Source: Mucilaginibacter sp. OK098
GTDB lineage: Bacteria; Bacteroidota; Bacteroidia; Sphingobacteriales; Sphingobacteriaceae
Length of the DNA: 64,000 nucleotides
Assembly (NCBI RefSeq): GCF_900142915.1
Contig: NZ_FRCM01000003.1
Span: forward strand, 62,504-126,503
Direction: 5' to 3'
Shown: one piece after another, positions 1-64,000 of the stretch
How the letters are laid out: each line of letters begins with the position of its first letter
Numbering within the stretch: position 1 is the first letter of the stretch
The notes under the pieces: model-generated
The model's input: the letters and a program-made list of their open reading frames with translations, nothing else
The model's database searches: none
What the model was told of the DNA's origin: nothing
Made by a program: the position numbers and the translations under genes

Positions 1-280
1 GAATGTGCAGATATGCGAATGTGCAGATTAAGAAATGTGCAAATAGGCAAACATGCAGCTATTCGGATTTAAAATTTCTATTAATTATCAAATATGAGAA
101 TATATAAAATTGTTGTTCATTTTTCTTTTTCATCTGCATATCTAAAATTCGCACATCGTTCTCTTTTTCATCTGCACATCTGCATATCCAAAATCCGCAC
201 ATCATTCTCTTTTTCATCCGCACATTTGCACATCAAAAATCCGCACATCGTTTTCTTCTTCATCCGCACATCAGTCATCA
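1..280. repeat. GATGTGC-word repeat block with 46-bp tandem units
   Basis: The first ~60 bases carry the word GTGCAGAT on the plus strand. From 150 the block runs as tandem 46-bp units (150-195, 196-241, then a partial copy from 242) built of CGCACATC and CATCCGCACAT, the reverse complement of the same word. The last copy runs straight into the TGA stop codon of the minus-strand serine hydrolase (271-273). The same word recurs at 44747-44845 and 45885-45941. No credible gene lies inside. Confidence 0.75.
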
Positions 281-1488
281 CTCGTATCTCCATTACCATT
301 GTATGCACTTTTGCGCACTATAGGCATGCCCACGGCCTTAAACAGATCATCCAGCTTTAACAGGCTGCCGTTTGAAAGGTTTGTGAGCAGTACAACGGTA
401 ATATCATCTTTAATATCGCGCAAATAAATATGCCTGAATCCGTGCCACCAGCCTGTGTGGTAAATAACCTGCTTGCCCGGTGCTTCAAAAATGCGCCATC
501 CGTAGCCATAGCTAAAATGTCCGTGAACCATAGGGTTGCGCGGAACGTAGGCCGAATCCATAGTGCCTTGTTTTAGTAACCTTCCGGCGCGTAGTGCGCG
601 GTCATAAAGCCAAAGATCGCCTACTGTACTGTAAATGCCTTTATCGCCAACTGGGCCGTCCAAAAAATTCTGGACTACCGAGTAGCGCCATTGCCCCCTG
701 TCATGTCCTACCACATCTACCGGAATTTTATCATAAACCGCCTTTGAATAAACTGCCGTATTCAGCATTTTGGCAGGTTTAAAGATGTGCGTCTGCATAA
801 AATCGGCATATGACTGGCCGCTTACTTTCTCAATGATAGAGCCAAGCACCATAAAGTTTGAATTGTTGTACAAAAACCTGGCATTAGGTTTATTAAACGG
901 CCTTGGTTTGTACTGGGCTATCAAAGCCATCTCTTCGGCATTGGTGATCCCCTTTTTTTGGTTAATGTGCTGGCTGCGGTACAGGTCATCCGTAAAATAA
1001 ACATAGTTCATCATGCCTGAGCGGTGAGTAAGCAACAGGCGGATGGTAACACCATCATACGGAAAATCAGGAAAAAACTTCTTTACATCATCATCCAGCT
1101 TCAGTTTCCCCTGCTCCATCAGCATTAATATTCCGGTGCTGGTAAAAGTTTTGGTTACCGAGGCCAGCTCAAATTTCGAGCTTATTTTCAGGCTGTCGCG
1201 GTGCAGGTAATCTGCCCAGCCAATTGCTTTTTCATATATTATTTTGCCGTGTTTGGCAACAAGTACATTCCCATTAAAGCCGCGTGTTTTATGAAGCTGC
1301 TGCATAACCTCATCAATCTTTTTATCGGCATTTTTAGCATCGTACGCTAAAAATGCTTTGGTATCAAACGGGGCATCAGGGTCAGTACCGGGCAGCTTTG
1401 CGCTTTTATCACTTTGTTTAGAAGAGCAGGCGGTTAAAACAAACAGGAAGGATGTAAATATTATAATGGGCTTGTACACTAATCTCAT
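271..1488 (-). CDS. Serine hydrolase lipoprotein, beta-lactamase (class C)/PBP4-like fold
   Basis: Predicted serine hydrolase of the class C beta-lactamase/D-Ala-D-Ala carboxypeptidase fold. The 405-residue product starts with a lipoprotein signal peptide (lipobox LTAC, Cys21), so it should be anchored to a membrane on the periplasmic or outer side. The catalytic SxxK motif is S110-VT-K113, the second motif is Y207-N-N209 and the third is H344-T-G346, the usual order and spacing for the family. Substrate cannot be read from sequence; esterase or peptidase roles are both possible. It is divergent from the TPR gene. Its TGA stop is the first triplet of a TGATGTGCGGAT repeat word, so the 3' end abuts a repeat array. 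Confidence 0.9.
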   Translation of the reverse strand: MRLVYKPIIIFTSFLFVLTACSSKQSDKSAKLPGTDPDAPFDTKAFLAYDAKNADKKIDEVMQQLHKTRGFNGNVLVAKHGKIIYEKAIGWADYLHRDSLKISSKFELASVTKTFTSTGILMLMEQGKLKLDDDVKKFFPDFPYDGVTIRLLLTHRSGMMNYVYFTDDLYRSQHINQKKGITNAEEMALIAQYKPRPFNKPNARFLYNNSNFMVLGSIIEKVSGQSYADFMQTHIFKPAKMLNTAVYSKAVYDKIPVDVVGHDRGQWRYSVVQNFLDGPVGDKGIYSTVGDLWLYDRALRAGRLLKQGTMDSAYVPRNPMVHGHFSYGYGWRIFEAPGKQVIYHTGWWHGFRHIYLRDIKDDITVVLLTNLSNGSLLKLDDLFKAVGMPIVRKSAYNGNGDTSDD

Positions 1489-1603
1489 AAAGTAAAATTC
1501 TCACTTGGTAAACGGTGGCAAAAGTCAGAAATTATACAGCAGTTATAAAGTAATGTTTTAAATATTTTTTCTTTTAGTTAATTCCACTTCCTAATTTTAG
1601 CCT

Positions 1604-2521
1604 ATGAAATATTTTCAATACCTGCTGATAAGCCTTTTTATAATTACAATTTGCAGCAAATCATCTGCCCAAAACAATGAAGATGCGCGGGCATTGGTTA
1701 AAGAAGGTGTAAAGCTAAATGACGAAAAAAACTATGCCGGGGCAATAGAAAAATATAACCAGGCGCTAAAGCTGGATACCGGCAATTTATATGCGGATTA
1801 CCAGCTGGCCTATTCTTTATTTTTATCGGATAAAGGAAAAGAAGGCATCCCGTACCTGCAGAAGGTTGTTAAAAGCGATAACAAATTAAACTCTGCTGCT
1901 TACGATTTGTTGGGATTGATCTATTTTAAAAATAAGCAATACGCCGAAGCGGAGAAAAATGCAATTGAGGCCATAAAGCTCGACCCAAAACATGCAAGCA
2001 CTCAACGAATGTATGCCCTGGTTTGCTTTCATCAAAACAAACGCGCAGCTGCCCTGCTGGGCTTTTGCAGCTTTATTTTGCTGGAGCCAAACACAGCCCG
2101 CAGCGCCGAAGCATACGGCAACATTCAACATATTTTACAAGGCGGCGCATTAAAACCCGAACCGGGCGAAATGGCATCAAACGCTATTGAGGCCAATACC
2201 AGCGCCTTAAACCAGGCCATAACACAAGCCGTTGCTGATTTTAGCAAAAGAAGGTACACCTTTGCCGGCGACCTGTTAACAGCCGAGCTAAAAGCCATAT
2301 TTATAAACACGGGCCAATTGGCCGAAAAGCAAACCGGCAATGATTTTTTCAGGAAATATATGGTTGCCTGGTTTTATCAGCTGGCACAATCGCCAAATAT
2401 GCCGGCCTGTGCAAGGCTGGTTAGCTTAAGTACACCTGAAAGTGCTAAATGGGCGAAGGAAAATGCGCAGCAAATGACGGATCTGGACAATTGGGTTAAT
2501 GGAAATCAGCGGAATTTCTAA
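1604..2521 (+). CDS. Secreted TPR-repeat protein
   Basis: A 305-residue protein with a Sec signal peptide ending near ICSKSSAQ, followed by at least three tetratricopeptide repeats over residues ~25-150 (for example NYAGAIEKYNQALKLDTGN and KQYAEAEKNAIEAIKLDPKH). TPRs mediate protein-protein contacts. The C-terminal half is alpha-helical and not recognised. A near-consensus promoter box (TAATTTTA, one base from TAnnTTTG) ends a few bases before the ATG. It is monocistronic by spacing. Role unknown beyond a likely periplasmic scaffold. Confidence 0.85.
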   Translation: MKYFQYLLISLFIITICSKSSAQNNEDARALVKEGVKLNDEKNYAGAIEKYNQALKLDTGNLYADYQLAYSLFLSDKGKEGIPYLQKVVKSDNKLNSAAYDLLGLIYFKNKQYAEAEKNAIEAIKLDPKHASTQRMYALVCFHQNKRAAALLGFCSFILLEPNTARSAEAYGNIQHILQGGALKPEPGEMASNAIEANTSALNQAITQAVADFSKRRYTFAGDLLTAELKAIFINTGQLAEKQTGNDFFRKYMVAWFYQLAQSPNMPACARLVSLSTPESAKWAKENAQQMTDLDNWVNGNQRNF

Positions 2522-2641
2522 TAATTCTGTCTCCTTGTATTTCTATAATAAAACAGGCCGTGGTCAACCTAACGTGTTTTTAAAAAGATTTCACATGGCA
2601 TTTTAAAGCATAAAAAAATGCTTTGACGTATTAATAATTTA

Positions 2642-2649
2642 TAGTTTTG
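2642..2649 (+). promoter_or_regulatory. TAnnTTTG promoter box of the GT87-like gene
   Basis: TAGTTTTG matches the Bacteroidota -7 consensus TAnnTTTG and predicts a leader of about 55 bases. No clear -33 TTG was seen. Confidence 0.45.
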
Positions 2650-2712
2650 GCGTTTTTCTGAATTTAATCGTTAAGAAACAGAAAGGTTAAATTTAGAAGA
2701 TACATCGTTCCT

Positions 2713-3954
2713 ATGAGTAAGAATTATATCAAATATTTTAAAATAGTACTTTTTATTTTCGCGGTTTTTTATGCTTTTAAATGTGCTAAAGTCGGCCATG
2801 ATTTTGAAGTTTTTGTATATGCTGGTGGTAAATTAATAAATGGGCAAAACATTTACAAGCCGTCATTTATACAGGGCTTACAATACTATTACAGCCCTTT
2901 ATTTGCATTATTACTGGCTCCGTTTTCCAGCTTACCTATTATTATCCCTCAAATACTCTGGATCTTCCTTTCCTACTATCTATTATACCGCACCTGGATT
3001 TTATCCGCTGCATATTTTGATGTTTCAAAGTTTACCGCTAAGCAAAAACTTTCGTGGATAATTATTACTTCAGCCCTATCAATACGATTTATACTGATTG
3101 ATATCGGATTTGTACAAATGACCATCTTTTTATTATGGGCCACTTTGCAAAGCATGCAGCTTATTAAACAAGGGCGCTATATTTCAGGAGCCGCCCTGCT
3201 TGCATTTGCAATAAATATCAAGCTTTTGCCATTGGCGTTTGTGTGTTATTTATTTTATCGTAACCAAATAAAAGCAGCAGCGCTTACCTGCGTGTTTTAT
3301 GTCTTGCTTCTGTTTATCCCGGCTTTATATTTAGGATGGGATAGAAATCTTAGCCTTATTCATGATTGGTTTAGTATTATTAACCCTTTAAACAAAGAAT
3401 GGACAGTTGAAGCAGAAGACGGCCCAAGCAGCCTTGTGGCCTTAATTCCGGTATACCTTACTAAAACAACCGGTGTGTTGTCCTTTAAACGGAATTTTTT
3501 AGATCTAAATTTAAGCCAGGTTACGTTAGTTCTTAATATAGTAAGGCTGTTTTTTGTATTACTTACACTGGTGTTTTTACGTACTAGGCCATTTAAAGCC
3601 ATAAACAATAATACCAGGAGCTTTTGGGAAATGTGTTATTTATTTATAATAATTCCTTTAATATATCCACATCAGCAACAATATGCGTTTGTGTATATCA
3701 TTCCGGCATTTGTTTATATAACATGGTTCTTTGTGCTGAACTGGGATACTATTAAGCAGAAATTTAATCCTTTCACTTGGATACTCCTCCTTATTGTTTG
3801 CTTTAACTTTACCCCCCTTATTGGGCGCGATATTATAACAAGCCATTTTTTTGAGGTTTTATTATATCTAAGAATCCTTCCTTTAGCTGTCATAGTGCTG
3901 ATCCCGGTATTATGGTATTGCCGGCCTAAAGAGAAATTGAAATTAGCGATTTGA
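2713..3954 (+). CDS. GT87-like (DUF2029) polyprenol-sugar glycosyltransferase, membrane
   Basis: A 413-residue polytopic membrane protein with about 10-11 hydrophobic segments. The N-terminal loop HDFEVFVYAGGKLINGQNIY followed by YYYSPLFALLLAPF is characteristic of the GT87/DUF2029 family, GT-C fold transferases that use polyprenyl-phosphate sugars outside the inner membrane; the D of HDFEVF is the expected catalytic-loop acid. The acceptor is unknown, likely an envelope glycan or lipid. It stands alone, followed by a hairpin and a convergent two-component system. Confidence 0.8.
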   Translation: MSKNYIKYFKIVLFIFAVFYAFKCAKVGHDFEVFVYAGGKLINGQNIYKPSFIQGLQYYYSPLFALLLAPFSSLPIIIPQILWIFLSYYLLYRTWILSAAYFDVSKFTAKQKLSWIIITSALSIRFILIDIGFVQMTIFLLWATLQSMQLIKQGRYISGAALLAFAINIKLLPLAFVCYLFYRNQIKAAALTCVFYVLLLFIPALYLGWDRNLSLIHDWFSIINPLNKEWTVEAEDGPSSLVALIPVYLTKTTGVLSFKRNFLDLNLSQVTLVLNIVRLFFVLLTLVFLRTRPFKAINNNTRSFWEMCYLFIIIPLIYPHQQQYAFVYIIPAFVYITWFFVLNWDTIKQKFNPFTWILLLIVCFNFTPLIGRDIITSHFFEVLLYLRILPLAVIVLIPVLWYCRPKEKLKLAI

Positions 3955-3986
3955 TTAAACATTTCAACTAGCCGCCAATGTGAGCA

Positions 3987-4010
3987 GCTGTTTGTGAGGA
4001 CACAAACAGC
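3987..4010. repeat. Perfect 10-bp hairpin between convergent genes
   Basis: GCTGTTTGTG, loop AGGA, then CACAAACAGC. It lies between two convergent stop codons. It lacks a U tract, so it is more likely a REP-like hairpin or transcript-end stabiliser than a classic terminator. Confidence 0.7.
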
Positions 4011-4024
4011 GGAGTTGGGAGGCT

Positions 4025-4780
4025 TTACAATTTAAACTTTACCGCCAGCATTTCCTTCACTTTTTCCCGGTTTAGCTTTGATACGGGGATTTTAATACCA
4101 TCCGTTAAAAGCAAGCTGCCGCCATCTTCCCGCAGCCAGCTTTTTATAAATGCAGTATTAACCAGGTGCGACTGATGGCTCCGTAAAAAACCATAATTGA
4201 GCAGCATATCGGCATACTCCTTTAGCGTTTTTGATACTAATATTTGCTCCCCACCAATAAGCGCAAATCGTGTATACGTATTATCGGCCTCACAGCGTAC
4301 AATGTCATTAATGTTTACATAACGCGTTTCGCCAAACAGAGGCAAGGCAATGCGGGGCCTTATTTGGTTATCATCTTTTAAATATTCAAGTAAATAGCCC
4401 AGGCGTTCGTTCTTTTGTTTTTGCTTGATTGCTTTGCGGGCTTTGCTTATGGCAGCCGTTAACTCGTCAATATCTATAGGTTTCAGCAGGTAGTCAAGCG
4501 CGGCAAATTTTACAGCTTGTATTCCGTATTGATCATAAGCGGTAACAAATATGATCTCAAAATTTATTTCGCCAAGCTGTTTCAGCAGGTCAAAACCAGA
4601 TTGCTCATACAATTGAATATCCAAAAACACAAGCTCGGGCCGATGCAGTTTTATGGCTTTCAGGCCGGTATCAACATCTTCGGCAACAGCGCATACTTCC
4701 ACATCGGGCTCGTACCCCTGCAGCAGTTGCTGCAAGTTTTCCCTGTTTGAGGCTTCATCATCAACAATAAGCGCTTTCAT
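4025..4780 (-). CDS. LytTR-family response regulator
   Basis: A 251-residue response regulator. The receiver domain occupies residues 1-120 with acidic pocket D7-D8, phosphoacceptor D54 (LVFLDIQL), the conserved T of FVTAYD and K of LLKPID. The C-terminal LytTR DNA-binding domain covers ~145-250 (RYVNINDIVRCEADNTYT, then FLRSHQSHLVN). It starts six bases after the stop of the upstream sensor kinase, so the two are co-transcribed and are surely cognate partners. Target genes are not evident. Confidence 0.95.
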   Translation of the reverse strand: MKALIVDDEASNRENLQQLLQGYEPDVEVCAVAEDVDTGLKAIKLHRPELVFLDIQLYEQSGFDLLKQLGEINFEIIFVTAYDQYGIQAVKFAALDYLLKPIDIDELTAAISKARKAIKQKQKNERLGYLLEYLKDDNQIRPRIALPLFGETRYVNINDIVRCEADNTYTRFALIGGEQILVSKTLKEYADMLLNYGFLRSHQSHLVNTAFIKSWLREDGGSLLLTDGIKIPVSKLNREKVKEMLAVKFKL

Positions 4781-4786
4781 CTTCTT

Positions 4787-6610
4787 TTATAGCCAGTTTT
4801 TTAGCTCAACAGTTATCAGCGTACCATTGTTGCTTTGCACATTTTTATGCAGCAAGATAGTGCTATTTTTATAGATGCTGTTCAGCAGCTTTATCCGCTC
4901 TTTACAAAGTTTTATCCCTATCCCGGTTGTTTGCGTATCATTAAATCCCTTGCCGTTATCACTAACGCTTAATATCAAATCATTATCATTTTTGGCAATA
5001 CCTACGGTTATCAATCCTTTGTCTTTTAAAGTTGACACCCCGTGCTTAACTGCATTTTCAACAAAGGGTTGTAGCAGCATAGCCGGGATCTCTATTTGCT
5101 GGTCAATATCATCCACATTAATATTAAATGTAAAGCCAAAGCGCAGTTGTTCCATTTGCAGGTAATCGTTCAGCAAGTCGGCTTCATGCTCAATGGCGGT
5201 TAGCTCTTTATTGCCATCATCAAGCACACTACGGGTAATGCGGGCAAAACGGGCCAGGTATTTATTAGCAAGCTCAATTTCATTTTTATTCATCAGATTT
5301 TGGATACCTGCCAGTGCATTGAACATAAAGTGCGGATTAAGCTGTGAGCGTACCGACTGTAGCTGCAAAGTGGCAATCTGCCTGCGCTGGGCTTCGGCTT
5401 CGAGGAAACGCTTTTGCCGTTTGCGATAATATAGAAACAGCAGCGCGATAATGACAGTCAAAACAAAAGCCATTAGTATTACTGCGCGTAACGGGATACT
5501 ATGCCTAACATCCAAAGCGGGTAATACAGTGAAGTTAATGCTGGTATCCAGCTTATGCAATAACGTTATTGGCTCACCACCATGCTTATGAATCTTTGGC
5601 GTAAAGGTAATTTTGTACTTACCCGGATTTTTCCAAAACTCTTTATACAGTACAAATTTGTCGTTTGTCTCACCGAAGTCTATACTGTCTGTATATCCGT
5701 CAACTTCTCTTTTCAGGCTGATCCGGTAATTATAAAGCCTTTTACCATTAGTTATACCAAAAGAGATGTTTTGCAGCGAATCGCCAAGCCTGAACTTTAT
5801 ATCGTTTATTGAGCTGGTTTCTATAAAGTTTAAAGAACCCGGTATAGTAATGGTAACATACTTTCCCAATATTAACCGCTTCTCCTTTTTAGCCGGATGT
5901 TTAATGTCCTTTAACCATGCTGAAAGCAATCCGTTATCTGGAATATGAAAGCTTTTGCTGATAAATTGAATAACACCGCCAACGTTTGCAGCCTCAACTT
6001 TCCGCCAGTCAATCAGTAAAGCATCCTGCTGTTTGAAATTTTTAGTGTTATAGATCTCAACCTTTAGTACCTGGCCGGGTACATAATTAAACCGGCCTAA
6101 ATAAGCATATTTAAAGCGTTTATCGGCTGTATACTTAAAAACGGAGGGCTTTGTCCATGGCGCCAGTTCCTGATTATCGTTTTGTATAACCCGGTATAAA
6201 TAATAGGCGGCGTTTTTTTCGGTTACATCAAGGGCTGATAACTCAACCGCGCAATCTCCGTCAATAATAATGCTTTTCAAAAATTTGCTGCCGCCCCAGT
6301 TCAACCCTTCGTAAACATCACTTTTAATGTTGCCATTGTTGTTAAATTTGATGCCAAGGTTGCCTGCATAAGGAAACTCATAATAGTAATGCTCTTTTAT
6401 CAACTGCCTTAGCCTTTGCAACTCATGAACTTTCGTAATTTGTTCATGGGTTGCATTCAGGGTGTCTATCAGTTTATAATTATCATAAACTTTAAAATTA
6501 TTGTTTTTTTCAATAACGCTTCTGCCCGCCTGGCAGAAAGCCGTTAAACTTAAAAAGGATAAAGAAGCAATTAATATACTCTTTTTTATCAGCAGTTTCA
6601 TTGTTTTCAT
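4787..6610 (-). CDS. LytS/YehU-type sensor histidine kinase
   Basis: Membrane sensor kinase, 607 residues from the chosen ATG at 6610 (MKTMKLL), preferred because it directly precedes a clean signal peptide ending at AFCQA. A longer in-frame start at 6643 adds an unlikely 11-residue extension. Residues ~30-370 form an extracytoplasmic beta-rich sensor region of unknown ligand; one transmembrane helix lies at ~376-395. The His_kinase domain (PF06580) has SQLNPHFMFNAL with H427, and the ATPase N-box is VENAVKHG (N519). It should phosphorylate the LytTR regulator encoded next. Confidence 0.92.
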   Translation of the reverse strand: MKTMKLLIKKSILIASLSFLSLTAFCQAGRSVIEKNNNFKVYDNYKLIDTLNATHEQITKVHELQRLRQLIKEHYYYEFPYAGNLGIKFNNNGNIKSDVYEGLNWGGSKFLKSIIIDGDCAVELSALDVTEKNAAYYLYRVIQNDNQELAPWTKPSVFKYTADKRFKYAYLGRFNYVPGQVLKVEIYNTKNFKQQDALLIDWRKVEAANVGGVIQFISKSFHIPDNGLLSAWLKDIKHPAKKEKRLILGKYVTITIPGSLNFIETSSINDIKFRLGDSLQNISFGITNGKRLYNYRISLKREVDGYTDSIDFGETNDKFVLYKEFWKNPGKYKITFTPKIHKHGGEPITLLHKLDTSINFTVLPALDVRHSIPLRAVILMAFVLTVIIALLFLYYRKRQKRFLEAEAQRRQIATLQLQSVRSQLNPHFMFNALAGIQNLMNKNEIELANKYLARFARITRSVLDDGNKELTAIEHEADLLNDYLQMEQLRFGFTFNINVDDIDQQIEIPAMLLQPFVENAVKHGVSTLKDKGLITVGIAKNDNDLILSVSDNGKGFNDTQTTGIGIKLCKERIKLLNSIYKNSTILLHKNVQSNNGTLITVELKNWL

Positions 6611-6770
6611 ATTTAAATTTTGTTTGCTGATATAAAACTGCATAGCCTGCTAAATATACACAAGCACCAAACAGTAAACAACCTTTGCCGGTTAGTATCC
6701 GGTAGTGTTTGCTTAAAAAAATTGCAATGTATTAATTTTATGGCAACTGGCTTTAAACCACATAAAACTA

Positions 6771-6778
6771 TAAATTTG
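6771..6778 (+). promoter_or_regulatory. TAnnTTTG promoter box of fumC
   Basis: TAAATTTG, a full match to the Bacteroidota -7 element, 23 bases before the fumC ATG. It predicts a leader of roughly 15-18 bases. Confidence 0.5.
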
Positions 6779-6801
6779 CACCCGCATAACATACTATCAT
6801 C

Positions 6802-8199
6802 ATGAGTTTCAGAACCGAACACGACACCATGGGCGAGGTACAGGTACCTGCCGATAAATACTGGGGAGCACAAACCGAAAGATCACGCAATAACTTTAAA
6901 ATTGGCCCTGAGGCATCTATGCCTAAGGAAATTATTGCGGCATTTGCTTATCTTAAAAAAGCTGCCGCTTATACCAATACCGATTGCGGCGTACTGCCTG
7001 CCGAAAAACGCGACCAGATTGCACAGGTTTGCGACGAGATCCTTGATGGCAAATTAACCGGCGAATTTCCGCTGGTGATCTGGCAAACAGGCTCGGGCAC
7101 ACAATCAAACATGAATGTGAATGAGGTTATTGCCAACCGCGCCCATGTGGTAGCAGGCAATAAGCTGGGTGAAGGCAAAACCTTTATCCACCCGAATGAT
7201 GACGTAAACAAATCACAATCATCAAACGATACCTACCCCACCGCCATGCACATTGCCGCCTATAAAATGGTGATTGATGTAACTATACCGGGCATTGAAA
7301 AACTGCGCGATACGCTGAAAGCAAAATCTGAAGCGTTTAAAAGCGTAGTTAAAATTGGCCGCACACACCTGATGGACGCAACGCCATTAACTTTAGGTCA
7401 GGAATTTTCAGGCTATGTATCACAACTGGATCATGGCCTAAAAGCGTTAAGAAACACGCTTGACCACCTTTCCGAACTGGCATTAGGCGGCACCGCTGTT
7501 GGTACCGGTATTAATACGCCAAAAGGGTATGACGTAAAAGTGGCTGAATACATTGCCAAATTCACCAATCTGCCTTTCCGCACTGCCGAAAATAAGTTTG
7601 AAGCGCTTGCAGCGCATGATGCTATTGTTGAAAGTCATGGCGCATTAAAGCAGATAGCCGTTTCATTAATGAAAATTGCCAATGATATCCGTATGCTGGC
7701 TTCCGGTCCGCGTTCAGGGATCGGCGAGATCCACATTCCGGATAATGAACCGGGATCGTCAATTATGCCGGGCAAGGTTAACCCAACCCAAAACGAAGCC
7801 GTTACCATGGTAGCAGCACAGGTTATGGGTAACGATGTAACCATTTCTATTGGCGGCTCAAACGGGCATTACGAGCTTAACGTGTTTAAACCGGTTATGG
7901 CAGCCAACTTTTTACAGTCGGCCCGCTTAATAGGCGATGCATGCACCTCGTTTAACGACCATTGCGCCGCAGGTATTGAGCCAAACTACGCCGGTATTAA
8001 AAAGCACCTGGAGAACTCATTAATGCTGGTAACCGCATTAAACCCTCATATTGGCTATGAAAACGCTGCTAAAATTGCCAAAAAAGCGTTGAAAGAAAAC
8101 CTTTCTCTTCGCGAAGCGGCCTTAGGCCTTGGCTTGCTCACCAATGAGCAGTTTGATCAATGGGTTCGTCCGGAAGATATGATTGGTAGCTTAAAATAA
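6802..8199 (+). CDS. fumC: Fumarate hydratase, class II
   Basis: Iron-independent fumarase that interconverts fumarate and L-malate in the TCA cycle; cytosolic homotetramer. The 465-residue length is standard. Diagnostic motifs are [15 protein letters not shown] (substrate-binding region), [16 protein letters not shown] (catalytic His) and the family signature [11 protein letters not shown] with the catalytic Ser. It is divergent from the sensor kinase and monocistronic; a CTCTCC palindrome follows the stop. Confidence 0.97.
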
Positions 8200-8210
8200 G
8201 ATCCTTGTGC

Positions 8211-8245
8211 CTCACCCTAAATCCCTCTCCAAAGGAGAGGGACTT
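8211..8245. repeat. CTCTCC-AAA-GGAGAGG palindromic element
   Basis: CCCTCTCC, AAA, GGAGAGGG (8223-8241), preceded by CTCACCCTAAAT. The same element occurs at 24572-24655 (two inverted copies) and 39177-39206. It lies just after the fumC stop and could act as a transcript-end hairpin. Confidence 0.75.
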
Positions 8246-8259
8246 GAAAAATACACTTC

Positions 8260-8787
8260 ATGCAAAAGCCCTTTCGCCTTTCGCCATTTACCTTTCGCCT
8301 CCTGGCTTTTAGCTTCCTGCTTTCAGCTTTTACCTCCTCGTGCAGCTTCAATCCCAATAGGCAAACACCGGGGCAAAGCTATTTACAGGGTGAGTGGCAG
8401 CAGGACTCCGTGGCCGGGCAAAAGCAACTGGTAAGCTATTCGTTATATCGCCTTAAATTCAGCTGCGATTCTTTTTTTATGGCGATCCACTCCTATAGTA
8501 AAGTAAGTACCGGGACTGATAGTTGCACGAGCAAAGGCCAGTGGACAGAATATTGCCGGGGCACCTATACTGAAAGGCATGATACCCTGCACATGAAGGG
8601 CCTGTTTTGCAATGCAAATATGACCCTAAAGGATGATAAAGGCTGTTTCCGCTCCGGCGATTACGAGGAGTTTTTTAAGATCAGCAAAAAAACTGATTCA
8701 CTAATCCAATTTGCCAGTACTACAAACGTTATCCCTATCAACGCACATTTAATAAAAAGAACATCCTGTGTCCCAAAACCGCTATAA
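8260..8787 (+). CDS. Hypothetical lipoprotein
   Basis: A 175-residue product with a hydrophobic N-terminus and a lipobox-like SSC at about Cys28, so probably a lipoprotein. Several further Cys residues are present. The rest (LQGEWQQDS, then YRLKFSCDSFFMAIHSYSK) resembles small lipocalin-like domains but I do not recognise a family. The signal peptide is encoded by a pyrimidine-rich word repeat (CTTTCGCC and TTTAGCTTCCTGCTTTCAGC variants), suggesting that repeat DNA supplied the export signal. It sits between fumC and the S1/P1 nuclease gene. Confidence 0.65.
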   Translation: MQKPFRLSPFTFRLLAFSFLLSAFTSSCSFNPNRQTPGQSYLQGEWQQDSVAGQKQLVSYSLYRLKFSCDSFFMAIHSYSKVSTGTDSCTSKGQWTEYCRGTYTERHDTLHMKGLFCNANMTLKDDKGCFRSGDYEEFFKISKKTDSLIQFASTTNVIPINAHLIKRTSCVPKPL

Positions 8788-8801
8788 AACATATTAGTGT
8801 T

Positions 8802-9599
8802 ATGAAAACAAACCTTTTAAAGAAACTGGCGATAGGCATTGCCATAATTTATGCACCGCTGCAATCAATGGCATGGGGCGCCGAGGGGCACCGCATTTGC
8901 GGACAAATTGCCGACAGTTATTTAAGCCCGCAGGCAAGAAAAGCCATAAAAGAAATTTTAGGTAATGAGTCAATAGCCATAACCAGCAACTGGGCCGATT
9001 TTATAAAATCAGACCCGGATTTTAACTATCTGTCGTCGTGGCATTATATTGATTTTGACAAGGCTTATACCTTGCCTGAAATGCAGGATTTTTTAGCGCA
9101 CGACACCAAAGTTGATGCCTATACCAAGCTAAACTTCCTGATAACCGAGCTAAAAAAGAAGGACCTGAGCAAAGAGAATAGATTACTTTACCTGCGGATG
9201 CTGATCCATATTATTGAGGATGTTCATCAGCCCATGCATACTGCACATACCGATGACAAAGGCGGTAACGATTTTAAAGTGAACTGGTTTAATACGCCAA
9301 CAAACCTGCATTCTATCTGGGATTCGCAGCTGATAGAGTTTCAGCAATTAAGCTATACCGAATATACCAACGCTATTAATCATGCTACGCTGGCTCAACG
9401 TAACGAGTGGCAGAAAGCCCCAATAGCCCAATGGCTTTATGAATCGAACCAGATTGCTGAAAAGCTGTACACCGAAATAAAACCCGGGGATACCTTGAAC
9501 GGCTATAAATACAATTTTAATCACATTGATACCCTGAACAACCAACTGCTTAAAGCCGGCGTAAGACTAGCAGGGGTGCTAAATCAACTATTTAGTTGA
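8802..9599 (+). CDS. S1/P1 family nuclease, secreted
   Basis: Zinc-dependent single-strand-specific nuclease (S1/P1 family) acting on extracellular or periplasmic RNA and DNA. The signal peptide ends SMA before Trp25, and that mature N-terminal Trp is a zinc ligand in the family, followed by H30 in WGAEGH. Other ligand motifs are SWHYIDFD and HIIEDVHQPMHTAHTDDKGGND, with a late HSIWD. The length of 265 residues is normal. The TGA stop is embedded in the GTTGATT-word repeat that follows. Confidence 0.93.
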   Translation: MKTNLLKKLAIGIAIIYAPLQSMAWGAEGHRICGQIADSYLSPQARKAIKEILGNESIAITSNWADFIKSDPDFNYLSSWHYIDFDKAYTLPEMQDFLAHDTKVDAYTKLNFLITELKKKDLSKENRLLYLRMLIHIIEDVHQPMHTAHTDDKGGNDFKVNWFNTPTNLHSIWDSQLIEFQQLSYTEYTNAINHATLAQRNEWQKAPIAQWLYESNQIAEKLYTEIKPGDTLNGYKYNFNHIDTLNNQLLKAGVRLAGVLNQLFS

Positions 9600-9688
9600 T
9601 TGGGTTGATTAAGTGAGTGGTTGATTGAGTTAAAAAAACTTAGCTACATTCAACTTAATCAACCCAATCAACCACTCACTTAATCAAC
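9595..9688. repeat. GTTGATT-word inverted repeat with permuted arms
   Basis: Positions 9604-9626 and 9666-9688 are a perfect 23-bp inverted repeat. Positions 9595-9613 and 9654-9672 are a second, overlapping perfect 19-bp inverted repeat. The two arms contain the same words in permuted order. The array includes the stop codon of the preceding nuclease gene and ends 9 bases before the next ATG. Confidence 0.9.
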
Positions 9689-9697
9689 TGATTCACA

Positions 9698-10132
9698 ATG
9701 AAACTACTAATGGTTTGCCTCGGCAATATCTGCCGGTCGCCGCTGGCTCATGGGATAATGGAGCACCTTGCTAATGAGCAGGGACTTGACTGGGAGATCG
9801 AATCTGCCGGTACAGGCAACTGGCATGTGGGTGAAGGCCCTGACCGCCGGTCAACCCGCACTGCACGCGAACATGGGATAGATATCAGCAAACAAATTTG
9901 CCGCCTGTTCAGGATCAGTGATTTTGATACGTATGATCACATTTTTGTGATGGATAAAAGCAACCTTAGCGATATACTCTCCATGGCCCGAAACGAGGAG
10001 GACAGAAAAAAGGTGCGCTTATTACTGGTCGATAAAATAGTACCCGACCCATATTATGACGATACCCAGTTTGAGCCTGTTTTTCAAATGATTGAGAAGG
10101 GGTGTAAGGAGATAATTAAACAATTGACCTAA
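9698..10132 (+). CDS. Low-molecular-weight protein tyrosine phosphatase
   Basis: Cysteine-dependent phosphatase of the LMW-PTP/Wzb/arsenate-reductase-like fold, 144 residues. The P-loop CLGNICRSP at the N-terminus has nucleophile Cys7 and Arg13; the general acid lies in VPDPYYDD near residue 127. These place it with tyrosine phosphatases rather than arsenate reductases. It may act on a tyrosine kinase controlling polysaccharide export, but no such kinase is in the window. Confidence 0.93.
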   Translation: MKLLMVCLGNICRSPLAHGIMEHLANEQGLDWEIESAGTGNWHVGEGPDRRSTRTAREHGIDISKQICRLFRISDFDTYDHIFVMDKSNLSDILSMARNEEDRKKVRLLLVDKIVPDPYYDDTQFEPVFQMIEKGCKEIIKQLT

Positions 10133-10172
10133 CTACATATTCCTATAATATTAAATTAAGCCTGTAAATAGC

Positions 10173-10180
10173 TATATTTG
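10173..10180 (+). promoter_or_regulatory. TAnnTTTG promoter box of the antitoxin-like gene
   Basis: TATATTTG lies 21 bases before the small gene's ATG, supporting that it is transcribed separately from the phosphatase gene. Confidence 0.4.
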
Positions 10181-10201
10181 ATTTATAACAACTATTTGAA
10201 T

Positions 10202-10345
10202 ATGGACAGAATAGTTTTTGAAGTAGATGACATTTCAGCAAAGAACACCGACGATTTTTGGCTGTTTTTAGACGAGGTAGGTAGAAAAGCAGAAGAAAAC
10301 GGCCTTACCGAAGAACATTTGAATAAGTTGTTAAATGAAGACTAA
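10202..10345 (+). CDS. Small antitoxin-like protein, probably orphan
   Basis: A 47-residue ORF beginning MDRIVFEVDD and ending FWLFLDEVGRKAEENGLTEEHLNKLLNED. The C-terminal helix pattern (FLDEVGxKAExNGLTEE) resembles antitoxins that precede PIN-domain toxins in Bacteroidota. The family is usually longer, so the middle may be deleted. An ATG overlaps the stop (ATGAAGACTAA) as expected for a coupled toxin, but that frame ends after six codons, so no toxin gene follows. A good TAnnTTTG box lies upstream. Functional assignment is inference. Confidence 0.5.
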   Translation: MDRIVFEVDDISAKNTDDFWLFLDEVGRKAEENGLTEEHLNKLLNED

Positions 10346-10398
10346 ACAAACATAGTTTATTATAGTATTATTTCTGCTTCATATTTCTTAAATCAATT

Positions 10399-10899
10399 TT
10401 AGATCAGGCTCCTAAAAAACGCCAATTCCTCCCCATTTCTGAAATAATTCCCATCTCTTTTCATTCCGGCTTTTTCAAGCACCCGCTGTGAGGGGATATT
10501 GCCCAGGTCGGTCACAGCTACAAACTTTGCCGCCTGGTTGATATTCCGCATATGAGTTAAAAGTGCGTCAGCCATTTCAGATGCTACGCCTTTGCCCCAA
10601 TGGTTATAATGTAACGCATACCCCAACTCAATGCTATCGCTGCCATCATCAAAAAGCCGTAATAAACACATTCCTATAAAATCATTATCCGCCTTATTAA
10701 ATAGTCCCCAACGACCGGTAACGCTTCCAACCGGACCCGTAACAAGATGCTCTCTGAATATTTTAATATGCTCTTCCCTGCTGCGGAAAGGCAAGTATAA
10801 CATCACCCTTTCGTCGTTATAAAGACTCAGGTACATTTCTTCTTCTTCAGGCTCAAATAAGCGAATAATAATTCTCGGGGTTTGGGTTATAATGTTCAT
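10399..10899 (-). CDS. GNAT family N-acetyltransferase (RimJ/RimL-like)
   Basis: A 166-residue acetyltransferase of the Acetyltransf_3 type. It starts with TPRIIIRLFEPEEEEMY, and the acetyl-CoA site includes LGYALHYNHWGKGVASEMA and VLEKAGMKRDG. The substrate is unknown; relatives modify ribosomal proteins or small molecules. I chose the ATG at 10899: an in-frame TTG at 10908 is part of the promoter box TAAATTTG, so the upstream start is unlikely. The mRNA is predicted to be leaderless. Confidence 0.9.
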   Translation of the reverse strand: MNIITQTPRIIIRLFEPEEEEMYLSLYNDERVMLYLPFRSREEHIKIFREHLVTGPVGSVTGRWGLFNKADNDFIGMCLLRLFDDGSDSIELGYALHYNHWGKGVASEMADALLTHMRNINQAAKFVAVTDLGNIPSQRVLEKAGMKRDGNYFRNGEELAFFRSLI

Positions 10900-10905
10900 T
10901 GGGTT

Positions 10906-10913
10906 CAAATTTA
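10906..10913 (-). promoter_or_regulatory. TAnnTTTG box 6 bases before the GNAT ATG
   Basis: TAAATTTG on the minus strand, with only six bases between it and the ATG at 10899. Transcription should begin at or next to the start codon. Confidence 0.55.
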
Positions 10914-11012
10914 ATCAACAATGGCGTTAAATTTAAAATCCCATGTCATTACTTTATAACATTTTAGCTTCTTCAACATTTATAACCTTTCCAACTTTTC
11001 AACTATAAAAAG

Positions 11013-11020
11013 TACCTTTG
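11013..11020 (+). promoter_or_regulatory. TAnnTTTG box 6 bases before the hisS ATG
   Basis: TACCTTTG, six bases before the hisS ATG at 11027. It predicts a leaderless transcript and explains an in-frame TTG that could be mistaken for a start. Confidence 0.55.
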
Positions 11021-11026
11021 CGCCCT

Positions 11027-12403
11027 ATGGCATCCATCAAACCATCCGTACCAAAGGGCACCCGTGATTTTTCACCTACCGAAATGGTGAAGCGTAATTT
11101 TATTTTTGATACCATTAAAAGCGTATTCCGCAAGTATGGCTATCAGCAGATAGAAACGCCGTCGATGGAAAAGCTATCTACCCTAACTGGTAAATATGGA
11201 GAAGAAGGTGATAAGCTAATTTTCAAAATACTTAACAACGGAGATTTTTTATCTGATGCCGGGATCAGCGAATCAAACATCACAACTGATAGTAAAAAGC
11301 TTGCGTTCCAGATAGCAGAGAAAGCTCTCCGTTATGACCTCACCGTCCCCTTTGCCCGTTATGTAGTACAGCACCAAAACGAGATCACTTTCCCTTTTAA
11401 GCGTTTCCAGGTGCAGCCGGTTTGGCGTGCAGACAGGCCGCAAAAAGGCCGTTACCGTGAATTTTACCAATGTGACGCCGATGTGGTTGGCTCTGACAGT
11501 TTATTGAACGAAGCTGAATTTGTGCTGATCTATGACGAAGCTTTAAGCAAGCTTGGATTAAAAGATTTCACCATAAAAATCAATAATAGAAAAATACTAT
11601 CAGGCATTGCCGAAATTATAGACAAAGCTGATAATATTATTGATTTGACTGTAGCCATTGATAAATTGGACAAAATTGGTCTTGATGGCGTGATAAAAGA
11701 ACTGATGGATCGTGGTTTTACCGCAGATGATATTGAAAAAATAAAGCCTGTTATTTTGCTCGAAGGATCAAACAGTGAAAAGCTGGAAAGCCTGCGCAGC
11801 GCGTTAGCAAGTTCAGTAACCGGCTTAAAAGGCTGTGAGGAACTGGAAACAGTATTCAATTATATTGCCAACTGCCAACTAATAACTGCCAGCTTAGAAC
11901 TTGACATAACTTTAGCGCGCGGCTTAAACTACTACACCGGGGCCATCTTCGAGGTAAAAACCAATGAGGTAGCCATGGGCAGCATAGGCGGTGGCGGCAG
12001 GTATGATGACCTTACCGGGATGTTCGGCTTAAAAGGACTAACCGGTGTTGGCATCTCTTTTGGTGCCGACAGGATCTATGATGTAATGGACGAGCTTAAC
12101 CTTTTCCCCGAAGCAACAAGTCAGTCCACCCAATTATTGATCTGCTGCTTTGATAAGGACGGTGAAAAGTTTGCCATGCCGATTTTGCAGCAACTGCGCA
12201 AAAAAGAGATTACTGCGGAGCTCTATCCGGCCGGGGCTAAACTTAAAAAGCAGCTTGATTACGCCAATAATAAAAATATTCCATTTACTATTATCATTGG
12301 CAGCGACGAGATTGAAAGCGGCTTGTTAACTATTAAAAACATGCAAACAGGTCTGCAGGAAAAATGCAGCGCTGATCAGATCCTGGAAATTATCAGCAAA
12401 TAA
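11027..12403 (+). CDS. hisS: Histidyl-tRNA synthetase
   Basis: Class II aminoacyl-tRNA synthetase charging tRNA-His. The chosen start [15 protein letters not shown] is the canonical N-terminus; the TTG nine bases upstream belongs to the promoter. Motif 2 lies in [20 protein letters not shown], the histidine-binding loop is [14 protein letters not shown] and motif 3 is around [16 protein letters not shown]-terminal anticodon-binding domain covers the last ~95 residues. 458 residues is the usual size. It is followed by more than 1 kb without genes. Confidence 0.97.
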
Positions 12404-12479
12404 AAAGGGAATAGGATCCTGAATTTATTTAAGCTCTCCATCTGCTAATTAACCTATCCAGATGACAGCCTCCTTGTGG

Positions 12480-13200
12480 TACCTAAACAGGTATTGATGC
12501 GGTGGGCTTTTGGAATGAACTTATAGATATCCCTTTAAGAATTACTGTATCGCTTGTATTACCTGTATTGCACAATACAAACGATACAGCGATACAATAA
12601 TTTAAAATATAACTTATAGATATCCCTTTAAGAATTACTGTATCGCTTGTATCACCTGTATCGCACAATACAAACGATACAGCGATACAATAATCAAAAA
12701 ATATAACTTATAGATTTCCCTTTCAGAATTACTGTATCGCTTGTATCATCTGTATCGCATAAACCTAACGATACAGCGATACAATGATTAAAAAATATAC
12801 TTTATAGATATCCCTTTGAGAATTACTGTATCGCTTGTATCACCTGTATTGCATAATACCTAACGATACAGCAATACAACAACCATTTATTGCAATATAA
12901 AAGTGTATAAGATCAGTATTACTAAATGATATTGAGTTTATAGTTTAATAAAACAGACAGGTAGTTATTAAAAATATACTATATATATAATTATACTATT
13001 CTATTTAGATTACCTTAACCGTTGATACTTCAAATGCTTAGCTTGTATCGTTGTATCACTATGCTTACTGATACAACGATACAAGCGATACAGGCGATAC
13101 AGGTTCACCCCTATTGGCTAATAATCCCGATATGAATTAAAATGCTGTTCTGTATCGTTGTTCTATTCGATACAGGCGATACAGTGATACAGGAAAACCA
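12480..13200. repeat. GATACA-word block: four 93-bp tandem units plus satellite hairpins
   Basis: Tandem units begin at 12518, 12611, 12705 and 12798 (period 93-94 bp). Each has a TTATAGATATCCCTTT segment followed by TGTATCGCTTGTAT and, after a spacer, the complementary GATACAGCGATACA. Units differ by point changes, so the array is not recent. Further clusters of the same word lie at 13042-13110 and 13150-13192. This block fills most of the 1.1 kb between hisS and the molybdenum hydroxylase operon; no convincing gene is present. An AT-rich stretch lies at about 12890-13020. Confidence 0.9.
13042..13085. repeat. Perfect 17-bp stem-loop of GATACA words
   Basis: CTTGTATCGTTGTATCA (13042-13058), a 10-base loop, then its exact complement (13069-13085). 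It is the strongest hairpin in the block. Confidence 0.85.
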
Positions 13201-13215
13201 AAGCAGCAGGTTGTC

Positions 13216-13307
13216 TGAACCATGATTAGTAGGATTTAAGGATTATCATGATAAGCCCCAATTAAAAAATCAAGTCATCCTAAAATCAAGCGAATCATGG
13301 TTCAAAA
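13216..13307. repeat. AATCATGGTTCA inverted repeat element
   Basis: TGAACCATGATT (13216-13227) pairs with AATCATGGTTCA (13293-13304). A 24-base stretch at 13284-13307 is repeated exactly at 21024-21047 after the JmjC gene. The remaining ~200 bases to the next ATG contain only scattered ATACA words. Confidence 0.7.
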
Positions 13308-13515
13308 AATAGCAGGATGATTAAGGAGTGTGCACCCCCATCAGGTATATTACCCCAATACAAACAATACAGCCATTACAAGCATTCCGCCCTAACTCTC
13401 TGTATAAAAGCATTATATAAAATAAAACATAACGGTGTTTTTGTAAAATCTTTGTTCCCGTCTTGTCATCTAAACAAAAAACTTTATAACTTGTACTACA
13501 ATAAAGCCATTACTT

Positions 13516-14160
13516 ATGGAAGACGAAAGAGACCATGCTTTGCCCGGATCTGAACCGGAGGCGAAGGATAATTCACGCCGTAATTTCTTAAAACAGAGCA
13601 CCTTATTAACTGCTATTGCCCTAACACCAGGCACAGCTGTTAAAGCCGCAGAGATGCACGTTGATGAAAAAATAGCGGCGGTATTTGAAAAGATGCCCAT
13701 AAAAATGGAGGTTAATGGCGTTGCGCACAGCCTTTCGGTTGAGCCGCGCGCTACTTTGCTGGATATTTTACGCGAACAGCTTGACCTTACCGGTACAAAA
13801 AAGGGTTGCGACCACGGCCAGTGCGGCGCCTGTACCGTGCATGTTGACGGGCATCGGGTAAACAGCTGCCTTACCCTTGGCGTTATGGCCAGCGGTAAAA
13901 AGATAACCACCATTGAAGGGCTTGCCAAAGGCGATGAGCTGCACCCCATGCAGGAAGCTTTCCTGAAACATGACGGGTTTCAATGCGGATATTGTACGCC
14001 GGGGCAAATCATGTCGGCAGTAGCTTGTATCAGGGAGGGGCATGCCAATTCAGAAATGGAGATACGGGAATATATGAGCGGGAACATCTGCCGCTGCGGG
14101 GCTTATCCAAACATAGTTAACGCCATACAGGAAGTTAAGGAAGGAGGGCAAGCCGTATGA
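13516..14160 (+). CDS. (2Fe-2S)-binding subunit of a periplasmic molybdenum hydroxylase
   Basis: Small iron-sulfur subunit of the xanthine oxidase family, most like PaoA/YagT of periplasmic aldehyde oxidoreductase. A twin-arginine signal (SRRNFLKQSTLL) lies at residues ~18-40, so the folded complex should be exported by Tat. The ferredoxin-like domain binds the first cluster (CDHGQCGACTVH with later C), and the helical domain binds the second (CGYCTPGQ and CRCGAYPN). 214 residues is normal. Its last bases overlap the next ATG (ATGA), giving tight coupling. It passes electrons from the Mo site to FAD. Confidence 0.93.
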   Translation: MEDERDHALPGSEPEAKDNSRRNFLKQSTLLTAIALTPGTAVKAAEMHVDEKIAAVFEKMPIKMEVNGVAHSLSVEPRATLLDILREQLDLTGTKKGCDHGQCGACTVHVDGHRVNSCLTLGVMASGKKITTIEGLAKGDELHPMQEAFLKHDGFQCGYCTPGQIMSAVACIREGHANSEMEIREYMSGNICRCGAYPNIVNAIQEVKEGGQAV

Positions 14161-15137
14161 AACAGTTTCAATACACCCGGGCATTAACCCAGCAAAGCGC
14201 CATTGAGGCCATAGCCAAACCCGGCACAAAGATAATAGCAGGCGGCACCAACCTCATCGACCTGATGAAACGTGGTGTTACCGCGCCTGATAAGCTGGTG
14301 GATATAAACCATCTGCCATTAAAAAACATAACGGCTACCAAAACCGGCTTGCACATTGGTGCGCTGGCATTAAATAGCGTAGTATCAGAAAATAGCCTGG
14401 TGCTGCAAAAACAACCTTTGCTCAGTATGGCCTTAAAGGCAGGGGCATCGCCGCAGCTGCGTAACATGGCTACAGTTGGTGGTAACATGATGCAGCGCAC
14501 CCGCTGTTCATATTTTTACGACACCACCATGCCCTGCAATAAACGGGCCCCCGGCACCGGCTGTGGTGCAATGGAAGGCATTAACCGCATGCATGCCATA
14601 TTTGGCACCAGCGACCAATGTATAGCCGTAAACCCAAGCGATATGAGTGTGGGCCTGGCAGCACTTGATGCCGTAGCAATTATCGCAGGCAAAAAAGGCG
14701 AAAGACGCATTCCGTTCACCGAATTTCACCGTCTGCCCGGTGATCATCCTGAATTAGACAATCATTTAGCAGCCGGAGAGATGATTGTTGGTGTGGAGAT
14801 CCCCGACAATAACTTTGCTAAAAATAGCTATTACCTGAAGGTGCGCGACAGGCAGTCGTACGCTTTTGCGCTGGTATCGGTAGCGGCAGCTTTGGAGATC
14901 AGCAACGGCACTATAAAAAATGCCCGGTTGGCAATGGGCGGTGTAGCGCATAAGCCATGGCGTTTGTTTGACGCAGAGAAAGCACTGATAGGCAAACCCG
15001 CAACCGAAGACAGCTTTAAGCAGGCTGCACAGATAGCCATGCAGGGCGCAAAAGGCTACCAGTATAATTCATTTAAATTAAAGCTGGCCCCGGCAACCAT
15101 TACCGAAGCGCTGAAACATGCGGCGGGGTTAGCTTAA
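14157..15137 (+). CDS. FAD-binding subunit of molybdenum hydroxylase (with 4Fe-4S insert)
   Basis: FAD-binding middle subunit, PaoB/YagS type, 326 residues. The FAD loop is AGGTNLIDLMKRG near residue 30, and QLRNMATVGGNMMQRTRC follows. The stretch from RCSYFYDTTMPCNKR to GTSDQC carries the extra cysteines that in PaoB-like proteins bind an unusual [4Fe-4S] cluster. It has no signal peptide and would be exported by hitchhiking on the Tat-bearing subunit. The stop is followed almost at once by a GTTGTAAGG word repeat. Confidence 0.92.
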   Translation: MKQFQYTRALTQQSAIEAIAKPGTKIIAGGTNLIDLMKRGVTAPDKLVDINHLPLKNITATKTGLHIGALALNSVVSENSLVLQKQPLLSMALKAGASPQLRNMATVGGNMMQRTRCSYFYDTTMPCNKRAPGTGCGAMEGINRMHAIFGTSDQCIAVNPSDMSVGLAALDAVAIIAGKKGERRIPFTEFHRLPGDHPELDNHLAAGEMIVGVEIPDNNFAKNSYYLKVRDRQSYAFALVSVAAALEISNGTIKNARLAMGGVAHKPWRLFDAEKALIGKPATEDSFKQAAQIAMQGAKGYQYNSFKLKLAPATITEALKHAAGLA

Positions 15138-15139
15138 TG

Positions 15140-15178
15140 TGAGTTGTAAGGGTTGTAATTGTTGTAGAAGTTGTAAGG
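15140..15178. repeat. GTTGTAAGG-word array after the FAD subunit
   Basis: Reiterated GTTGTAAGG, GTTGTAATT and GTTGTAGAA within about 40 bases, starting three bases after the stop. The word family recurs at 17440-17477 and 56794-56887. Confidence 0.7.
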
Positions 15179-15236
15179 ACGTTTACGAAGCAAAATAATT
15201 CAACTGATTAACAGGTTCCTTTTTACCAATGACATA

Positions 15237-17387
15237 ATGACTAATAACACAATGACCAAAGGAATGAGCCGGATAGACGGGCGGTTAAAGGTTACCGGGG
15301 CAGCCAGGTATTCGGCAGAGTTTACGCCTGCCGGTATGGTTTATGGGGTACTTGTGGGCAGCACCATCACCAAAGGCAGCATCCGGTTGATTGATACTAA
15401 AGCGGCTGAAAGAGCGCCTGGTGTTTTAAAGGTGATCACCTGGTTAAATTCGCCAAAAATAGCGGGTTACCAGGTTGAGCACGGCAAGCCCGAACCTGCC
15501 AAGGGTACTTATAAGCTGTTTTATAATAATAAGATCCTTTTTAACGGGCAGCCGATTGCTGTTGTTGTTGCCGATAGTTTTGAGCGGGCTTTATTTGCCG
15601 CATCATTGGTTAAGGCGCAATATAATGCGGACCCGCACCATACCAACTTACGTGATAATGCCGCCAAAGCCTTTGCACCCGAAGGCGACGGGACAACCAA
15701 ACGCGGAACAGAAGATGCATGGAAAACGGCCCCGGTAAAATTGGAGCAGGAATACATTATCCCATCCGAAGTGCACAGCCCAATGGAGCTCCATGCCATC
15801 ATAGCAAAGTGGGATGCTGAAGATAAACTTACCGTATGGACCAAAACCCAGGGCGTACAGGATACCCGCGATGGCATTGCCGGAATATTTAAACTCCCAA
15901 AAGAGAATATCCAGGTGAACTCAAAGTTTGTTGGCGGTGCTTTTGGCAGCGCTTTACAGGTTTGGCCGCATGAGGTGGCTGCTATTTTAGCTGCAAAAGC
16001 GGTTAAGCGCCCGGTTAAGCTGTTGCTTGGCAGGGCCGATATGTTTACTTCGGTGGGCTACCGCCCCTATACCTGGCAAAAGATAGGAATAGGCGCAACT
16101 GCCGATGGAAAACTGGTAGGCATCACCCACGAGGCCATAGGCCAAACATCAACTTACGAAGATTTTAACGAAGGGCCGATAGGTGTGAGCAGATCCACCT
16201 ATGCCTGCCCCAATGTAAATACCATTTATAAGCTTGCTGCGCTTGATATCGGTTCACCAACATGGATGCGCGGACCGGGTGAAGCAACCGGAGCCTTTGC
16301 ACTCGAATCAGCGCTGGATGAGCTCTCTTATGAGCTGAAGATCGACCCGATAGAACTCCGCATGAAAAACTATGCATCAACCGATCCGGAGAGCGGCAAA
16401 CCTTTCTCAAGCAAGTTTTTGGACGAAGCTTACAAGCTGGGTGCCGAAGGGATAAACTGGAAAGACAGGAACGCTAAACCTGCATCCGTTACAAAAGATG
16501 GCTGGATGGTTGGCTACGGAATGGGCGGCGGCATGTTTGGCGCATACCGCGATAAAGCTGCCGCAAAAGCAATACTGATGGCTGATGGAACACTGATCAT
16601 CCAAACAGCCGTTAGCGATATTGGCCCCGGCACAGGCACAGCAATGGTTACCATAGCAGCCGGTGTTATGGGGATTCCTGCGGATAAGATCAGGTTTGAT
16701 ATGGGCGATTCCTCACTGCCCCTGGCGCCAAGCCAGGGTGGGTCGGCAACTACTGCAACCGTAGGCTCGGCAGTTTACCAGGCATGTACCGATCTGAAAG
16801 AAAAATTTCAAAAGCTGATAGGTAATGGCGGTACAGATCATCCTGATTATGCAGCTATACTAAAGCAACATAGCCTGCCCAAACTGGAAGTAACTGTAGA
16901 ATCAAGCGGCGGAACTGAGCGCGATAAATATGCGTTTTACTCATGGTCGGTTCATTTTATAAAGGTATTGGTGCACCCGGCAACAGGTGTTGTTAAGGTT
17001 GACAGAGCAGTTTGTGTGGCGGATTCAGGGAGCATTGTTAGTCCTAAAACTGCCCGCAGCCAGATAGTAGGCGGCGCCATTGGCGGCATTGGTATGGCGC
17101 TGATGGAAGAAACCGTGATAGATCATCGCTACGGAAATATAGTGAACAACAACTTTGCCGATTATCATGTGCCTGTTAATGCGGATATCCCGCAGATAGA
17201 GGCCCTGTTTGTTAACAAACCCGATCCGCACATAAACCCAATGGGCGCAAAAGGCATGGGCGAGATTGCTTTAATAGGCATGGCCGCAGCAGTAGCTAAT
17301 GCGGTATACAATGCAACCGGTAAACGGGTAAGGGAATTACCTATTACACCTGATAAGCTGGTAGGGATGGATTTGGAGTTGAGTTAG
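15237..17387 (+). CDS. Molybdopterin-binding large subunit of molybdenum hydroxylase, copy 1
   Basis: Catalytic subunit of the xanthine oxidase family (PaoC/YagR-like), 716 residues, binding the Mo-pterin cofactor. Family landmarks are GRLKVTGAARYSAEF at the N-terminus, FVGGAFGSALQVWPHE, MRGPGEATGAFALESALDE and the C-terminal KGMGEIALIG containing the expected catalytic Glu. It presumably oxidises an aldehyde or N-heterocycle; the substrate is not deducible. There is no signal peptide, consistent with Tat co-export. The start lies in a CAATGACATAATGAC word repeat with several in-frame ATGs, so the first ~10 residues are uncertain. Confidence 0.93.
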   Translation: MTNNTMTKGMSRIDGRLKVTGAARYSAEFTPAGMVYGVLVGSTITKGSIRLIDTKAAERAPGVLKVITWLNSPKIAGYQVEHGKPEPAKGTYKLFYNNKILFNGQPIAVVVADSFERALFAASLVKAQYNADPHHTNLRDNAAKAFAPEGDGTTKRGTEDAWKTAPVKLEQEYIIPSEVHSPMELHAIIAKWDAEDKLTVWTKTQGVQDTRDGIAGIFKLPKENIQVNSKFVGGAFGSALQVWPHEVAAILAAKAVKRPVKLLLGRADMFTSVGYRPYTWQKIGIGATADGKLVGITHEAIGQTSTYEDFNEGPIGVSRSTYACPNVNTIYKLAALDIGSPTWMRGPGEATGAFALESALDELSYELKIDPIELRMKNYASTDPESGKPFSSKFLDEAYKLGAEGINWKDRNAKPASVTKDGWMVGYGMGGGMFGAYRDKAAAKAILMADGTLIIQTAVSDIGPGTGTAMVTIAAGVMGIPADKIRFDMGDSSLPLAPSQGGSATTATVGSAVYQACTDLKEKFQKLIGNGGTDHPDYAAILKQHSLPKLEVTVESSGGTERDKYAFYSWSVHFIKVLVHPATGVVKVDRAVCVADSGSIVSPKTARSQIVGGAIGGIGMALMEETVIDHRYGNIVNNNFADYHVPVNADIPQIEALFVNKPDPHINPMGAKGMGEIALIGMAAAVANAVYNATGKRVRELPITPDKLVGMDLELS

Positions 17388-17397
17388 GTGGGGAGAA

Positions 17398-17477
17398 GTT
17401 GATTGGGTTGATTAAGTTGGATTAGGTTGAATGAGTTAAGAGAGTTATAAGGGTTGGAGTTGTTGTAAAAGTTGAAG
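17398..17477. repeat. GTTGATT/GTTGTAA word array after Mo subunit 1
   Basis: GTTGATTGGGTTGATTAAG (also at 9595-9613), then variants drifting into GTTATAAGGGTTGGAGTTG. It begins ten bases after the TAG stop. Confidence 0.7.
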
Positions 17478-17488
17478 GCATTTTTCCT

Positions 17489-17730
17489 CCCTCTTTACCG
17501 CTTTCGGTAAAGAAGGAAAAGAAAACTAATAAATCAAAGTCGTTCCTTACCTCTTTACGCGCAGCGAAGAGAGGTCGACGAGCGAAGCAATGTCGGGTGA
17601 GTCAACTCTGCGCCATGCGTTTACGTAAAGCAGTGACGTTGGTGCATTGGCGTTCATGTCGCCAGCAGATTTTACTCACCCGGTCGACGCTTCGCTGGAC
17701 CTGCCCTCTCTTCGCTGCGCGTAAAGAGGG
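17489..17730. repeat. Long palindromic element between the duplicated Mo-subunit genes
   Basis: A small hairpin (TTTACCG, CTTT, CGGTAAA) at 17489-17518 is followed by a ~180-bp element. Its outer arms 17550-17574 and 17705-17729 are perfectly complementary over 25 bp (CCTCTTTACGCGCAGCGAAG onward). Further paired blocks AGCGAAGC/GCTTCGCT and CGGGTGAGT/ACTCACCCG lie inside. No ORF is present. It fills most of the 400-base gap between the two large-subunit genes. Confidence 0.9.
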
Positions 17731-17788
17731 GGAAGAAGTATTGATTAAGGATTGAAATTATGCAACTGCGCAGCACAAATAAAAACCC

Positions 17789-19930
17789 ATGAAAAGCATC
17801 CCAATGACTAATGACATAATGACCAATGACAAACCAGGTCTCAGCCGTGTTGATGGCCGCCTGAAAGTTACCGGCAAAGCCAAATATTCTGCAGAATATA
17901 GTGTGAAGGGATTGGTGTATGGCGTGCTGGTTGGCAGTACCATTACCAAAGGCAGCATCAAAGCTCTCGATACAAAAAAGGCTGAAAGTGCACCCGGCGT
18001 ACTTTCGGTGCTTACTTATTTAAATGCGCCCAAAATTCCGGGTTACCAAACGGATAGCCCTACATCAAAAGGTCCTCTAAAAATATTTTATAACGATCAG
18101 ATCTATTTTAACGGACAACCAATTGCCCTGGTAGTTGCCAATACCTTTGAACGCGCCTTGTTTGCTGCATCGCTGGTAAGCTCAACCTATAACGTTGAAC
18201 CGCATTTAACCGATTTAAAAAGCAACCTGGATAAAGGATTTTCAACCCGGAAAGAAGATAAGGATTATGTGCGGGGCCAGGAAGATGCCTACAAATCGGC
18301 CTCCATAAAAGTTGAGCAGGAATATATCATCCCCACCGAGGTGCATAACCCCATGGAGCTGCATGCCATTATTGCCCGCTGGGATGCTGATGATAAAATT
18401 ACCGTTTGGGATAAAACGCAGGGTGTAAAATCAACCCAGCGAAGCATTGCACAGGCATTTAAAATTCCGCCTGAAAATGTGCAGGTAACCTCGCCTTTTG
18501 TTGGCGGAGCTTTTGGTGCTGCCCTGCGCACCTGGCCGCATGAAATTGCTGCTGTGCTGGCGGCAAAGGTATTGAACAAGCCTGTTAAGCTGGTTTTAAG
18601 CCGTGCCGATATGTTTACTTCGGTAGGCTATCGCCCTTATACATGGCAAAAGGTTGGTATTGCCGCTACTGCCGATGGTAAGCTTACAGGCATTACCCAT
18701 GAAGCTACCGGGCAGTCGTCAGTTTATGAAGATTTTACCGAGGGAGTGGTTAACATCAGTCAGCTGATGTATGCCTGTCCGAATGTAAATACCCGGTATA
18801 AGCTGGTATCGTTAAATGTAAATACTCCTACACCCATGCGTGGCCCCGGGGAAGCAACCGGCGCATTTGCATTGGAATGCGCGATGGATGAACTTTCCTA
18901 CGCGCTTAACATCGACCCAATAGACCTCCGCATAAAAAACCATGCCGATACCGACCCGCTTAGCGGCAAACCTTATTCAAGCAAATATTTAATTGATGCA
19001 TACAAAATGGGCGCTGATAAAATAGGCTGGCAAGACAGGAACGCCAAACCGGCATCGGTTACAAAAGATGGCTGGCTGGTTGGCTACGGAATGGCTGCCG
19101 GCATGTTTGGCGCTCACCGCAGCTCAGCCACGGTAATGGCAAGAATGATGGCCGATGGCACACTGATATTGCAAACCGCAGTAACAGATATAGGCCCGGG
19201 CACGGGTACGGCAATGGTAACCGTAGCATCCGAAACTATGGGCATCCCTGCCGATAAGATCAGGTTTGATCTGGGCGATTCATCGTTGCCGCCATCACCA
19301 ACACAGGGCGGCTCGCAAATAACATCAACCGTTGGCTCGGCAGTGCATGATGCCTGTGTAGCGCTTAAAGAAAAGTTTCAAGCCCTGGCAGGCACTACTG
19401 ATGCCAGCAACTATACGCAGATCTTAAAGCAGCAAAACCTTGATAAGCTGGAAGTAACAACCGCTTCAAAAGGCGGAACCGAGATGGGTAAATATGCAAT
19501 GTACTCATGGTCGGTACATTTTATGAAAGTGCTGGTGCATCCGGCTACGGGAGTGGTGAAAATTGATAAGGCCATTTCAACAGCGGATGCCGGAACAATC
19601 ATCAGCGCAAAAACTGCCCGCAGCCAGATGATAGGCGGCACCATAATGGGGACTGGTATGGCGCTGATGGAAGAAGCAGTAATAGATCACCGTTATGGCA
19701 GGCTTATAAACAACAACTTTGCCGATTACCATGTACCGGTACAGGCAGATATACCGCAGATAGAAGCCTACTTTGTAAATAAACCCGATCCGATCATTAA
19801 CCCTATAGGCGCAAAAGGCATGGGTGAGATAGCCACAATAGGCGTAGCCGCAGCCATAGCCAATGCCGTTTATAATGCCACCGGTAAACGGGTAAGGGAT
19901 TTGCCTATTACACCGGATAAATTGATTTGA
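17789..19930 (+). CDS. Molybdopterin-binding large subunit of molybdenum hydroxylase, copy 2
   Basis: A close paralogue of the preceding large subunit (713 residues, colinear throughout, clearly the majority of positions identical). It retains FVGGAFGAALRTWPHE, MRGPGEATGAFALECAMDE and KGMGEIATIG, so it should be active. It has no small subunits of its own and would have to share the 2Fe-2S and FAD subunits of copy 1. Differences cluster in loops (for example SLNVNTPTPMRG against ALDIGSPTWMRG), which could alter substrate range. The N-terminus MTNDIMTND again comes from AATGAC words. The TGA stop lies inside a TTGATT repeat. Confidence 0.92.
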   Translation: MKSIPMTNDIMTNDKPGLSRVDGRLKVTGKAKYSAEYSVKGLVYGVLVGSTITKGSIKALDTKKAESAPGVLSVLTYLNAPKIPGYQTDSPTSKGPLKIFYNDQIYFNGQPIALVVANTFERALFAASLVSSTYNVEPHLTDLKSNLDKGFSTRKEDKDYVRGQEDAYKSASIKVEQEYIIPTEVHNPMELHAIIARWDADDKITVWDKTQGVKSTQRSIAQAFKIPPENVQVTSPFVGGAFGAALRTWPHEIAAVLAAKVLNKPVKLVLSRADMFTSVGYRPYTWQKVGIAATADGKLTGITHEATGQSSVYEDFTEGVVNISQLMYACPNVNTRYKLVSLNVNTPTPMRGPGEATGAFALECAMDELSYALNIDPIDLRIKNHADTDPLSGKPYSSKYLIDAYKMGADKIGWQDRNAKPASVTKDGWLVGYGMAAGMFGAHRSSATVMARMMADGTLILQTAVTDIGPGTGTAMVTVASETMGIPADKIRFDLGDSSLPPSPTQGGSQITSTVGSAVHDACVALKEKFQALAGTTDASNYTQILKQQNLDKLEVTTASKGGTEMGKYAMYSWSVHFMKVLVHPATGVVKIDKAISTADAGTIISAKTARSQMIGGTIMGTGMALMEEAVIDHRYGRLINNNFADYHVPVQADIPQIEAYFVNKPDPIINPIGAKGMGEIATIGVAAAIANAVYNATGKRVRDLPITPDKLI

Positions 19931-19955
19931 TGGTTAATTAAGCTGATTGAGCTAA
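19922..19955. repeat. TTGATT-word array overlapping the stop of Mo subunit 2
   Basis: ATTGATTTGATGG, TTAATTAAGCTGATTGAG: short diverged copies of the GTTGATT family. The TGA stop (19928-19930) is part of the array. Confidence 0.55.
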
Positions 19956-20107
19956 AATACCGGCAATTCAAAAAAAGATAACACTGTCGGCAACATTTCC
20001 GTATAAACAGTGAAACTTCTTTTATTTTAATACAAACGCACTATAAATCAGGGCTCTGTATAAAATAAAACTGCGGTTTTTAAGGTTTAAAAATAAATTA
20101 AATCATC

Positions 20108-20992
20108 ATGGTTGCCGAGCAAGTGAATGCTAAATCAAATTACAAGGGGATAACATCAATCGACAAAAGGACAAACCTTTCGCACGAGGAATTTATAAAG
20201 GAATATGTTAATAAATCACTTCCCGTAATACTTACCGATGCTGCAAAAGATTGGAAGGCAATGGGAAAGCTGACTCCTGCTTTTTTTAAGGAAAACTATC
20301 CTCATATTACAAAAACCATTAATGGGGTTACCTATAAGATGGACGATTTTATCGACCATATGTTAACTTCAACCACCGAAAACAAGGCGCCATACCCGTA
20401 TAATTTTGATGTGGAAAAAGTTTTTCCTGAATTGATGGCTGATTTTTTACCGGAAATAATTTACGGTAACATTGACAGGATCAACCATAAGCTTATGCCC
20501 CGCAAATTGCTGAAGGGAACAACCCTTTACGAAATATTTTTAGGCGGAAACGGCAGCAGCTTCCCATTTCTGCATTACGATGCCTTGTTTATGCATACGC
20601 AGATAACCCAGATCTACGGATCGAAGATCTTCATTATGTATCCACCTGACCAAACACCAAACATGTATCCTTATGAGGATAATCCTAAATTTTCACAGGT
20701 AAATTTCCTCGATCCCGATTATGAAAAATTCCCGCTTTTTAAAGAAGCACGCCCAATAGAAATTACCATTAACGAGGGTGAAACCATTTTGTTCCCATCG
20801 GGCTGGTGGCATACTACCCGAATTACTGAGCCATGTATCTCACTGGGCCGTGCACAACTAAACGGATATAACTGGGATAACTTTATCCACGACCGCTATG
20901 TTAACTGGAAGAAAAAAATCTCATACGCAGCTGCACCTGTTTTAGCCTATGGTAAAATAGTTGGCAGTATAATGAACGCGCAAGACCGCTGA
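20108..20992 (+). CDS. Cupin-like/JmjC-domain Fe(II)/2-oxoglutarate dioxygenase-type protein
   Basis: A 294-residue protein of the Cupin_8/FIH-like JmjC family. The predicted iron ligands are H and D of LHYDALFMHTQ and the distal His of FPSGWWHTTR. Fe(II)/2-oxoglutarate hydroxylase activity is inferred from the family; the substrate (protein, peptide or lipid) is unknown. There is no signal peptide, so it is cytosolic. It is monocistronic, and a 12-bp stem terminator follows. Confidence 0.88.
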   Translation: MVAEQVNAKSNYKGITSIDKRTNLSHEEFIKEYVNKSLPVILTDAAKDWKAMGKLTPAFFKENYPHITKTINGVTYKMDDFIDHMLTSTTENKAPYPYNFDVEKVFPELMADFLPEIIYGNIDRINHKLMPRKLLKGTTLYEIFLGGNGSSFPFLHYDALFMHTQITQIYGSKIFIMYPPDQTPNMYPYEDNPKFSQVNFLDPDYEKFPLFKEARPIEITINEGETILFPSGWWHTTRITEPCISLGRAQLNGYNWDNFIHDRYVNWKKKISYAAAPVLAYGKIVGSIMNAQDR

Positions 20993-21015
20993 TCACGATC
21001 ATAAAAGTATCAGAC

Positions 21016-21069
21016 AATCCTTTAATCAAGCGAATCATGGTTCAAAAGATTAAAGGATTTTCTTTTTTA
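21016..21069 (+). terminator. Terminator hairpin after the JmjC gene
   Basis: AATCCTTTAATC (21016-21027) pairs perfectly with GATTAAAGGATT (21048-21059), followed by TTTCTTTTTT. The loop carries the 24-base repeat shared with 13284-13307. Confidence 0.75.
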
Positions 21070-21170
21070 GATCAGCGTAATCTCTTAATCAGTCAAAATC
21101 AGCGATCAAATAATCTGCTAAATCACAATCATCCGTAAAAATCAGCGATCGAAATCGGTGAAATCCTTAA
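21070..21170. repeat. AATCAGCG-word array upstream of secA
   Basis: Repeated ATCAGCG, AATCAG and AATC words (ATCAGCGTAATC, AAATCAGCGATC twice). The same family follows the genes ending at 27453 and 28182. Confidence 0.6.
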
Positions 21171-21177
21171 TAAACTG

Positions 21178-21185
21178 TAACTTTG
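21178..21185 (+). promoter_or_regulatory. TAnnTTTG promoter box of secA
   Basis: TAACTTTG, nine bases before a short upstream ORF (21195-21227) and 68 bases before the secA ATG. Confidence 0.5.
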
Positions 21186-21194
21186 CCTGTCATA

Positions 21195-21227
21195 ATGGCT
21201 CATAAATTGCCGTGGCGCAATTGTTGA
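21195..21227 (+). promoter_or_regulatory. Possible 10-codon upstream ORF in the secA leader
   Basis: ATG GCT CAT AAA onward encodes [10 protein letters not shown] and a TGA, 26 bases before the secA ATG. It sits where the first ribosome would engage the predicted mRNA 5' end. SecA synthesis is controlled by leader peptides in some other bacteria (SecM, VemP), but this peptide is too short to resemble them. Chance is quite possible. Confidence 0.3.
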
Positions 21228-21253
21228 GTTTGTTGCAACAGATAAAAAATAGC

Positions 21254-24200
21254 ATGTTAAATTTTATAAGTAAGCTTTTCGGAAGCAAATCAGATCGGGA
21301 CGTAAAAAGCATATTGCCCATAGTTGAAAAGGTAAAGGCTGAATTTGCCAAACTTGGCAGCTTAAGTAACGATGAACTTAGAGCTAAAACCATAGGTTTT
21401 AAAGAAACCATTGCAGCAGGCCTTGCCGTTATTGACGGCGAGATTGGCTCAATTAAAGAGCGGATTGAAGAGAACCCCAACCTTGACGTAAATGAAAAGG
21501 TTGAACTATACACCCAGCTTGATAAGCTTGAAAAAGACCGTAACAAGGAACTGGAAGAAATATTAATGCGCATTTTGCCCGAAGGCTTTGCCGTTGTAAA
21601 AGAAACAGCCCTTAGGTTTAAAGAAAATAAAACCATTGAAGTTACAGCAACCCAGTTTGACCGCGACCTGGCTGCCCGTAAACAAAACGTAATTATAAAA
21701 GGAGATAAAGCTATTCACCATAACACCTGGCTGGCAGCCGGCAACGAAGTTACCTGGGACATGGTACACTATGATGTACAGCTGATAGGCGGTATTGTAT
21801 TGCACCAGGGTAAAATTTCGGAAATGGCCACAGGTGAAGGTAAAACGCTGGTAGCTACACTGCCCGCATACCTGAATGCGCTTGCCGGCCAGGGTGTACA
21901 CATTGTAACCGTGAATGACTATCTGGCACGTCGTGACTCTGAATGGATGGGTCCGCTGTATGAATTCCACGGTTTATCGGTTGATTGTATCGATAAGCAC
22001 GAGCCAAACTCTGAAGAACGCCGCAACGCATACCAATCAGACATTATTTTTGGAACCAACAATGAGTTTGGTTTTGACTACCTGCGTGACAATATGACAC
22101 GCAGCCCTGAAGAATTGGTGCAGGGAAAACTGCATTATGCCATGGTGGATGAGGTTGACTCGGTATTAATTGATGATGCCCGTACCCCGCTGATCATTTC
22201 AGGCCCTATCCCACGCGGTGATGAGCATGAGTTTTATGAGCTGAAACCACGCATTGAGCGTTTGGTTAACGCGCAAAAAAATTATGTTAACGGCGTTTTA
22301 AATGAAGCTAAAAAATTAATTGCCGACGGTAAAAGCGGACCCGACGAAGGCGGCTTAGCTTTATTGCGCGCATTTAGAGGTTTACCAAAAAGCAAGGCCT
22401 TAATTAAATACTTAAGCGAAGGCGGCAACAGGCAGCTTTTACAAAAAACCGAAAACTTTTACATGCAGGACCAAAGCAAGGAAATGCATAAGGTGGATTC
22501 CGAACTGTTTTTTGTGATAGACGAAAAAAACAACCAGGTTGAATTGGCAGAAAAAGGTATTGAGCTGATCACCGCATCAGGTGAAGACCCCGGCTTTTTT
22601 GTGATGCCGGATGTTGGTACCGAGATCTCGGATATTGAGAAATCAGAATTACCTGCGGAAGAAAAAGTTGGCCGTAAAGATGAGCTGATGCGCGATTTCT
22701 CTATAAAATCTGAACGTATCCACTCGGTTAACCAATTGCTAAAAGCCTATACCCTGTTTGAAAAAGATACCGAATACATTTTAGATGAAGGCAAGGTAAA
22801 GATAGTTGATGAGCAAACGGGGCGTGTGCTTGATGGTCGCCGCTATTCTGATGGCTTGCACCAGGCAATTGAAGCAAAAGAAAACGTGAAGGTTGAGGAC
22901 GCTACCCAAACCTTTGCAACCATTACCCTTCAAAACTATTTCAGGATGTACCACAAGCTTTGCGGTATGACGGGTACTGCCGTTACCGAAGCAGGTGAGT
23001 TTTGGGAGATCTATAAGCTGGATGTGGTTGAAATACCAACCAATACAAATATCAGCCGTGATGACAGGCAGGATTTGGTTTACCGTACTGTACGTGAAAA
23101 ATACAACGCGGTAGCCGAAGAAATTGTTGCTTTAACAACAGCAGGCCGCCCGGTACTTGTAGGTACTACCTCGGTTGAAATTTCGGAACTGTTAAGCCGC
23201 ATGCTTAAGCTGCGTGGTATTAAACATAATGTACTGAACGCCAAGATGCACCAGAAGGAAGCCGACATTGTGGCTGAAGCCGGGCAGAGTGGCACTGTAA
23301 CCATTGCCACCAACATGGCTGGTCGTGGTACGGATATAAAACTTGGTGCGGGTGTTAAAGATGCAGGTGGTTTGGCCATTGTGGGTACTGAGCGCCATGA
23401 GTCGCGCCGTGTTGACCGCCAGTTGCGTGGTCGTGCAGGACGCCAGGGTGACCCGGGATCATCACAATTCTTTGTATCGCTTGAAGATAACCTAATGCGT
23501 TTGTTCGGCTCTGAAAGGATCAGCAACCTGATGGTAAGGATGGGCATAGAAGAAGGCGAAGTGATTCAGCACTCTATGATCTCCAACTCCATTGAGCGTG
23601 CTCAGAAAAAAGTTGAAGAAAATAACTTCGGCATCCGTAAGCGTTTGCTGGAGTATGATGATGTGATGAACTCACAGCGTACCGTTATTTATTCAAAACG
23701 TAAAAATGCGTTGTTTGGTGAGCGTTTGGAGGTTGACATTAACAACACCATTTTTGATGTGGTTGAGGATGTGGTGACTGAATATAAAGAATCAAACAAT
23801 TATGAAGGCTTTACGCTGGAAATGATCCGTTTGTTCTCTGTGGATGTTGAGATCTCCCATGATGAATTTGCCGGCAAAAACATAAATGGGCTGGTTGACA
23901 GAGCGTTCCAGGAAGTGAATGATTTTTACAAACGCAAACAGGAAGCCATTGCCCAGCAGGCATACCCGGTATTAAAAGACGTGTATGACACCCGCGGCGA
24001 ATACGTTGAAAACATTGTAGTGCCGTTTACCGATGGTATAAATGGCATCCAGGTTTCGGTACCGCTTAAAAAAGCAATTGCTAATAAAGGCCAGGAAGTG
24101 TTTAAATCGTTCGAAAAGAATGTTACCCTGTATCTTATTGATGATGCATGGAAAGAGCACCTGCGTGAAATGGACGAGCTGAAACAGTCAGTACAAAACG

Positions 24201-24562
24201 CCGTTTACGAACAAAAGGACCCGTTATTGGTTTATAAGTTTGAGGCTTTTGAATTGTTCCGCCAGATGCTTGCAAGCGTAAATAAAGATTTGGTGAGCTT
24301 CCTTTTCAGGGGAGGGATCCCGGTACAACAGGAGGCAGAAGATATTCGCGAAGCTAAACCACAGCCGAAGCTCGATCTGAAAAAAATGCGCACCTCAAAA
24401 CCGGAGCTTGTAAGTGAAGCAAACGGGGTACCAATGATGGATATACGCGAGCTGCAAAAAGCAACACCGGTTAGGGTTGAGCAAAAGATAGGCAGAAATG
24501 ACCCTTGTCCTTGTGGTAGCGGTAAAAAATACAAAAATTGCCATGGCGTAGGCCAGGCGTAA
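21254..24562 (+). CDS. secA: Preprotein translocase ATPase SecA
   Basis: Motor ATPase of the Sec pathway, pushing unfolded preproteins through SecYEG. The chosen start [18 protein letters not shown] is the family N-terminus; a GTG 42 bases upstream would add 14 residues outside it. Walker A region is [20 protein letters not shown], the DEAD-box equivalent is [20 protein letters not shown], and helicase motif VI is [21 protein letters not shown]. The C-terminal zinc finger is [15 protein letters not shown]. At 1,102 residues it carries the insertions typical of Bacteroidota SecA. Confidence 0.98.
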
Positions 24563-24571
24563 CATCCTCAA

Positions 24572-24655
24572 GCCTCACCCTGCCCTCTCCAAAGGAGAGG
24601 GTTCTGAAAAGAGCGAAGTTAAAGTCCTCTCCTTTGGAGAGGATTTAGGTGAGGC
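24572..24655. repeat. Two inverted CTCTCC palindromes forming a composite cruciform
   Basis: GCCTCACCCTGCC plus CCCTCTCC-AAA-GGAGAGGG (24583-24601), then TCCTCTCC-TTT-GGAGAGGA (24625-24643) plus TTTAGGTGAGGC. Each copy is a hairpin, and the two are inverted relative to each other, so the whole 84 bases can also pair end to end. Confidence 0.85.
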
Positions 24656-24684
24656 AATGAAGCTTAGATGAAGAATAAAACATT

Positions 24685-25152
24685 ATGAAAAATGCACTAT
24701 CTTATTACACAACTAAATTTAGTAAAATAGGATACTGCATTTTTTTTATGGCGATATTTTTGCCGGCACTGGCAGCCGCCCAAACCCGCGGCACTGTGCA
24801 AGTTGTAAAAGATCCGCTTATTGACACCCTGATGGCCCGGCGCACCTCCCTTAACAAAAGCATTTCCACAGGCGGCGGTGGCGAGGAGACCTCAAGCGGC
24901 TACCGTGTACAGATCTTTTTTGGTTCAAGCAGGCAGGCGGCATATGATGCGCAGGCAAAGTTTAATGAAGAATACCCTGAGTTGCGCACCTACGTCAGCT
25001 ATAGCGAGCCAAACTTTAAAGTACGCGCAGGCGATTTCAGAACACGCCTGGAAGCACAGAAACTTGTACAGGAAATAAGGCCGATGTTTACCAGCCTGTT
25101 TATTATTCCCGAAAAGATAAATCCTCCAAAAACAGACCCCTCAAATGATTAA
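24685..25152 (+). CDS. SPOR-domain protein, exported
   Basis: A 155-residue protein with a hydrophobic signal sequence ending near ALAAAQ. A SPOR domain fills the C-terminal half (GYRVQIFFGSSRQAAYDAQAKF, then VRAGDFRTRLEAQKLVQEI). SPOR domains bind denuded peptidoglycan glycan strands, often at septa. The stop overlaps the next gene's ATG by eight bases, indicating translational coupling with the M20 hydrolase. Confidence 0.88.
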   Translation: MKNALSYYTTKFSKIGYCIFFMAIFLPALAAAQTRGTVQVVKDPLIDTLMARRTSLNKSISTGGGGEETSSGYRVQIFFGSSRQAAYDAQAKFNEEYPELRTYVSYSEPNFKVRAGDFRTRLEAQKLVQEIRPMFTSLFIIPEKINPPKTDPSND

Positions 25153-26329
25153 AGAGCAAATTCAGCAGCTATCGAAAAATATTTTTAATGATGTTGTGGC
25201 CAATCGCCGCCATTTGCACTCACATCCTGAACTTTCCTTTCACGAAGTGGAAACATCTGCTTTTGTTGCCGGAAAACTGGATGAGCTGGGTCTGAAATAT
25301 GAAAGAATGGCTGACAATGGGCTTGTAGCCCTGATAAAAGGCGATAAACCATCGGATAGAGTGGTAGCCTTAAGGGCTGATATGGATGCCCTGCCTATTA
25401 CCGAGGTTAACGAGGTTTCTTACAAATCACAAAATATTGGTGTAATGCATGCCTGCGGACATGACGCACATACTTCATCGTTATTAGGAACAGCCAAAAT
25501 ATTAACCGATTTAAAAAGCCAGTTTGGCGGAACTATAAAGCTGATCTTTCAGCCGGCAGAAGAAAAGCTACCCGGCGGAGCCAGCATAATGATAAAAGAA
25601 GGCGTGCTTGAAAATCCAAAACCACAGGCAGTATTGGGTCAGCATGTTATGCCTTTAATTGAGGCAGGCAAAGTAGGCTTCCGGGCAGGCAAGTACATGG
25701 CCTCGACAGATGAGATCTATGTTACCGTAAGAGGCAAAGGCGGCCATGGCGCACAACCACAGCAAAATGTAGACCCAGTTATCATCATGGCGCACATGCT
25801 AACCGCTTTGCAGCAGATAGTAAGTCGTTTTGCCGATCCTAAAAGCCCGTCTGTGCTTTCATTCGGGAAGGTAATAGCCAATGGCGCAACCAACGTGATC
25901 CCTAACGAGGTTTACCTGGAAGGCACCTTCCGCACCATGGATGAAAAGTGGCGCAGCGAGGCACACATAAAAATGAAAAAAATGGCCGAAGGTCTCTGCG
26001 AAAGCATGGGCGGCAGCTGCGAATTCAATATTATGCGTGGGTATCCTTTCCTGATTAATGAAGAAAAGCTAACAAACGCAACCCGCGGCCATGCGGAAGA
26101 TTATTTAGGAAAAGAAAATGTGCTTGATCTTGATATCTGGATGGCTGCTGAAGACTTTGCCTATTACTCACAGGTTGCAGATTCCTGCTTTTACCGCCTG
26201 GGTACCCGTAATGAAAGCCGTGGTATAACTTCATCTGTCCATACCCCAACCTTTGATGTGGAAGAAGATGCGTTCAAAATTTCCACAGGATTAATGGCTT
26301 ATTTGGCGGTTAAGCAGTTGGGGAATTAG
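25145..26329 (+). CDS. M20 family amidohydrolase/peptidase
   Basis: Metal-dependent amidohydrolase of the M20D type (N-acyl-amino-acid or hippurate hydrolase like), 394 residues. Metal-site motifs are ALRADMDALPITE, MHACGHDAHTSSLLG and FQPAEEKLPGGA. A dimerisation-domain motif GKGGHGAQPQQNVDP follows. There is no signal peptide, so it is cytosolic, and it probably releases amino acids from N-acyl or aminoacyl conjugates. Coupled to the SPOR gene upstream. Confidence 0.92.
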   Translation: MIKEQIQQLSKNIFNDVVANRRHLHSHPELSFHEVETSAFVAGKLDELGLKYERMADNGLVALIKGDKPSDRVVALRADMDALPITEVNEVSYKSQNIGVMHACGHDAHTSSLLGTAKILTDLKSQFGGTIKLIFQPAEEKLPGGASIMIKEGVLENPKPQAVLGQHVMPLIEAGKVGFRAGKYMASTDEIYVTVRGKGGHGAQPQQNVDPVIIMAHMLTALQQIVSRFADPKSPSVLSFGKVIANGATNVIPNEVYLEGTFRTMDEKWRSEAHIKMKKMAEGLCESMGGSCEFNIMRGYPFLINEEKLTNATRGHAEDYLGKENVLDLDIWMAAEDFAYYSQVADSCFYRLGTRNESRGITSSVHTPTFDVEEDAFKISTGLMAYLAVKQLGN

Positions 26330-26334
26330 AGAAA

Positions 26335-26364
26335 GGTTCATAGTTGATGGTTCATAGTTCATAG
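26335..26364. repeat. GGTTCATAG-word array after the M20 gene
   Basis: GGTTCATAGTTGATGGTTCA then TAGTTCATAG: reiterated words starting seven bases after the TAG stop. Confidence 0.6.
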
Positions 26365-26395
26365 CAGCTTCACTTATTTAATAGTACCGTTTCCG

Positions 26396-26520
26396 CAGGG
26401 TCTCTCGCAGAAGACCCTGAGCTGGATTAGGTCTCTAAGAAGAATGCGGCCGTTTGCATAAATGAAAAAGATTAAGTAAACCACAAACATTGCGCAGGGT
26501 CCTCTATGAGAGACCCTGCG
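26396..26520. repeat. GCAGGGTC hairpin pair upstream of a secreted protein gene
   Basis: CAGGGTC/GACCCTG (26396-26402 with 26413-26419) and CGCAGGGTC/GACCCTGCG (26493-26501 with 26512-26520). The second hairpin ends nine bases before the ATG at 26530, and its loop contains a false upstream ATG. Confidence 0.8.
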
Positions 26521-26529
26521 AGGACAAGA

Positions 26530-27453
26530 ATGAAAAAACTACTCCCCGCTTTTTGCTTTCTCCTTTTCGCTTTCAGCTTAAAAGCCCAGCAGATCAAACG
26601 CTTTAACCCTGATTCTATCCGCACTATTGTTATTGATTCGGCAATAAACATCCATTCACACAAACTTAACGCCCAGGATTTTATTGATGCCGTACTGGCC
26701 GATACCGGCTTTTACCAGGCATTTCAAAACATGAAACATTATGGCTTTACTGCCGAGAACCGTATTTATACTTATAACAACAAAAACAAGGTAGACGGTA
26801 AAAGTTATCGTAAAATAAAGCACAGCTATATTGATGGGAAACCTAAAGCTGAATACCTGGCAAAAAGCGATAGCGGTTCTCTTTATAAAAGCAATGGCAA
26901 GCCGCAGCTTTACACGGTTGAGATGTTTGATTATATTTTCACCAATGCCTATAAATCAAACTTTGTGCCCGGCCCTATGAAGCAGGGTGCCGATAGCAAG
27001 AACGGATCATACAAAGACAAACTAAAAACACTGATCTTTGCCCCCGGTCATAAAGTAAAAGGGCTGCCGTTCCTGAGCAGTAAAACTGAGATCTTCGGAA
27101 AAGATATGAGGGGCTATTATTTTTACCAGTTTGCCCGGGGCAAATATCTCGATACCATCCCGGTGTACCGGTTCCGCGTAGTCAGAAAACCAAGCATTGC
27201 AGACAATGATGTGGTAATAAACGAGCTCACTACCATTTTTGATATGCGCACCTTCCAGATCCTTGGCAGGTATGTCGACCTCAAATATCACAACATGCTG
27301 TTCAGCTTTGACGTGCAGATGAACATTGAGCTAAACAATGTTAATGGCGAGCTATTGCCTGCAAAAATAACCTACCAGGGCAACTGGGATGTCCCTTTCC
27401 ATAAAACTGAGCGGGCAAGTTTTTTGATAGTGCAGAAAGGATATAACCGCTGA
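26530..27453 (+). CDS. Hypothetical secreted protein
   Basis: A 307-residue product with signal peptide MKKLLPAFCFLLFAFSLKAQ. The ATG at 26530 is preferred over 26506, which lies in a hairpin loop and would put charged residues before the signal. The mature part is beta-rich with KNKVDGKSYRKIKHSYIDGK and a C-terminal EINNV/ITYQGNWDVPFHK-like pattern. I do not recognise a named family. The TGA stop is part of a CGCTGATTTTGATTGATT word repeat. Confidence 0.75.
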   Translation: MKKLLPAFCFLLFAFSLKAQQIKRFNPDSIRTIVIDSAINIHSHKLNAQDFIDAVLADTGFYQAFQNMKHYGFTAENRIYTYNNKNKVDGKSYRKIKHSYIDGKPKAEYLAKSDSGSLYKSNGKPQLYTVEMFDYIFTNAYKSNFVPGPMKQGADSKNGSYKDKLKTLIFAPGHKVKGLPFLSSKTEIFGKDMRGYYFYQFARGKYLDTIPVYRFRVVRKPSIADNDVVINELTTIFDMRTFQILGRYVDLKYHNMLFSFDVQMNIELNNVNGELLPAKITYQGNWDVPFHKTERASFLIVQKGYNR

Positions 27454-27485
27454 TTTTGATTGATTTTTATGATTTCGCTGATTTG
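27448..27485. repeat. GCTGATTT-word array overlapping a stop codon
   Basis: CGCTGATTTTGATTGATTT, then TTATGATTTCGCTGATTTG. The stop codon (27451-27453) is the TGA of the first GCTGATTT. Confidence 0.75.
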
Positions 27486-27501
27486 AAAAAAGGGCCTTCA
27501 C

Positions 27502-27993
27502 TCAAGACTTACAAAGTTTTGAAAACTTCGTAAGTCTGTCATAGGTAGTTTCCGCAGTTTCTTTTATCACCCTATTCCGCTCCAACAAAAGCCTTTCCAT
27601 ATACAGGCCTAAAAAAAGAAAATTAGCCATCCTCCCCAGCCAACCATAAGGCGATTCAAACAGGAAAATATCCTTCATTACCGTTTGATTGTTCACTGTA
27701 TAAAAGAGATGCTCGTGCCTGAAGCTTTTGAATGCCCCGCTTACCATTTCGTCAGTGAATGAATTAGGGGAATCAAATTCGGTGATCTTTGAAGTAAGAT
27801 TCTGCCAGATCCCGAAGTGCTTTGCCCGCCAGGTAACGGTTTCGCCCAATTCAATCAATCCGCTGGCACGTCCGGTAATAACCGTTTCACCGGTTTGCTT
27901 GGTAGATTCCATGTGCAGGTCAATGCTCCGGGCCAGGTCAAAGCAGCGTTCGATTGGGGCATTGATATGGGTAGATAGTTCTATTTGGGTCAT
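27502..27993 (-). CDS. SRPBCC (START-like) family protein
   Basis: A 163-residue member of the polyketide-cyclase/SRPBCC superfamily, which forms a deep hydrophobic ligand pocket. Start at MTQIELSTHINAPIERCFDLARSIDLHMES; a longer ATG at 28014 precedes the conserved beginning and is less likely. GETVTWRAKHFGIWQNLTSKI is typical of the ligand-binding cyclase/dehydrase group. The last ~10 residues (LTKFSKLCKS) are encoded by a palindromic repeat at 27506-27535, so the native C-terminus was probably replaced or extended. Confidence 0.85.
   Translation of the reverse strand: MTQIELSTHINAPIERCFDLARSIDLHMESTKQTGETVITGRASGLIELGETVTWRAKHFGIWQNLTSKITEFDSPNSFTDEMVSGAFKSFRHEHLFYTVNNQTVMKDIFLFESPYGWLGRMANFLFLGLYMERLLLERNRVIKETAETTYDRLTKFSKLCKS
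27506..27535. repeat. Palindromic repeat captured in the SRPBCC 3' coding end
   Basis: GACTTACAAAGTTTT followed directly by AAAACTTCGTAAGTC-type complement (one mismatch in 15). On the minus strand it encodes the C-terminal residues just before the TGA. Confidence 0.8.
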
Positions 27994-28024
27994 GATTGGT
28001 TTGTTTTTAGGCAATTTAACCCCA

Positions 28025-28139
28025 TGTCATTGCGAGCGCAGCGCGGCAATCGCGAACTATACAGGGCAAACAGAAAGGTGTAAAACCTGTATTGCCGTTG
28101 TGCATAGTTCGCGATTGCCGCGCTGCGCTCGCAATGACA
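28025..28139. repeat. Long inverted repeat, 36-bp perfect arms
   Basis: 28025-28060 and 28104-28139 are exact reverse complements (arms beginning TGTCATTGCGAGCGCAGCGC). The 43-base loop contains its own ACAGG/CCTGT pair. No ORF. It lies between the SRPBCC and asnS genes; related TCATTGCGAGC repeats are common in Bacteroidota genomes as far as I recall. Confidence 0.92.
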
Positions 28140-28150
28140 AGTTTGCTTAA

Positions 28151-28183
28151 GCGCAATCAAAAAATCAACGACAATCAGCGGTT
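28151..28183. repeat. AATCAGCG-word array next to the asnS stop
   Basis: AATCAAAAAATCAACG then ACAATCAGCGGTTA, read on the minus strand as a TAA stop followed directly by CCGCTGATTG. Confidence 0.6.
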
Positions 28184-29630
28184 AAAATTCCGCATTTTTC
28201 GGATACCTTGGGAAAGGGATCACATCCCTGATGTTGCCCATTCCGGTAACAAAAAGCACCAAACGTTCAAAGCCAAGCCCAAAACCAGCATGTGGACAAG
28301 CGCCGAACCTGCGGGTATCCAAATACCACCAAAGTTCATCTTTAGGGATGCCCATCTCGTCCATGCGTTGTTCCAGTTTATCCAAACGTTCCTCACGCTG
28401 CGAACCACCAACAATTTCACCAATGCCCGGAAACAGGATATCCATTGCGCGTACGGTTTCGCGGCCATTGGCGTCCGGCTCATTCTGGCGCATGTAGAAT
28501 GCTTTTATTTCTTTAGGGTAATCGGTAAGGATCACCGGCTTTTTAAAATGCTTCTCTACCAGGTAGCGCTCGTGTTCTGATTGCAGGTCAGTGCCCCAAC
28601 CTTCAACAGGGTATTGGAATTTCTTTTTCTTGTTCGGGGTCGATTCCTTTAAGATGTCAATCGCCTCGGTATAAGTTAGGCGCTCAAAATCGTTATCCAA
28701 ACAAAACTGTAGCTTATCTACCAGCGTCATTTCTGAACGCTCATTTTGTGGTTTTTGCTTTTCTTCCTCGGTTAAACGCTGGGTTAAAAATTCAATATCG
28801 TCAGCGTTTTTATCGAGTGCATATTTTATCACATATTTCAGCATGTCCTCGGCAAGGTCCATGTTGTCGTCCAAATCGTTAAAAGCAACTTCCGGCTCAA
28901 TCATCCAAAACTCAGCCAGGTGGCGGGTAGTGTTTGAGTTTTCAGCACGGAACGTCGGCCCGAAGGTATAAATATCGCTCAAAGCCATTGCTCCAAGCTC
29001 ACCCTCCAGCTGACCGGAAACAGTTAGGTTAGTAGCTTTAGCAAAAAAGTCTTGCGAAAAATCAATCTCGCCGTTCTCTGTTTTAGGTGGATTTGCCAAA
29101 TCGAAGTTGGTTACATGGAAAGTTTCACCGGCACCTTCTGCATCTGATGCGGTGATGATAGGTGTATGCAGGTAAATAAACCCGCGTTCCTGGAAAAACT
29201 GGTGTACTGCAAAAGCCAGGCTATTGCGTACACGGAATATCGCTCCAAATGTATTGGTACGGAAACGCAGGTGTGCTTTCTCACGCAAAAACTCCAAAGT
29301 TTGCCTTTTAGGCTGCAACGGATATTCTTCCGGATCGCAATCACCTAAAATTTCAATCTCCTTAGCTATAACTTCTACTTTTTGGCCCTGGCCCTGTGAA
29401 GGGATCAGTTCGCCGGTAACGCTGATTGCTGCGCCAAAAGTGATGCGTTTAAGCAAAGCAGGATCAGTATTTTCAAAATCAACAACAATCTGGATGTTGT
29501 TATTGGTTGAGCCATCATTTAAAGCAATAAAACGATTTTGACGGAATGCACGCACCCATCCTTTAACGGTTATGTCAATTCCCGTTTGTTCACTCTCTAA
29601 TAATGCTTTGATCTTGATCCGCTGGCTCAT
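28182..29630 (-). CDS. asnS: Asparaginyl-tRNA synthetase
   Basis: Class IIb aminoacyl-tRNA synthetase charging tRNA-Asn. The start [13 protein letters not shown] is canonical; an upstream in-frame ATG at 29651 would add seven residues. The N-terminal OB fold spans ~15-110 ([20 protein letters not shown]). Motif 2 is [21 protein letters not shown] and motif 3 is [15 protein letters not shown]. The Asn-specific stretch [20 protein letters not shown] separates it from aspartyl enzymes. 482 residues, complete. Confidence 0.97.
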
Positions 29631-29648
29631 ATAAAATATTTTGAGGGG

Positions 29649-29656
29649 CAAAAATA
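29649..29656 (-). promoter_or_regulatory. TAnnTTTG promoter box of asnS
   Basis: TATTTTTG on the minus strand, 18 bases before the ATG at 29630. Confidence 0.45.
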
Positions 29657-29670
29657 CGATTATTTGATTG

Positions 29671-29826
29671 TTGTCTGAATCAGAATTAAAAGATTTTCAG
29701 AATGCTAAGCGATTATCCTGTTAAACAATTATCTTGTTAATTCTCTAATTCTGGAAACGGCGCAGTCTTCTTGAACGCCTTTTAAAAAAAATAAACTTAA
29801 CATGTGAAAAATTCTGATTCAGACAA
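29671..29826. repeat. TCTGAATCAGAATT inverted repeat in a divergent promoter region
   Basis: TTGTCTGAATCAGAATT (29671-29687) and its exact complement (29810-29826), 17 bp each, with weaker related words (TTCAGAATG, AATTCTCTAATTCTGG) inside. The EamA promoter starts four bases beyond one arm and the asnS promoter 14 bases beyond the other. Confidence 0.8.
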
Positions 29827-29830
29827 TTAG

Positions 29831-29838
29831 TAAGTTTG
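29831..29838 (+). promoter_or_regulatory. TAnnTTTG box 7 bases before the EamA ATG
   Basis: TAAGTTTG with seven bases to the ATG; predicts a leaderless or nearly leaderless transcript. Confidence 0.5.
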
Positions 29839-29845
29839 TCGCATA

Positions 29846-30712
29846 ATGAATCCCAAAGCAAGCCTTATCATAGGCATCCTCTGTATTTCTTTTTCACCAA
29901 TTTTTGTTAAGCTTGCCGGGGCCGAGCCTTTAGCTTCAGGCTTTTACCGCATTTTTATAGCCTGGCTTTGCCTGCTGCCCTATTGTATCATAAAAGGTTA
30001 TTTAAAAATAGGGCGTAAAGAATTAATGATAGCCTTAATAGGGGGTGTGGTTTTTGGAGCCGATATTGCTGTTTGGAACTTGTCGCTGGTAAAGATCTCG
30101 GCCACTGTATCAACGCTTATTGCTAACCTTGCCCCGGTTTGGGTAGGGTTAATAAGCTATCTGATCTTTAAAAAGAAATCGGGCAAATTATTTTGGATAG
30201 GTACATGGGTTGCCATTTTTGGGATGGTTATTTTAGTGGGCTATCAAAATATATTATCGCTGCAGTTTAATATCGGCATTCCTCTTGCCCTTTTGGCCAG
30301 TTTTTTTTATGCAATTTATATTGTGATTACCCGCGGCATCCTGCAAAAAATAAGCACCATTACTTTTATGTTTTATAACATGCTGGCCGGGAGCATCTTT
30401 TTGTTCGTTATTAACCTGTTCCAGCACAATGAGCTTGTTAACTTTTCTTCATCAACCTGGTTGTGTTTTTTAGGTATGGGGCTGCTATGCCAGCTTGCCG
30501 GGTGGTTAACCATCAACCATACGCTGCGTTTTTTGGAATCGACAAAAGTGTCCATCGCCCTGCTAAGTCAAACGGTAATAGCAGGATTTTTAGCCATACT
30601 GCTTTTAAATGAATCGCTGGAACTAAAAGAGATCATCGGCAGCGTGATTGTTTTGGGTGGAATTGCGATAACGTTTTTGAAAAAAGCGGAACGAAAAGCC
30701 ACAGCTTCTTAA
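29846..30712 (+). CDS. EamA/DMT superfamily transporter
   Basis: A 288-residue inner-membrane protein with ten predicted transmembrane helices in two EamA repeats (first ~5-135, second ~145-280). Typical features are the N-terminal LCISFSPIFVKLAG and the end-of-repeat LLNESLELKEIIGSVIVLGGI. Family members export or import small metabolites such as amino acids or purines; the substrate cannot be told from sequence. Divergent from asnS. Confidence 0.92.
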   Translation: MNPKASLIIGILCISFSPIFVKLAGAEPLASGFYRIFIAWLCLLPYCIIKGYLKIGRKELMIALIGGVVFGADIAVWNLSLVKISATVSTLIANLAPVWVGLISYLIFKKKSGKLFWIGTWVAIFGMVILVGYQNILSLQFNIGIPLALLASFFYAIYIVITRGILQKISTITFMFYNMLAGSIFLFVINLFQHNELVNFSSSTWLCFLGMGLLCQLAGWLTINHTLRFLESTKVSIALLSQTVIAGFLAILLLNESLELKEIIGSVIVLGGIAITFLKKAERKATAS

Positions 30713-30753
30713 AGGCTACTTACAAATATTAAGAAAAGCGTAATTAACCCGGC

Positions 30754-31227
30754 TCAATCCGGCAGCTTTACCCTAAATATTCCGTTGTTAAACTGCAGGG
30801 GAACATATTCGTTTGGGTTATTACTATCCTTTATCAGGTTAAGCTCAAATGTTCCGGATATTATATGGGTTTGGGTGCTATAGCTTTTAATTGTTATCGA
30901 GCTGTTCCTGGTAAAATCCAACTTGTAACTGGTGGCCAAACTACCGACAGCTGTAAAAAATGCTGCTTGTTTACCCGTTAGCTGGTATACGCCATTACCG
31001 TTAAATTTAATGTTAATATAAAATTGTTCATCTCCGGTTGCTGTTAATGCCGTTAGCCTTAAACTGTCGCCCTGGATAGAAGAAGTGTTGCCCTGCGCTC
31101 CCCAGTCTACACCGTTTTTACTGGCTGTAAAAGAATAATCAGCAGGTACCAACTTGCTATCTTTATGACATGAATAAATAAGAGTGATACAAATCGCAAA
31201 AGAAACCAGGATCAATATTTTTTTCAT
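30754..31227 (-). CDS. Hypothetical lipoprotein (DUF6252-like)
   Basis: A 157-residue protein with signal peptide and lipobox near ITLIYSC (Cys ~20). The body YSFTASKNGVDWGAQGNTSS, then GTFELNLIKDSNNP resembles the Bacteroidota DUF6252 lipoproteins, small beta-sandwich proteins of unknown role. Surface or periplasmic anchoring is inferred. Convergent with the EamA gene. Confidence 0.75.
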   Translation of the reverse strand: MKKILILVSFAICITLIYSCHKDSKLVPADYSFTASKNGVDWGAQGNTSSIQGDSLRLTALTATGDEQFYINIKFNGNGVYQLTGKQAAFFTAVGSLATSYKLDFTRNSSITIKSYSTQTHIISGTFELNLIKDSNNPNEYVPLQFNNGIFRVKLPD

Positions 31228-31329
31228 TTTTACTTATTATATGTTTTAATACGATACGGTAAAGGTAACAAAATGATACATCAATAAATTAATCAGCGTA
31301 TTTAAGAACCTAAGAAACGGTAAAAAAGC

Positions 31330-31337
31330 TATTTTTG
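31330..31337 (+). promoter_or_regulatory. TAnnTTTG promoter box of dnaG
   Basis: TATTTTTG, 28 bases before the dnaG ATG. Confidence 0.45.
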
Positions 31338-31365
31338 TGGTTACACTAAAGCACTGCATTTATTA

Positions 31366-33288
31366 ATGATTACCAAGCCAACTATCGACCGTATTATGGA
31401 AGCCACAGATATTGTGGAGGTGATAGGCGAGTTTGTACAGTTAAAAAAACGCGGCGCCAACTATGTGGGCCTCTCGCCTTTTGCTAATGAGCGCACGCCA
31501 TCATTCACCGTGTCGCCGGCTAAGGGGATCTTTAAAGATTTTTCTTCTGGAAAAGGCGGCTCGGCTGTTACTTTTTTAATGGAGCTGGAGAAATTCACCT
31601 ATCCCGAAGCGCTTAAATGGCTGGCAAAAAAATACGGCATAGAGGTTGAAGAAACGGTTGAGGCTTTTGAGAATAAAGAAGAAGAAAACCACCGCGAAAG
31701 CCTGATGATCGTTTCCGGTTATGCAGCCAAATTTTTCCATGAAAGCCTGCTCGAAACAGATGAAGGCAAAAGCATCGGGTTAAGCTATTTTAAAGAGCGG
31801 GGCTTTACCAACGATACCATAAAAAAATTCGAGCTGGGCTACTCGCCTGATCAATGGGAGGCTTTTACCGGCCAGGCTCTAAAAGAAGGTTACCAGCAGC
31901 AGTTTTTAGAAGAGAGCGGACTTTCGGTTAAGCGCGACAACGGATCGCTGTATGATCGCTACAGAGGCCGTGTGATGTTCCCCATCCACAGCTTTACCGG
32001 CAGGGTAATAGCATTTGGTGGCCGAACGCTTAAAAACGATAAGAATGTACCCAAATATGTAAACTCGCCAGAGTCAGAGATCTACCATAAATCCAACGTG
32101 CTTTATGGGCTTTACTTTGCAAAAAAAGCGATTCGCGAGGAAGATAATTGCTATTTGGTTGAAGGTTATGCCGATGTGCTTTCAGTACACCAGGCGGGGA
32201 TTGAAAACGTGGTGGCATCATCCGGCACCTCGTTAACCGTTGAGCAGATCAGGCTTATTGGCCGTTTCACAAAAAACATTACCATTTTGTATGACGGTGA
32301 TGCTGCCGGGATAAAAGCATCATTGCGTGGTTTGGATATGATATTGGAAGAAGGCCTTAATGTTAAGGTTGTTCTTTTCCCTGATGGGCATGATCCGGAC
32401 TCATACGTACGCAACTTTGGCACCAATGGCTTTAAAAAGCACATTGCCGATAATAAGAAAGACTTTATCCTTTTTAAAACCGACATCCTGCTCAAGGAAG
32501 TAGGGAATGATCCAATAAAAAAGGCAGATGTAATAAGGGAAATTGTTGAAAGCGTTGCCAAGATCCCCGACTCAATCAAAGCATCGGTATTTATAAAAGA
32601 ATGCAGCTATTTATTGCAGATAGATGAGCGGGCGTTGTTATCCGAGCTCAACAAAATCCGGATGGCGAAAGCCAAAAAAGATTCGCAGCAGCAAACCTCA
32701 AGGCCTGCTCCGCTTGATGAACCCCATTTTTTTGATGAGCCGGAGATAAAGGTTGAAAAAGATGAGTCAAACCAGGAAAAGGAGATCATCAGGCTATTAT
32801 TATTATATGGCAACAAGGTTATTGATTGGGATGGTATAGCAAATACCTATATCGGTCCATTTATGATAGCTGAATTAAGCGATGTGGAGTTTGAGTATCT
32901 GCCTGCTAAAAAGTTTACAGAGATCTATCGCAAAGAAGTTGAAAATGGAGTGCTGCCCGATGAACAATATTTTATTCATTACCCGGAAAAAGATATTGTT
33001 GATATAACCGTTAACCTGATAGCAACCAAATATACCCTGAGCGAAAACTGGTACGAGATGCATAAGATACTGGTGAATGATGAGCAAAGCAATATGAAAG
33101 CCACTATTTTAGGGGCTATCTTTCATCTTAAAAAGCAAAAAGTTGGCAAAATATTACAAGGCTTGCGGAACGAATTGCAAAAAACAAACGTTGAAGCCGA
33201 CCAGGAGATCTTACTGAACCAATACATGCAGATGAAAAAGGTGGAAAAAACCATTTCCGATTACCTTGGCTCAGTAATATTAAAATAA
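31366..33288 (+). CDS. dnaG: DNA primase DnaG (zinc-ligand-less N-terminal domain)
   Basis: Replicative primase making RNA primers for the lagging strand. The TOPRIM domain includes LVEGYADVLSVHQAG and ILYDGDAAGIKASLRG, with the catalytic Glu and DxD acids. The N-terminal zinc-ribbon position reads GLSPFANERTPSFTVS and IFKDFSSGKGGSAV: the four zinc ligands (C, H, C, C) are replaced by S37, A40, D58 and S61. The C-terminal part, probably helicase-binding, is long and diverged. 640 residues. YraN overlaps its stop by one base (TAATG). Confidence 0.95.
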   Translation: MITKPTIDRIMEATDIVEVIGEFVQLKKRGANYVGLSPFANERTPSFTVSPAKGIFKDFSSGKGGSAVTFLMELEKFTYPEALKWLAKKYGIEVEETVEAFENKEEENHRESLMIVSGYAAKFFHESLLETDEGKSIGLSYFKERGFTNDTIKKFELGYSPDQWEAFTGQALKEGYQQQFLEESGLSVKRDNGSLYDRYRGRVMFPIHSFTGRVIAFGGRTLKNDKNVPKYVNSPESEIYHKSNVLYGLYFAKKAIREEDNCYLVEGYADVLSVHQAGIENVVASSGTSLTVEQIRLIGRFTKNITILYDGDAAGIKASLRGLDMILEEGLNVKVVLFPDGHDPDSYVRNFGTNGFKKHIADNKKDFILFKTDILLKEVGNDPIKKADVIREIVESVAKIPDSIKASVFIKECSYLLQIDERALLSELNKIRMAKAKKDSQQQTSRPAPLDEPHFFDEPEIKVEKDESNQEKEIIRLLLLYGNKVIDWDGIANTYIGPFMIAELSDVEFEYLPAKKFTEIYRKEVENGVLPDEQYFIHYPEKDIVDITVNLIATKYTLSENWYEMHKILVNDEQSNMKATILGAIFHLKKQKVGKILQGLRNELQKTNVEADQEILLNQYMQMKKVEKTISDYLGSVILK

Positions 33289-33656
33289 TGGCACAGCATA
33301 ACGACCTGGGCCGAAAGGGAGAAAGTTTAGCAAAGGCACACCTGGAAAATACCGGGTACGAGATCCTTGATGAGAACTGGACCCATGGCCGCCTTGAGGT
33401 TGACCTTATTGCATATAAAAACAAGGTGATTATATTTACCGAAGTAAAAACCCGGACCGGCAATGGTTTTGGCGAGCCGGAAGATTTTGTAGATGCCCGT
33501 AAACAACGGTTATTGGTTGAGGCGGCAGAAGAGTATATTTACCTGATGAACCACCAGGGCGAGGTACGGTTTGATATTATATCGGTTTTGTTTGACAGGA
33601 ATAACAATTACATACTAAAACATATAGAAGACGCGTTTTGGCCAACAGCCATGTAA
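33288..33656 (+). CDS. YraN family (UPF0102) nuclease-fold protein
   Basis: A 122-residue protein of the UPF0102/YraN family with a restriction-endonuclease-like fold. Landmarks are LGRKGESLAKAHLENTGYEI, the acidic D of VDLIA and the E-x-K motif FTEVKTRTG. A role in DNA processing is presumed for the family but unproven. Translationally coupled to dnaG, which supports a link to replication or repair. Confidence 0.9.
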   Translation: MAQHNDLGRKGESLAKAHLENTGYEILDENWTHGRLEVDLIAYKNKVIIFTEVKTRTGNGFGEPEDFVDARKQRLLVEAAEEYIYLMNHQGEVRFDIISVLFDRNNNYILKHIEDAFWPTAM

Positions 33657-33664
33657 ACAATATC

Positions 33665-34741
33665 ATGAAATTTAAATTCAACCTATTATTAGCAGCCGCG
33701 GCCTTGTTGGTTTTTAGCTGTAACAACAAACAGCAGGATGCCGGCATAAGCATCAGCCCCGAGGCCGGCACTACCTACAAATCAGGCGATATAGTTGCTG
33801 TGAAAGCGCATTACCCGGCCGGATCAAAACCCGATTCTGTGGTTTACCTGCTCGATTCTATAAAGATCGGCTCGAAAAAAGATTCAACAGCGTTATCATT
33901 AAAAACTGATACCATTGCATTGGGCCCCCGGATAATAACAGCCAAAGTTTATAGTGGCGGCAAAAACCAGGATATCTCAACAAATATCATTCTGCTGCCG
34001 TCAAAAGCGCCCGAAGAATATACATTTAAAGTTGAAAAGGTTTTCCCGCATGACACAGGCAGCTATACCGAAGGTTTATTGTACCAGGATGGCTTTTTGT
34101 TTGAAAGCGGCGGTGGTTATTTAGATCCGCCGCCGGGTCAGGTAAAAGATCGCCAGTCGAGCTTAAGAAGGGTTGATTTAACTACGGGCAAGGTATTGCA
34201 AAAAACAATGGTTGACCCAAAAGTATTTGCAGAGGGGATCTCTATTGTTGGCGACAAGATCATCCAGCTAACCTATCATGAAAAAATAGCCAATATATAT
34301 GATAAAACATCATTTAAACTGCTGAAAACAATTCCGTTTAATATAGGCGTTGAAGGCTGGGGAATGTGTTTTGATGGCAAAAAACTATATATGGATGATA
34401 GCACCAACAGGATCTTTTTCTTAGACAAAGATACCTATCGCCAAACCGGGTTTATTGATGTTTATGACGATAAGGGAGCGGTGAACGAAATAAACGAACT
34501 GGAATATATTGATGGTAAAATATATGCCAATGTCTGGAAAACCGATACCATTATAGCGATAGATCCTAAAACCGGTGCCGTTTTACAAAGGATAGATCTA
34601 AGCAGCCTGTATCCCGAAGGGAAACGGTCGCCAAGTGCCGATGTGTTAAACGGCATAGCCTACGATGCATCAACAAAAAGAATTTTTATAACCGGCAAAA
34701 AATGGCCGCACTTGTACCATGTTTCGTTCACTAAAAAGTAA
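33665..34741 (+). CDS. Glutaminyl-peptide cyclotransferase, lipoprotein
   Basis: Plant-type glutamine cyclotransferase (PF05096), a five-bladed propeller enzyme converting N-terminal Gln to pyroglutamate. The start at 33665 gives a clean lipoprotein signal (LVFSC, Cys ~19); an in-frame start 27 bases upstream is less plausible. An Ig-like segment of ~100 residues precedes the enzyme domain, which begins around FPHDTGSYTEGLLY and includes EGWGMCFDGKKLYMDD and LEYIDGKIYANVW. It probably acts in the periplasm or at the cell surface. Confidence 0.9.
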   Translation: MKFKFNLLLAAAALLVFSCNNKQQDAGISISPEAGTTYKSGDIVAVKAHYPAGSKPDSVVYLLDSIKIGSKKDSTALSLKTDTIALGPRIITAKVYSGGKNQDISTNIILLPSKAPEEYTFKVEKVFPHDTGSYTEGLLYQDGFLFESGGGYLDPPPGQVKDRQSSLRRVDLTTGKVLQKTMVDPKVFAEGISIVGDKIIQLTYHEKIANIYDKTSFKLLKTIPFNIGVEGWGMCFDGKKLYMDDSTNRIFFLDKDTYRQTGFIDVYDDKGAVNEINELEYIDGKIYANVWKTDTIIAIDPKTGAVLQRIDLSSLYPEGKRSPSADVLNGIAYDASTKRIFITGKKWPHLYHVSFTKK

Positions 34742-34790
34742 TAAAAGAGGCAAACTAAAACACTGCCAATAAACACAACGTTTATTATTT

Positions 34791-35546
34791 ATGATAGCAG
34801 ACGAAATAATTATAAAATATATTGGAGGCGCAACCGCGTTGTTTGAAGTTGCCGGATTAAGGTTTTTAACTGACCCGGCCTTTGACCCCAAAGATACCAC
34901 ATACGATACAGGTTTTTACGTGCTGCACAAATTATCAAACCCGGCAATAAACGCTGGTAGTCTAGGCAAAATTGATTTTGTGCTGCTTAGTCATGATCAT
35001 CACTTTGATAACCTTGATCATGCGGGAAGGCAATTTTTATCGGCAGTGGATAAAGTATATACAACTCCACCGGGCGCTGAAAGGCTGGGCGGCAATGCCA
35101 TCGGCATAAAAAACTGGGAAACCATTGAAGTGCCAACCAGGGACAACCGTATTTTACAAATAACCGGAACACCCTGCAGGCATGGACCTGTAAATGGTGA
35201 CCGCGGACCTGTAACCGGATTTGTATTAAATTTTAAAGATGATACTGATGGCGCTGTTTACATAACCGGCGATACCGTTTGGTATGAAGGCGTTAAAGAA
35301 GTTGGCGAAAGATTTGATATAAAAACCGTTGTTCTTTTTATGGGCGCGGCTGTAGTAAAAAACGTTGGCGCAGCCCATTTAACCATGACGATTGATGAAG
35401 CAATTACAGCAGCAAAATATTTTGCTAAAGCCAAAATAGTTCCCCTGCATTTTGAGGGCTGGGAGCATTTTACTGAATCAAAAAATGAAATAGAAAAAGG
35501 CTTTGCCAATGCTGGGCTTTCAAACCGGCTAATGTGGGCGGAATAA
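34791..35546 (+). CDS. Metallo-beta-lactamase-fold hydrolase (UlaG-like)
   Basis: A 251-residue MBL-fold protein. The metal motif is LLSHDHHFDNLDHAG (HxHxxD), with further ligands in PCRHGP, YITGDTVWYEG and a late VPLHFEGWEHF. The compact layout resembles UlaG-type lactonases and YtnP-like hydrolases. It is cytosolic; substrate unknown. It stands 49 bases after the cyclotransferase stop. Confidence 0.87.
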   Translation: MIADEIIIKYIGGATALFEVAGLRFLTDPAFDPKDTTYDTGFYVLHKLSNPAINAGSLGKIDFVLLSHDHHFDNLDHAGRQFLSAVDKVYTTPPGAERLGGNAIGIKNWETIEVPTRDNRILQITGTPCRHGPVNGDRGPVTGFVLNFKDDTDGAVYITGDTVWYEGVKEVGERFDIKTVVLFMGAAVVKNVGAAHLTMTIDEAITAAKYFAKAKIVPLHFEGWEHFTESKNEIEKGFANAGLSNRLMWAE

Positions 35547-35593
35547 TTACCACAGTACTTTGTTGATTTTCGGACTTTTCCGACTCAAAAACC

Positions 35594-35601
35594 TATCTTT
35601 G
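35594..35601 (+). promoter_or_regulatory. TAnnTTTG box 4 bases before the purD ATG
   Basis: TATCTTTG then CCCT and the ATG. With the start point normally several bases downstream of the box, the transcript should begin at the ATG itself. Confidence 0.6.
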
Positions 35602-35605
35602 CCCT

Positions 35606-36880
35606 ATGAACATCCTGCTCCTCGGTTCGGGCGGAAGGGAAAGCGCCTTCGCCTGGAAATTATCCCAAAGTCCAAAATGCGAACAGCTTTTCATAGCGCC
35701 CGGCAATGCCGGTACCGGCCAGTATGGCACAAATCTGAATGTTAAAGTAACCGACTTTGAAGGTATTAAACAGGCTGTTTTAAATAATAAGGTTAACCTG
35801 GTTTTGGTTGGCCCCGAAGAACCGCTTGTTAAAGGCATTCATGATTTTTTCCTGGCCGATAACGAGTTGAAAGACATCCCGGTAATTGGCCCTCAACGCG
35901 AAGGTGCACAGCTTGAAGGCAGCAAAGATTTTTCCAAGCAGTTTATGGCTCGGAACAACATCCCCGCAGCAGCATCCAGAACCTTTACCCGCGATACCTT
36001 GCAGGAAGGCTTTGAATACCTAGCAACCATAGGCTTACCTATTGTATTAAAGGCTGACGGACTTGCAGCAGGAAAAGGTGTTTTGATCTGCTTAACCGTA
36101 CAGGAAGCACAACAGGAACTAAAAGAAATGCTTACGGAGGCTAAATTTGGTGAGGCCAGTTCAAAAGTGGTGGTTGAACAATTTTTACAGGGGATTGAGC
36201 TATCGGTTTTTGTACTTACTGATGGCAATAATTACAAGGTATTACCATCTGCTAAAGATTATAAACGCATTGGTGAAGGCGATACCGGTTTAAATACCGG
36301 CGGTATGGGCTCTGTATCACCAGTGCCATTTGCAAATGAGGAATTTTTACAAAAGGTTGAGCAGCGGGTTATTATACCCACCATTAATGGCTTAAAACAA
36401 GAGGGCATTCCTTATAAAGGCTTTATATTTATCGGGCTGATGAACTGCGGCGGCGACCCTTATATGATAGAATATAACTGCCGCATGGGCGACCCGGAAA
36501 CCGAGAGCGTAGTGATGCGCATAGAAACCGACCTGGTTGATCTGTTGCAGGGAGTTGCCGAAGGGAACCTTGATGAGAAAGAATTAATTATATCCAACAA
36601 AGTAGCTGCCACAGTAGTTATGGTTGCTGGCGGTTATCCCGGCGAGTATTTAAAAAACAAAACCATAACCGGCATTGAAAACGTCCGCGATTCGCAGGTA
36701 TTTCATGCAGGCACTTACCTTGATGGCGAAGAGATAAAAACATCGGGCGGAAGAGTTTTGGCAATAACTTCTTTACAGGATGACATGTTTACAGCCCTGC
36801 AGCAAGCCACTGCCGACGCAAGCCGCATTTATTATGATGGCATGTATTTCAGGAAAGATATCGGATTTGATTTGTTGTAA
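35606..36880 (+). CDS. purD: Phosphoribosylamine-glycine ligase (GAR synthetase)
   Basis: ATP-grasp enzyme of de novo purine synthesis joining glycine to phosphoribosylamine. Diagnostic motifs are LLLGSGGRESAFAWKL at the N-terminus, KADGLAAGKGVLI, the family signature LNTGGMGSVSPVP and the metal-binding EYNCRMGDPETES. 424 residues, complete. No other pur genes are nearby. AAAGTC-word repeats separate its stop from the convergent M13 peptidase. Confidence 0.97.
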   Translation: MNILLLGSGGRESAFAWKLSQSPKCEQLFIAPGNAGTGQYGTNLNVKVTDFEGIKQAVLNNKVNLVLVGPEEPLVKGIHDFFLADNELKDIPVIGPQREGAQLEGSKDFSKQFMARNNIPAAASRTFTRDTLQEGFEYLATIGLPIVLKADGLAAGKGVLICLTVQEAQQELKEMLTEAKFGEASSKVVVEQFLQGIELSVFVLTDGNNYKVLPSAKDYKRIGEGDTGLNTGGMGSVSPVPFANEEFLQKVEQRVIIPTINGLKQEGIPYKGFIFIGLMNCGGDPYMIEYNCRMGDPETESVVMRIETDLVDLLQGVAEGNLDEKELIISNKVAATVVMVAGGYPGEYLKNKTITGIENVRDSQVFHAGTYLDGEEIKTSGGRVLAITSLQDDMFTALQQATADASRIYYDGMYFRKDIGFDLL

Positions 36881-36887
36881 TCCAAAA

Positions 36888-36972
36888 GTTGGTAAAGTCA
36901 GTAAATACCATAGGTGCAATTACCGGTCTTTACCGACTTTCGGACTTTACTGACTTTCCGACTTTTCCAATT
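36888..36972. repeat. AAAGTC-word inverted repeat between convergent genes
   Basis: GGTAAAGTCAGTAAA on the left pairs with TTTACTGACTTTCC on the right; further GACTTTCGGACTTT and CCGACTTTTCC words fill the rest. It spans nearly the whole gap between the purD and M13 stops, and copies of the word also lie just upstream of purD (35570-35585). Confidence 0.75.
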
Positions 36973-36973
36973 T

Positions 36974-39028
36974 CTACCAGATCCTTACTCTCTTATCCGG
37001 ATCGAGCCACATTTTATCCCCTTTTTTAATGTGAAATGCTTTATAAAATTCGGGCACGTCAGTAACAGGGCCGTTTACCCTTAAAAATGCCGGGGCATGT
37101 ACGTCTGTTAAGATCTGGTTAGCTAATACTTCATCCCGCTGATGGCCGAGCCAGCTTAAGGCATAGCCTAAAAAGTACCGCTGCATGGGTGTAAAGCCAT
37201 TTATCTTTTTACCCTCTTTGTATTGCGTTGTTTTTTTAAACGCGTCAACACCTAAAACTATCCCGCCAAGGTCGGCAATATTTTCGCCAAGGGTGGCTTT
37301 GCCGTTTATGTGCAGGCTATCCAGCACCACGTAACCATTAAACTGGTTTACCAGCACCTGGGCACGCTGTGTGAATTTTATAGAATCCTGTGCGGTCCAC
37401 CAGGTTTTTAAATTGCCTTTGGCATCAAACTGCCGGCCTTCATCATCAAAACCGTGGGTTATTTCGTGCCCAATAACTGATGCCGCCACATAGCCATAAG
37501 CCACTGCATCATCAACCTCATCGTCTTTTATTCCCGGAATAAGCAGTTGAGCTGCAGGTAAAGTGATCTCATTGTTTGATGGGCTGTAGCTGGCGTTGTA
37601 GGTTTGCGGTGTCATGCTCCACTCCTTGTGGTTTACCGGCTTGCCCAGTTTATTTATATTCACCAGGTAGCCCCAATGCCTGGCCTGCATCACATTGCCG
37701 GCATAAGATTCGCGGCTAATATTCAACCTCGAAAAGTCCTTCCATTCGTCCGGGTAGCCAACTTTTGGGTGGATGGCATTTAGTTTGACAAGCGCTTTTT
37801 GTTTAGTTTCGGCACTCATCCAGTCCAGTTTTTGAATATGCTCGCGGTAAGCCTGCCTTATGGCCTCAACCATAGCCACATAGCGCACTTTGCTTTTTTC
37901 GGGGAAATATTCTTTTACAAACAGCTGGCCCAGCAACTCGCCCATTATGCCGTTTTCGGTATCAAGTACCCGTTTCCATCGCGGCAGCTGCTCTTTTTGG
38001 CCACGTAAAACTTTTCCCGAGAAACGGAAGCTTTCATCAGCCACTGCATTGTTTAAATAGGGGGCGTATGAAGTGATCAATTTTAACCGCAGGTAAGCCT
38101 TCCAGTCATCGGCAGAAAAGGTTTTTAAAGCCTTATTTACTGCCCTGTAATATTCCGGCTGCCCTACAATTACAGAATCGACAGGTTTAAGCTCTAATGT
38201 TTTAAAAAGGGTCGTCCAGTTAATACATGGTGTCAAGTTGCTTAACTGAGCAATGGTTATTTTGTTATAGTTATGATAAGGATCGCGCAGGTCTTCCAGT
38301 TTGCGGCTGCTATCAGCCAAAAACTTTTCAATGGTATAGGCGCTTTTTGCACCAGTCAATGCTTTTTGCTCATCCCAGCCGGATAATTTAAACATTGCGG
38401 GCAAATACTTGTCTGTATAATTGGCGCGGATGCGGGTAGTACGGGCATCTGTTTTAAAATAATAATCGCGGTTAGGCAGGCCCAAGCCGGTTTGCCCCAG
38501 CTGCACCATCATTTTCGAGCTGTTTTTATCATCCTGTCCTACCCGCATGCCTAAAATATTACGTGTGCCGGTGGTGGTTAATATAGCAGCGGCGTTCAAA
38601 ATGTCCTGCGCATTTTCAGCCTTATCAATTAAGTTTAATTGCTCCTGCAATGGTGAGATTCCCGCCTTTTCAATGCCGGTACTATCTAAACCGCTATAAT
38701 AAAAATCACCTATTTTTTGGGTGGATGTACCTTTAGCCGCATTAGCTTTTAAGGCATCTTCATTGATCTTTTTGAGGCGATCACGGATCTCTTCCGTTAC
38801 CACGTTCCCAATACCCCAGCTTGAATAGGCAGGCGGGATAGGGTTCTGTTTTATCCAGGTGCCATTAGCGTATAAAAAGAAATTTTCGCCGGGACTAACT
38901 GACGAATCAAGGTTTTTATGGATCGGGTCGTTGGGTTTATCGATCAATATTTTGGCTTGCCAGGCACACAGCGCGAATGCTGTCAATGCCGCTATATAAA
39001 TAACAGGTTTAGTAGTTATTATTTTCAT
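36974..39028 (-). CDS. M13 family metallopeptidase (neprilysin/PepO-like), copy 1
   Basis: Zinc metalloendopeptidase of family M13, 684 residues. It has an N-terminal hydrophobic signal or anchor (VIYIAALTAFALCAW) and no lipobox, so it is probably periplasmic. The zinc motif is VIGHEITHGFDDEGRQFD, the third ligand is the Glu of GENIADLGG, and the substrate-binding NxY appears as NASYSPSNNEI. It ends with the family's typical WLDPDKRVRIW. It cleaves oligopeptides. A close paralogue lies directly upstream. Confidence 0.95.
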   Translation of the reverse strand: MKIITTKPVIYIAALTAFALCAWQAKILIDKPNDPIHKNLDSSVSPGENFFLYANGTWIKQNPIPPAYSSWGIGNVVTEEIRDRLKKINEDALKANAAKGTSTQKIGDFYYSGLDSTGIEKAGISPLQEQLNLIDKAENAQDILNAAAILTTTGTRNILGMRVGQDDKNSSKMMVQLGQTGLGLPNRDYYFKTDARTTRIRANYTDKYLPAMFKLSGWDEQKALTGAKSAYTIEKFLADSSRKLEDLRDPYHNYNKITIAQLSNLTPCINWTTLFKTLELKPVDSVIVGQPEYYRAVNKALKTFSADDWKAYLRLKLITSYAPYLNNAVADESFRFSGKVLRGQKEQLPRWKRVLDTENGIMGELLGQLFVKEYFPEKSKVRYVAMVEAIRQAYREHIQKLDWMSAETKQKALVKLNAIHPKVGYPDEWKDFSRLNISRESYAGNVMQARHWGYLVNINKLGKPVNHKEWSMTPQTYNASYSPSNNEITLPAAQLLIPGIKDDEVDDAVAYGYVAASVIGHEITHGFDDEGRQFDAKGNLKTWWTAQDSIKFTQRAQVLVNQFNGYVVLDSLHINGKATLGENIADLGGIVLGVDAFKKTTQYKEGKKINGFTPMQRYFLGYALSWLGHQRDEVLANQILTDVHAPAFLRVNGPVTDVPEFYKAFHIKKGDKMWLDPDKRVRIW

Positions 39029-39063
39029 GAGAGGATCAGTTAGCTATTAACAAATGTAGTAAA

Positions 39064-39157
39064 AAGAGAGATAAGAGGCTAGGGATCAGAGATTAGTTTT
39101 GGAAAGGTGGTTAGAGATTAGTTATAAAATGCAAAGAGGTGCAAAATTTGCACCTCT
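39064..39157. repeat. AGAGATTAG words and a 23-bp palindrome between the M13 genes
   Basis: GGATCAGAGATTAG and GGTTAGAGATTAG words are followed by AGAGGTGCAAA, one base, then TTTGCACCTCT (39135-39157). The palindrome could serve as a terminator for the upstream minus-strand paralogue. Confidence 0.6.
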
Positions 39158-39176
39158 AAAAAATACCTTTTTAGAA

Positions 39177-39206
39177 CCCCCTCCTTTGGAGAGGGCAGGG
39201 TGAGGC
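39177..39206. repeat. CTCTCC palindrome docked on the second M13 stop
   Basis: CCCTCC-TTT-GGAGAGGG followed by CAGGGTGAGGC, an inverted copy of the 8211 and 24572 elements. On the minus strand it starts one base after the TAA stop. Confidence 0.75.
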
Positions 39207-39207
39207 G

Positions 39208-41259
39208 TTACCAGATCTTCACCCGTTTATCCAGATCAAGCCACATTTTATCGCCCTTTTTAATATGGAAGGCTTCATAAAATTCAGGTACATCGGTAAA
39301 CGGCCCGTTCACCCGCATAAAGCCCGGGGCATGTTCATTGGTAAGGATCTGGCTTGAAAGCGCTTCTTTCCGTTCCTGCCCAAGCCAGCCCAATGAGTAA
39401 CCCAAAAAGAACCGTTGCACAGGCGTTAACCCGTTTATTGATTTTCCCTCTTTATACTGATCGGTTTTCTTGAAAGCATCGAGGCCGATAACTATTCCAC
39501 CAAGGTCGGCAATGTTTTCGCCTTGTGTAGCTTTCCCGTTTACATGCAAGCCATAAATGCTGTAGCCGTTAAACTGGTTGATAAGCATTTGGGCGCGTTG
39601 GGTAAACTTAACAGAGTCTTGAGGCTGCCACCATTCTTTAAGATTGCCTTTAGCATCAAACTGGCGGCCTTCATCATCAAAGCCATGCGTCATTTCGTGG
39701 CCTATGGTTGATGCTGCTGCATAGCCATAAACTACGGCGTCATCAACATCCTCATCCTTTACACCCGGAATAAGGAACTGCGCAGCCGGCAATACGATCT
39801 CGTTATTTGACGGATTATAATAAGCGTTATAAGTTTGCGGTGTAATCCCCCATTCGGTACGGTCAACCGGTTTGCCTAATTTATTTGCTTCGTACCGGTG
39901 CCAAAAGGTATTAGCGCGCATTACGTTTAAAGCATATGGCCCGCGGTCAATGGTCAGGGTTGAAAAATCTTTCCAGTGATCGGGATATCCTACCTTCGGA
40001 TTAACTTTTGCCAGCTTACCATAAGCCTTTTCTTTGGTTGCCTGGCTCATCCAGTCAAGTTTTTCAATATGTTCTTTAAAGCTGGTGCGCATGGCTTCAA
40101 CCAGGTTTACATAACGTTCCTTGGTTTTTTCAGGGAAATATTCTTTTACAAAAATTTGCCCTAATACTTCGCCCATTAAACCGTTCTCGGTATCTAATAC
40201 GCGTTTCCAGCGGGGCAGTTGCTCTTTATTGCCGGATAGAACAGTTCCATAAAACCTGAAGTTCTCGCTATCGAACGGTTTGCTCAGGTATGATCCGTAT
40301 GAGATTACCAGGTTTTTGCGCAGGTAGTTTTTCCAGTCGGCAATGCTATAAGTGCTTAGCGCTTTATTTAATGCCCTGTAATACTCCGGCTGTCCAACTA
40401 TAACTGTATCGACATTCTTATAGTCCATTTTTTCAAATGTTCCCTTCCAGTCAATTGTCGGTGTAAGTTTGCTAAGGCCGGCTAAAGGCATTTTATTATA
40501 GTTGTGATAAGGATCGCGCAGGTCTTCCAGTTTGCGGGAGCTATCAGCCAAAAACTTTTCAAGTTCATAGGTCTTTTTGCTTGCAGCAATTGCTTCATCC
40601 GAGCTTAATCCTGATAACTTGAAAATGATAGGTAAATGTTTTTGCTGATAATCGGTCCTTATCTCAACGCTATGCGCATCGGTATTAAAATAATAATCGC
40701 GACTTGGCAGGCCTATGCCTCCCTGAGAAAGCTGCAGCAAGTTTTTATTGCTATTTTTTGCGTCCTGGCCAACGCCGGCGGCTATCGGAGTTTCAACCCC
40801 TATGGTTTGCAGGTGCGCAAACTCATCAACAAGGCCTTTAACATCCTTTACCTGGTCAATTTTATCTATTTCGGGTTTAAGCGGGTCTAATCCTTGTTTT
40901 TCAATATTAATGGTATCAAGTCCGCTAAAATAAAAGTCACCAATTTTTTGGGTGTTACTACCTTTTGCGGCGTTTGCGGTTAAAGCTTCCTCATTGATCT
41001 TTTTTAAACGATCCCTTAATTCTTCCTCAACCACATTCCCGATCCCCCATGACGCGTAAGCTGCCGGGATAGGATTTTTTTTAAGCCAGCCGTTATTAGC
41101 ATATTTAAAAAAATCGTCACCAGGTTTAACCGTGGTGTCCAGATCTTTAAATATCACATCATTATCGGCATAGTTTTTTGTTTTGTTATTACAGGCGCAT
41201 ATAAATAATGTGCCGATGATACTTGCCATTATGGCCAGCATCGCTAATTTTTTATTCAT
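39208..41259 (-). CDS. M13 family metallopeptidase lipoprotein, copy 2
   Basis: A 683-residue paralogue of copy 1, alignable end to end. It has a lipoprotein signal (FICAC near residue 22), so it is membrane-anchored, unlike copy 1. The start MNKKLAMLAIMASI at 41259 is preferred over an upstream in-frame start that adds MYYIIYIKIKL. Zinc site TIGHEMTHGFDDEGRQFD and GENIADLGG are intact. As first gene of the minus-strand pair it may be co-transcribed with copy 1, although hairpins lie between them. The two could share substrates with different localisation. Confidence 0.95.
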   Translation of the reverse strand: MNKKLAMLAIMASIIGTLFICACNNKTKNYADNDVIFKDLDTTVKPGDDFFKYANNGWLKKNPIPAAYASWGIGNVVEEELRDRLKKINEEALTANAAKGSNTQKIGDFYFSGLDTINIEKQGLDPLKPEIDKIDQVKDVKGLVDEFAHLQTIGVETPIAAGVGQDAKNSNKNLLQLSQGGIGLPSRDYYFNTDAHSVEIRTDYQQKHLPIIFKLSGLSSDEAIAASKKTYELEKFLADSSRKLEDLRDPYHNYNKMPLAGLSKLTPTIDWKGTFEKMDYKNVDTVIVGQPEYYRALNKALSTYSIADWKNYLRKNLVISYGSYLSKPFDSENFRFYGTVLSGNKEQLPRWKRVLDTENGLMGEVLGQIFVKEYFPEKTKERYVNLVEAMRTSFKEHIEKLDWMSQATKEKAYGKLAKVNPKVGYPDHWKDFSTLTIDRGPYALNVMRANTFWHRYEANKLGKPVDRTEWGITPQTYNAYYNPSNNEIVLPAAQFLIPGVKDEDVDDAVVYGYAAASTIGHEMTHGFDDEGRQFDAKGNLKEWWQPQDSVKFTQRAQMLINQFNGYSIYGLHVNGKATQGENIADLGGIVIGLDAFKKTDQYKEGKSINGLTPVQRFFLGYSLGWLGQERKEALSSQILTNEHAPGFMRVNGPFTDVPEFYEAFHIKKGDKMWLDLDKRVKIW

Positions 41260-41545
41260 CAGTTTTATTTTAATGTAGATAATATAATACAACAGGTGTA
41301 TGAAATATCAGACAAGATATTTCAAAAATTAGAATTTTATGCATTCTGACCAAAATTCAAAACAAAGAAACATCAAAAAAAAGCATATTTTAATGCTGAA
41401 CTCACCAATTAGCTTGCTTAGAACAACAAACAAGGTAACATTTACGTTACGTTTCGCTGATATTTTATGACTAAAGAAATGTTGAATTTCAGTTTGGCCC
41501 AAAGTTTCTTGTGACTATATGCTATAAAACCAACAGTTAAATTTG

Positions 41546-41855
41546 TTAACCAGTTAAAAATCAACTCCTAAATAGTTACGCTACCTTCTTAAAATAAATT
41601 TAAGACATAACCTTTGCTTTTTATGCGGACTACGGCCTTTGCCAAAAAATAAAAATTTATGGCTTAACATTTGTATAGAAGTGAACAGCCCTGCATACAA
41701 TCTGTGAAAAACGATAAAACATCTACCTATAGAAAAACTTTGTTTTTGAATTCTCAGACGCCCAAGCTGAGGTTTTTTTGTTCTTTGTTTTGGGTTTAAT
41801 CAATAGTTTAAATTAATTAGGGGAAAGGGAGCTTCAAAAAAGCTCTCTTTTTTTT
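41546..41855 (+). ncRNA. Candidate small RNA or unlinked leader ending in a strong terminator
   Basis: A TAAATTTG box (41538-41545) is followed by ~300 bases without a usable ORF. They end in AAAGGGAGCTT, CAAAA, AAGCTCTCTTT and eight T. An earlier, weaker hairpin (CTCAG/CTGAG, 41753-41771) is followed by seven T. The acyl-CoA dehydrogenase promoter lies after the terminator, so the transcript is not simply its leader. The 5' end is a guess, and no known RNA family was recognised. Confidence 0.4.
41824..41855 (+). terminator. Strong intrinsic terminator
   Basis: An 11-bp stem (one G.U pair), five-base loop and eight T residues (41848-41855). No coding gene precedes it on this strand. Confidence 0.85.
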
Positions 41856-41886
41856 GTATATATTTTTTACTATGCATGCATAACAT

Positions 41887-41894
41887 TATTTTTG
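41887..41894 (+). promoter_or_regulatory. TAnnTTTG promoter box of the acyl-CoA dehydrogenase gene
   Basis: TATTTTTG, 19 bases before the ATG and downstream of the intrinsic terminator. Confidence 0.5.
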
Positions 41895-41913
41895 ACGACC
41901 GAATTATATAAAG

Positions 41914-43053
41914 ATGTATTTTGAATTAACCGAAGAACAAAAAATGATCCGCCAGGCAGCGCGTGATTTTGCGCAGACCGAACTTAAGCCTGGTGTAATA
42001 GAACGCGACGAACACCAGAAATTTCCGGCAGAGCAGGTGAAAATGCTTGGCGAGCTTGGCTTTTTAGGAATGATGGTTTCACCTGAGTATGGAGGCAGCG
42101 GCATGGATGCTATTTCATACGTGCTGGCTATGGAGGAACTATCGAAGATTGATGCTTCCACATCCGTAGTGGTTTCGGTTAACAATTCACTGGTGTGTTA
42201 TGGGCTGGAAAAATATGGTAATGAGGTACAAAAGCAAAAATTCCTGGTGCCATTGGCTAACGGTCAAAAAATAGGCGCTTTTTGCTTATCAGAGCCCGAG
42301 GCCGGTTCAGACGCTACCTCACAAAGAACCACCGCGGTTGATATGGGCGACCATTACCTGCTTAACGGGGTAAAAAACTGGATCACCAACGGCAGTACCG
42401 CATCAACCTATTTGGTTATAGCACAAACAGATGCTGCTAAAAAACACAATGGCATTAATGCTTTGATTGTTGAACGCGGCGTGGAGGGGTTTGAAGTAGG
42501 TACCAAAGAAAATAAGCTGGGGATCCGTGGCTCTGATACGCACTCATTGATGTTTACTGATGTTAAAGTTCCGAAAGAGAACAGGATTGGTGATGACGGG
42601 TTCGGGTTTAAGTTTGCTATGAACACTTTGGAAGGCGGTCGCATTGGCATTGCCGCACAGGCTTTGGGCATTGCATCAGGCGCTTATGAATTAGCGCTAA
42701 GTTATTCAAAGGAGCGAAAAGCTTTTGGAAAAACCATTGCCGACTTGCAGGCCACCCAGTTTAAGCTGGCCGATATGGCTACAGAAATTGAAGCCGCCCG
42801 TTTACTGTGCCTTAAAGCTGCATGGTTAAAAGACCAGGGATTACCATATGCTCAAGCCAGCTCGATGGCAAAATTATACGCAAGCGAAGTGGCTATGCGT
42901 ACTACTATTGAAGCGGTGCAAATTCATGGCGGCTATGGTTTTGTAAAGGAATACCATGTGGAGCGTTTAATGCGCGATGCAAAAATAACCCAGATCTATG
43001 AGGGAACTTCCGAAATTCAAAGAATTGTGATATCAAGGGAGGTATTGAAATAG
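41914..43053 (+). CDS. Acyl-CoA dehydrogenase (short/medium chain type)
   Basis: FAD enzyme introducing the alpha-beta double bond in acyl-CoA during fatty acid or branched-chain amino acid breakdown. 379 residues. Landmarks are MYFELTEEQKMIRQAARDFA, the flavin-binding CLSEPEAGSDA and WITNG, and the C-terminal QIHGGYGFVKEYHVERLMRD followed by QIYEGTSEIQR with the catalytic-base Glu position of butyryl/short-chain enzymes. An electron-transfer flavoprotein partner is expected but not in the window. A fragment of a second such gene lies 370 bases downstream. Confidence 0.95.
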   Translation: MYFELTEEQKMIRQAARDFAQTELKPGVIERDEHQKFPAEQVKMLGELGFLGMMVSPEYGGSGMDAISYVLAMEELSKIDASTSVVVSVNNSLVCYGLEKYGNEVQKQKFLVPLANGQKIGAFCLSEPEAGSDATSQRTTAVDMGDHYLLNGVKNWITNGSTASTYLVIAQTDAAKKHNGINALIVERGVEGFEVGTKENKLGIRGSDTHSLMFTDVKVPKENRIGDDGFGFKFAMNTLEGGRIGIAAQALGIASGAYELALSYSKERKAFGKTIADLQATQFKLADMATEIEAARLLCLKAAWLKDQGLPYAQASSMAKLYASEVAMRTTIEAVQIHGGYGFVKEYHVERLMRDAKITQIYEGTSEIQRIVISREVLK

Positions 43054-43074
43054 CTGTCAGATAAGGATCTATTA

Positions 43075-43362
43075 GTGGTTATTTCAGAAATGCTGCGAAA
43101 ACAGGATCAGCAGGCGGAAATATTAAAGGAGACCAACGAAACCCTCAAAAATTTCGTGGATATTTCCGTTCAACAATTTCAGCAACAGCAAAAATTTAAT
43201 GAGCATTTTTTAGGCCGGCTGGATCAGGTAAAGGAGCAATTTTCAATCAATTTTGAACGGCAGAATGCGTTCAATGAGCGAACTATAGCCCAGGCTGACA
43301 AACAAAACGAGTTCAATGAGCGCTTTCTAAGCAAGCTGGATGAAATCGTTAAAAAGCCTTAA
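43075..43362 (+). CDS. Small coiled-coil protein
   Basis: A 95-residue, Gln/Asn/Glu-rich helical protein (LKETNETLKNFVDISVQQFQ, then NERTIAQADKQNEFNERFL) with heptad-like spacing, so probably a coiled coil. No ATG is available at a sensible position: GTG 43075 is the likeliest start. The frame is open back to the dehydrogenase stop (SDKDLLVVISEML), so a CTG or TTA-proximal start is possible. Function unknown. It lies between the dehydrogenase gene and a relic of its paralogue. Confidence 0.6.
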   Translation: MVISEMLRKQDQQAEILKETNETLKNFVDISVQQFQQQQKFNEHFLGRLDQVKEQFSINFERQNAFNERTIAQADKQNEFNERFLSKLDEIVKKP

Positions 43363-43423
43363 TGCTGAAAAAGTAAAATAATTACTTAGCATTCACAGTT
43401 TTCTTCCGTCCAATTATAGGAGA

Positions 43424-43471
43424 TTTCCTCAAATTCAAAGAATTGTCATATCAAGAGAGGTGCTGAAATAA
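43424..43471 (+). pseudogene. 3' remnant of a second acyl-CoA dehydrogenase gene
   Basis: In frame this encodes IQRIVISREVLK and a TAA stop, identical in protein to the C-terminus of the intact gene. The DNA differs mainly at third positions (GTC/GTG, AGA/AGG, GTG/GTA, CTG/TTG, TAA/TAG). That pattern indicates a once-functional paralogue whose body was lost, not a recent copy. Confidence 0.75.
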
Positions 43472-43498
43472 TTTAATAAAAATTTGATAGGTTTGGGT

Positions 43499-44749
43499 AT
43501 GCTATTAAAATCACGACTCATCCTATCAATTTTATTAACATTTTCAATATTAAGCACAGCATCTGCCCAGGTCAAGCTAAAAACAGGGATTTGGCGCGGA
43601 ATACTAAAAAACGAAAGCAAGCATGAGCTGCCTTTTAATTTTGAAGTAAGCAATGTTGCCGGTCATCAGCAAATAGCCATTATAAATGGCGCCGAGCATT
43701 ATAAAGTACCCGATGTAACAACCAAAGGCGATTCTGTTTTTGTAAAAATGCCTCTGTTTGACTCTGAATTCAGGCTAAAGCTAGTGGACGCTAACCTTAG
43801 CGGGAACTGGATCAGGCACCTGGGCGACCATGATTCTGCTTTACCATTTAGCGCAGCCCCAAATACTTCATGGCGGTTTTTAAAAGATCCGCAGAAACCT
43901 GCATTTAATGTAACCGGCAGGTGGGCTGCTGTTTTTGGCGAAGGCACCGATGGCCGCGACGAACTTGTTGGTGAATTTAAACAAACCGGCAATAAACTAA
44001 CCGGGACATTTTTAAGTACAACCGGCGATTACCGCTACCTGGAAGGTTCGGTATCAGGCGACAGGCTTTATCTTTCGTGCTTTGATGGCTGCCATGCCTT
44101 TTTATTTACGGCCAAAATTACCAGCGATAAAGTAATTACCGATGGTGAAAATTACTCAGGTTATTCAGCCTTTACAAAATGGACAGCCATAAAAAACGCC
44201 AATGCCAAATTGCCCGATGCCTATTCACTAACCGCATTGAAACCGGGCTTTAAAAAAATCGCTTTTACCTTTCCTGATATTAACGGACATAAAGTTTCGC
44301 TAAGCGATGCGCGTTTTAAGAATAAGGTTGTTATTGTACAGATCTTAGGGTCATGGTGCCCTAACTGTATGGACGAAACCAACTTTATTATCAACAGCGG
44401 TTATTACAAAAAATATCATGCAAAAGGTGTTGAGGTAATTGGTCTGGCATATGAACGTACCGCTGATTTTAAAAAATCGCAAAAAACACTGGCGCAACTA
44501 AACGATCATTTCAAGATCCCCTACCCTTTACTGATAACAGGCTTTACCCCCTCCAAAGGCGACCCAATGAAAAGCCTGCCTGCACTGGCCGATTTTAAAG
44601 GCTTCCCCACTACCATTATAATTGATAAAAAGGGAAATGTTCGCAAGATCCACACCGGCTTTAACGGCCCGGGAACAGGCGAGCATTACACAGAATTTGT
44701 TGTTGAGTTTGATAAGCTTACGGAAGATCTGCTGGCAGAGAAAGGTTGA
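43499..44749 (+). CDS. TlpA-like thioredoxin-fold protein, exported
   Basis: A 416-residue protein with a Sec signal ending TASAQ, a ~240-residue N-terminal beta-rich domain (GIWRGILKNESKHELPFNFEV) and a C-terminal thioredoxin/AhpC-TSA domain with redox motif SWCPNCMDE. It probably acts as a periplasmic thiol-disulfide reductase or sensor. The start is the ATG at 43499; upstream TTG codons are unlikely. The TGA stop is the first triplet of TGATGTGCAGATTTCGG, a repeat word. Confidence 0.9.
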   Translation: MLLKSRLILSILLTFSILSTASAQVKLKTGIWRGILKNESKHELPFNFEVSNVAGHQQIAIINGAEHYKVPDVTTKGDSVFVKMPLFDSEFRLKLVDANLSGNWIRHLGDHDSALPFSAAPNTSWRFLKDPQKPAFNVTGRWAAVFGEGTDGRDELVGEFKQTGNKLTGTFLSTTGDYRYLEGSVSGDRLYLSCFDGCHAFLFTAKITSDKVITDGENYSGYSAFTKWTAIKNANAKLPDAYSLTALKPGFKKIAFTFPDINGHKVSLSDARFKNKVVIVQILGSWCPNCMDETNFIINSGYYKKYHAKGVEVIGLAYERTADFKKSQKTLAQLNDHFKIPYPLLITGFTPSKGDPMKSLPALADFKGFPTTIIIDKKGNVRKIHTGFNGPGTGEHYTEFVVEFDKLTEDLLAEKG

Positions 44750-44845
44750 TGTGCAGATTTCGGATGTGCACATGTGTGGATATGCAGATGTGCGGATGAT
44801 AAAACTAAATCCGCACATCCGTAATTTGCACATCCGCACATCAAT
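44747..44845. repeat. GATGTGC-word inverted repeat between convergent genes
   Basis: TGATGTGCAGATTTCGGATG, later GATGTGCGGATG on the left and ATCCGCACATCCG, GCACATCCGCACATC on the right. It starts with the TGA of the thioredoxin-fold gene and ends three bases before the RNA ligase stop. Confidence 0.85.
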
Positions 44846-44847
44846 TC

Positions 44848-45876
44848 TTACTCATCAGTCTTGAATGGTTTTGAGTATTGCGGCCTTATCATTTTCCATA
44901 TTATTTTATCAACCGGCTTATCATCAAGCAGCGCAAATAATACTGCCGGGTATTTTTGAGATTGAAAATACATGGCGGTTTCTCTACGGTTTGTGTGGAT
45001 ACCGGCATCTAATTGCTGAAATGAGCTTTTACTATCTGCCAATATCTCACTATACTGACCCTTTAAGCCCTCAATGGTTTTTTTAACCCATTCATAGAAC
45101 TCGTCGGGTACTTTTTCCAGCAGGTCTTCGAATGAGCGATCTTCTGATAAATGCTCCCATATTACCAGGTTCGAAACGCCGGTTACAATGCGGTGCAGCC
45201 GCAGGTATTCGGCAAGCTTTATTTTTACCCGAAGGCCGCTTTTAAATTTTATTACAAAGCCTTCCTTGCTGGCGTCGTCAAAAGATTTTAGAGCCTTAAA
45301 ATCATTAATGCCATCATACTTTTTTACAAGCGGAAAACCAATCGCCGACAATGGCAAATCTGCACCCGTCTTATTGTCGATAACCGCCAATAGCACCAAA
45401 TCATCAATATTACCGTAGTCAACTACAATCCTGTTATCTGGATAAACAATCTCAAATAAATAAGTGGCGGCCCTGTTTATCTTAGTAAAAGTACCGGCAT
45501 ATTTATTTTTCAGTATTTCAGTTGCATGTGCCGCCTGGCTGCTGATAAAACTGCCCCGGGTTGCTATAAAAGGTTCATCATTCAGCCAGTACAGAACGCC
45601 AAGGGAGCCATCCATTTTCTCATACACCTCAAACGGCTCATCCGGAATTTGTTCAGCCGGCAACTCGTCCAAATTAAAGAACTTCATAAACGGCTTTGCA
45701 ACAATATTAAAACTCGCATCAAGTATCAGTCCACGGCATTGCAGGGTTACCTCGTTCCAGGTATTGCTGTATTGTGCTTTGGCGGTGTAATTGTAAATAA
45801 ACAAATCGGCAAGTGGATGCTTCTGAACAGATACATATCGTTCATCAATCATCTGCCGAAGTAGTTCATTATTCAT
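44848..45876 (-). CDS. RNA ligase, T4 Rnl1-like
   Basis: Predicted ATP-dependent RNA ligase of the T4 Rnl1-like group (PF09511), 342 residues. Nucleotidyltransferase motifs appear in order: upstream RGLILD, motif I EKMDGS with adenylated Lys87, ATRGSF, motif III-like FEIVYPDNRIVVDYG, motif IV EGFVIKF and motif V KIKLAEYLRLH. It should seal 3'-OH and 5'-phosphate RNA ends. There is no kinase/phosphatase partner, reverse transcriptase or toxin next to it, so whether it repairs tRNA breaks is open. Cytosolic. Confidence 0.88.
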   Translation of the reverse strand: MNNELLRQMIDERYVSVQKHPLADLFIYNYTAKAQYSNTWNEVTLQCRGLILDASFNIVAKPFMKFFNLDELPAEQIPDEPFEVYEKMDGSLGVLYWLNDEPFIATRGSFISSQAAHATEILKNKYAGTFTKINRAATYLFEIVYPDNRIVVDYGNIDDLVLLAVIDNKTGADLPLSAIGFPLVKKYDGINDFKALKSFDDASKEGFVIKFKSGLRVKIKLAEYLRLHRIVTGVSNLVIWEHLSEDRSFEDLLEKVPDEFYEWVKKTIEGLKGQYSEILADSKSSFQQLDAGIHTNRRETAMYFQSQKYPAVLFALLDDKPVDKIIWKMIRPQYSKPFKTDE

Positions 45877-45884
45877 AAATATCC

Positions 45885-45941
45885 AACATCATTCATACAT
45901 CATCTAATTTCTTCATTCGCACATCCGAAATCCGCACATCA
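45885..45941. repeat. GATGTGC-word repeat docked on the pepT stop
   Basis: On the minus strand TGATGTGCGGATTTCGGATG followed by TGCGAATG and diminishing ATGATGTATGAATGATG words. The pepT TGA (45939-45941) is the first triplet. Confidence 0.8.
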
Positions 45942-47192
45942 CCCCCTCTCCTCCCACACCATGCACAAGTGCAAAATAGTTTCAACGGCTTTTTGCATGT
46001 CCTGTACCGATACCCATTCCTGTTTGCTGTGGAAGGCGTGTTCGCCTGCAAAAATATTGGGGCAGAGCAGGCCCATAAATGAAAGACGCGAGCCATCTGT
46101 ACCGCCGCGGATGCTGCAAAGTTTTGCATCAAGGCCAGCCCGTTTCATAGCCTCCATGCCATATTCAACTATCCGCGGGTGTTTATCCAGCATGCTTTTC
46201 ATGTTGCGGTATTGTGGTTTTACCTGCAGCTCATAAGTTGATGAAGGAAAGTTCTTCAATACCCCATCGGTTATTTTACGGACCACGTTGGCGTGTTCGG
46301 TAAGTTTATCATCATCAAAATCGCGGATTATAAAATCAATGCTTGCCGTTTCCACGTGCCCTTCTATAGCCACCGGATGTACAAAGCCTTGCTTATCTTC
46401 CGTTCCCTCCGGCGATAATTCAAAAGGCAGGGCGGCAATTATTAGCCCCGCAATTTTTATGGCGCTTTCCATTTTTCCTTTCGCAAAGCCGGGATGCGAG
46501 CTTAGTCCGTTTATAACCAGCTTTGCCCCATCTGCCGAAAATGTTTCATTCTCCATGTTGCCTGCACTTTCGCCATCCATGGTATAACCGGCATAGGCCC
46601 CAAGCTTTTTTATATCAACCTTATCGACACCGCGGCCAATCTCTTCATCAGGCGTAAACAGAATTCTGACCTTGCCATGTTTTATTTCAGGATGATTGAT
46701 CATCTGGTAACAGGCATCCATAATTTCGGCTACACCGGCTTTATTATCGGCGCCAAGCAAGGTTGTACCACTGGCCGTAACCACGTCGTTTCCCAGCTGG
46801 TTTTTCAAATCAGGATAATCTTTTAGTTTTATTATTTGTAACGGATCATCCGGCAAAATAAGATCCGCCCCCTGGTAATTTTTGTGAACGATGGGTTTTA
46901 CACCTGTGCCGCTACAATCGGGCGCGGTATCCATGTGCGAGCAAAAACAGATAACCGGCACATCCTCCTTATCAGTATTTGACGGTATAGTAGCATATAC
47001 ATAACCAAATTCATCTAAATGAGCATCCGTTACACCCATTTCCAGCAATTCATTCACCAGCACACGCCCCAGGTCTTTTTGTTTTTCTGTTGATGGGATA
47101 GATTCAGAAGCCGGATCAGACTGTGTATCGATAGTTACGTATTTTAAAAATCTGTCGGCAACTGTGAAATGGAGGGGGTAATTAAAAATCAT
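45939..47192 (-). CDS. pepT: Peptidase T (tripeptide aminopeptidase)
   Basis: M20B zinc aminopeptidase removing the N-terminal residue of tripeptides in the cytosol. 417 residues from the ATG at 47192; an in-frame TTG at 47201 falls in a promoter-like CACCTTTG box. Metal and catalytic motifs: CSHMDTAPDCSG, LLGADNKAGVAEIM, FTPDEEIGRGVDK and the late FAGEHAFHSKQEWV. RGGTDGSRLSFMGLLCPN is diagnostic for PepT. It reads convergently to nothing; the RNA ligase gene follows on the same strand. Confidence 0.96.
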   Translation of the reverse strand: MIFNYPLHFTVADRFLKYVTIDTQSDPASESIPSTEKQKDLGRVLVNELLEMGVTDAHLDEFGYVYATIPSNTDKEDVPVICFCSHMDTAPDCSGTGVKPIVHKNYQGADLILPDDPLQIIKLKDYPDLKNQLGNDVVTASGTTLLGADNKAGVAEIMDACYQMINHPEIKHGKVRILFTPDEEIGRGVDKVDIKKLGAYAGYTMDGESAGNMENETFSADGAKLVINGLSSHPGFAKGKMESAIKIAGLIIAALPFELSPEGTEDKQGFVHPVAIEGHVETASIDFIIRDFDDDKLTEHANVVRKITDGVLKNFPSSTYELQVKPQYRNMKSMLDKHPRIVEYGMEAMKRAGLDAKLCSIRGGTDGSRLSFMGLLCPNIFAGEHAFHSKQEWVSVQDMQKAVETILHLCMVWEERG

Positions 47193-47212
47193 AGTGCACA
47201 AAGGTGCAGATA

Positions 47213-47467
47213 TTATTTTATTATGATTAAATCATCATCCGGAATGATCCACTGCTTACTACCCGCATCGGTGCAATAGTAGAAATTCATATCATAATTT
47301 GATTGCAAATAAAGGCTATCAACTATAAATGGCGCAGTTGAACCCCGAAGCTTAACGTTGCTATCCATTTTTACTTTTGTTCCATTAGGGATACGCCTTA
47401 AATCTGAAGATTTCTTACACCCTACTATAGACAATAAGGTTAAAGTAGAAATTAATATCCATTTCAT
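47213..47467 (-). CDS. Small hypothetical lipoprotein
   Basis: An 84-residue product with signal peptide and lipobox SIVGC (Cys17) followed by KKSSDLRRIPNGTKVKM. It contains one further Cys in FYYCTDAG and no recognisable domain. Likely a lipid-anchored envelope protein. It lies just upstream of pepT on the same strand. Confidence 0.65.
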   Translation of the reverse strand: MKWILISTLTLLSIVGCKKSSDLRRIPNGTKVKMDSNVKLRGSTAPFIVDSLYLQSNYDMNFYYCTDAGSKQWIIPDDDLIIIK

Positions 47468-48323
47468 CGGTTCAATTGTTGTATTTGCTTCAACACCATT
47501 AAGGTTTACGTTGAAACAAACGATCTAAAGAATAGGTGCTATTAAAAATTTATCAAATCGGATACCTGTAAGATATCTTGCTATATTATTACATAACAAA
47601 AACAATACCTTTAAATTACAAAACAATGCCGAATTGTGGAAAACTAATAATTTATCAAAAACCAAATATAACATTATGTAATTCAATATGTTACAATTTG
47701 AGAAAAAATAAAAAAAATTATTTATCCTTCTAAAACAATAAGTTATCAACAATTACCGACTGGGGAAAGATTGAGACAATATGTGCAAATTATTTCTCAT
47801 ATATGATTATATATGCCTTATAAATATGCTATTACGCACAGACGCCCGATTTCTCAACAACTCACACGGCATAAAGCTTTCATATAACAATTTTGCGCTG
47901 TTAAATTTATCAAACAGCTTATTCTATATAGGTGATCTAAAAGCATCATTTAACTTTTTTTGAATTCTTAAATGCACACTAGCATATAGAGTTATAGACA
48001 CTGTGTTAATAAAAACAGAGGCATTTTGTTTAAAATAAACATTTCATTTGCCAATAGACGCTTTTAATCAACATCAACTATTAGGATAATCAACTATAAT
48101 ACAAGCATTTGAACCTTGCTCCTTAATGTAATTAGTTAAACAAGCAGGGGGGCTGAATTATGGATAAGTGCCTGTATAAAATAATTCATATCAGCTAATA
48201 TGGCTCTAAAAAATCAATCTGCATTGCGAATATTATTTACACCGTTGTTACTTAGAAAATAAGTTTATCGAACATTTATTTGAAGCTTATCGTTTAAACA
48301 ATCAAGATGATTAATCTTACAAC
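47468..48323. other. AT-rich 850-base region without a convincing gene
   Basis: Strongly AT-rich compared with the flanks, with many A/T runs and stop codons in all frames. The largest ORFs (about 60-75 codons) look random. Words such as GTTATCAACAA and TTGTGGAAAAC faintly resemble DnaA boxes but are neither clustered nor consensus. It must hold the promoters of the lipoprotein and beta-barrel genes. Confidence 0.6.
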
Positions 48324-49067
48324 TTGACTTTGAAAAATTTTATTATATTTTTTGTTGCAGTAATTGCAACTGTTGGGGCAAAAGCACAGGCCGGTTATAA
48401 TTATTACCAATTTGGTGTAGGAGGAGGGGCAAGCTATATGCGCGGTTACACTAACATTCCGCGACAGGATAGTAAAATTGGCTTTAACGCAAATCTTATT
48501 TACAATTACAACCCTTATTTACCAATCGAGCTTGAACTTCAAAAAGGCCAGTTATCCGGCGGTGGCTTAACTGTTGATAAAGATATGTTTGGCCGCCAGT
48601 ATACCAATAATTTTTTGGCAGTTTATCTGCATGCCGATGTGCACCTGGGCTCATTTATTGATTATGGAAATGGCTGGTTTTTAAATGTTGTAAAAAACTT
48701 TTACCTCGGTTCAGGCGTCGGATTACTTAGAAACAACAATACAGTACAGCGAACGAATGTAATTGTTGCAAACGGACCATTGTTCTATGTTTTCCCGGGA
48801 AAAGATAAAAGCACCAATATATCTATCCCATTAAGGGTTGGTTATGAATTTAAGATCTTTGATTCATATGATGAGCCTGGCTGGGCCATTGATGTTGGCT
48901 ACGTTCATAATATTGTTTTTGGCGAGGGGCTGGACGGGTATGACGACCCAACCTCGAAATTTAAAAACAATGCCGTTAACCAATACCGGCAGATCACCAT
49001 TGGCTTTAAGTACTTTTTTGGCACAACAGTGGCATACAACAAATTGGTTAAAGAATACGGGTTTTAA
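48324..49067 (+). CDS. Outer-membrane beta-barrel protein
   Basis: A 247-residue protein with a signal peptide (FIIFFVAVIATVGAKAQA) and alternating beta-strand patterns ending in an aromatic (GFKYFFGTTVAYNKL), as in small porin-like barrels. There is no ATG in frame: starts are TTG at 48324 or, more naturally, TTG at 48330 (MKNFIIFF). An ATG at 48308 is out of frame and stops after six codons. Function unknown; YjbR follows after one base. Confidence 0.75.
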   Translation: MTLKNFIIFFVAVIATVGAKAQAGYNYYQFGVGGGASYMRGYTNIPRQDSKIGFNANLIYNYNPYLPIELELQKGQLSGGGLTVDKDMFGRQYTNNFLAVYLHADVHLGSFIDYGNGWFLNVVKNFYLGSGVGLLRNNNTVQRTNVIVANGPLFYVFPGKDKSTNISIPLRVGYEFKIFDSYDEPGWAIDVGYVHNIVFGEGLDGYDDPTSKFKNNAVNQYRQITIGFKYFFGTTVAYNKLVKEYGF

Positions 49068-49068
49068 G

Positions 49069-49428
49069 ATGAATATTGAAGAACTTCGCGATTATTGCCT
49101 GCAAAAACCAGCAGTTACTGAAGGATTACCTTTTGGCGAGGATACACTGGTTTTTAAAGTTGGCGACAAGTTGTTTTTACTTACCGGCATCCAGGCAGGA
49201 AACCGTTTTAATGTAAAATGCGACCCTGAGCTGGCAATTGAGCTAAGAGAGCAATATACCGAAGTACAGCCCGGCTACCATATGAATAAAAAACTGTGGA
49301 ACACGGTTTATATGGATGGCTCGCTAACCACCAAACAGCTGCACCAAATGATAGATCACTCCTACGACCTGGTATTTAAAGGCTTACCCAAAAAGCTGCA
49401 GGAAGAAATTATTTCCGGTAACCAATAA
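49069..49428 (+). CDS. MmcQ/YjbR family DNA-binding-like protein
   Basis: A 119-residue protein of the YjbR/CyaY-like fold. Typical pattern: MNIEELRDYCLQKPAVTEGLPFGEDTLVFKVGDK at the start and GYHMNKKLWNTVYMDGSLT with the DHSYDLV end. The family is described as DNA-binding-like, but its role is not established. The start is the ATG one base after the barrel stop, so the genes are likely co-transcribed. Confidence 0.9.
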   Translation: MNIEELRDYCLQKPAVTEGLPFGEDTLVFKVGDKLFLLTGIQAGNRFNVKCDPELAIELREQYTEVQPGYHMNKKLWNTVYMDGSLTTKQLHQMIDHSYDLVFKGLPKKLQEEIISGNQ

Positions 49429-49455
49429 GATACATTTTTATTGAGTCGCGCTAAT

Positions 49456-49463
49456 TATATTTG
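49456..49463 (+). promoter_or_regulatory. TAnnTTTG promoter box of the M14 gene
   Basis: TATATTTG, 15 bases before the ATG at 49479. Confidence 0.5.
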
Positions 49464-49478
49464 TCAAAAGCCCTTTTC

Positions 49479-51221
49479 ATGAAAACACTTTTATCAGCAT
49501 TGCTTACCTGTTTTATTTTTTTTAGTGCCAAAGCCCAGTTAACTCCGTTTGAATTAAGTAAGGATAAAAATTATACCGCAACTTATAACGAAGTGATTGC
49601 TTATTATCAAAAACTTGCTGCGGCAAACCCGCAGATGAAGTTGTTTAACTATGGTACAACAGATATTGGCAAACCTTTAACACTGGTTGTGTTATCGCGC
49701 GATAAGGTTTTTGATCCGGCATTGATAAAAAGACAAAATAAAAGAGTACTGCTAATAAATAACGGCATTCATCCCGGCGAGCCGGAAGGTATTGATGCCA
49801 GTATGATGTTTGCCCGCGATCTGCTTAAAAAAAATGCACTGCCAAAAAATGTGGTGATCTGCATGATTGCTCTTTATAATATTGACGGCAACATGAACCG
49901 CGGACTAAGCCGGGTTAGCCAGAACGGACCGCGTGCTTATGGCTTTAGGGGTAATTACCGCAACCTTGACCTTAACCGTGATTTTATTAAAGCGGATAGC
50001 CGCAATGCGCTGGCTTTTGAGCAAATAGTAAATACCTGGAAGCCCGAAGTATTTTTAGATAACCACACCAGCGATGGGGCCGACTATCAATATGTAATGA
50101 CGCTGATCGAGACTCAAAAAGAAAAGCAAAACCCAATTCTGGCTAATTATACTTCCAAAACATTAACGTCCGAACTTTATAAAAGAATGAAAAAAGGCGG
50201 TTATGAGATGATCCCTTATGGCGCGGGTGAAAGAGGCCTTCCGGATTCGGGCATTGTGAGCTTTTTGGAAACACCTAGGTTTGCAACAGGATACACGGCT
50301 CAGCGCAACATTATCAGCTATATTACCGAAACCCATATGCTGAAATCATTCGATAAAAGGGTTTATGCTACGTATGATTTTGAGCAGCACCTGGTTGATA
50401 TTTTTGAACGCGACGCCAAACTGATAGGCAAGCTGAAGCAAAAAGCTGATGAGCAGGTGATCAATCAAAAAACCTTTGCTTTGGATTGGGATGTTGATAT
50501 GAATAAGGTTGATACCATAACTTTTAAAGGATATGCAGCATTATATAAACCAAGTGATATAAGTGGCTTAAAACGCTTGTATTATGACAGGAACCAGCCT
50601 TATACAAAAACTGTAAGGTATTGGAACAGCTATAAAGCAACCGACTCAGTAAATAAGCCGCTTGCCTACATTATTCCGCAGGCCTGGGGCAAAATAATCG
50701 ACCTCTTTAAACTGAACAGTGTTGCCATGCATCGCTTAACGCATGATACTACCATAGCTTTGCAGATGTATTATATTGAGGATTATAAAACCCCGCAAAA
50801 ACCTTTTGAAGGCCATTACCTGCACAGCAATGTAAAACTAAACCCGGTTGATACGAGGGTTAAATTTTACGAGGGCGATTACGTGGTATATACCAACCAG
50901 CCCCTTAACCGTTATATTGTGGAAACGCTGGAGCCACAGGGTGTTGATTCATTTTTTGCCTGGAACTTTTTCGATTCGGTTTTAGGAGAGAAGGAATATT
51001 TCAGTAATTATGTATTTGAAGATAAAGCTGCTGACATGCTGAAAACAGACCCCGATCTAAAGAAAAAACTGGAAGATGCAAAAGCAAAGGACCCTAAGCT
51101 GGCTAGCAGTGCCGGGGCACAATTAAACTTTATATACCGCAACTCTATCTATTTCGAAAAAACATATCTTCGCTATCCTGTTGGCCGGTTGCTGACAGAT
51201 ACTAAACTCGACCTGAAATGA
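49479..51221 (+). CDS. M14 family zinc carboxypeptidase, secreted
   Basis: A 580-residue M14-type metallopeptidase with signal peptide ending FSAKAQ. The zinc site begins GIHPGEPEGIDASMMF (H and E ligands), the Arg/Asn substrate region is NYRNLDLNRDFIK and the third ligand is the His of LDNHTSDGADY. A C-terminal ~250-residue extension is of unknown role. It probably trims peptides or peptidoglycan stems outside the cytosol. The TGA overlaps the rhomboid ATG. Confidence 0.9.
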   Translation: MKTLLSALLTCFIFFSAKAQLTPFELSKDKNYTATYNEVIAYYQKLAAANPQMKLFNYGTTDIGKPLTLVVLSRDKVFDPALIKRQNKRVLLINNGIHPGEPEGIDASMMFARDLLKKNALPKNVVICMIALYNIDGNMNRGLSRVSQNGPRAYGFRGNYRNLDLNRDFIKADSRNALAFEQIVNTWKPEVFLDNHTSDGADYQYVMTLIETQKEKQNPILANYTSKTLTSELYKRMKKGGYEMIPYGAGERGLPDSGIVSFLETPRFATGYTAQRNIISYITETHMLKSFDKRVYATYDFEQHLVDIFERDAKLIGKLKQKADEQVINQKTFALDWDVDMNKVDTITFKGYAALYKPSDISGLKRLYYDRNQPYTKTVRYWNSYKATDSVNKPLAYIIPQAWGKIIDLFKLNSVAMHRLTHDTTIALQMYYIEDYKTPQKPFEGHYLHSNVKLNPVDTRVKFYEGDYVVYTNQPLNRYIVETLEPQGVDSFFAWNFFDSVLGEKEYFSNYVFEDKAADMLKTDPDLKKKLEDAKAKDPKLASSAGAQLNFIYRNSIYFEKTYLRYPVGRLLTDTKLDLK

Positions 51222-51850
51222 TGGATCTTTTAATGGCGTCTCCTGTGGCGTCAGTTATATTTGCTTTTACTATACTAACTTCCCTTTGGGCGTTTTCAAA
51301 TGATAACGTTTATGCCCAAATGATCCTGCACCCTTATAGTGTAGCGCGGGGGCAAAGACGTTATACCGTAATTACCAGCGGCTTTATCCATAACGACTGG
51401 ATGCACCTGTTCTTCAACATGCTATCCTACTATTTCTTTGCCTTTGATTTAGAAAAAGCCTTAGGGCACTGGCAATTTGCTTTGCTATACTTTGTGAGCC
51501 TTATATTAAGCGATCTGCCAACGGTATATAAGCATAGAAATGATGAATGGTACCACAGCCTGGGCGCATCAGGAGCAGTAAGCGCGGTTATATTTAGCGC
51601 TATTTTGTTTAACCCGCTTGGCAAAATGATGATACTGCCTTTGCCTTTTGGCATCCCAGCCGTATTATTCGGGGTGATCTACCTGTTTTATTGCAATTAC
51701 GCTTCCAAATATTCAAGAGACAACATTAACCATGATGCTCACCTTTTTGGCGCATTAAGCGGGCTGCTGATAACTATTGCATTAAACCCGCACATTGTAA
51801 ACTTCTTTATACAGCAAGTTAGCGGGGGAGTTCAATCGCTGATTCACTGA
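51218..51850 (+). CDS. Rhomboid family intramembrane serine protease
   Basis: A 210-residue membrane protein with six transmembrane helices. The rhomboid oxyanion/helix-2 motif is HNDWMHLFFNM, the nucleophile is Ser118 in GASGAVSA, and the catalytic His is H175 in NHDAHLFGALSG. It cleaves transmembrane substrates in the inner membrane. It overlaps the M14 gene by four bases (coupled) and the convergent downstream gene by 32 bases at its 3' end. Confidence 0.93.
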   Translation: MMDLLMASPVASVIFAFTILTSLWAFSNDNVYAQMILHPYSVARGQRRYTVITSGFIHNDWMHLFFNMLSYYFFAFDLEKALGHWQFALLYFVSLILSDLPTVYKHRNDEWYHSLGASGAVSAVIFSAILFNPLGKMMILPLPFGIPAVLFGVIYLFYCNYASKYSRDNINHDAHLFGALSGLLITIALNPHIVNFFIQQVSGGVQSLIH

Positions 51851-52808
51851 TCAGGCTGCCATCGGGATTAAACAAAAAGCTCATGGGTTGTTCGGGGTTT
51901 TTAATGATCTCTAAAAGCAGGAAGCCCCAGTTTTTCCAGAAGCTTTCCAGCACCTGGCCGTAGATCTTGTTCAGCCAATCGTCAAACATTGGCTTGCTAC
52001 TCATACCGCGCAGGGGCATGGCTTCTATAAAAATTTCATCGCCCACCGGTAGTACATTATATTCAGGCAGGCGGTTAAACAGGTAAGCTGAATAAAATAC
52101 CCTTCCGCAAAACTCCTCGAACTGGATGGGATGAAGCAGCTGATCCTTTATTTTATCATATACCTCCTGGTGATATATAGCATTGGCGCCATTATCCTGT
52201 AAACAAATGATCAGACCAAAATCGCGGATACGGAGCGAAAAGGTAAGCGTATTGATCTCATCTCGATAGCCAAACTCAACCGGATTATTATCAACCTTAA
52301 AAAGAAAGATGCTGTAGGGCTTAAAGTCTTCAAAAGTAATTGGCAGGTTAAGGCTTTGCAGCATTAAATGCAGGTTATTGAACTTGTGAATGATAGATTG
52401 CGAAATATTAAACTCCTCGCCTTTTGAATGCTGTAATTTTATCCCGCTCTGTACCTCGTTAAAGATCAGTCCGTAAAGCATTTTGCCTGCCCATTGAAAA
52501 AGCTTCAGCTCGTCAAGCTCTTTTATAGCGTTGTAACCAATTTCAAAGGCAGCGGCTATTTCTGTTTCCAGGGGTTCAAGATAGGCTTCGTTTACATTTG
52601 CAGCGCAAGGGATCTTGATATCCTTGTAGGTAGCCATGCTTTCATCAAGCATTTTAAAGGCCTTATCTTCCAGCTGGTACCGGCTCATCAGCCATTGCGG
52701 AAATACCTGGATCTTTTCCTCTTCTGAAGAAAGCACCTGACCGGTTAAAAAGCAATTGCGGTTACCGAATTTAAAAGATTCAAAAGGATGATAAATTTCC
52801 TGGGCCAT
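51819..52808 (-). CDS. Hypothetical protein with a degenerate HNH-like N-terminal domain
   Basis: A 329-residue cytosolic protein. Residues ~15-85 follow the outline of HNH-type modules that read CxxC, EHVFPxWL and CxxCN...LE. Here they are C19-LT-T22, IQVFPQWL and C68-AANVNEAYLEPLE, so zinc and catalytic residues are mostly lost. The rest (EYNVLPVGDEIFIEAMPLRG) is unrecognised. The gene overlaps the rhomboid tail-to-tail and has a TAnnTTTG box four bases before its ATG, divergent from the epimerase. Relationship to HNH proteins is my inference. Confidence 0.75.
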   Translation of the reverse strand: MAQEIYHPFESFKFGNRNCFLTGQVLSSEEEKIQVFPQWLMSRYQLEDKAFKMLDESMATYKDIKIPCAANVNEAYLEPLETEIAAAFEIGYNAIKELDELKLFQWAGKMLYGLIFNEVQSGIKLQHSKGEEFNISQSIIHKFNNLHLMLQSLNLPITFEDFKPYSIFLFKVDNNPVEFGYRDEINTLTFSLRIRDFGLIICLQDNGANAIYHQEVYDKIKDQLLHPIQFEEFCGRVFYSAYLFNRLPEYNVLPVGDEIFIEAMPLRGMSSKPMFDDWLNKIYGQVLESFWKNWGFLLLEIIKNPEQPMSFLFNPDGSLISESAIELPR

Positions 52809-52812
52809 GGCG

Positions 52813-52820
52813 CAAAGATA
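52813..52820 (-). promoter_or_regulatory. TAnnTTTG box 4 bases before a minus-strand ATG
   Basis: TATCTTTG on the minus strand, then CGCC and the ATG of the degenerate HNH-like gene. Leaderless transcript predicted. Confidence 0.6.
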
Positions 52821-52845
52821 AGCATCAAATCCAACCGGAAAATTT

Positions 52846-52853
52846 TAGCTTTG
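52846..52853 (+). promoter_or_regulatory. TAnnTTTG box 8 bases before the epimerase ATG
   Basis: TAGCTTTG, eight bases before the ATG at 52862. Paired divergently with the box at 52813-52820 within 41 bases. Confidence 0.55.
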
Positions 52854-52861
52854 AATTTAAC

Positions 52862-53872
52862 ATGAAGCTGACTTACCAACCCTTCGAACTGCTGCTGAAG
52901 CGCACCTTTACCATCGCCAAATTTTCGCGAACCTCTACCCCTGTAATGCTGATCCAAATTGAGCATGAAGGCAAAACCGGTTACGGTGAAGCATCAATGG
53001 TGCCCTATATGGGCGAAAGCTTTGAAACAGCAACTGACTTTTTAAGCAAGGTTGATGTTACTCAATTTCAATACCCTTTTAATTTTGAAACCATAATAGC
53101 CTACCTTGATAGTATTGCACCCGGCAACCCTGCCATTAAAGCCGGGATAGATATTGCCCTGCACGATCTTGATGGCAAGCTGCAAAACAAACCCTGCTGG
53201 CAATTGCTTGGTTCCGATCCGTTAAAAATGCCGGCAACCAGCTTTACCATTGGTATTGATACGCCCGAAGTGATCATCCAAAAAGTAAAGGAAGCGCCCG
53301 ACTGTAAAATTATAAAAGTAAAGCTTGGCCGGGATAGCGACCGGGAGCTGATAAAAACCATCCGCTCTGTAACAGACAAACCCCTGTTTGTTGATGCTAA
53401 CCAAGGCTGGACAGACCTGGAACAAAGCCTTGACCTGATCTACTGGTTGCATGAGCAGGGTGTTTTATTGATAGAGCAGCCTATGTTAAAAACCGATCTC
53501 TACAGCAATGCCTGGCTAACTGAGCGCAGCCCTATCCCTTTAATTGGTGATGAAGCTGTACAGCGTTTGGCTGATGTTGAAAAAGCGAAAGGTGTTTACC
53601 ACGGTATTAATATCAAGCTGATGAAATCTGCCGGGATGTATGAAGCCCATCAAATGATCTTGAAGGCAAAAGAGCTGGGTTTAAAGCTGATGATAGGCTG
53701 CATGAGTGAAACCAGCTGCGCCACCCTTGCCGGCATAGCCCTTGCCCCCCAATGCGATTGGGCCGATCTTGACGGTCCATTTTTAACCAGTAATAATCCT
53801 TATAAGATGCCGGAGTTTGTGGGAGAAAAATGGGTGCTGGGGAATGATGCGGGATTGGGAATTAAAATTTAA
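52862..53872 (+). CDS. Dipeptide epimerase (L-Ala-D/L-Glu epimerase type, enolase superfamily)
   Basis: Enolase-superfamily enzyme of the muconate-lactonizing subgroup, 336 residues. The catalytic KxK is in IIKVKLG; metal ligands lie in FVDANQGW, LIEQPM and LIGDEAVQ; the second catalytic Lys is in NIKLMKSAG; and GCMSETSCA is typical of Ala-Glu epimerases. It is likely to interconvert dipeptide stereoisomers from peptidoglycan turnover. The N-terminal capping domain (TYQPFELLLKRTFTIAKFSR) supports this. Confidence 0.92.
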   Translation: MKLTYQPFELLLKRTFTIAKFSRTSTPVMLIQIEHEGKTGYGEASMVPYMGESFETATDFLSKVDVTQFQYPFNFETIIAYLDSIAPGNPAIKAGIDIALHDLDGKLQNKPCWQLLGSDPLKMPATSFTIGIDTPEVIIQKVKEAPDCKIIKVKLGRDSDRELIKTIRSVTDKPLFVDANQGWTDLEQSLDLIYWLHEQGVLLIEQPMLKTDLYSNAWLTERSPIPLIGDEAVQRLADVEKAKGVYHGINIKLMKSAGMYEAHQMILKAKELGLKLMIGCMSETSCATLAGIALAPQCDWADLDGPFLTSNNPYKMPEFVGEKWVLGNDAGLGIKI

Positions 53873-53891
53873 TTACACGAATTTGATGCCC

Positions 53892-54011
53892 TTGTTGGAG
53901 TTGTCTCCAACAAGCAGCATGAAGCCATGCATATACAAAAATCAGTAGGACAAGCCGTGCAAAATGGCACAAACCATAGACATTGCGTTTTGTTGGAGAC
54001 AACTCCAACAA
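53892..54011. repeat. REPIN-like element: two inverted hairpins
   Basis: Ends are TTGTTGGAG-TTGT-CTCCAACAA (53892-53913) and TTGTTGGAG-ACAA-CTCCAACAA (53990-54011). Each is a 9-bp hairpin, and the two 22-bp ends are exact reverse complements. The interior has smaller pairs (GCATGAAGCCATGC and GTGCAAAATGGCAC). No transposase gene is nearby. Confidence 0.85.
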
Positions 54012-54045
54012 AGGCGTAAAAAAGACTTATTAGAGAAAACTCTTT

Positions 54046-54095
54046 ATAAAAGAGAAAGGCGTTGATCACTTTTAAAAGTGGTCAACGCCTTTCTC
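54046..54095 (-). terminator. Terminator of the band-7 operon
   Basis: A 22-bp stem (54052-54073 with 54074-54095, one G.U pair) containing GGCGTTGA and TCAACGCC. On the minus strand it is followed by TTTTAT. It lies 32 bases after the band-7 stop and faces the convergent epimerase gene, so it may work in both directions. Confidence 0.8.
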
Positions 54096-54126
54096 CCAAA
54101 TTCGTAAAATTCGATCTAATCCGTAC

Positions 54127-55035
54127 CTATTGCTTATCACTCAGCATTATCGGATTCCCGCCCTTGCCGCCAATTATAATAACCTTGGTATTGGGCGATA
54201 ATGCAATTTCTTTTTGAGCTTTAATGCTTTCGTACATCAGTTGCTTATCAGATAATCCAGTCGACAGGATTTTTTGGTAATCGGCAATACCTTGTGCTTC
54301 CACACGTTTACGGTCGGCTTCCTGGCGTTCTTTTTGCAAAACGAACTGCATTTTTTGTGCTTCCTGCTCCGCCTGGATCTTTGATTCAATACTTGCGCGA
54401 ACAGTAGCCGGCAGGGTTATGTTACGCACCAGGATCTGCTGTACCGACAAGCCGTTTTTAGCGAAATTCTCGGTGATTGATTTGTTAATCTTAAACTGGA
54501 ACTCTTCTCGTTTGGTGGAGTAAAGATCAACAGCCACATAATTTACTGCATTATCGCGGATGGCGGTGCGGGTAACCGGGCGAACGATCTTATCCTCGTA
54601 ATTTACGCCAATGTTTTGATAGATGTATGGTGCCTTTACAGGGATCACCTTATAAAGCACGGAAAGATCAATGGTAACCTCCAACCCGTCTGACGAAAGT
54701 ACCCGGATGGCATCATCGCCAGCAACCTGGCCTTCGCCGGTTTTGGCGCTCATGGTATAGTTTTCTGTCTGGATGCTGAACGTGGTAACATCAACCAATG
54801 GGTCAATGATGTGTAAACCACTTTCCAGCACGCCATCCTGCACCTTGCCAAAAAGTGTTTGCACACCAACTTTACCGGGGTCGATTATTTTTACTGTCGA
54901 TAAAAGCACCCCTACCAGGATAACTAAAACTGCTATTTTGTTAATAGTACCGGCAAAGCGGCTGCCGGGTTCGGGTGAGCGCTTGAGCACTATGCCCACA
55001 ACGAGCATAATGACACCTAATATTGCGATAAACAT
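54127..55035 (-). CDS. SPFH/band 7 (prohibitin-like) membrane protein
   Basis: A 302-residue protein with N-terminal transmembrane segments (IAILGVIMLVVGIVL and IAVLVILVGVLLS) followed by a prohibitin-type SPFH domain (VKIIDPGKVGVQTLFGKVQDGVL). A coiled-coil tail rich in EAQKMQFVLQKERQEADRKRVEAQG follows. Such proteins form large rings in the inner membrane and can modulate FtsH-like proteases. Last gene of a three-gene minus-strand operon. Confidence 0.93.
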   Translation of the reverse strand: MFIAILGVIMLVVGIVLKRSPEPGSRFAGTINKIAVLVILVGVLLSTVKIIDPGKVGVQTLFGKVQDGVLESGLHIIDPLVDVTTFSIQTENYTMSAKTGEGQVAGDDAIRVLSSDGLEVTIDLSVLYKVIPVKAPYIYQNIGVNYEDKIVRPVTRTAIRDNAVNYVAVDLYSTKREEFQFKINKSITENFAKNGLSVQQILVRNITLPATVRASIESKIQAEQEAQKMQFVLQKERQEADRKRVEAQGIADYQKILSTGLSDKQLMYESIKAQKEIALSPNTKVIIIGGKGGNPIMLSDKQ

Positions 55036-55045
55036 AGTTTGAGGG

Positions 55046-55237
55046 TTAAGGGTTTTTTTGAGCGTTTTTTACTTCTTTCAGAAGCCTCACCTTAAGCACT
55101 ATAAATATAGCAATAATAAACACTGCACCTGCTAAAAACACATAATTGGCTTTCTCAATCCCGTAGGTATATCCTGTAATTAAACATATAAATATGCATA
55201 TGTTATACAGTACATTTAAAAACATTTTTTTGCCCAT
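55046..55237 (-). CDS. Small two-helix membrane protein (DUF6358-like)
   Basis: A 63-residue protein with two transmembrane helices (LNVLYNICIFICLITGY and YVFLAGAVFIIAIFIVLKV) and a basic tail. It resembles a small Sphingobacteriaceae family I recall as DUF6358, but the assignment is tentative. Gaps of 3 and 10 bases to its neighbours place it in the rhodanese/band-7 operon. Confidence 0.75.
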   Translation of the reverse strand: MGKKMFLNVLYNICIFICLITGYTYGIEKANYVFLAGAVFIIAIFIVLKVRLLKEVKNAQKNP

Positions 55238-55240
55238 AAC

Positions 55241-55555
55241 CTAATAAACATTAATGGTAGGGTCAATTTGATCAGCCCAGGCTAGTATACCGCCTTGCAG
55301 GTTATATAAATTGGTGTAACCATGTTGCTCCAGCTGCATTATAGCTGCTGCGCTGCGTTTACCGCTGCGGCACATTACCACTACCGGCTTATCTTTTTCT
55401 ACCTTCTCGGCTTCAATTAAAATGCCGCTTAAAGGTATTGACAATCCACCCAGGTTGCTCATCTCGTACTCAAAGTCTTCCCTTACATCAATTAACTGAA
55501 AATCCTCACCTTTATCCTTTTTGTCTTTTAGTTCCTGTACGCTAATTTCTTTCAT
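55241..55555 (-). CDS. Rhodanese-like domain protein
   Basis: A 104-residue single-domain rhodanese. The start MKEISVQELKDKKDKGEDF is chosen over an in-frame ATG 21 bases upstream. The active-site loop is VVMCRSGKRSAAA with the catalytic Cys, and IDVREDFEYE is the standard N-terminal motif. Sulfur transfer or thiol chemistry in the cytosol is likely. First gene of the operon. Confidence 0.92.
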   Translation of the reverse strand: MKEISVQELKDKKDKGEDFQLIDVREDFEYEMSNLGGLSIPLSGILIEAEKVEKDKPVVVMCRSGKRSAAAIMQLEQHGYTNLYNLQGGILAWADQIDPTINVY

Positions 55556-55573
55556 GTTGATTATAATAATCGT

Positions 55574-55581
55574 CAAAGGTA
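55574..55581 (-). promoter_or_regulatory. TAnnTTTG promoter box of the rhodanese operon
   Basis: TACCTTTG on the minus strand, 18 bases before the ATG at 55555. Confidence 0.5.
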
Positions 55582-55672
55582 ATTGTTATCATTCAAATAT
55601 TTAGGTCTGAAGTTTGTAACATTCAATGCCCTAAAGCGTTTCATATATGTTTACACACTGATAATAATATTG

Positions 55673-56791
55673 ATGAAGAATATTACACGCTTTTTCTGGT
55701 TCTGTTCAGGAGCCCATATAGGTACTTTAAAAAAATATCCCCTTGAGCATAATAAATACGTAGGCATTGGCGCCACCATATTTTTTACAGCTGTATTTGC
55801 CTCATTATCCGGTGGATATGCCATGTATTTTGTTTTTGCGGGTAACCCTTTCGCCGTTGTTTTTGCCATTTTATTTGGCCTGTTATGGGGCACTGCCATT
55901 TTTAATATGGACAGGTATATCGTATCAAGCATTGACAAACAGGGCACAACAAACCAGCAGATCATCCAGGCATCGCCCCGGATCTTACTGGCTATAATGA
56001 TAGGGATAGTAATATCGCGGCCATTGGAACTAAAGATCTTTGATAAGGAGATCCGCCAGAAATTAAAAACTGCCTACTTAAAGGGCCAGCATAGAAAGAT
56101 TGACACCCTTACCAAAACTTATACTGATAAGTACGCCATGGAGCTGGGTAAAAACAAAGACCTGAAAAAAGAAAAAGATTCGCTTGAACGGGATATTAAC
56201 AGGTCGCGAGAACAGCTAAATCAGGAAGTATTTGGCGACAAAACCGACCAAACATCGGGCATCATCGGCTATGGTACCTATGCTAAAGGAAAACAGGCCG
56301 TATTGCAGGAAAAAGAAGATCGCCTGAAAACCGTTACCGAAAACCAGGCAAAAATGGACGATTACCTGAGCGCACGAAAAAACTATGAGGGCGTAAACGA
56401 TATCCGCCTGTTTAGCGAGCACCAGCTTGACAGCCTTTCGAATGTCGCCGGTTTTAGCGACCGTAACTGGGCACTTGGACAGCTGTCATATAACGAAAAT
56501 GGCACACGCGACCTGGACACCTTTCTAGCCGAATCATTTATCAGCTGGCTATTTGTTTTGTTTGAATGTTTGCCTGTATTTGTGAAGCTGATGTCGCCAA
56601 AAGGAGCTTATGATATAGCTGTTTCAAAGATCTCGGAGGCGGATGAATACTATGCTGAGCGGGATAAAGAACGGCATATAGAGGTAACCAAAAATGTTTA
56701 CGATCATAGGTTAGAACGTGATATTGATAAAGAGAAAAAGATAATCTCGGCACAATCTGATTACGATATTGAGCGGCATAGTTACGATTAG
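55673..56791 (+). CDS. DUF4407 membrane protein
   Basis: A 372-residue protein of the DUF4407 family. The start MKNITRFFWFCSGAHIGTL at 55673 is canonical; the frame is open further upstream but lacks conservation signals. N-terminal transmembrane helices (~30-80 and ~105-125) are followed by a long coiled-coil region (~145-270) and a final helix (FISWLFVLFECLPVFVKLM). Function is not established. A GTTGTAG word repeat begins three bases after the stop. Confidence 0.9.
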   Translation: MKNITRFFWFCSGAHIGTLKKYPLEHNKYVGIGATIFFTAVFASLSGGYAMYFVFAGNPFAVVFAILFGLLWGTAIFNMDRYIVSSIDKQGTTNQQIIQASPRILLAIMIGIVISRPLELKIFDKEIRQKLKTAYLKGQHRKIDTLTKTYTDKYAMELGKNKDLKKEKDSLERDINRSREQLNQEVFGDKTDQTSGIIGYGTYAKGKQAVLQEKEDRLKTVTENQAKMDDYLSARKNYEGVNDIRLFSEHQLDSLSNVAGFSDRNWALGQLSYNENGTRDLDTFLAESFISWLFVLFECLPVFVKLMSPKGAYDIAVSKISEADEYYAERDKERHIEVTKNVYDHRLERDIDKEKKIISAQSDYDIERHSYD

Positions 56792-56793
56792 GA

Positions 56794-56887
56794 TGTAAAA
56801 GTTGTAGTTGTTGTAAGGGTTGAAAACGTTGTAGAATGTATCAATTATTTTACCTCTTTAACGTTTACAACAACTACAACCTTTACA
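56794..56887. repeat. GTTGTAG-word inverted repeat after DUF4407
   Basis: GTAAAAGTTGTAGTTGTTGT on the left and ACAACAACTACAACCTTTAC on the right, a stem of over 20 bp with one or two mismatches. Same word family as 15140-15178. Confidence 0.75.
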
Positions 56888-56944
56888 ATTTTATTACCTC
56901 TTCTCCTTATTAAATAGTAATTTCATCGCTGCTAATTTATATAC

Positions 56945-58816
56945 ATGAAGAAATTACTACTAATAGCGGGCATCTGTTTTATAACATCCGCATCAATTGC
57001 TCAGCAGCCTGTAAGGCCTATATTTTATTCCGTTTCATTTCCCAATGCTGCGCATCACGAAGCAGAAATTGTGATGTTTGTTCCTCAGGCTCCTGATGGA
57101 AATTTTAAGGTGCGTATGAGCCGCTCATCAGCAGGGCGCTATGCCACCCATGAGTTTGGTAAAAACATTTATAATGTTACCGCAACGGATGCGAAAGGGA
57201 AAATTCTCCCTTTAAAGCAAATTGAGGGAGATGTATACGAAGTTGGCTCACATCCCGAAACGGTTAAAATAAGCTATACCTTGTTCGCAAACCTTACCGA
57301 TGGCACTTATGCAGGGATTGACCCCAGCCATGCCCACCTGAACATGCCTGCCACTTTTATGTGGATCCCCGGCCTGGAAAAACGCCCCATCCAATTTGAG
57401 TTTAACGATCTTGATAAATACGGATGGCGAGTTGCCACCCAGTTAAAACACGAGGGCGGCAAAGTTTACAGTGCCCCCGATATGCAATACATGATGGATA
57501 GCCCAACCGAGCTTTCCGATTATAAGATCAGCAGCTGGGATGTGGTGAATACCGATGGAAAAACGGAGAAAATAAATCTAACCGTACATTCAGACGATAG
57601 CCAGGCTGTGATTGACAACTTTAGCAAGATGGTTCAAAAAATGGTGCTTGAAGAAAAAGCTGTATATGGCGAGCTGCCAACGTATGATTATGGCGAGTAT
57701 ACTTTTTTGGATGATGTTTACCCAACTGTATCCGGAGATGGAATGGAGCACCGTAACTCAACCTGTATAGTGCAGCCTGCTCCTAAAGTTGAAGGCAATG
57801 AAGTTGATCTGCTGGGTACATTTTCACATGAATATTTTCATAGCTGGAATGTAAAGCGCATCCGCCCAAAATCACTGGAGCCATTTAACTTTGAGCATGC
57901 CAATATGAGCAGCGAGCTTTGGTTTGCCGAAGGCTTTACCCAATATTATGGCGAATTATTGCTGGTACGCTCCGGCTTCCTGAAGGTAGATGATTATACG
58001 GGTACTGTTGCAGGCCTGGTAAATTCTGTTTTAAATAAGCCGGCTTCCAAAAATTATTCGGCGCCGCAAATGAGCCGTTATTCGGTATTTGCTGATGCCG
58101 GAGTATCTATCGACCCAAATAACAACAATAACGTTTTTACCAGCTACTATGTTTATGGCGGCGCAATAGCCTTGGCGCTCGACCTGCGTTTGCGCAGCGA
58201 CTTTAATCTTACCTTGGACGATTATATGCGCACCGTTTGGCTTAACCGCGGTAAGGTAATGAAACCATACACTATCCCCGATCTGCAGGCCGATCTTGCA
58301 CAGGTAACCAAAAATCCAAAGTTCGCCGCCGATTTTTTCAGCAAGTACATTTACGGGCTTGATAAAAATGATTATGAGGCATTGTTGGCAAAAGCAGGAT
58401 TGATATTGCGCAAGGTAGGCACAGGTAAAGCGTGGGCTGGTCCGCTTTCTGTTACACAAAACCGTGGGCGTTCAGGCGTGGCCAGGACTGCAGGAACTGT
58501 TGGCTTACCCATCCAGGCAAGCACTGTACAGGGAACCCCGGTTTACAAAGCAGGGCTGGATGCAGGCGATATTATTTTAAAAGCCGATGGCAAAGAAGTA
58601 ACCGATGCAAAATCATTTACTGACATTGTAGCAACAAAAAACATAGGCGATAAGCTGGTGGTTAACTATAAAAACCGTACCGGCGAGCACGAAACTACCG
58701 TAACACTAGAAGAAAATCCAGCGCTTGAAGTGGTCACTTATGAAAAGGCCGGTAAAGAATTAACAAAAGAACAGCAAACATTCCGTAACAATTGGCTATC
58801 ATCAAAGGTCAAATAA
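56945..58816 (+). CDS. M61 family glycyl aminopeptidase with PDZ domain
   Basis: A 623-residue secreted metallopeptidase, signal peptide ending SASIAQ. The zinc motif is FSHEYFHSWNVKRIRP with the third Glu in SSELWFAEGFTQYY, and GDGMEHRNST is typical of M61. A PDZ domain near the C-terminus (GTPVYKAGLDAGDIILKADG) probably helps substrate recognition. The M28 peptidase follows after eight bases, so the pair forms a peptide-degrading operon. Confidence 0.93.
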   Translation: MKKLLLIAGICFITSASIAQQPVRPIFYSVSFPNAAHHEAEIVMFVPQAPDGNFKVRMSRSSAGRYATHEFGKNIYNVTATDAKGKILPLKQIEGDVYEVGSHPETVKISYTLFANLTDGTYAGIDPSHAHLNMPATFMWIPGLEKRPIQFEFNDLDKYGWRVATQLKHEGGKVYSAPDMQYMMDSPTELSDYKISSWDVVNTDGKTEKINLTVHSDDSQAVIDNFSKMVQKMVLEEKAVYGELPTYDYGEYTFLDDVYPTVSGDGMEHRNSTCIVQPAPKVEGNEVDLLGTFSHEYFHSWNVKRIRPKSLEPFNFEHANMSSELWFAEGFTQYYGELLLVRSGFLKVDDYTGTVAGLVNSVLNKPASKNYSAPQMSRYSVFADAGVSIDPNNNNNVFTSYYVYGGAIALALDLRLRSDFNLTLDDYMRTVWLNRGKVMKPYTIPDLQADLAQVTKNPKFAADFFSKYIYGLDKNDYEALLAKAGLILRKVGTGKAWAGPLSVTQNRGRSGVARTAGTVGLPIQASTVQGTPVYKAGLDAGDIILKADGKEVTDAKSFTDIVATKNIGDKLVVNYKNRTGEHETTVTLEENPALEVVTYEKAGKELTKEQQTFRNNWLSSKVK

Positions 58817-58824
58817 CAATAACC

Positions 58825-60123
58825 ATGAAAAAAACTATAATCGCATTGGCCTTACTGGCTGCAACAACCTACAGCTTTGGGCAGGATGTAAATAAATTAA
58901 TCAACCAGGACGAGGTAGCGCAGGTTATCAAAACCTTATCCGCAGATGATATGCAGGGCCGCGCAACGTTTACACCCGGCATTGAGAAAGCGGCGCAATA
59001 CATTGAGAGCCAGTACAAACAAGCTGGCCTGGTGCCTTTAGCAGGCAATAAAGATTTTCGCCAAAACTTTGCAATGACCCGCATTACCGCTGTTAAAACC
59101 CTGGTAAATATTAATGGCAAGTTAATTCCGCAGGATAGCGTTTTTGCCAATACCAGCGCAACAACCTTAAACTGGAGCAATAACAGCGAGGTTCAGATTG
59201 TAAAATTAAGTGCGGATAAAAATTTCCGCACGGAGTATATGAGCTATATTAAGAGTGGAAAAAAGATGCTAATTTTGGTTGATCCACAGTTTACCGCTAT
59301 TTTTCAAAGTCTTAAAGCCCGCTCGGCAAAGGGAAGCGTTACAAAAAACACTAATGATGACCAGGCGCTGGTTTTTGTGCTGGGCAACCACGACGATATA
59401 AAATCATTTGATGTAAGTTATACCGGCAAATCGGAAAAGTTGCCATTGTTTAACATAGTCGGCATGATCCCCGGCAAAACAAAGCCGGATGAATCTGTAA
59501 TATTTGGCGGGCATTATGATCACTTAGGGATCCTTAAGCCGGTAAAAGGCGATAGCATTGCCAATGGCGCCGATGACGATGCCTCAGGAACTACTGCCGT
59601 TATCACACTTGCTAAATACTATAAAAAATTAAACAACAATGCCCGCACATTAATTTTTGTGGCATTTACTGCCGAAGAGATTGGCGAATATGGCTCACAG
59701 CATTTTGCCACAACGGTTGACCCTGATAAAGTAGTAGCTATGTTTAACATTGAAATGATTGGCAAGGCTTCAAAATTTGGCGAAAACTCAGCCTTTATTA
59801 CTGGCTTTGAACGGTCTGATTTTGGCACCATCCTGCAAAAGAGCCTGGAAGGAACAGGCTTTAAATTTTACCCGGACCCGTATCCTGATCAAAACTTGTT
59901 TTACCGCAGTGATAATGCATCACTGGCAGCAGTAGGCGTACCAGCCCACACCATCTCAACCGACCAGATTGATATAGATAAGCTTTACCACACGGTAGGT
60001 GACGAATTCAGCACTTTAGATGTGGCAAATATAACATCAACCATAAGGGCAATTGCCTTAAGTTCAAGAGGTATTGTATCCGGCAAAGACACGCCGAAAA
60101 GAGTACCCAAGCTGGAAAAATAA
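58825..60123 (+). CDS. M28 family zinc peptidase, secreted
   Basis: A 432-residue aminopeptidase-like enzyme. The start at 58825 gives signal peptide MKKTIIALALLAATTYSFGQ; an upstream in-frame start lies inside the M61 coding end. Metal ligands are in FGGHYDHLGI, GADDDASGTTAVI, VAFTAEEIGEYGS and MFNIEMIG, with the last His in TVGDE vicinity (KLYHTVGDEF). It likely removes N-terminal residues from peptides in the periplasm. Co-transcribed with M61. Confidence 0.93.
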   Translation: MKKTIIALALLAATTYSFGQDVNKLINQDEVAQVIKTLSADDMQGRATFTPGIEKAAQYIESQYKQAGLVPLAGNKDFRQNFAMTRITAVKTLVNINGKLIPQDSVFANTSATTLNWSNNSEVQIVKLSADKNFRTEYMSYIKSGKKMLILVDPQFTAIFQSLKARSAKGSVTKNTNDDQALVFVLGNHDDIKSFDVSYTGKSEKLPLFNIVGMIPGKTKPDESVIFGGHYDHLGILKPVKGDSIANGADDDASGTTAVITLAKYYKKLNNNARTLIFVAFTAEEIGEYGSQHFATTVDPDKVVAMFNIEMIGKASKFGENSAFITGFERSDFGTILQKSLEGTGFKFYPDPYPDQNLFYRSDNASLAAVGVPAHTISTDQIDIDKLYHTVGDEFSTLDVANITSTIRAIALSSRGIVSGKDTPKRVPKLEK

Positions 60124-60150
60124 TCGTACGTAACCTAAACGTTAATTAAA

Positions 60151-60759
60151 ATGGATAACCAACCGCACCTGATACCCGCTGCAGCAGTTAAAGGCATTGC
60201 CTCCGGCTTACTGATGATGGCTTCTTTTACCCTAATATGGGCGGGTATCGCGTACGGTGGTTTACATACCAGCGTACTGGCATGGGCATTAGTGTTATTC
60301 CCGGTACTTGCCATAATGTTTATAGCCAACGGAATTTCTTTGTTCAGGCTATCCAAACAATTCCCAAAAGTTGAATCGGAAGAAGATAAAGCCGAGGGGA
60401 AAAAGATGAGCATGTGGTTCGGGATCATCTTTGGTGCCGAAGGGTTATTGATCTTCATCGCTATAAATATTGTAATTAATTTGGGGCACCCCGAGCTAAC
60501 GATCCCTGTTATTGCACTGGTTGTAGGGCTGCACTTTTACCCTATGGCCAAAGTTTTTAAACGCACCATTGATTATTACCTGGCCACCTGGAGCACAATA
60601 ATTGCAATTTTAAGTATTGTATTCAGCTTAAATCATACCTTATCCCAACCTAACATTTTAGCTTTTACAGGGATCGGGCTTGCCGTAGCTACATCCTGCT
60701 ATGGCTTGTATATGGCATACAGGGGGCGCGAATTGCCGAGGCCCGCAGCTATGAATTAG
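60151..60759 (+). CDS. Hypothetical multi-pass membrane protein
   Basis: A 202-residue inner-membrane protein with about six hydrophobic segments and one charged loop (QFPKVESEEDKAEGKKMSM). I do not recognise the family with confidence. It follows the M28 gene by 27 bases and may be the third gene of that operon. Confidence 0.75.
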   Translation: MDNQPHLIPAAAVKGIASGLLMMASFTLIWAGIAYGGLHTSVLAWALVLFPVLAIMFIANGISLFRLSKQFPKVESEEDKAEGKKMSMWFGIIFGAEGLLIFIAINIVINLGHPELTIPVIALVVGLHFYPMAKVFKRTIDYYLATWSTIIAILSIVFSLNHTLSQPNILAFTGIGLAVATSCYGLYMAYRGRELPRPAAMN

Positions 60760-60803
60760 CACTTTTCCTTATTGTAGTTACAATTGAGCCCTGGTGAGTG
60801 TGT

Positions 60804-61580
60804 TCATCCCTTTGCCGGATCCTGCCCGAAGATCCTGCTCAGCATGTCATAAAGTTCAGGGTGCTTAGTTTGAAACTGGTCCGGTTTTTCAAAAAAATAT
60901 TCAGACACTACCGCAAAAAACTCCGCCTCGTTGGTAGTTGCATAAGGGTTGATATCTGAGTGCCCTGCTTCAATCTTATGGATCTCCTGGTGCATCATCC
61001 GCACCCATGGCTTTATGTATTCAAATGGCAGGAAGCCTTCAGGAATCCCGTCTGTGGCGCCATCTGCCTTATCAATCAGGTGTACAAACTCGTGAATAGC
61101 GGTATTTTCCATGCCCGGATTTTTTGAGAACCCTTTTATCAATGCATTTCGCGACAATATCATTTGCCCGTTCATATAACCGGTACCAACCATCCCCATA
61201 ATATTACGGCCTTCGGTGGCTTCATATTGGTAATCTTCATCAAATGTGTCGGGATAAAGCAGCACATTGGTTATGTTGCGGTAGCGCCAGTCTTTAAACC
61301 GAAAAATGGGGATCACCGCGCTTGATGCCACCATCAGGCGGTCGAGGTCAGTTACCAGCAGGCCAACGCCCTCAATTCTTACATCATCTAAAAACTGCTC
61401 TACCTTATCTTCAAAGTAAGCCTTATCGAGGTCTGAAAGCTGGTTATAATAGTCGATGTTCTTTGCCAGCAATATCTTTTGCACATCGGTAAGAATTACC
61501 TGGGTAAGCATTTTTTTTCGCCTGCGCTGATAAAGCGTAAAACTTATTACTATTACGATGATGATGGCGAAGTAGAGCAT
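60804..61580 (-). CDS. MtfA-like zinc-dependent peptidase
   Basis: Metallopeptidase of the MtfA (DgsA anti-repressor) family. The zinc motif is AIHEFVHLIDKADG, with the third ligand in NEAEFFAVVSEYFFE. An N-terminal helix (LYFAIIIVIVISFTLY) would anchor it in the membrane. I chose the ATG at 61580 (258 residues). The frame extends to 61667, but the upstream part overlaps a terminator; an ATG at 61628 is also possible. In E. coli MtfA inactivates the glucose regulator Mlc; no Mlc gene is visible here. Confidence 0.88.
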   Translation of the reverse strand: MLYFAIIIVIVISFTLYQRRRKKMLTQVILTDVQKILLAKNIDYYNQLSDLDKAYFEDKVEQFLDDVRIEGVGLLVTDLDRLMVASSAVIPIFRFKDWRYRNITNVLLYPDTFDEDYQYEATEGRNIMGMVGTGYMNGQMILSRNALIKGFSKNPGMENTAIHEFVHLIDKADGATDGIPEGFLPFEYIKPWVRMMHQEIHKIEAGHSDINPYATTNEAEFFAVVSEYFFEKPDQFQTKHPELYDMLSRIFGQDPAKG

Positions 61581-61638
61581 GGAATGTAATAATACTATTA
61601 ATTCAACTAAGTATTTGTTAATTAGCATGTGTTCCAAA

Positions 61639-61673
61639 CAAAAACAGCGATAAACCCTAAAGTTCATCGCTGT
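61639..61673 (-). terminator. Terminator of the pyruvate dehydrogenase operon
   Basis: On the minus strand ACAGCGAT, a 14-base loop, ATCGCTGT and then TTTTTG. It lies 45 bases after the E2 stop, at the end of the pdh genes. Confidence 0.75.
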
Positions 61674-61681
61674 TAATATTC

Positions 61682-61717
61682 TAAATCCGAAATCGAAAAT
61701 CCAACTTCCGAAATCTC
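61682..61717. repeat. GATTTCGGA-word array docked on the E2 stop
   Basis: On the minus strand the TAA stop is followed by GAGATTTCGGAAGTTGGATT then TTCGATTTCGGATTTAG: variants of GATTTCGGA. Confidence 0.6.
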
Positions 61718-63391
61718 TTAAACAAGCATTCTTACTGGTTCTTCCAGCATTGATTTTAATGTTTGCAGGAATGCGGCACCTGTTGCGCCGTCAACCACGC
61801 GGTGGTCGCAGCTTAGGGTAACCTTCATTACGTTGCCCGGTACTACCGCACCGTTTTTAACAACCGGTACCTGCTGAATGCCGCTAACGGCAAGGATACA
61901 GGCATTTGGTGTATTTATAATGGCGGTAAACTCATCAACACCAAACATACCAAGGTTTGATATGGTGAACGTTGAGCCTTCCATTTCATTAGGCTGTAAT
62001 TTTTTTGCTTTTGCTTTGCCGGCAAACTCTTTCACTTCGGCGCTGATGCGGCTTAATGATTTACCATCGGCAAATTTTATAACCGGTACCAGTAAACCTT
62101 CGTCAACTGCTACGGCTACACCAATGTGTACGTGCTCGTTGGTGCGGATCTTATCGCCCATGAAAGATGAATTAATAGCAGGGTGTTGTTTTAAGGCAAC
62201 CGCACAGGCTTTTAATACAAAATCGTTAAACGAGATCTTAACCGGGGCCACATCGTTAATACGGGTGCGGGCTGCAATAGCCTGGTCCATATCAATGCTC
62301 ATGGTTACGTAGAAATGCGGAGCGGTAAACAAGCTTTCGCTTAAACGGCGGCTGATAGCTTTACGCATCTGGCTAACGTTCCGCTCGGTATATTTCTCTT
62401 CGCCTGTGTATTCCGATAGTGGTGCTGAAGGAGTGGCAGTTATAGGTTGTGAAGGTGCAGCTTCTTTATTGTTACTTTCTGCTACTGGCTTAGCAGCCGG
62501 TACATATTCTTCAACATCTTTCTTAATAATACGACCGCCTTCGGCAGATCCTTTTACATCATTAAGGTTGATGCCTTTTTCTTTTGCTATTTTACGGGCA
62601 AGCGGCGATGCTTTAACGCGGCTGTCGTCTGCTGAAGTAGCATCTGCCGGGCTGTCCGACTCTGTTTCTTCGGCTCTAGCTTCTGTAGCAGGAGCTTCTT
62701 CGGCCTTTGCTGCCGGTGTGGCTTCATCGTCAGACAACAATGGCGTAATATCAGTGCCGGCTTTACCAACAATGGCTATAATGCCATTAACAGGAGCCGC
62801 TTCGCCTTCTTTAGGGCCTATGTATAATAAAGTGCCCGCTTCGTAGCCAACAACTTCCATTGTGGCTTTGTCTGTTTCAACGTCAGCAAGCGAGTCGTCA
62901 CTTTTTACAGTATCGCCAACTTTAAAGTTCCATTTGTTTATAACGCCTTCCGTCATGGTATCGCTTAGGGCGGGCATACGGATAACAGTTGCAGGAATAC
63001 TGCTTTTATCAACCTTTGGCTTAGCTTCAACAGCTTCAGCAGGTTTTTTATCTTCAGTTGTTTTTAGTGTTTTTGTTTTTGCAGGCTCGGCAGCAGCTTC
63101 AGCAGCGGGTGCGGCCGGCGCATCAGCGCTGATGGCCGTTTTATAATCTTCGCCCTCTTTGCCTATAACAGCAATCAGCGCATCAATCGGAACCGCCTGG
63201 CCTTCTTCAACACCGATATAAAGCAAAGTGCCATCCTGGTACGATTCAAAATCCATTGTGGCTTTATCAGTTTCAATTTCGGCCAATACATCGCCCGATT
63301 TTACCTTATCACCAACTTTTTTATGCCATTTAGCCAATACCCCTTCGGTCATGGTATCGCTCATTTTAGGCATTTTAACTACTTCGGCCAT
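61718..63391 (-). CDS. pdhC: Pyruvate dehydrogenase E2 (dihydrolipoamide acetyltransferase)
   Basis: Core acyltransferase of the pyruvate dehydrogenase complex, 557 residues. There are two lipoyl domains, each with the ETDKAT lipoylation site (K43 and K175). An Ala/Pro/Glu-rich linker follows, then a peripheral subunit-binding domain (VKASPLARKIAKEKGI to GGRIIKKDVEEY) and the catalytic domain with SCDHRVVDGATGA (active-site His). It transfers the acetyl group from lipoamide to CoA. Downstream of E1-alpha, before a terminator. Confidence 0.96.
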   Translation of the reverse strand: MAEVVKMPKMSDTMTEGVLAKWHKKVGDKVKSGDVLAEIETDKATMDFESYQDGTLLYIGVEEGQAVPIDALIAVIGKEGEDYKTAISADAPAAPAAEAAAEPAKTKTLKTTEDKKPAEAVEAKPKVDKSSIPATVIRMPALSDTMTEGVINKWNFKVGDTVKSDDSLADVETDKATMEVVGYEAGTLLYIGPKEGEAAPVNGIIAIVGKAGTDITPLLSDDEATPAAKAEEAPATEARAEETESDSPADATSADDSRVKASPLARKIAKEKGINLNDVKGSAEGGRIIKKDVEEYVPAAKPVAESNNKEAAPSQPITATPSAPLSEYTGEEKYTERNVSQMRKAISRRLSESLFTAPHFYVTMSIDMDQAIAARTRINDVAPVKISFNDFVLKACAVALKQHPAINSSFMGDKIRTNEHVHIGVAVAVDEGLLVPVIKFADGKSLSRISAEVKEFAGKAKAKKLQPNEMEGSTFTISNLGMFGVDEFTAIINTPNACILAVSGIQQVPVVKNGAVVPGNVMKVTLSCDHRVVDGATGAAFLQTLKSMLEEPVRMLV

Positions 63392-63439
63392 ATATTATTT
63401 GATTCAATAGTTCTTATAAATTCAATTTAAATATAACGA

Positions 63440-64000
63440 TTAGCTCATTATATAAGGGTAATCTTTTTGAACGTACACATCAGTATACAATTCTGATGCT
63501 TCAGGCCATGGCGACTCTTCAGCAAATTTTACCGACTCATCAACCTCTGCCTTTATTTTAGCTTCAATCTCTTCAAACCATTTTTCATCGGCATAGCCTT
63601 CTGAAAGTATGGTGTGCTTAGTAAGTTCGATAGGATCTTTTGCTTTGTATGATTCCAGCTCTTCCTTGGTACGGTACTTCTGCGGATCAGACATAGAGTG
63701 GCCTTTATAACGGTAGGTGCGCATTTCGAGGAAGGTAGGTCCTTCACCTGCACGTGCACGCTGAGCGGCTTCGTCCATCGCTTTGTGCACAGCAGCCGGA
63801 TCCATACCGTCAACCGGTGATGATGGGATGCCATAAGGCAAGCCTAATTTATAAATATCGGTTTGTGCAGTTGTACGCTCTACCGAAGTACCCATTGCGT
63901 AACCATTGTTCTCACAAACAAATATTACAGGCAGTTTCCAGAGGGCGGCCATATTAAAGGTTTCGGTTAATGCACCCTGGCGTACGGCGCCGTCGCCCAT
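63440..64000 (-). CDS. pdhA: Pyruvate dehydrogenase E1 alpha subunit (partial, 5' end beyond window)
   Basis: The C-terminal 186 residues of the thiamine-diphosphate-dependent E1 alpha subunit; the N-terminal part lies beyond base 64000, so the Met at the edge is internal. The ThDP/Mg motif starts GDGAVRQGALTETFNMAAL and ends VFVCENN-like VCENNGYAMGT. The phosphorylation-loop region appears as TYRYKGHSMSDPQKYR. It decarboxylates pyruvate and loads acetyl on E2. E2 follows after 48 bases; no E1 beta gene is seen inside the window. Confidence 0.95.
   Translation of the reverse strand: MGDGAVRQGALTETFNMAALWKLPVIFVCENNGYAMGTSVERTTAQTDIYKLGLPYGIPSSPVDGMDPAAVHKAMDEAAQRARAGEGPTFLEMRTYRYKGHSMSDPQKYRTKEELESYKAKDPIELTKHTILSEGYADEKWFEEIEAKIKAEVDESVKFAEESPWPEASELYTDVYVQKDYPYIMS

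Follow-up and report, generated by a model that had tools for sequence, protein, structure and literature searches.

GATACA hairpin arrays of Mucilaginibacter, a dispersed intergenic repeat with a constrained hexamer and rapidly rewritten spacers

The clusters of GATACA and TGTATC words described in this work form a dispersed family of short, non-coding, intergenic hairpin repeats of Mucilaginibacter. The family is patchily distributed: among the 149 genomes of this genus, 7 contain it in abundance. They represent a real and rapidly rewritten repeat with a constrained hexamer. The evidence comes from the rates at which words, spacers and flanks change between related species, from the species-typical spacers of the arrays, and from the differing numbers of words at orthologous loci.

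The repeat stretch of the window

The repeats of the window, viz. the whole 64-kb stretch that was analysed (G000:C9:62504-126503, from a genome of 7.2 Mb), are located between two + strand ORFs, which are named from their translations only: one at 11027-12403, taken to be hisS, and one at 13516-14160, taken to be a [2Fe-2S] subunit of the xanthine-dehydrogenase type. GATACA or TGTATC is found 53 times in the window, with 26 of these 53 words lying within 12546-13191, and none of 100 dinucleotide shuffles of the window reaches this count (mean 21.45, sd 4.64, largest 35). TRF reports a tandem array at 12518-12879 with a period of 94 and 3.9 copies (90% matches, score 564), and the alignment of its 93-94-bp units shows that each consists of ~43 bp of AT-rich sequence and a 51-52-bp hairpin with six word slots. 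In the hairpin element of unit 1 (12546-12596) three of the six slots are exact, the slots reading in order TGTATC, TGTATT, TGTATT / AATACA, GATACA, GATACA. Five of the six are exact in the elements of unit 2 (12639-12689) and unit 3 (12733-12783, where the fourth slot is lost), and three of the six in that of unit 4 (12827-12878). When folded as single-stranded DNA, these elements give z of -4.65, -6.19, -4.49 and -2.01, respectively, and 10 of 200 shuffles of the unit 4 element fold equally well. Two separate elements are also present. One of these (13041-13101) has a stem of 18 perfect pairs, formed by 13041-13058 with 13069-13086 (DNA fold -18.8 kcal/mol, z -7.71), as well as two further GATACA words (at 13087 and 13096), and the other (13151-13191) has one TGTATC and three GATACA (z -3.02), the six elements of the window covering z from -2.0 to -7.7. 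The original prediction, viz. that this region contains a tandem array of ~93-bp units and separate GATACA clusters, is thus borne out by TRF and by the shuffle counts. The perfect stem of 17 bp that it placed at 13042-13085 is also real, but its length is 18 bp.

The whole of 12480-13400 had also been described as built of GATACA words, and this description holds for the array and the two clusters, but not for 13210-13309, which is an unrelated dispersed repeat. This is a palindrome of ~99 bp (GAACCATGATT ... AATCATGGTTC; DNA fold z -5.18), which looks like a REPIN and of which the genome contains dozens of copies, whole or partial; the repeat stretch has 46 matches in its own genome and most of them fall on it. 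The palindrome lies near GATACA elements in the window and is contiguous with them in L034 (G000:C6:292.7 kb). Another dispersed repeat, of the CATTGCGAG type, directly adjoins a GATACA element at L245 (G152:C16), for which L440 (G111:C4) is the orthologous site. The G152 element is absent from this G111 site, which is crowded with other repeats and presents neither a clean empty site nor a target duplication.

Distribution of the GATACA family

The distribution of the family was determined using the two-word pattern GATACAN{2,3}GATACA, with the reversed pattern serving as a control. The genome of the window (G000) has 24 matches to this pattern vs 1 for the control, and of these 14 are at the window locus, 8 on C6:269013-292831 and 2 are single. 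The numbers of matches in other genomes are 70 in G014, 164 in G054, 19 in G111, 25 in G152, 10 in G163 (7 of them in one cluster) and 18 in G187. These seven are the only genomes of the 149 with 10 or more matches; the remaining genomes have at most 6, and the reversed control gives at most 4 in each. Other GATACA clusters, for which a search had been proposed, are therefore present both in this genome and in its relatives. When 399 genomes from the family were scanned with a three-word pattern, 3 of them gave matches (G000, G048 and G187), all Mucilaginibacter, in a sample that was without G014, G054, G038 and G163 and included G111 and G152, the latter two being negative because they are without three consecutive exact words. 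Outside the family, 40 genomes from the rest of the class were examined; the two-word pattern matched at most 4 times in each of them and the reversed control up to 27 times. Nearly all clusters of G014, G054 and G038 (46 of 48) are located outside ORF calls, which were made by a simple caller and not by a gene finder. Plasmid and phage records gave no match to the GATACA stretch at "distant" sensitivity. In IMG/VR, the three-word pattern was found in at least 120 stretches, most with a single match, and a tighter element pattern gave 0 matches. Among genome contigs, at least 116 stretches matched the three-word pattern. Rfam gave no match in the window, and 12350-13550 gave 6 weak matches, all below the gathering cut-off. 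Further, no description of a GATACA hairpin family was found in the open-access papers that were searched.

The reversed control pattern, ACATAGN{2,3}ACATAG, led to a second word. It has 141 matches in G357 and 67 in G425, both from the same family but a different genus, and 27 in G086, from a different family of the class; this word was followed in these three genomes only (loci L503-L532). The ACATAG hairpins are similar in architecture to those of GATACA: among the 13 clusters listed, 11 contain both ACATAG and CTATGT at 8-9-bp steps, and some clusters are in tandem of ~83 or 164 bp. However, ACATAG and CTATGT occur in either order, whereas the GATACA words occur in one order. A further hexamer, GTTGTA/TACAAC with 9-bp spacing, is enriched in G048 (L209, L225 and others), where 13 pairs are present in 55 kb; GTTGTA pairs of G054 were left out of account, as they overlap with the TGTATC arrays.

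Anatomy of the elements

Of 112 clusters, 101 have TGTATC followed by GATACA, 5 contain words of one kind only, and in the other 6 several such elements follow one another in a longer run. In G152 and G111, 34 of 50 elements span exactly 41 bp, and in 39 of the 50 the innermost exact words are separated by 20 nt that vary in sequence; the same distance of 20 nt is seen in 5 of 6 elements of G163. Clusters of G152 and G111 contain elements in both orientations (e.g. L239:4801-5580). Among the 22 elements of G000, G187 and G048, a length of 50-52 bp is found in 13 and one of 58-59 bp in 4. The usual form in G014 and G054 is one TGTATC, a loop of ~13 nt and then a row of GATACA, or the reverse complement of this, with rows of up to 13 words at 9-10-bp steps. 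Only the word, the order and the step are common to the word arrays seen in G014/G054 and the elements of 41 or 51 bp found in the G000 group, and it is from these three features that we infer one family. The base that precedes the word is C in 36 of 45 cases in G000, T in 116 of 147 in G014 and A in 117 of 172 in G054; within the G000 group it is mixed, viz. C 44 and T 27 of 71 in G152, C 34 and T 23 of 58 in G111, and T 10 and C 9 of 20 in G163. A selected long stem is not supported, as the inner spacers are complementary across the stem in only 1 of 8 elements and, due to this, the hairpin as such may not matter.

Conservation of the words against spacers and flanks

The original prediction stated that the words remain intact while the spacers drift. 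This cannot be claimed from the window alone, where 8 of the 24 word slots of the four units are not an exact word (TGTATT, AATACA or worse) and the variable columns are 6/36 for the words vs 18/59 for the others, a difference that is not significant (Fisher p 0.15). Between species, however, the statement holds. For G152 and G111, fetched orthologous loci (8 and 6 stretches) were aligned and the substitutions counted, a word site being one that is exact in either species and near-words being counted as spacer. The words are changed at 14 of 432 sites (3.2%), the spacers within elements at 75 of 669 (11.2%) and the noncoding flanks, i.e. those outside ORFs of at least 100 codons, at 569 of 8291 (6.9%); for sites covered by ORFs the count is 2641/41544. 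The differences between word and flank (p 0.002), word and spacer (p 7e-7) and spacer and flank (p 9e-5) are based on tests that assume independent sites, an assumption that gene conversion would violate. The one-way counts, in which near-words are kept apart, agree with the above (words 10/390 and 4/384, spacers 65/496 and 57/514, flanks 577/8404 and 520/8309), and the near-words (TGTATT, AATACA) change like flanks in them (6/102 and 5/95). Most other pairs of species, with few sites each, point in the same way, e.g. words 3/102 and spacers 16/64 from G163 to G000, and 8/122 and 19/78 from G000 to G163, also on few sites; from G000 to G187 there is no clear difference between words and spacers (3/54 vs 3/41).

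The words are also nearly exact in the long arrays. The fetched arrays contain 172 exact words and 1 imperfect interior slot in G054 (23 clusters), and 151 and 4, respectively, in G014 (25 clusters), in counts that cover the fetched part of these genomes and miss a few imperfect words at the array edges (e.g. L464 and L487). In a degraded remnant, words and spacers would change at equal rates. Based on the unequal rates of words, spacers and flanks seen in the relatives, and on the exact words of the G054 and G014 arrays, it is clear that these repeats are not a remnant of this kind, and the earlier suggestion of selection or repeated conversion of the word is supported by the same rates as a joint claim.

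Word number and spacers at orthologous loci

The loci L454/L081, L455/L088, L469/L090 and L489/L481 are orthologous array loci of G054 and G014, with flanks that are 77-92% identical. The number of words in the long arm, in this order of loci, is 3 vs 7, 6 vs 5, 5 vs 2 and 4 vs 8, and the spacers are changed at all four. In the fetched arrays of G054 the spacers are of 22 kinds among 125, mainly ACA, AGA and GCA (75/125), with no 4-nt spacers; those of G014 include GGT, GAT, CCT, CGT and others (63 of 3 nt) together with 29 of 4 nt. Spacers from different loci are identical at a frequency of 0.140 within G054, 0.056 within G014 and 0.021 between the two, and in 300 shuffles of the species labels over 46 loci none reached the observed difference between within and between. 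The spacers are thus species-typical in G014 and G054.

Arrays and synteny breakpoints

The segment 12545-13093 of the window is homologous to a G163 array behind an ilvA-like gene (L253:5150-5697, 73% over 578 columns), and both ends of this homologous segment are in, or one base from, GATACA elements. A cluster of G187 lies behind the same ilvA-like ORF as in G163, with a different ORF on its far side. In G048, hisS and the xanthine-dehydrogenase gene are ~49 kb apart and there is no cluster at either. Two G014 loci join flanks that in G054 are found at two array loci each, viz. L485 (L488 and L452 in G054) and L083 (L487 and L451), and four other loci shared by G014 and G054 are collinear on both sides. 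Both G014 and G054 were assembled from metagenomes (completeness 92 and 79, respectively), and the two G014 breakpoints could therefore be assembly joins. Overall, these observations, made in draft or metagenome assemblies, are suggestive of some arrays marking synteny breakpoints. The xanthine-dehydrogenase-type gene that follows the window repeats at 12546-13191 has a GATACA array ~200 bp upstream of it in G014 too (L210:2319-2371), a shared position that could be due to coincidence or to regulation.

Discussion

The account that we consider most likely, and to which we give about an even chance, is that of an intergenic hairpin repeat whose word is read by a putative factor and whose arrays slip, exchange sequence and aid rearrangement. 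The functional unit would be the TGTATC/GATACA hexamer at 8-10-bp steps, with TGTATC in the left arm and GATACA in the right arm of a potential hairpin, and the word would be the binding site of a putative sequence-specific factor. Binding of such a factor to duplex DNA or to a cruciform appears likelier than to RNA, in view of the constraint on the words, of the spacing of the arms, which is constant in one lineage, and of the preceding base, whose bias depends upon the species. The number of words, which differs at orthologous loci, would change by slippage or unequal exchange, and the species-typical spacers would result from arrays at different loci exchanging sequence or being re-written. 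The arrays may also have served as homologous patches for chromosome rearrangement, as the pattern of junctions suggests, an example being the window array at the junction of hisS with the xanthine-dehydrogenase-type operon, and the patchy, many-locus distribution points to a probable spread to new loci.

The main rival to the view that a factor reads the word is neutral conversion, i.e. a satellite without function whose dispersed copies would keep the words and replace the spacers by slippage, unequal exchange and gene conversion alone. Several of the above results are as expected of such a satellite: the spacers outpace the flanks (75/669 vs 569/8291), they are species-typical as conversion would give, the number of words differs at orthologous loci, and many copies are present in few genomes only. 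However, a conversion tract would copy a spacer along with its word, and conversion by itself does not account for words that are exact (172 vs 1 and 151 vs 4 interior slots) alongside 22 kinds of spacers among 125 in G054, nor for the fixed distance of 20 nt. We regard a purely neutral origin as less likely than a factor that reads the word, but as a real possibility.

A role at the level of RNA, in which a GAUACA array behind stop codons is bound by a multimeric RNA-binding protein, on the principle by which TRAP binds an array, or protects the ends of mRNAs, is distinctly unlikely. Its evidence comes from the gene context, which was scored for 43 clusters of G014 and G054. In tandem contexts the orientation TGTATC-loop-GATACA follows that of transcription 18 times out of 24 (p 0.023), and the median distance to the upstream stop is 51 bp vs 167.5 to the downstream start; also, in G163 and G187 the first word starts one or two bases past the stop of the ilvA-like ORF. 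However, 6 of the 24 tandem cases are opposite, the clusters of G152 and G111 contain both orientations, clusters lie between divergent genes (6) as well as between convergent ones (13, p 0.17), and 12300-13600 of the window has no site resembling a Rho-independent terminator (a G+C-rich hairpin with a T run).

It is very unlikely that the elements are REP/BIME sequences that a RAYT (Y1 transposase) mobilises, in a Bacteroidetes version of the REP system. Similar to REPs, the GATACA elements are short, palindromic, intergenic, patchy and clustered in both orientations, and Y1_Tnp matches are found in all 9 of the 9 genomes tested. However, no GATACA cluster was found at distances of up to 1.5 kb from any of the 30 Y1 loci examined (of 46 hits in these 9 genomes), which fits, for Y1 transposases, the earlier statement that no recombinase is adjacent. 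At one Y1 locus (L264) five words are scattered, and at 7 of the 14 Y1 loci inspected the gene has different perfect hairpins on both sides. Such hairpins of their own are seen beside the Y1 genes L267, L275, L279, L280, L281, L284 and L286, and their sequence differs among species. Within 8 nt of the 156 ends of 78 elements, none of them from G014 or G054, the tags GTAG, GGAG and CGTC occur 1, 0 and 0 times, with ~3 expected for each. PMC6006769 reports that the REPs of Bacteroidetes subclass 2.6 RAYTs are atypical in being without GT[AG]G, and due to this the missing tag alone would not exclude a RAYT system and the missing linkage weighs more. Motifs like those of this subclass (NHxH and YIHxNP) are present in 4 of the 30 Y1 loci (L267, L275, L280 and L281), of which L280 fits exactly the motif printed in PMC6006769. 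With 0/30 loci linked and tags below the chance expectation, mobilisation by RAYT is disfavoured.

The weak proposal that the clusters derive from a mobile replication module (an AAA_25 helicase-like protein and a DUF6371/zinc-ribbon protein), for which they would have served as iterons or operators, is most improbable, for, although elements are found around the gene pair in G000 (L034), G187 (L256), G152 (L241) and G111 (L247), close AAA orthologues (82-90%) are, among the matches listed, limited to those four species, a homologue at E 1e-20 is present in 97 of 149 genomes, most of them without a GATACA excess, the sole G014 homologue (C9:121771) has none of the listed G014 arrays next to it, and no plasmid or phage record matched. 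At L034:7894-9593, a GmrSD_N (DUF262) gene and a neighbour of 207 aa, which has no Pfam match, lie between GATACA elements and adjoin the AAA_25/DUF6371 pair.

Returning to the reading in which a factor binds the word, these repeats provide a natural experiment on what a bacterial repeat keeps: the word is near-exact, the spacer and the number of words are free, and each species has its typical set of spacers. Should there be a protein that reads the word, its binding site could be taken directly from the arrays, and a comparison of protein and word would be possible across lineages that use different words. Moreover, the arrays seem to stand where chromosomes were rejoined. Given the ACATAG words of other taxa, hexamer-word hairpins may constitute a distinct and unnamed class of Bacteroidota intergenic repeats, in which each lineage has its own word and a dedicated, co-evolving putative reader keeps the dispersed arrays in step; this is a tentative possibility that falls well short of probable. 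If it is true, spacers change in concert across the genome.

Comparison with known systems

CRISPR arrays have long identical repeats and unique spacers of similar length. The GATACA arrays have a repeat of 6 bases and spacers of 3-4 bases with recurring variants, and the original view that they are not CRISPR is upheld. A likeness is seen to REP/BIME/REPIN sequences, which are described in PMC3733652 and PMC6006769 as short imperfect palindromes, intergenic, dispersed, in both orientations and commoner behind genes; the GATACA elements are likewise short palindromic repeats with many intergenic copies. However, they are without the GTAG/CGTC tag and without a RAYT beside the copies examined, and they consist of a reiterated hexamer at 8-10-bp steps with up to 13 words in one arm. 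The neisserial dRS3/NIME repeats (ATTCCC N8 GGGAAT), for which PMC3898611 indicates that a phage integrase site is known, are similar in keeping 6-bp inverted words around a variable interior, in their intergenic arrays and in their link to rearrangement, but they have one ATTCCC-type word per side, whereas the GATACA elements have arrays of TGTATC and GATACA. Lastly, the TAACTGA heptamer direct repeats, which according to PMC4679880 are found in Beggiatoaceae, Cyanobacteria and some Bacteroidetes and are located mostly just upstream of start codons in the best-studied genome, are also lineage-restricted intergenic arrays of a short word, some of them long, for which a role in binding or rearrangement has been suggested. 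However, in comparison to this direct repeat of seven bases, the GATACA elements consist of a hexamer and 2-4 free bases, in mirrored order and located nearer to stops.
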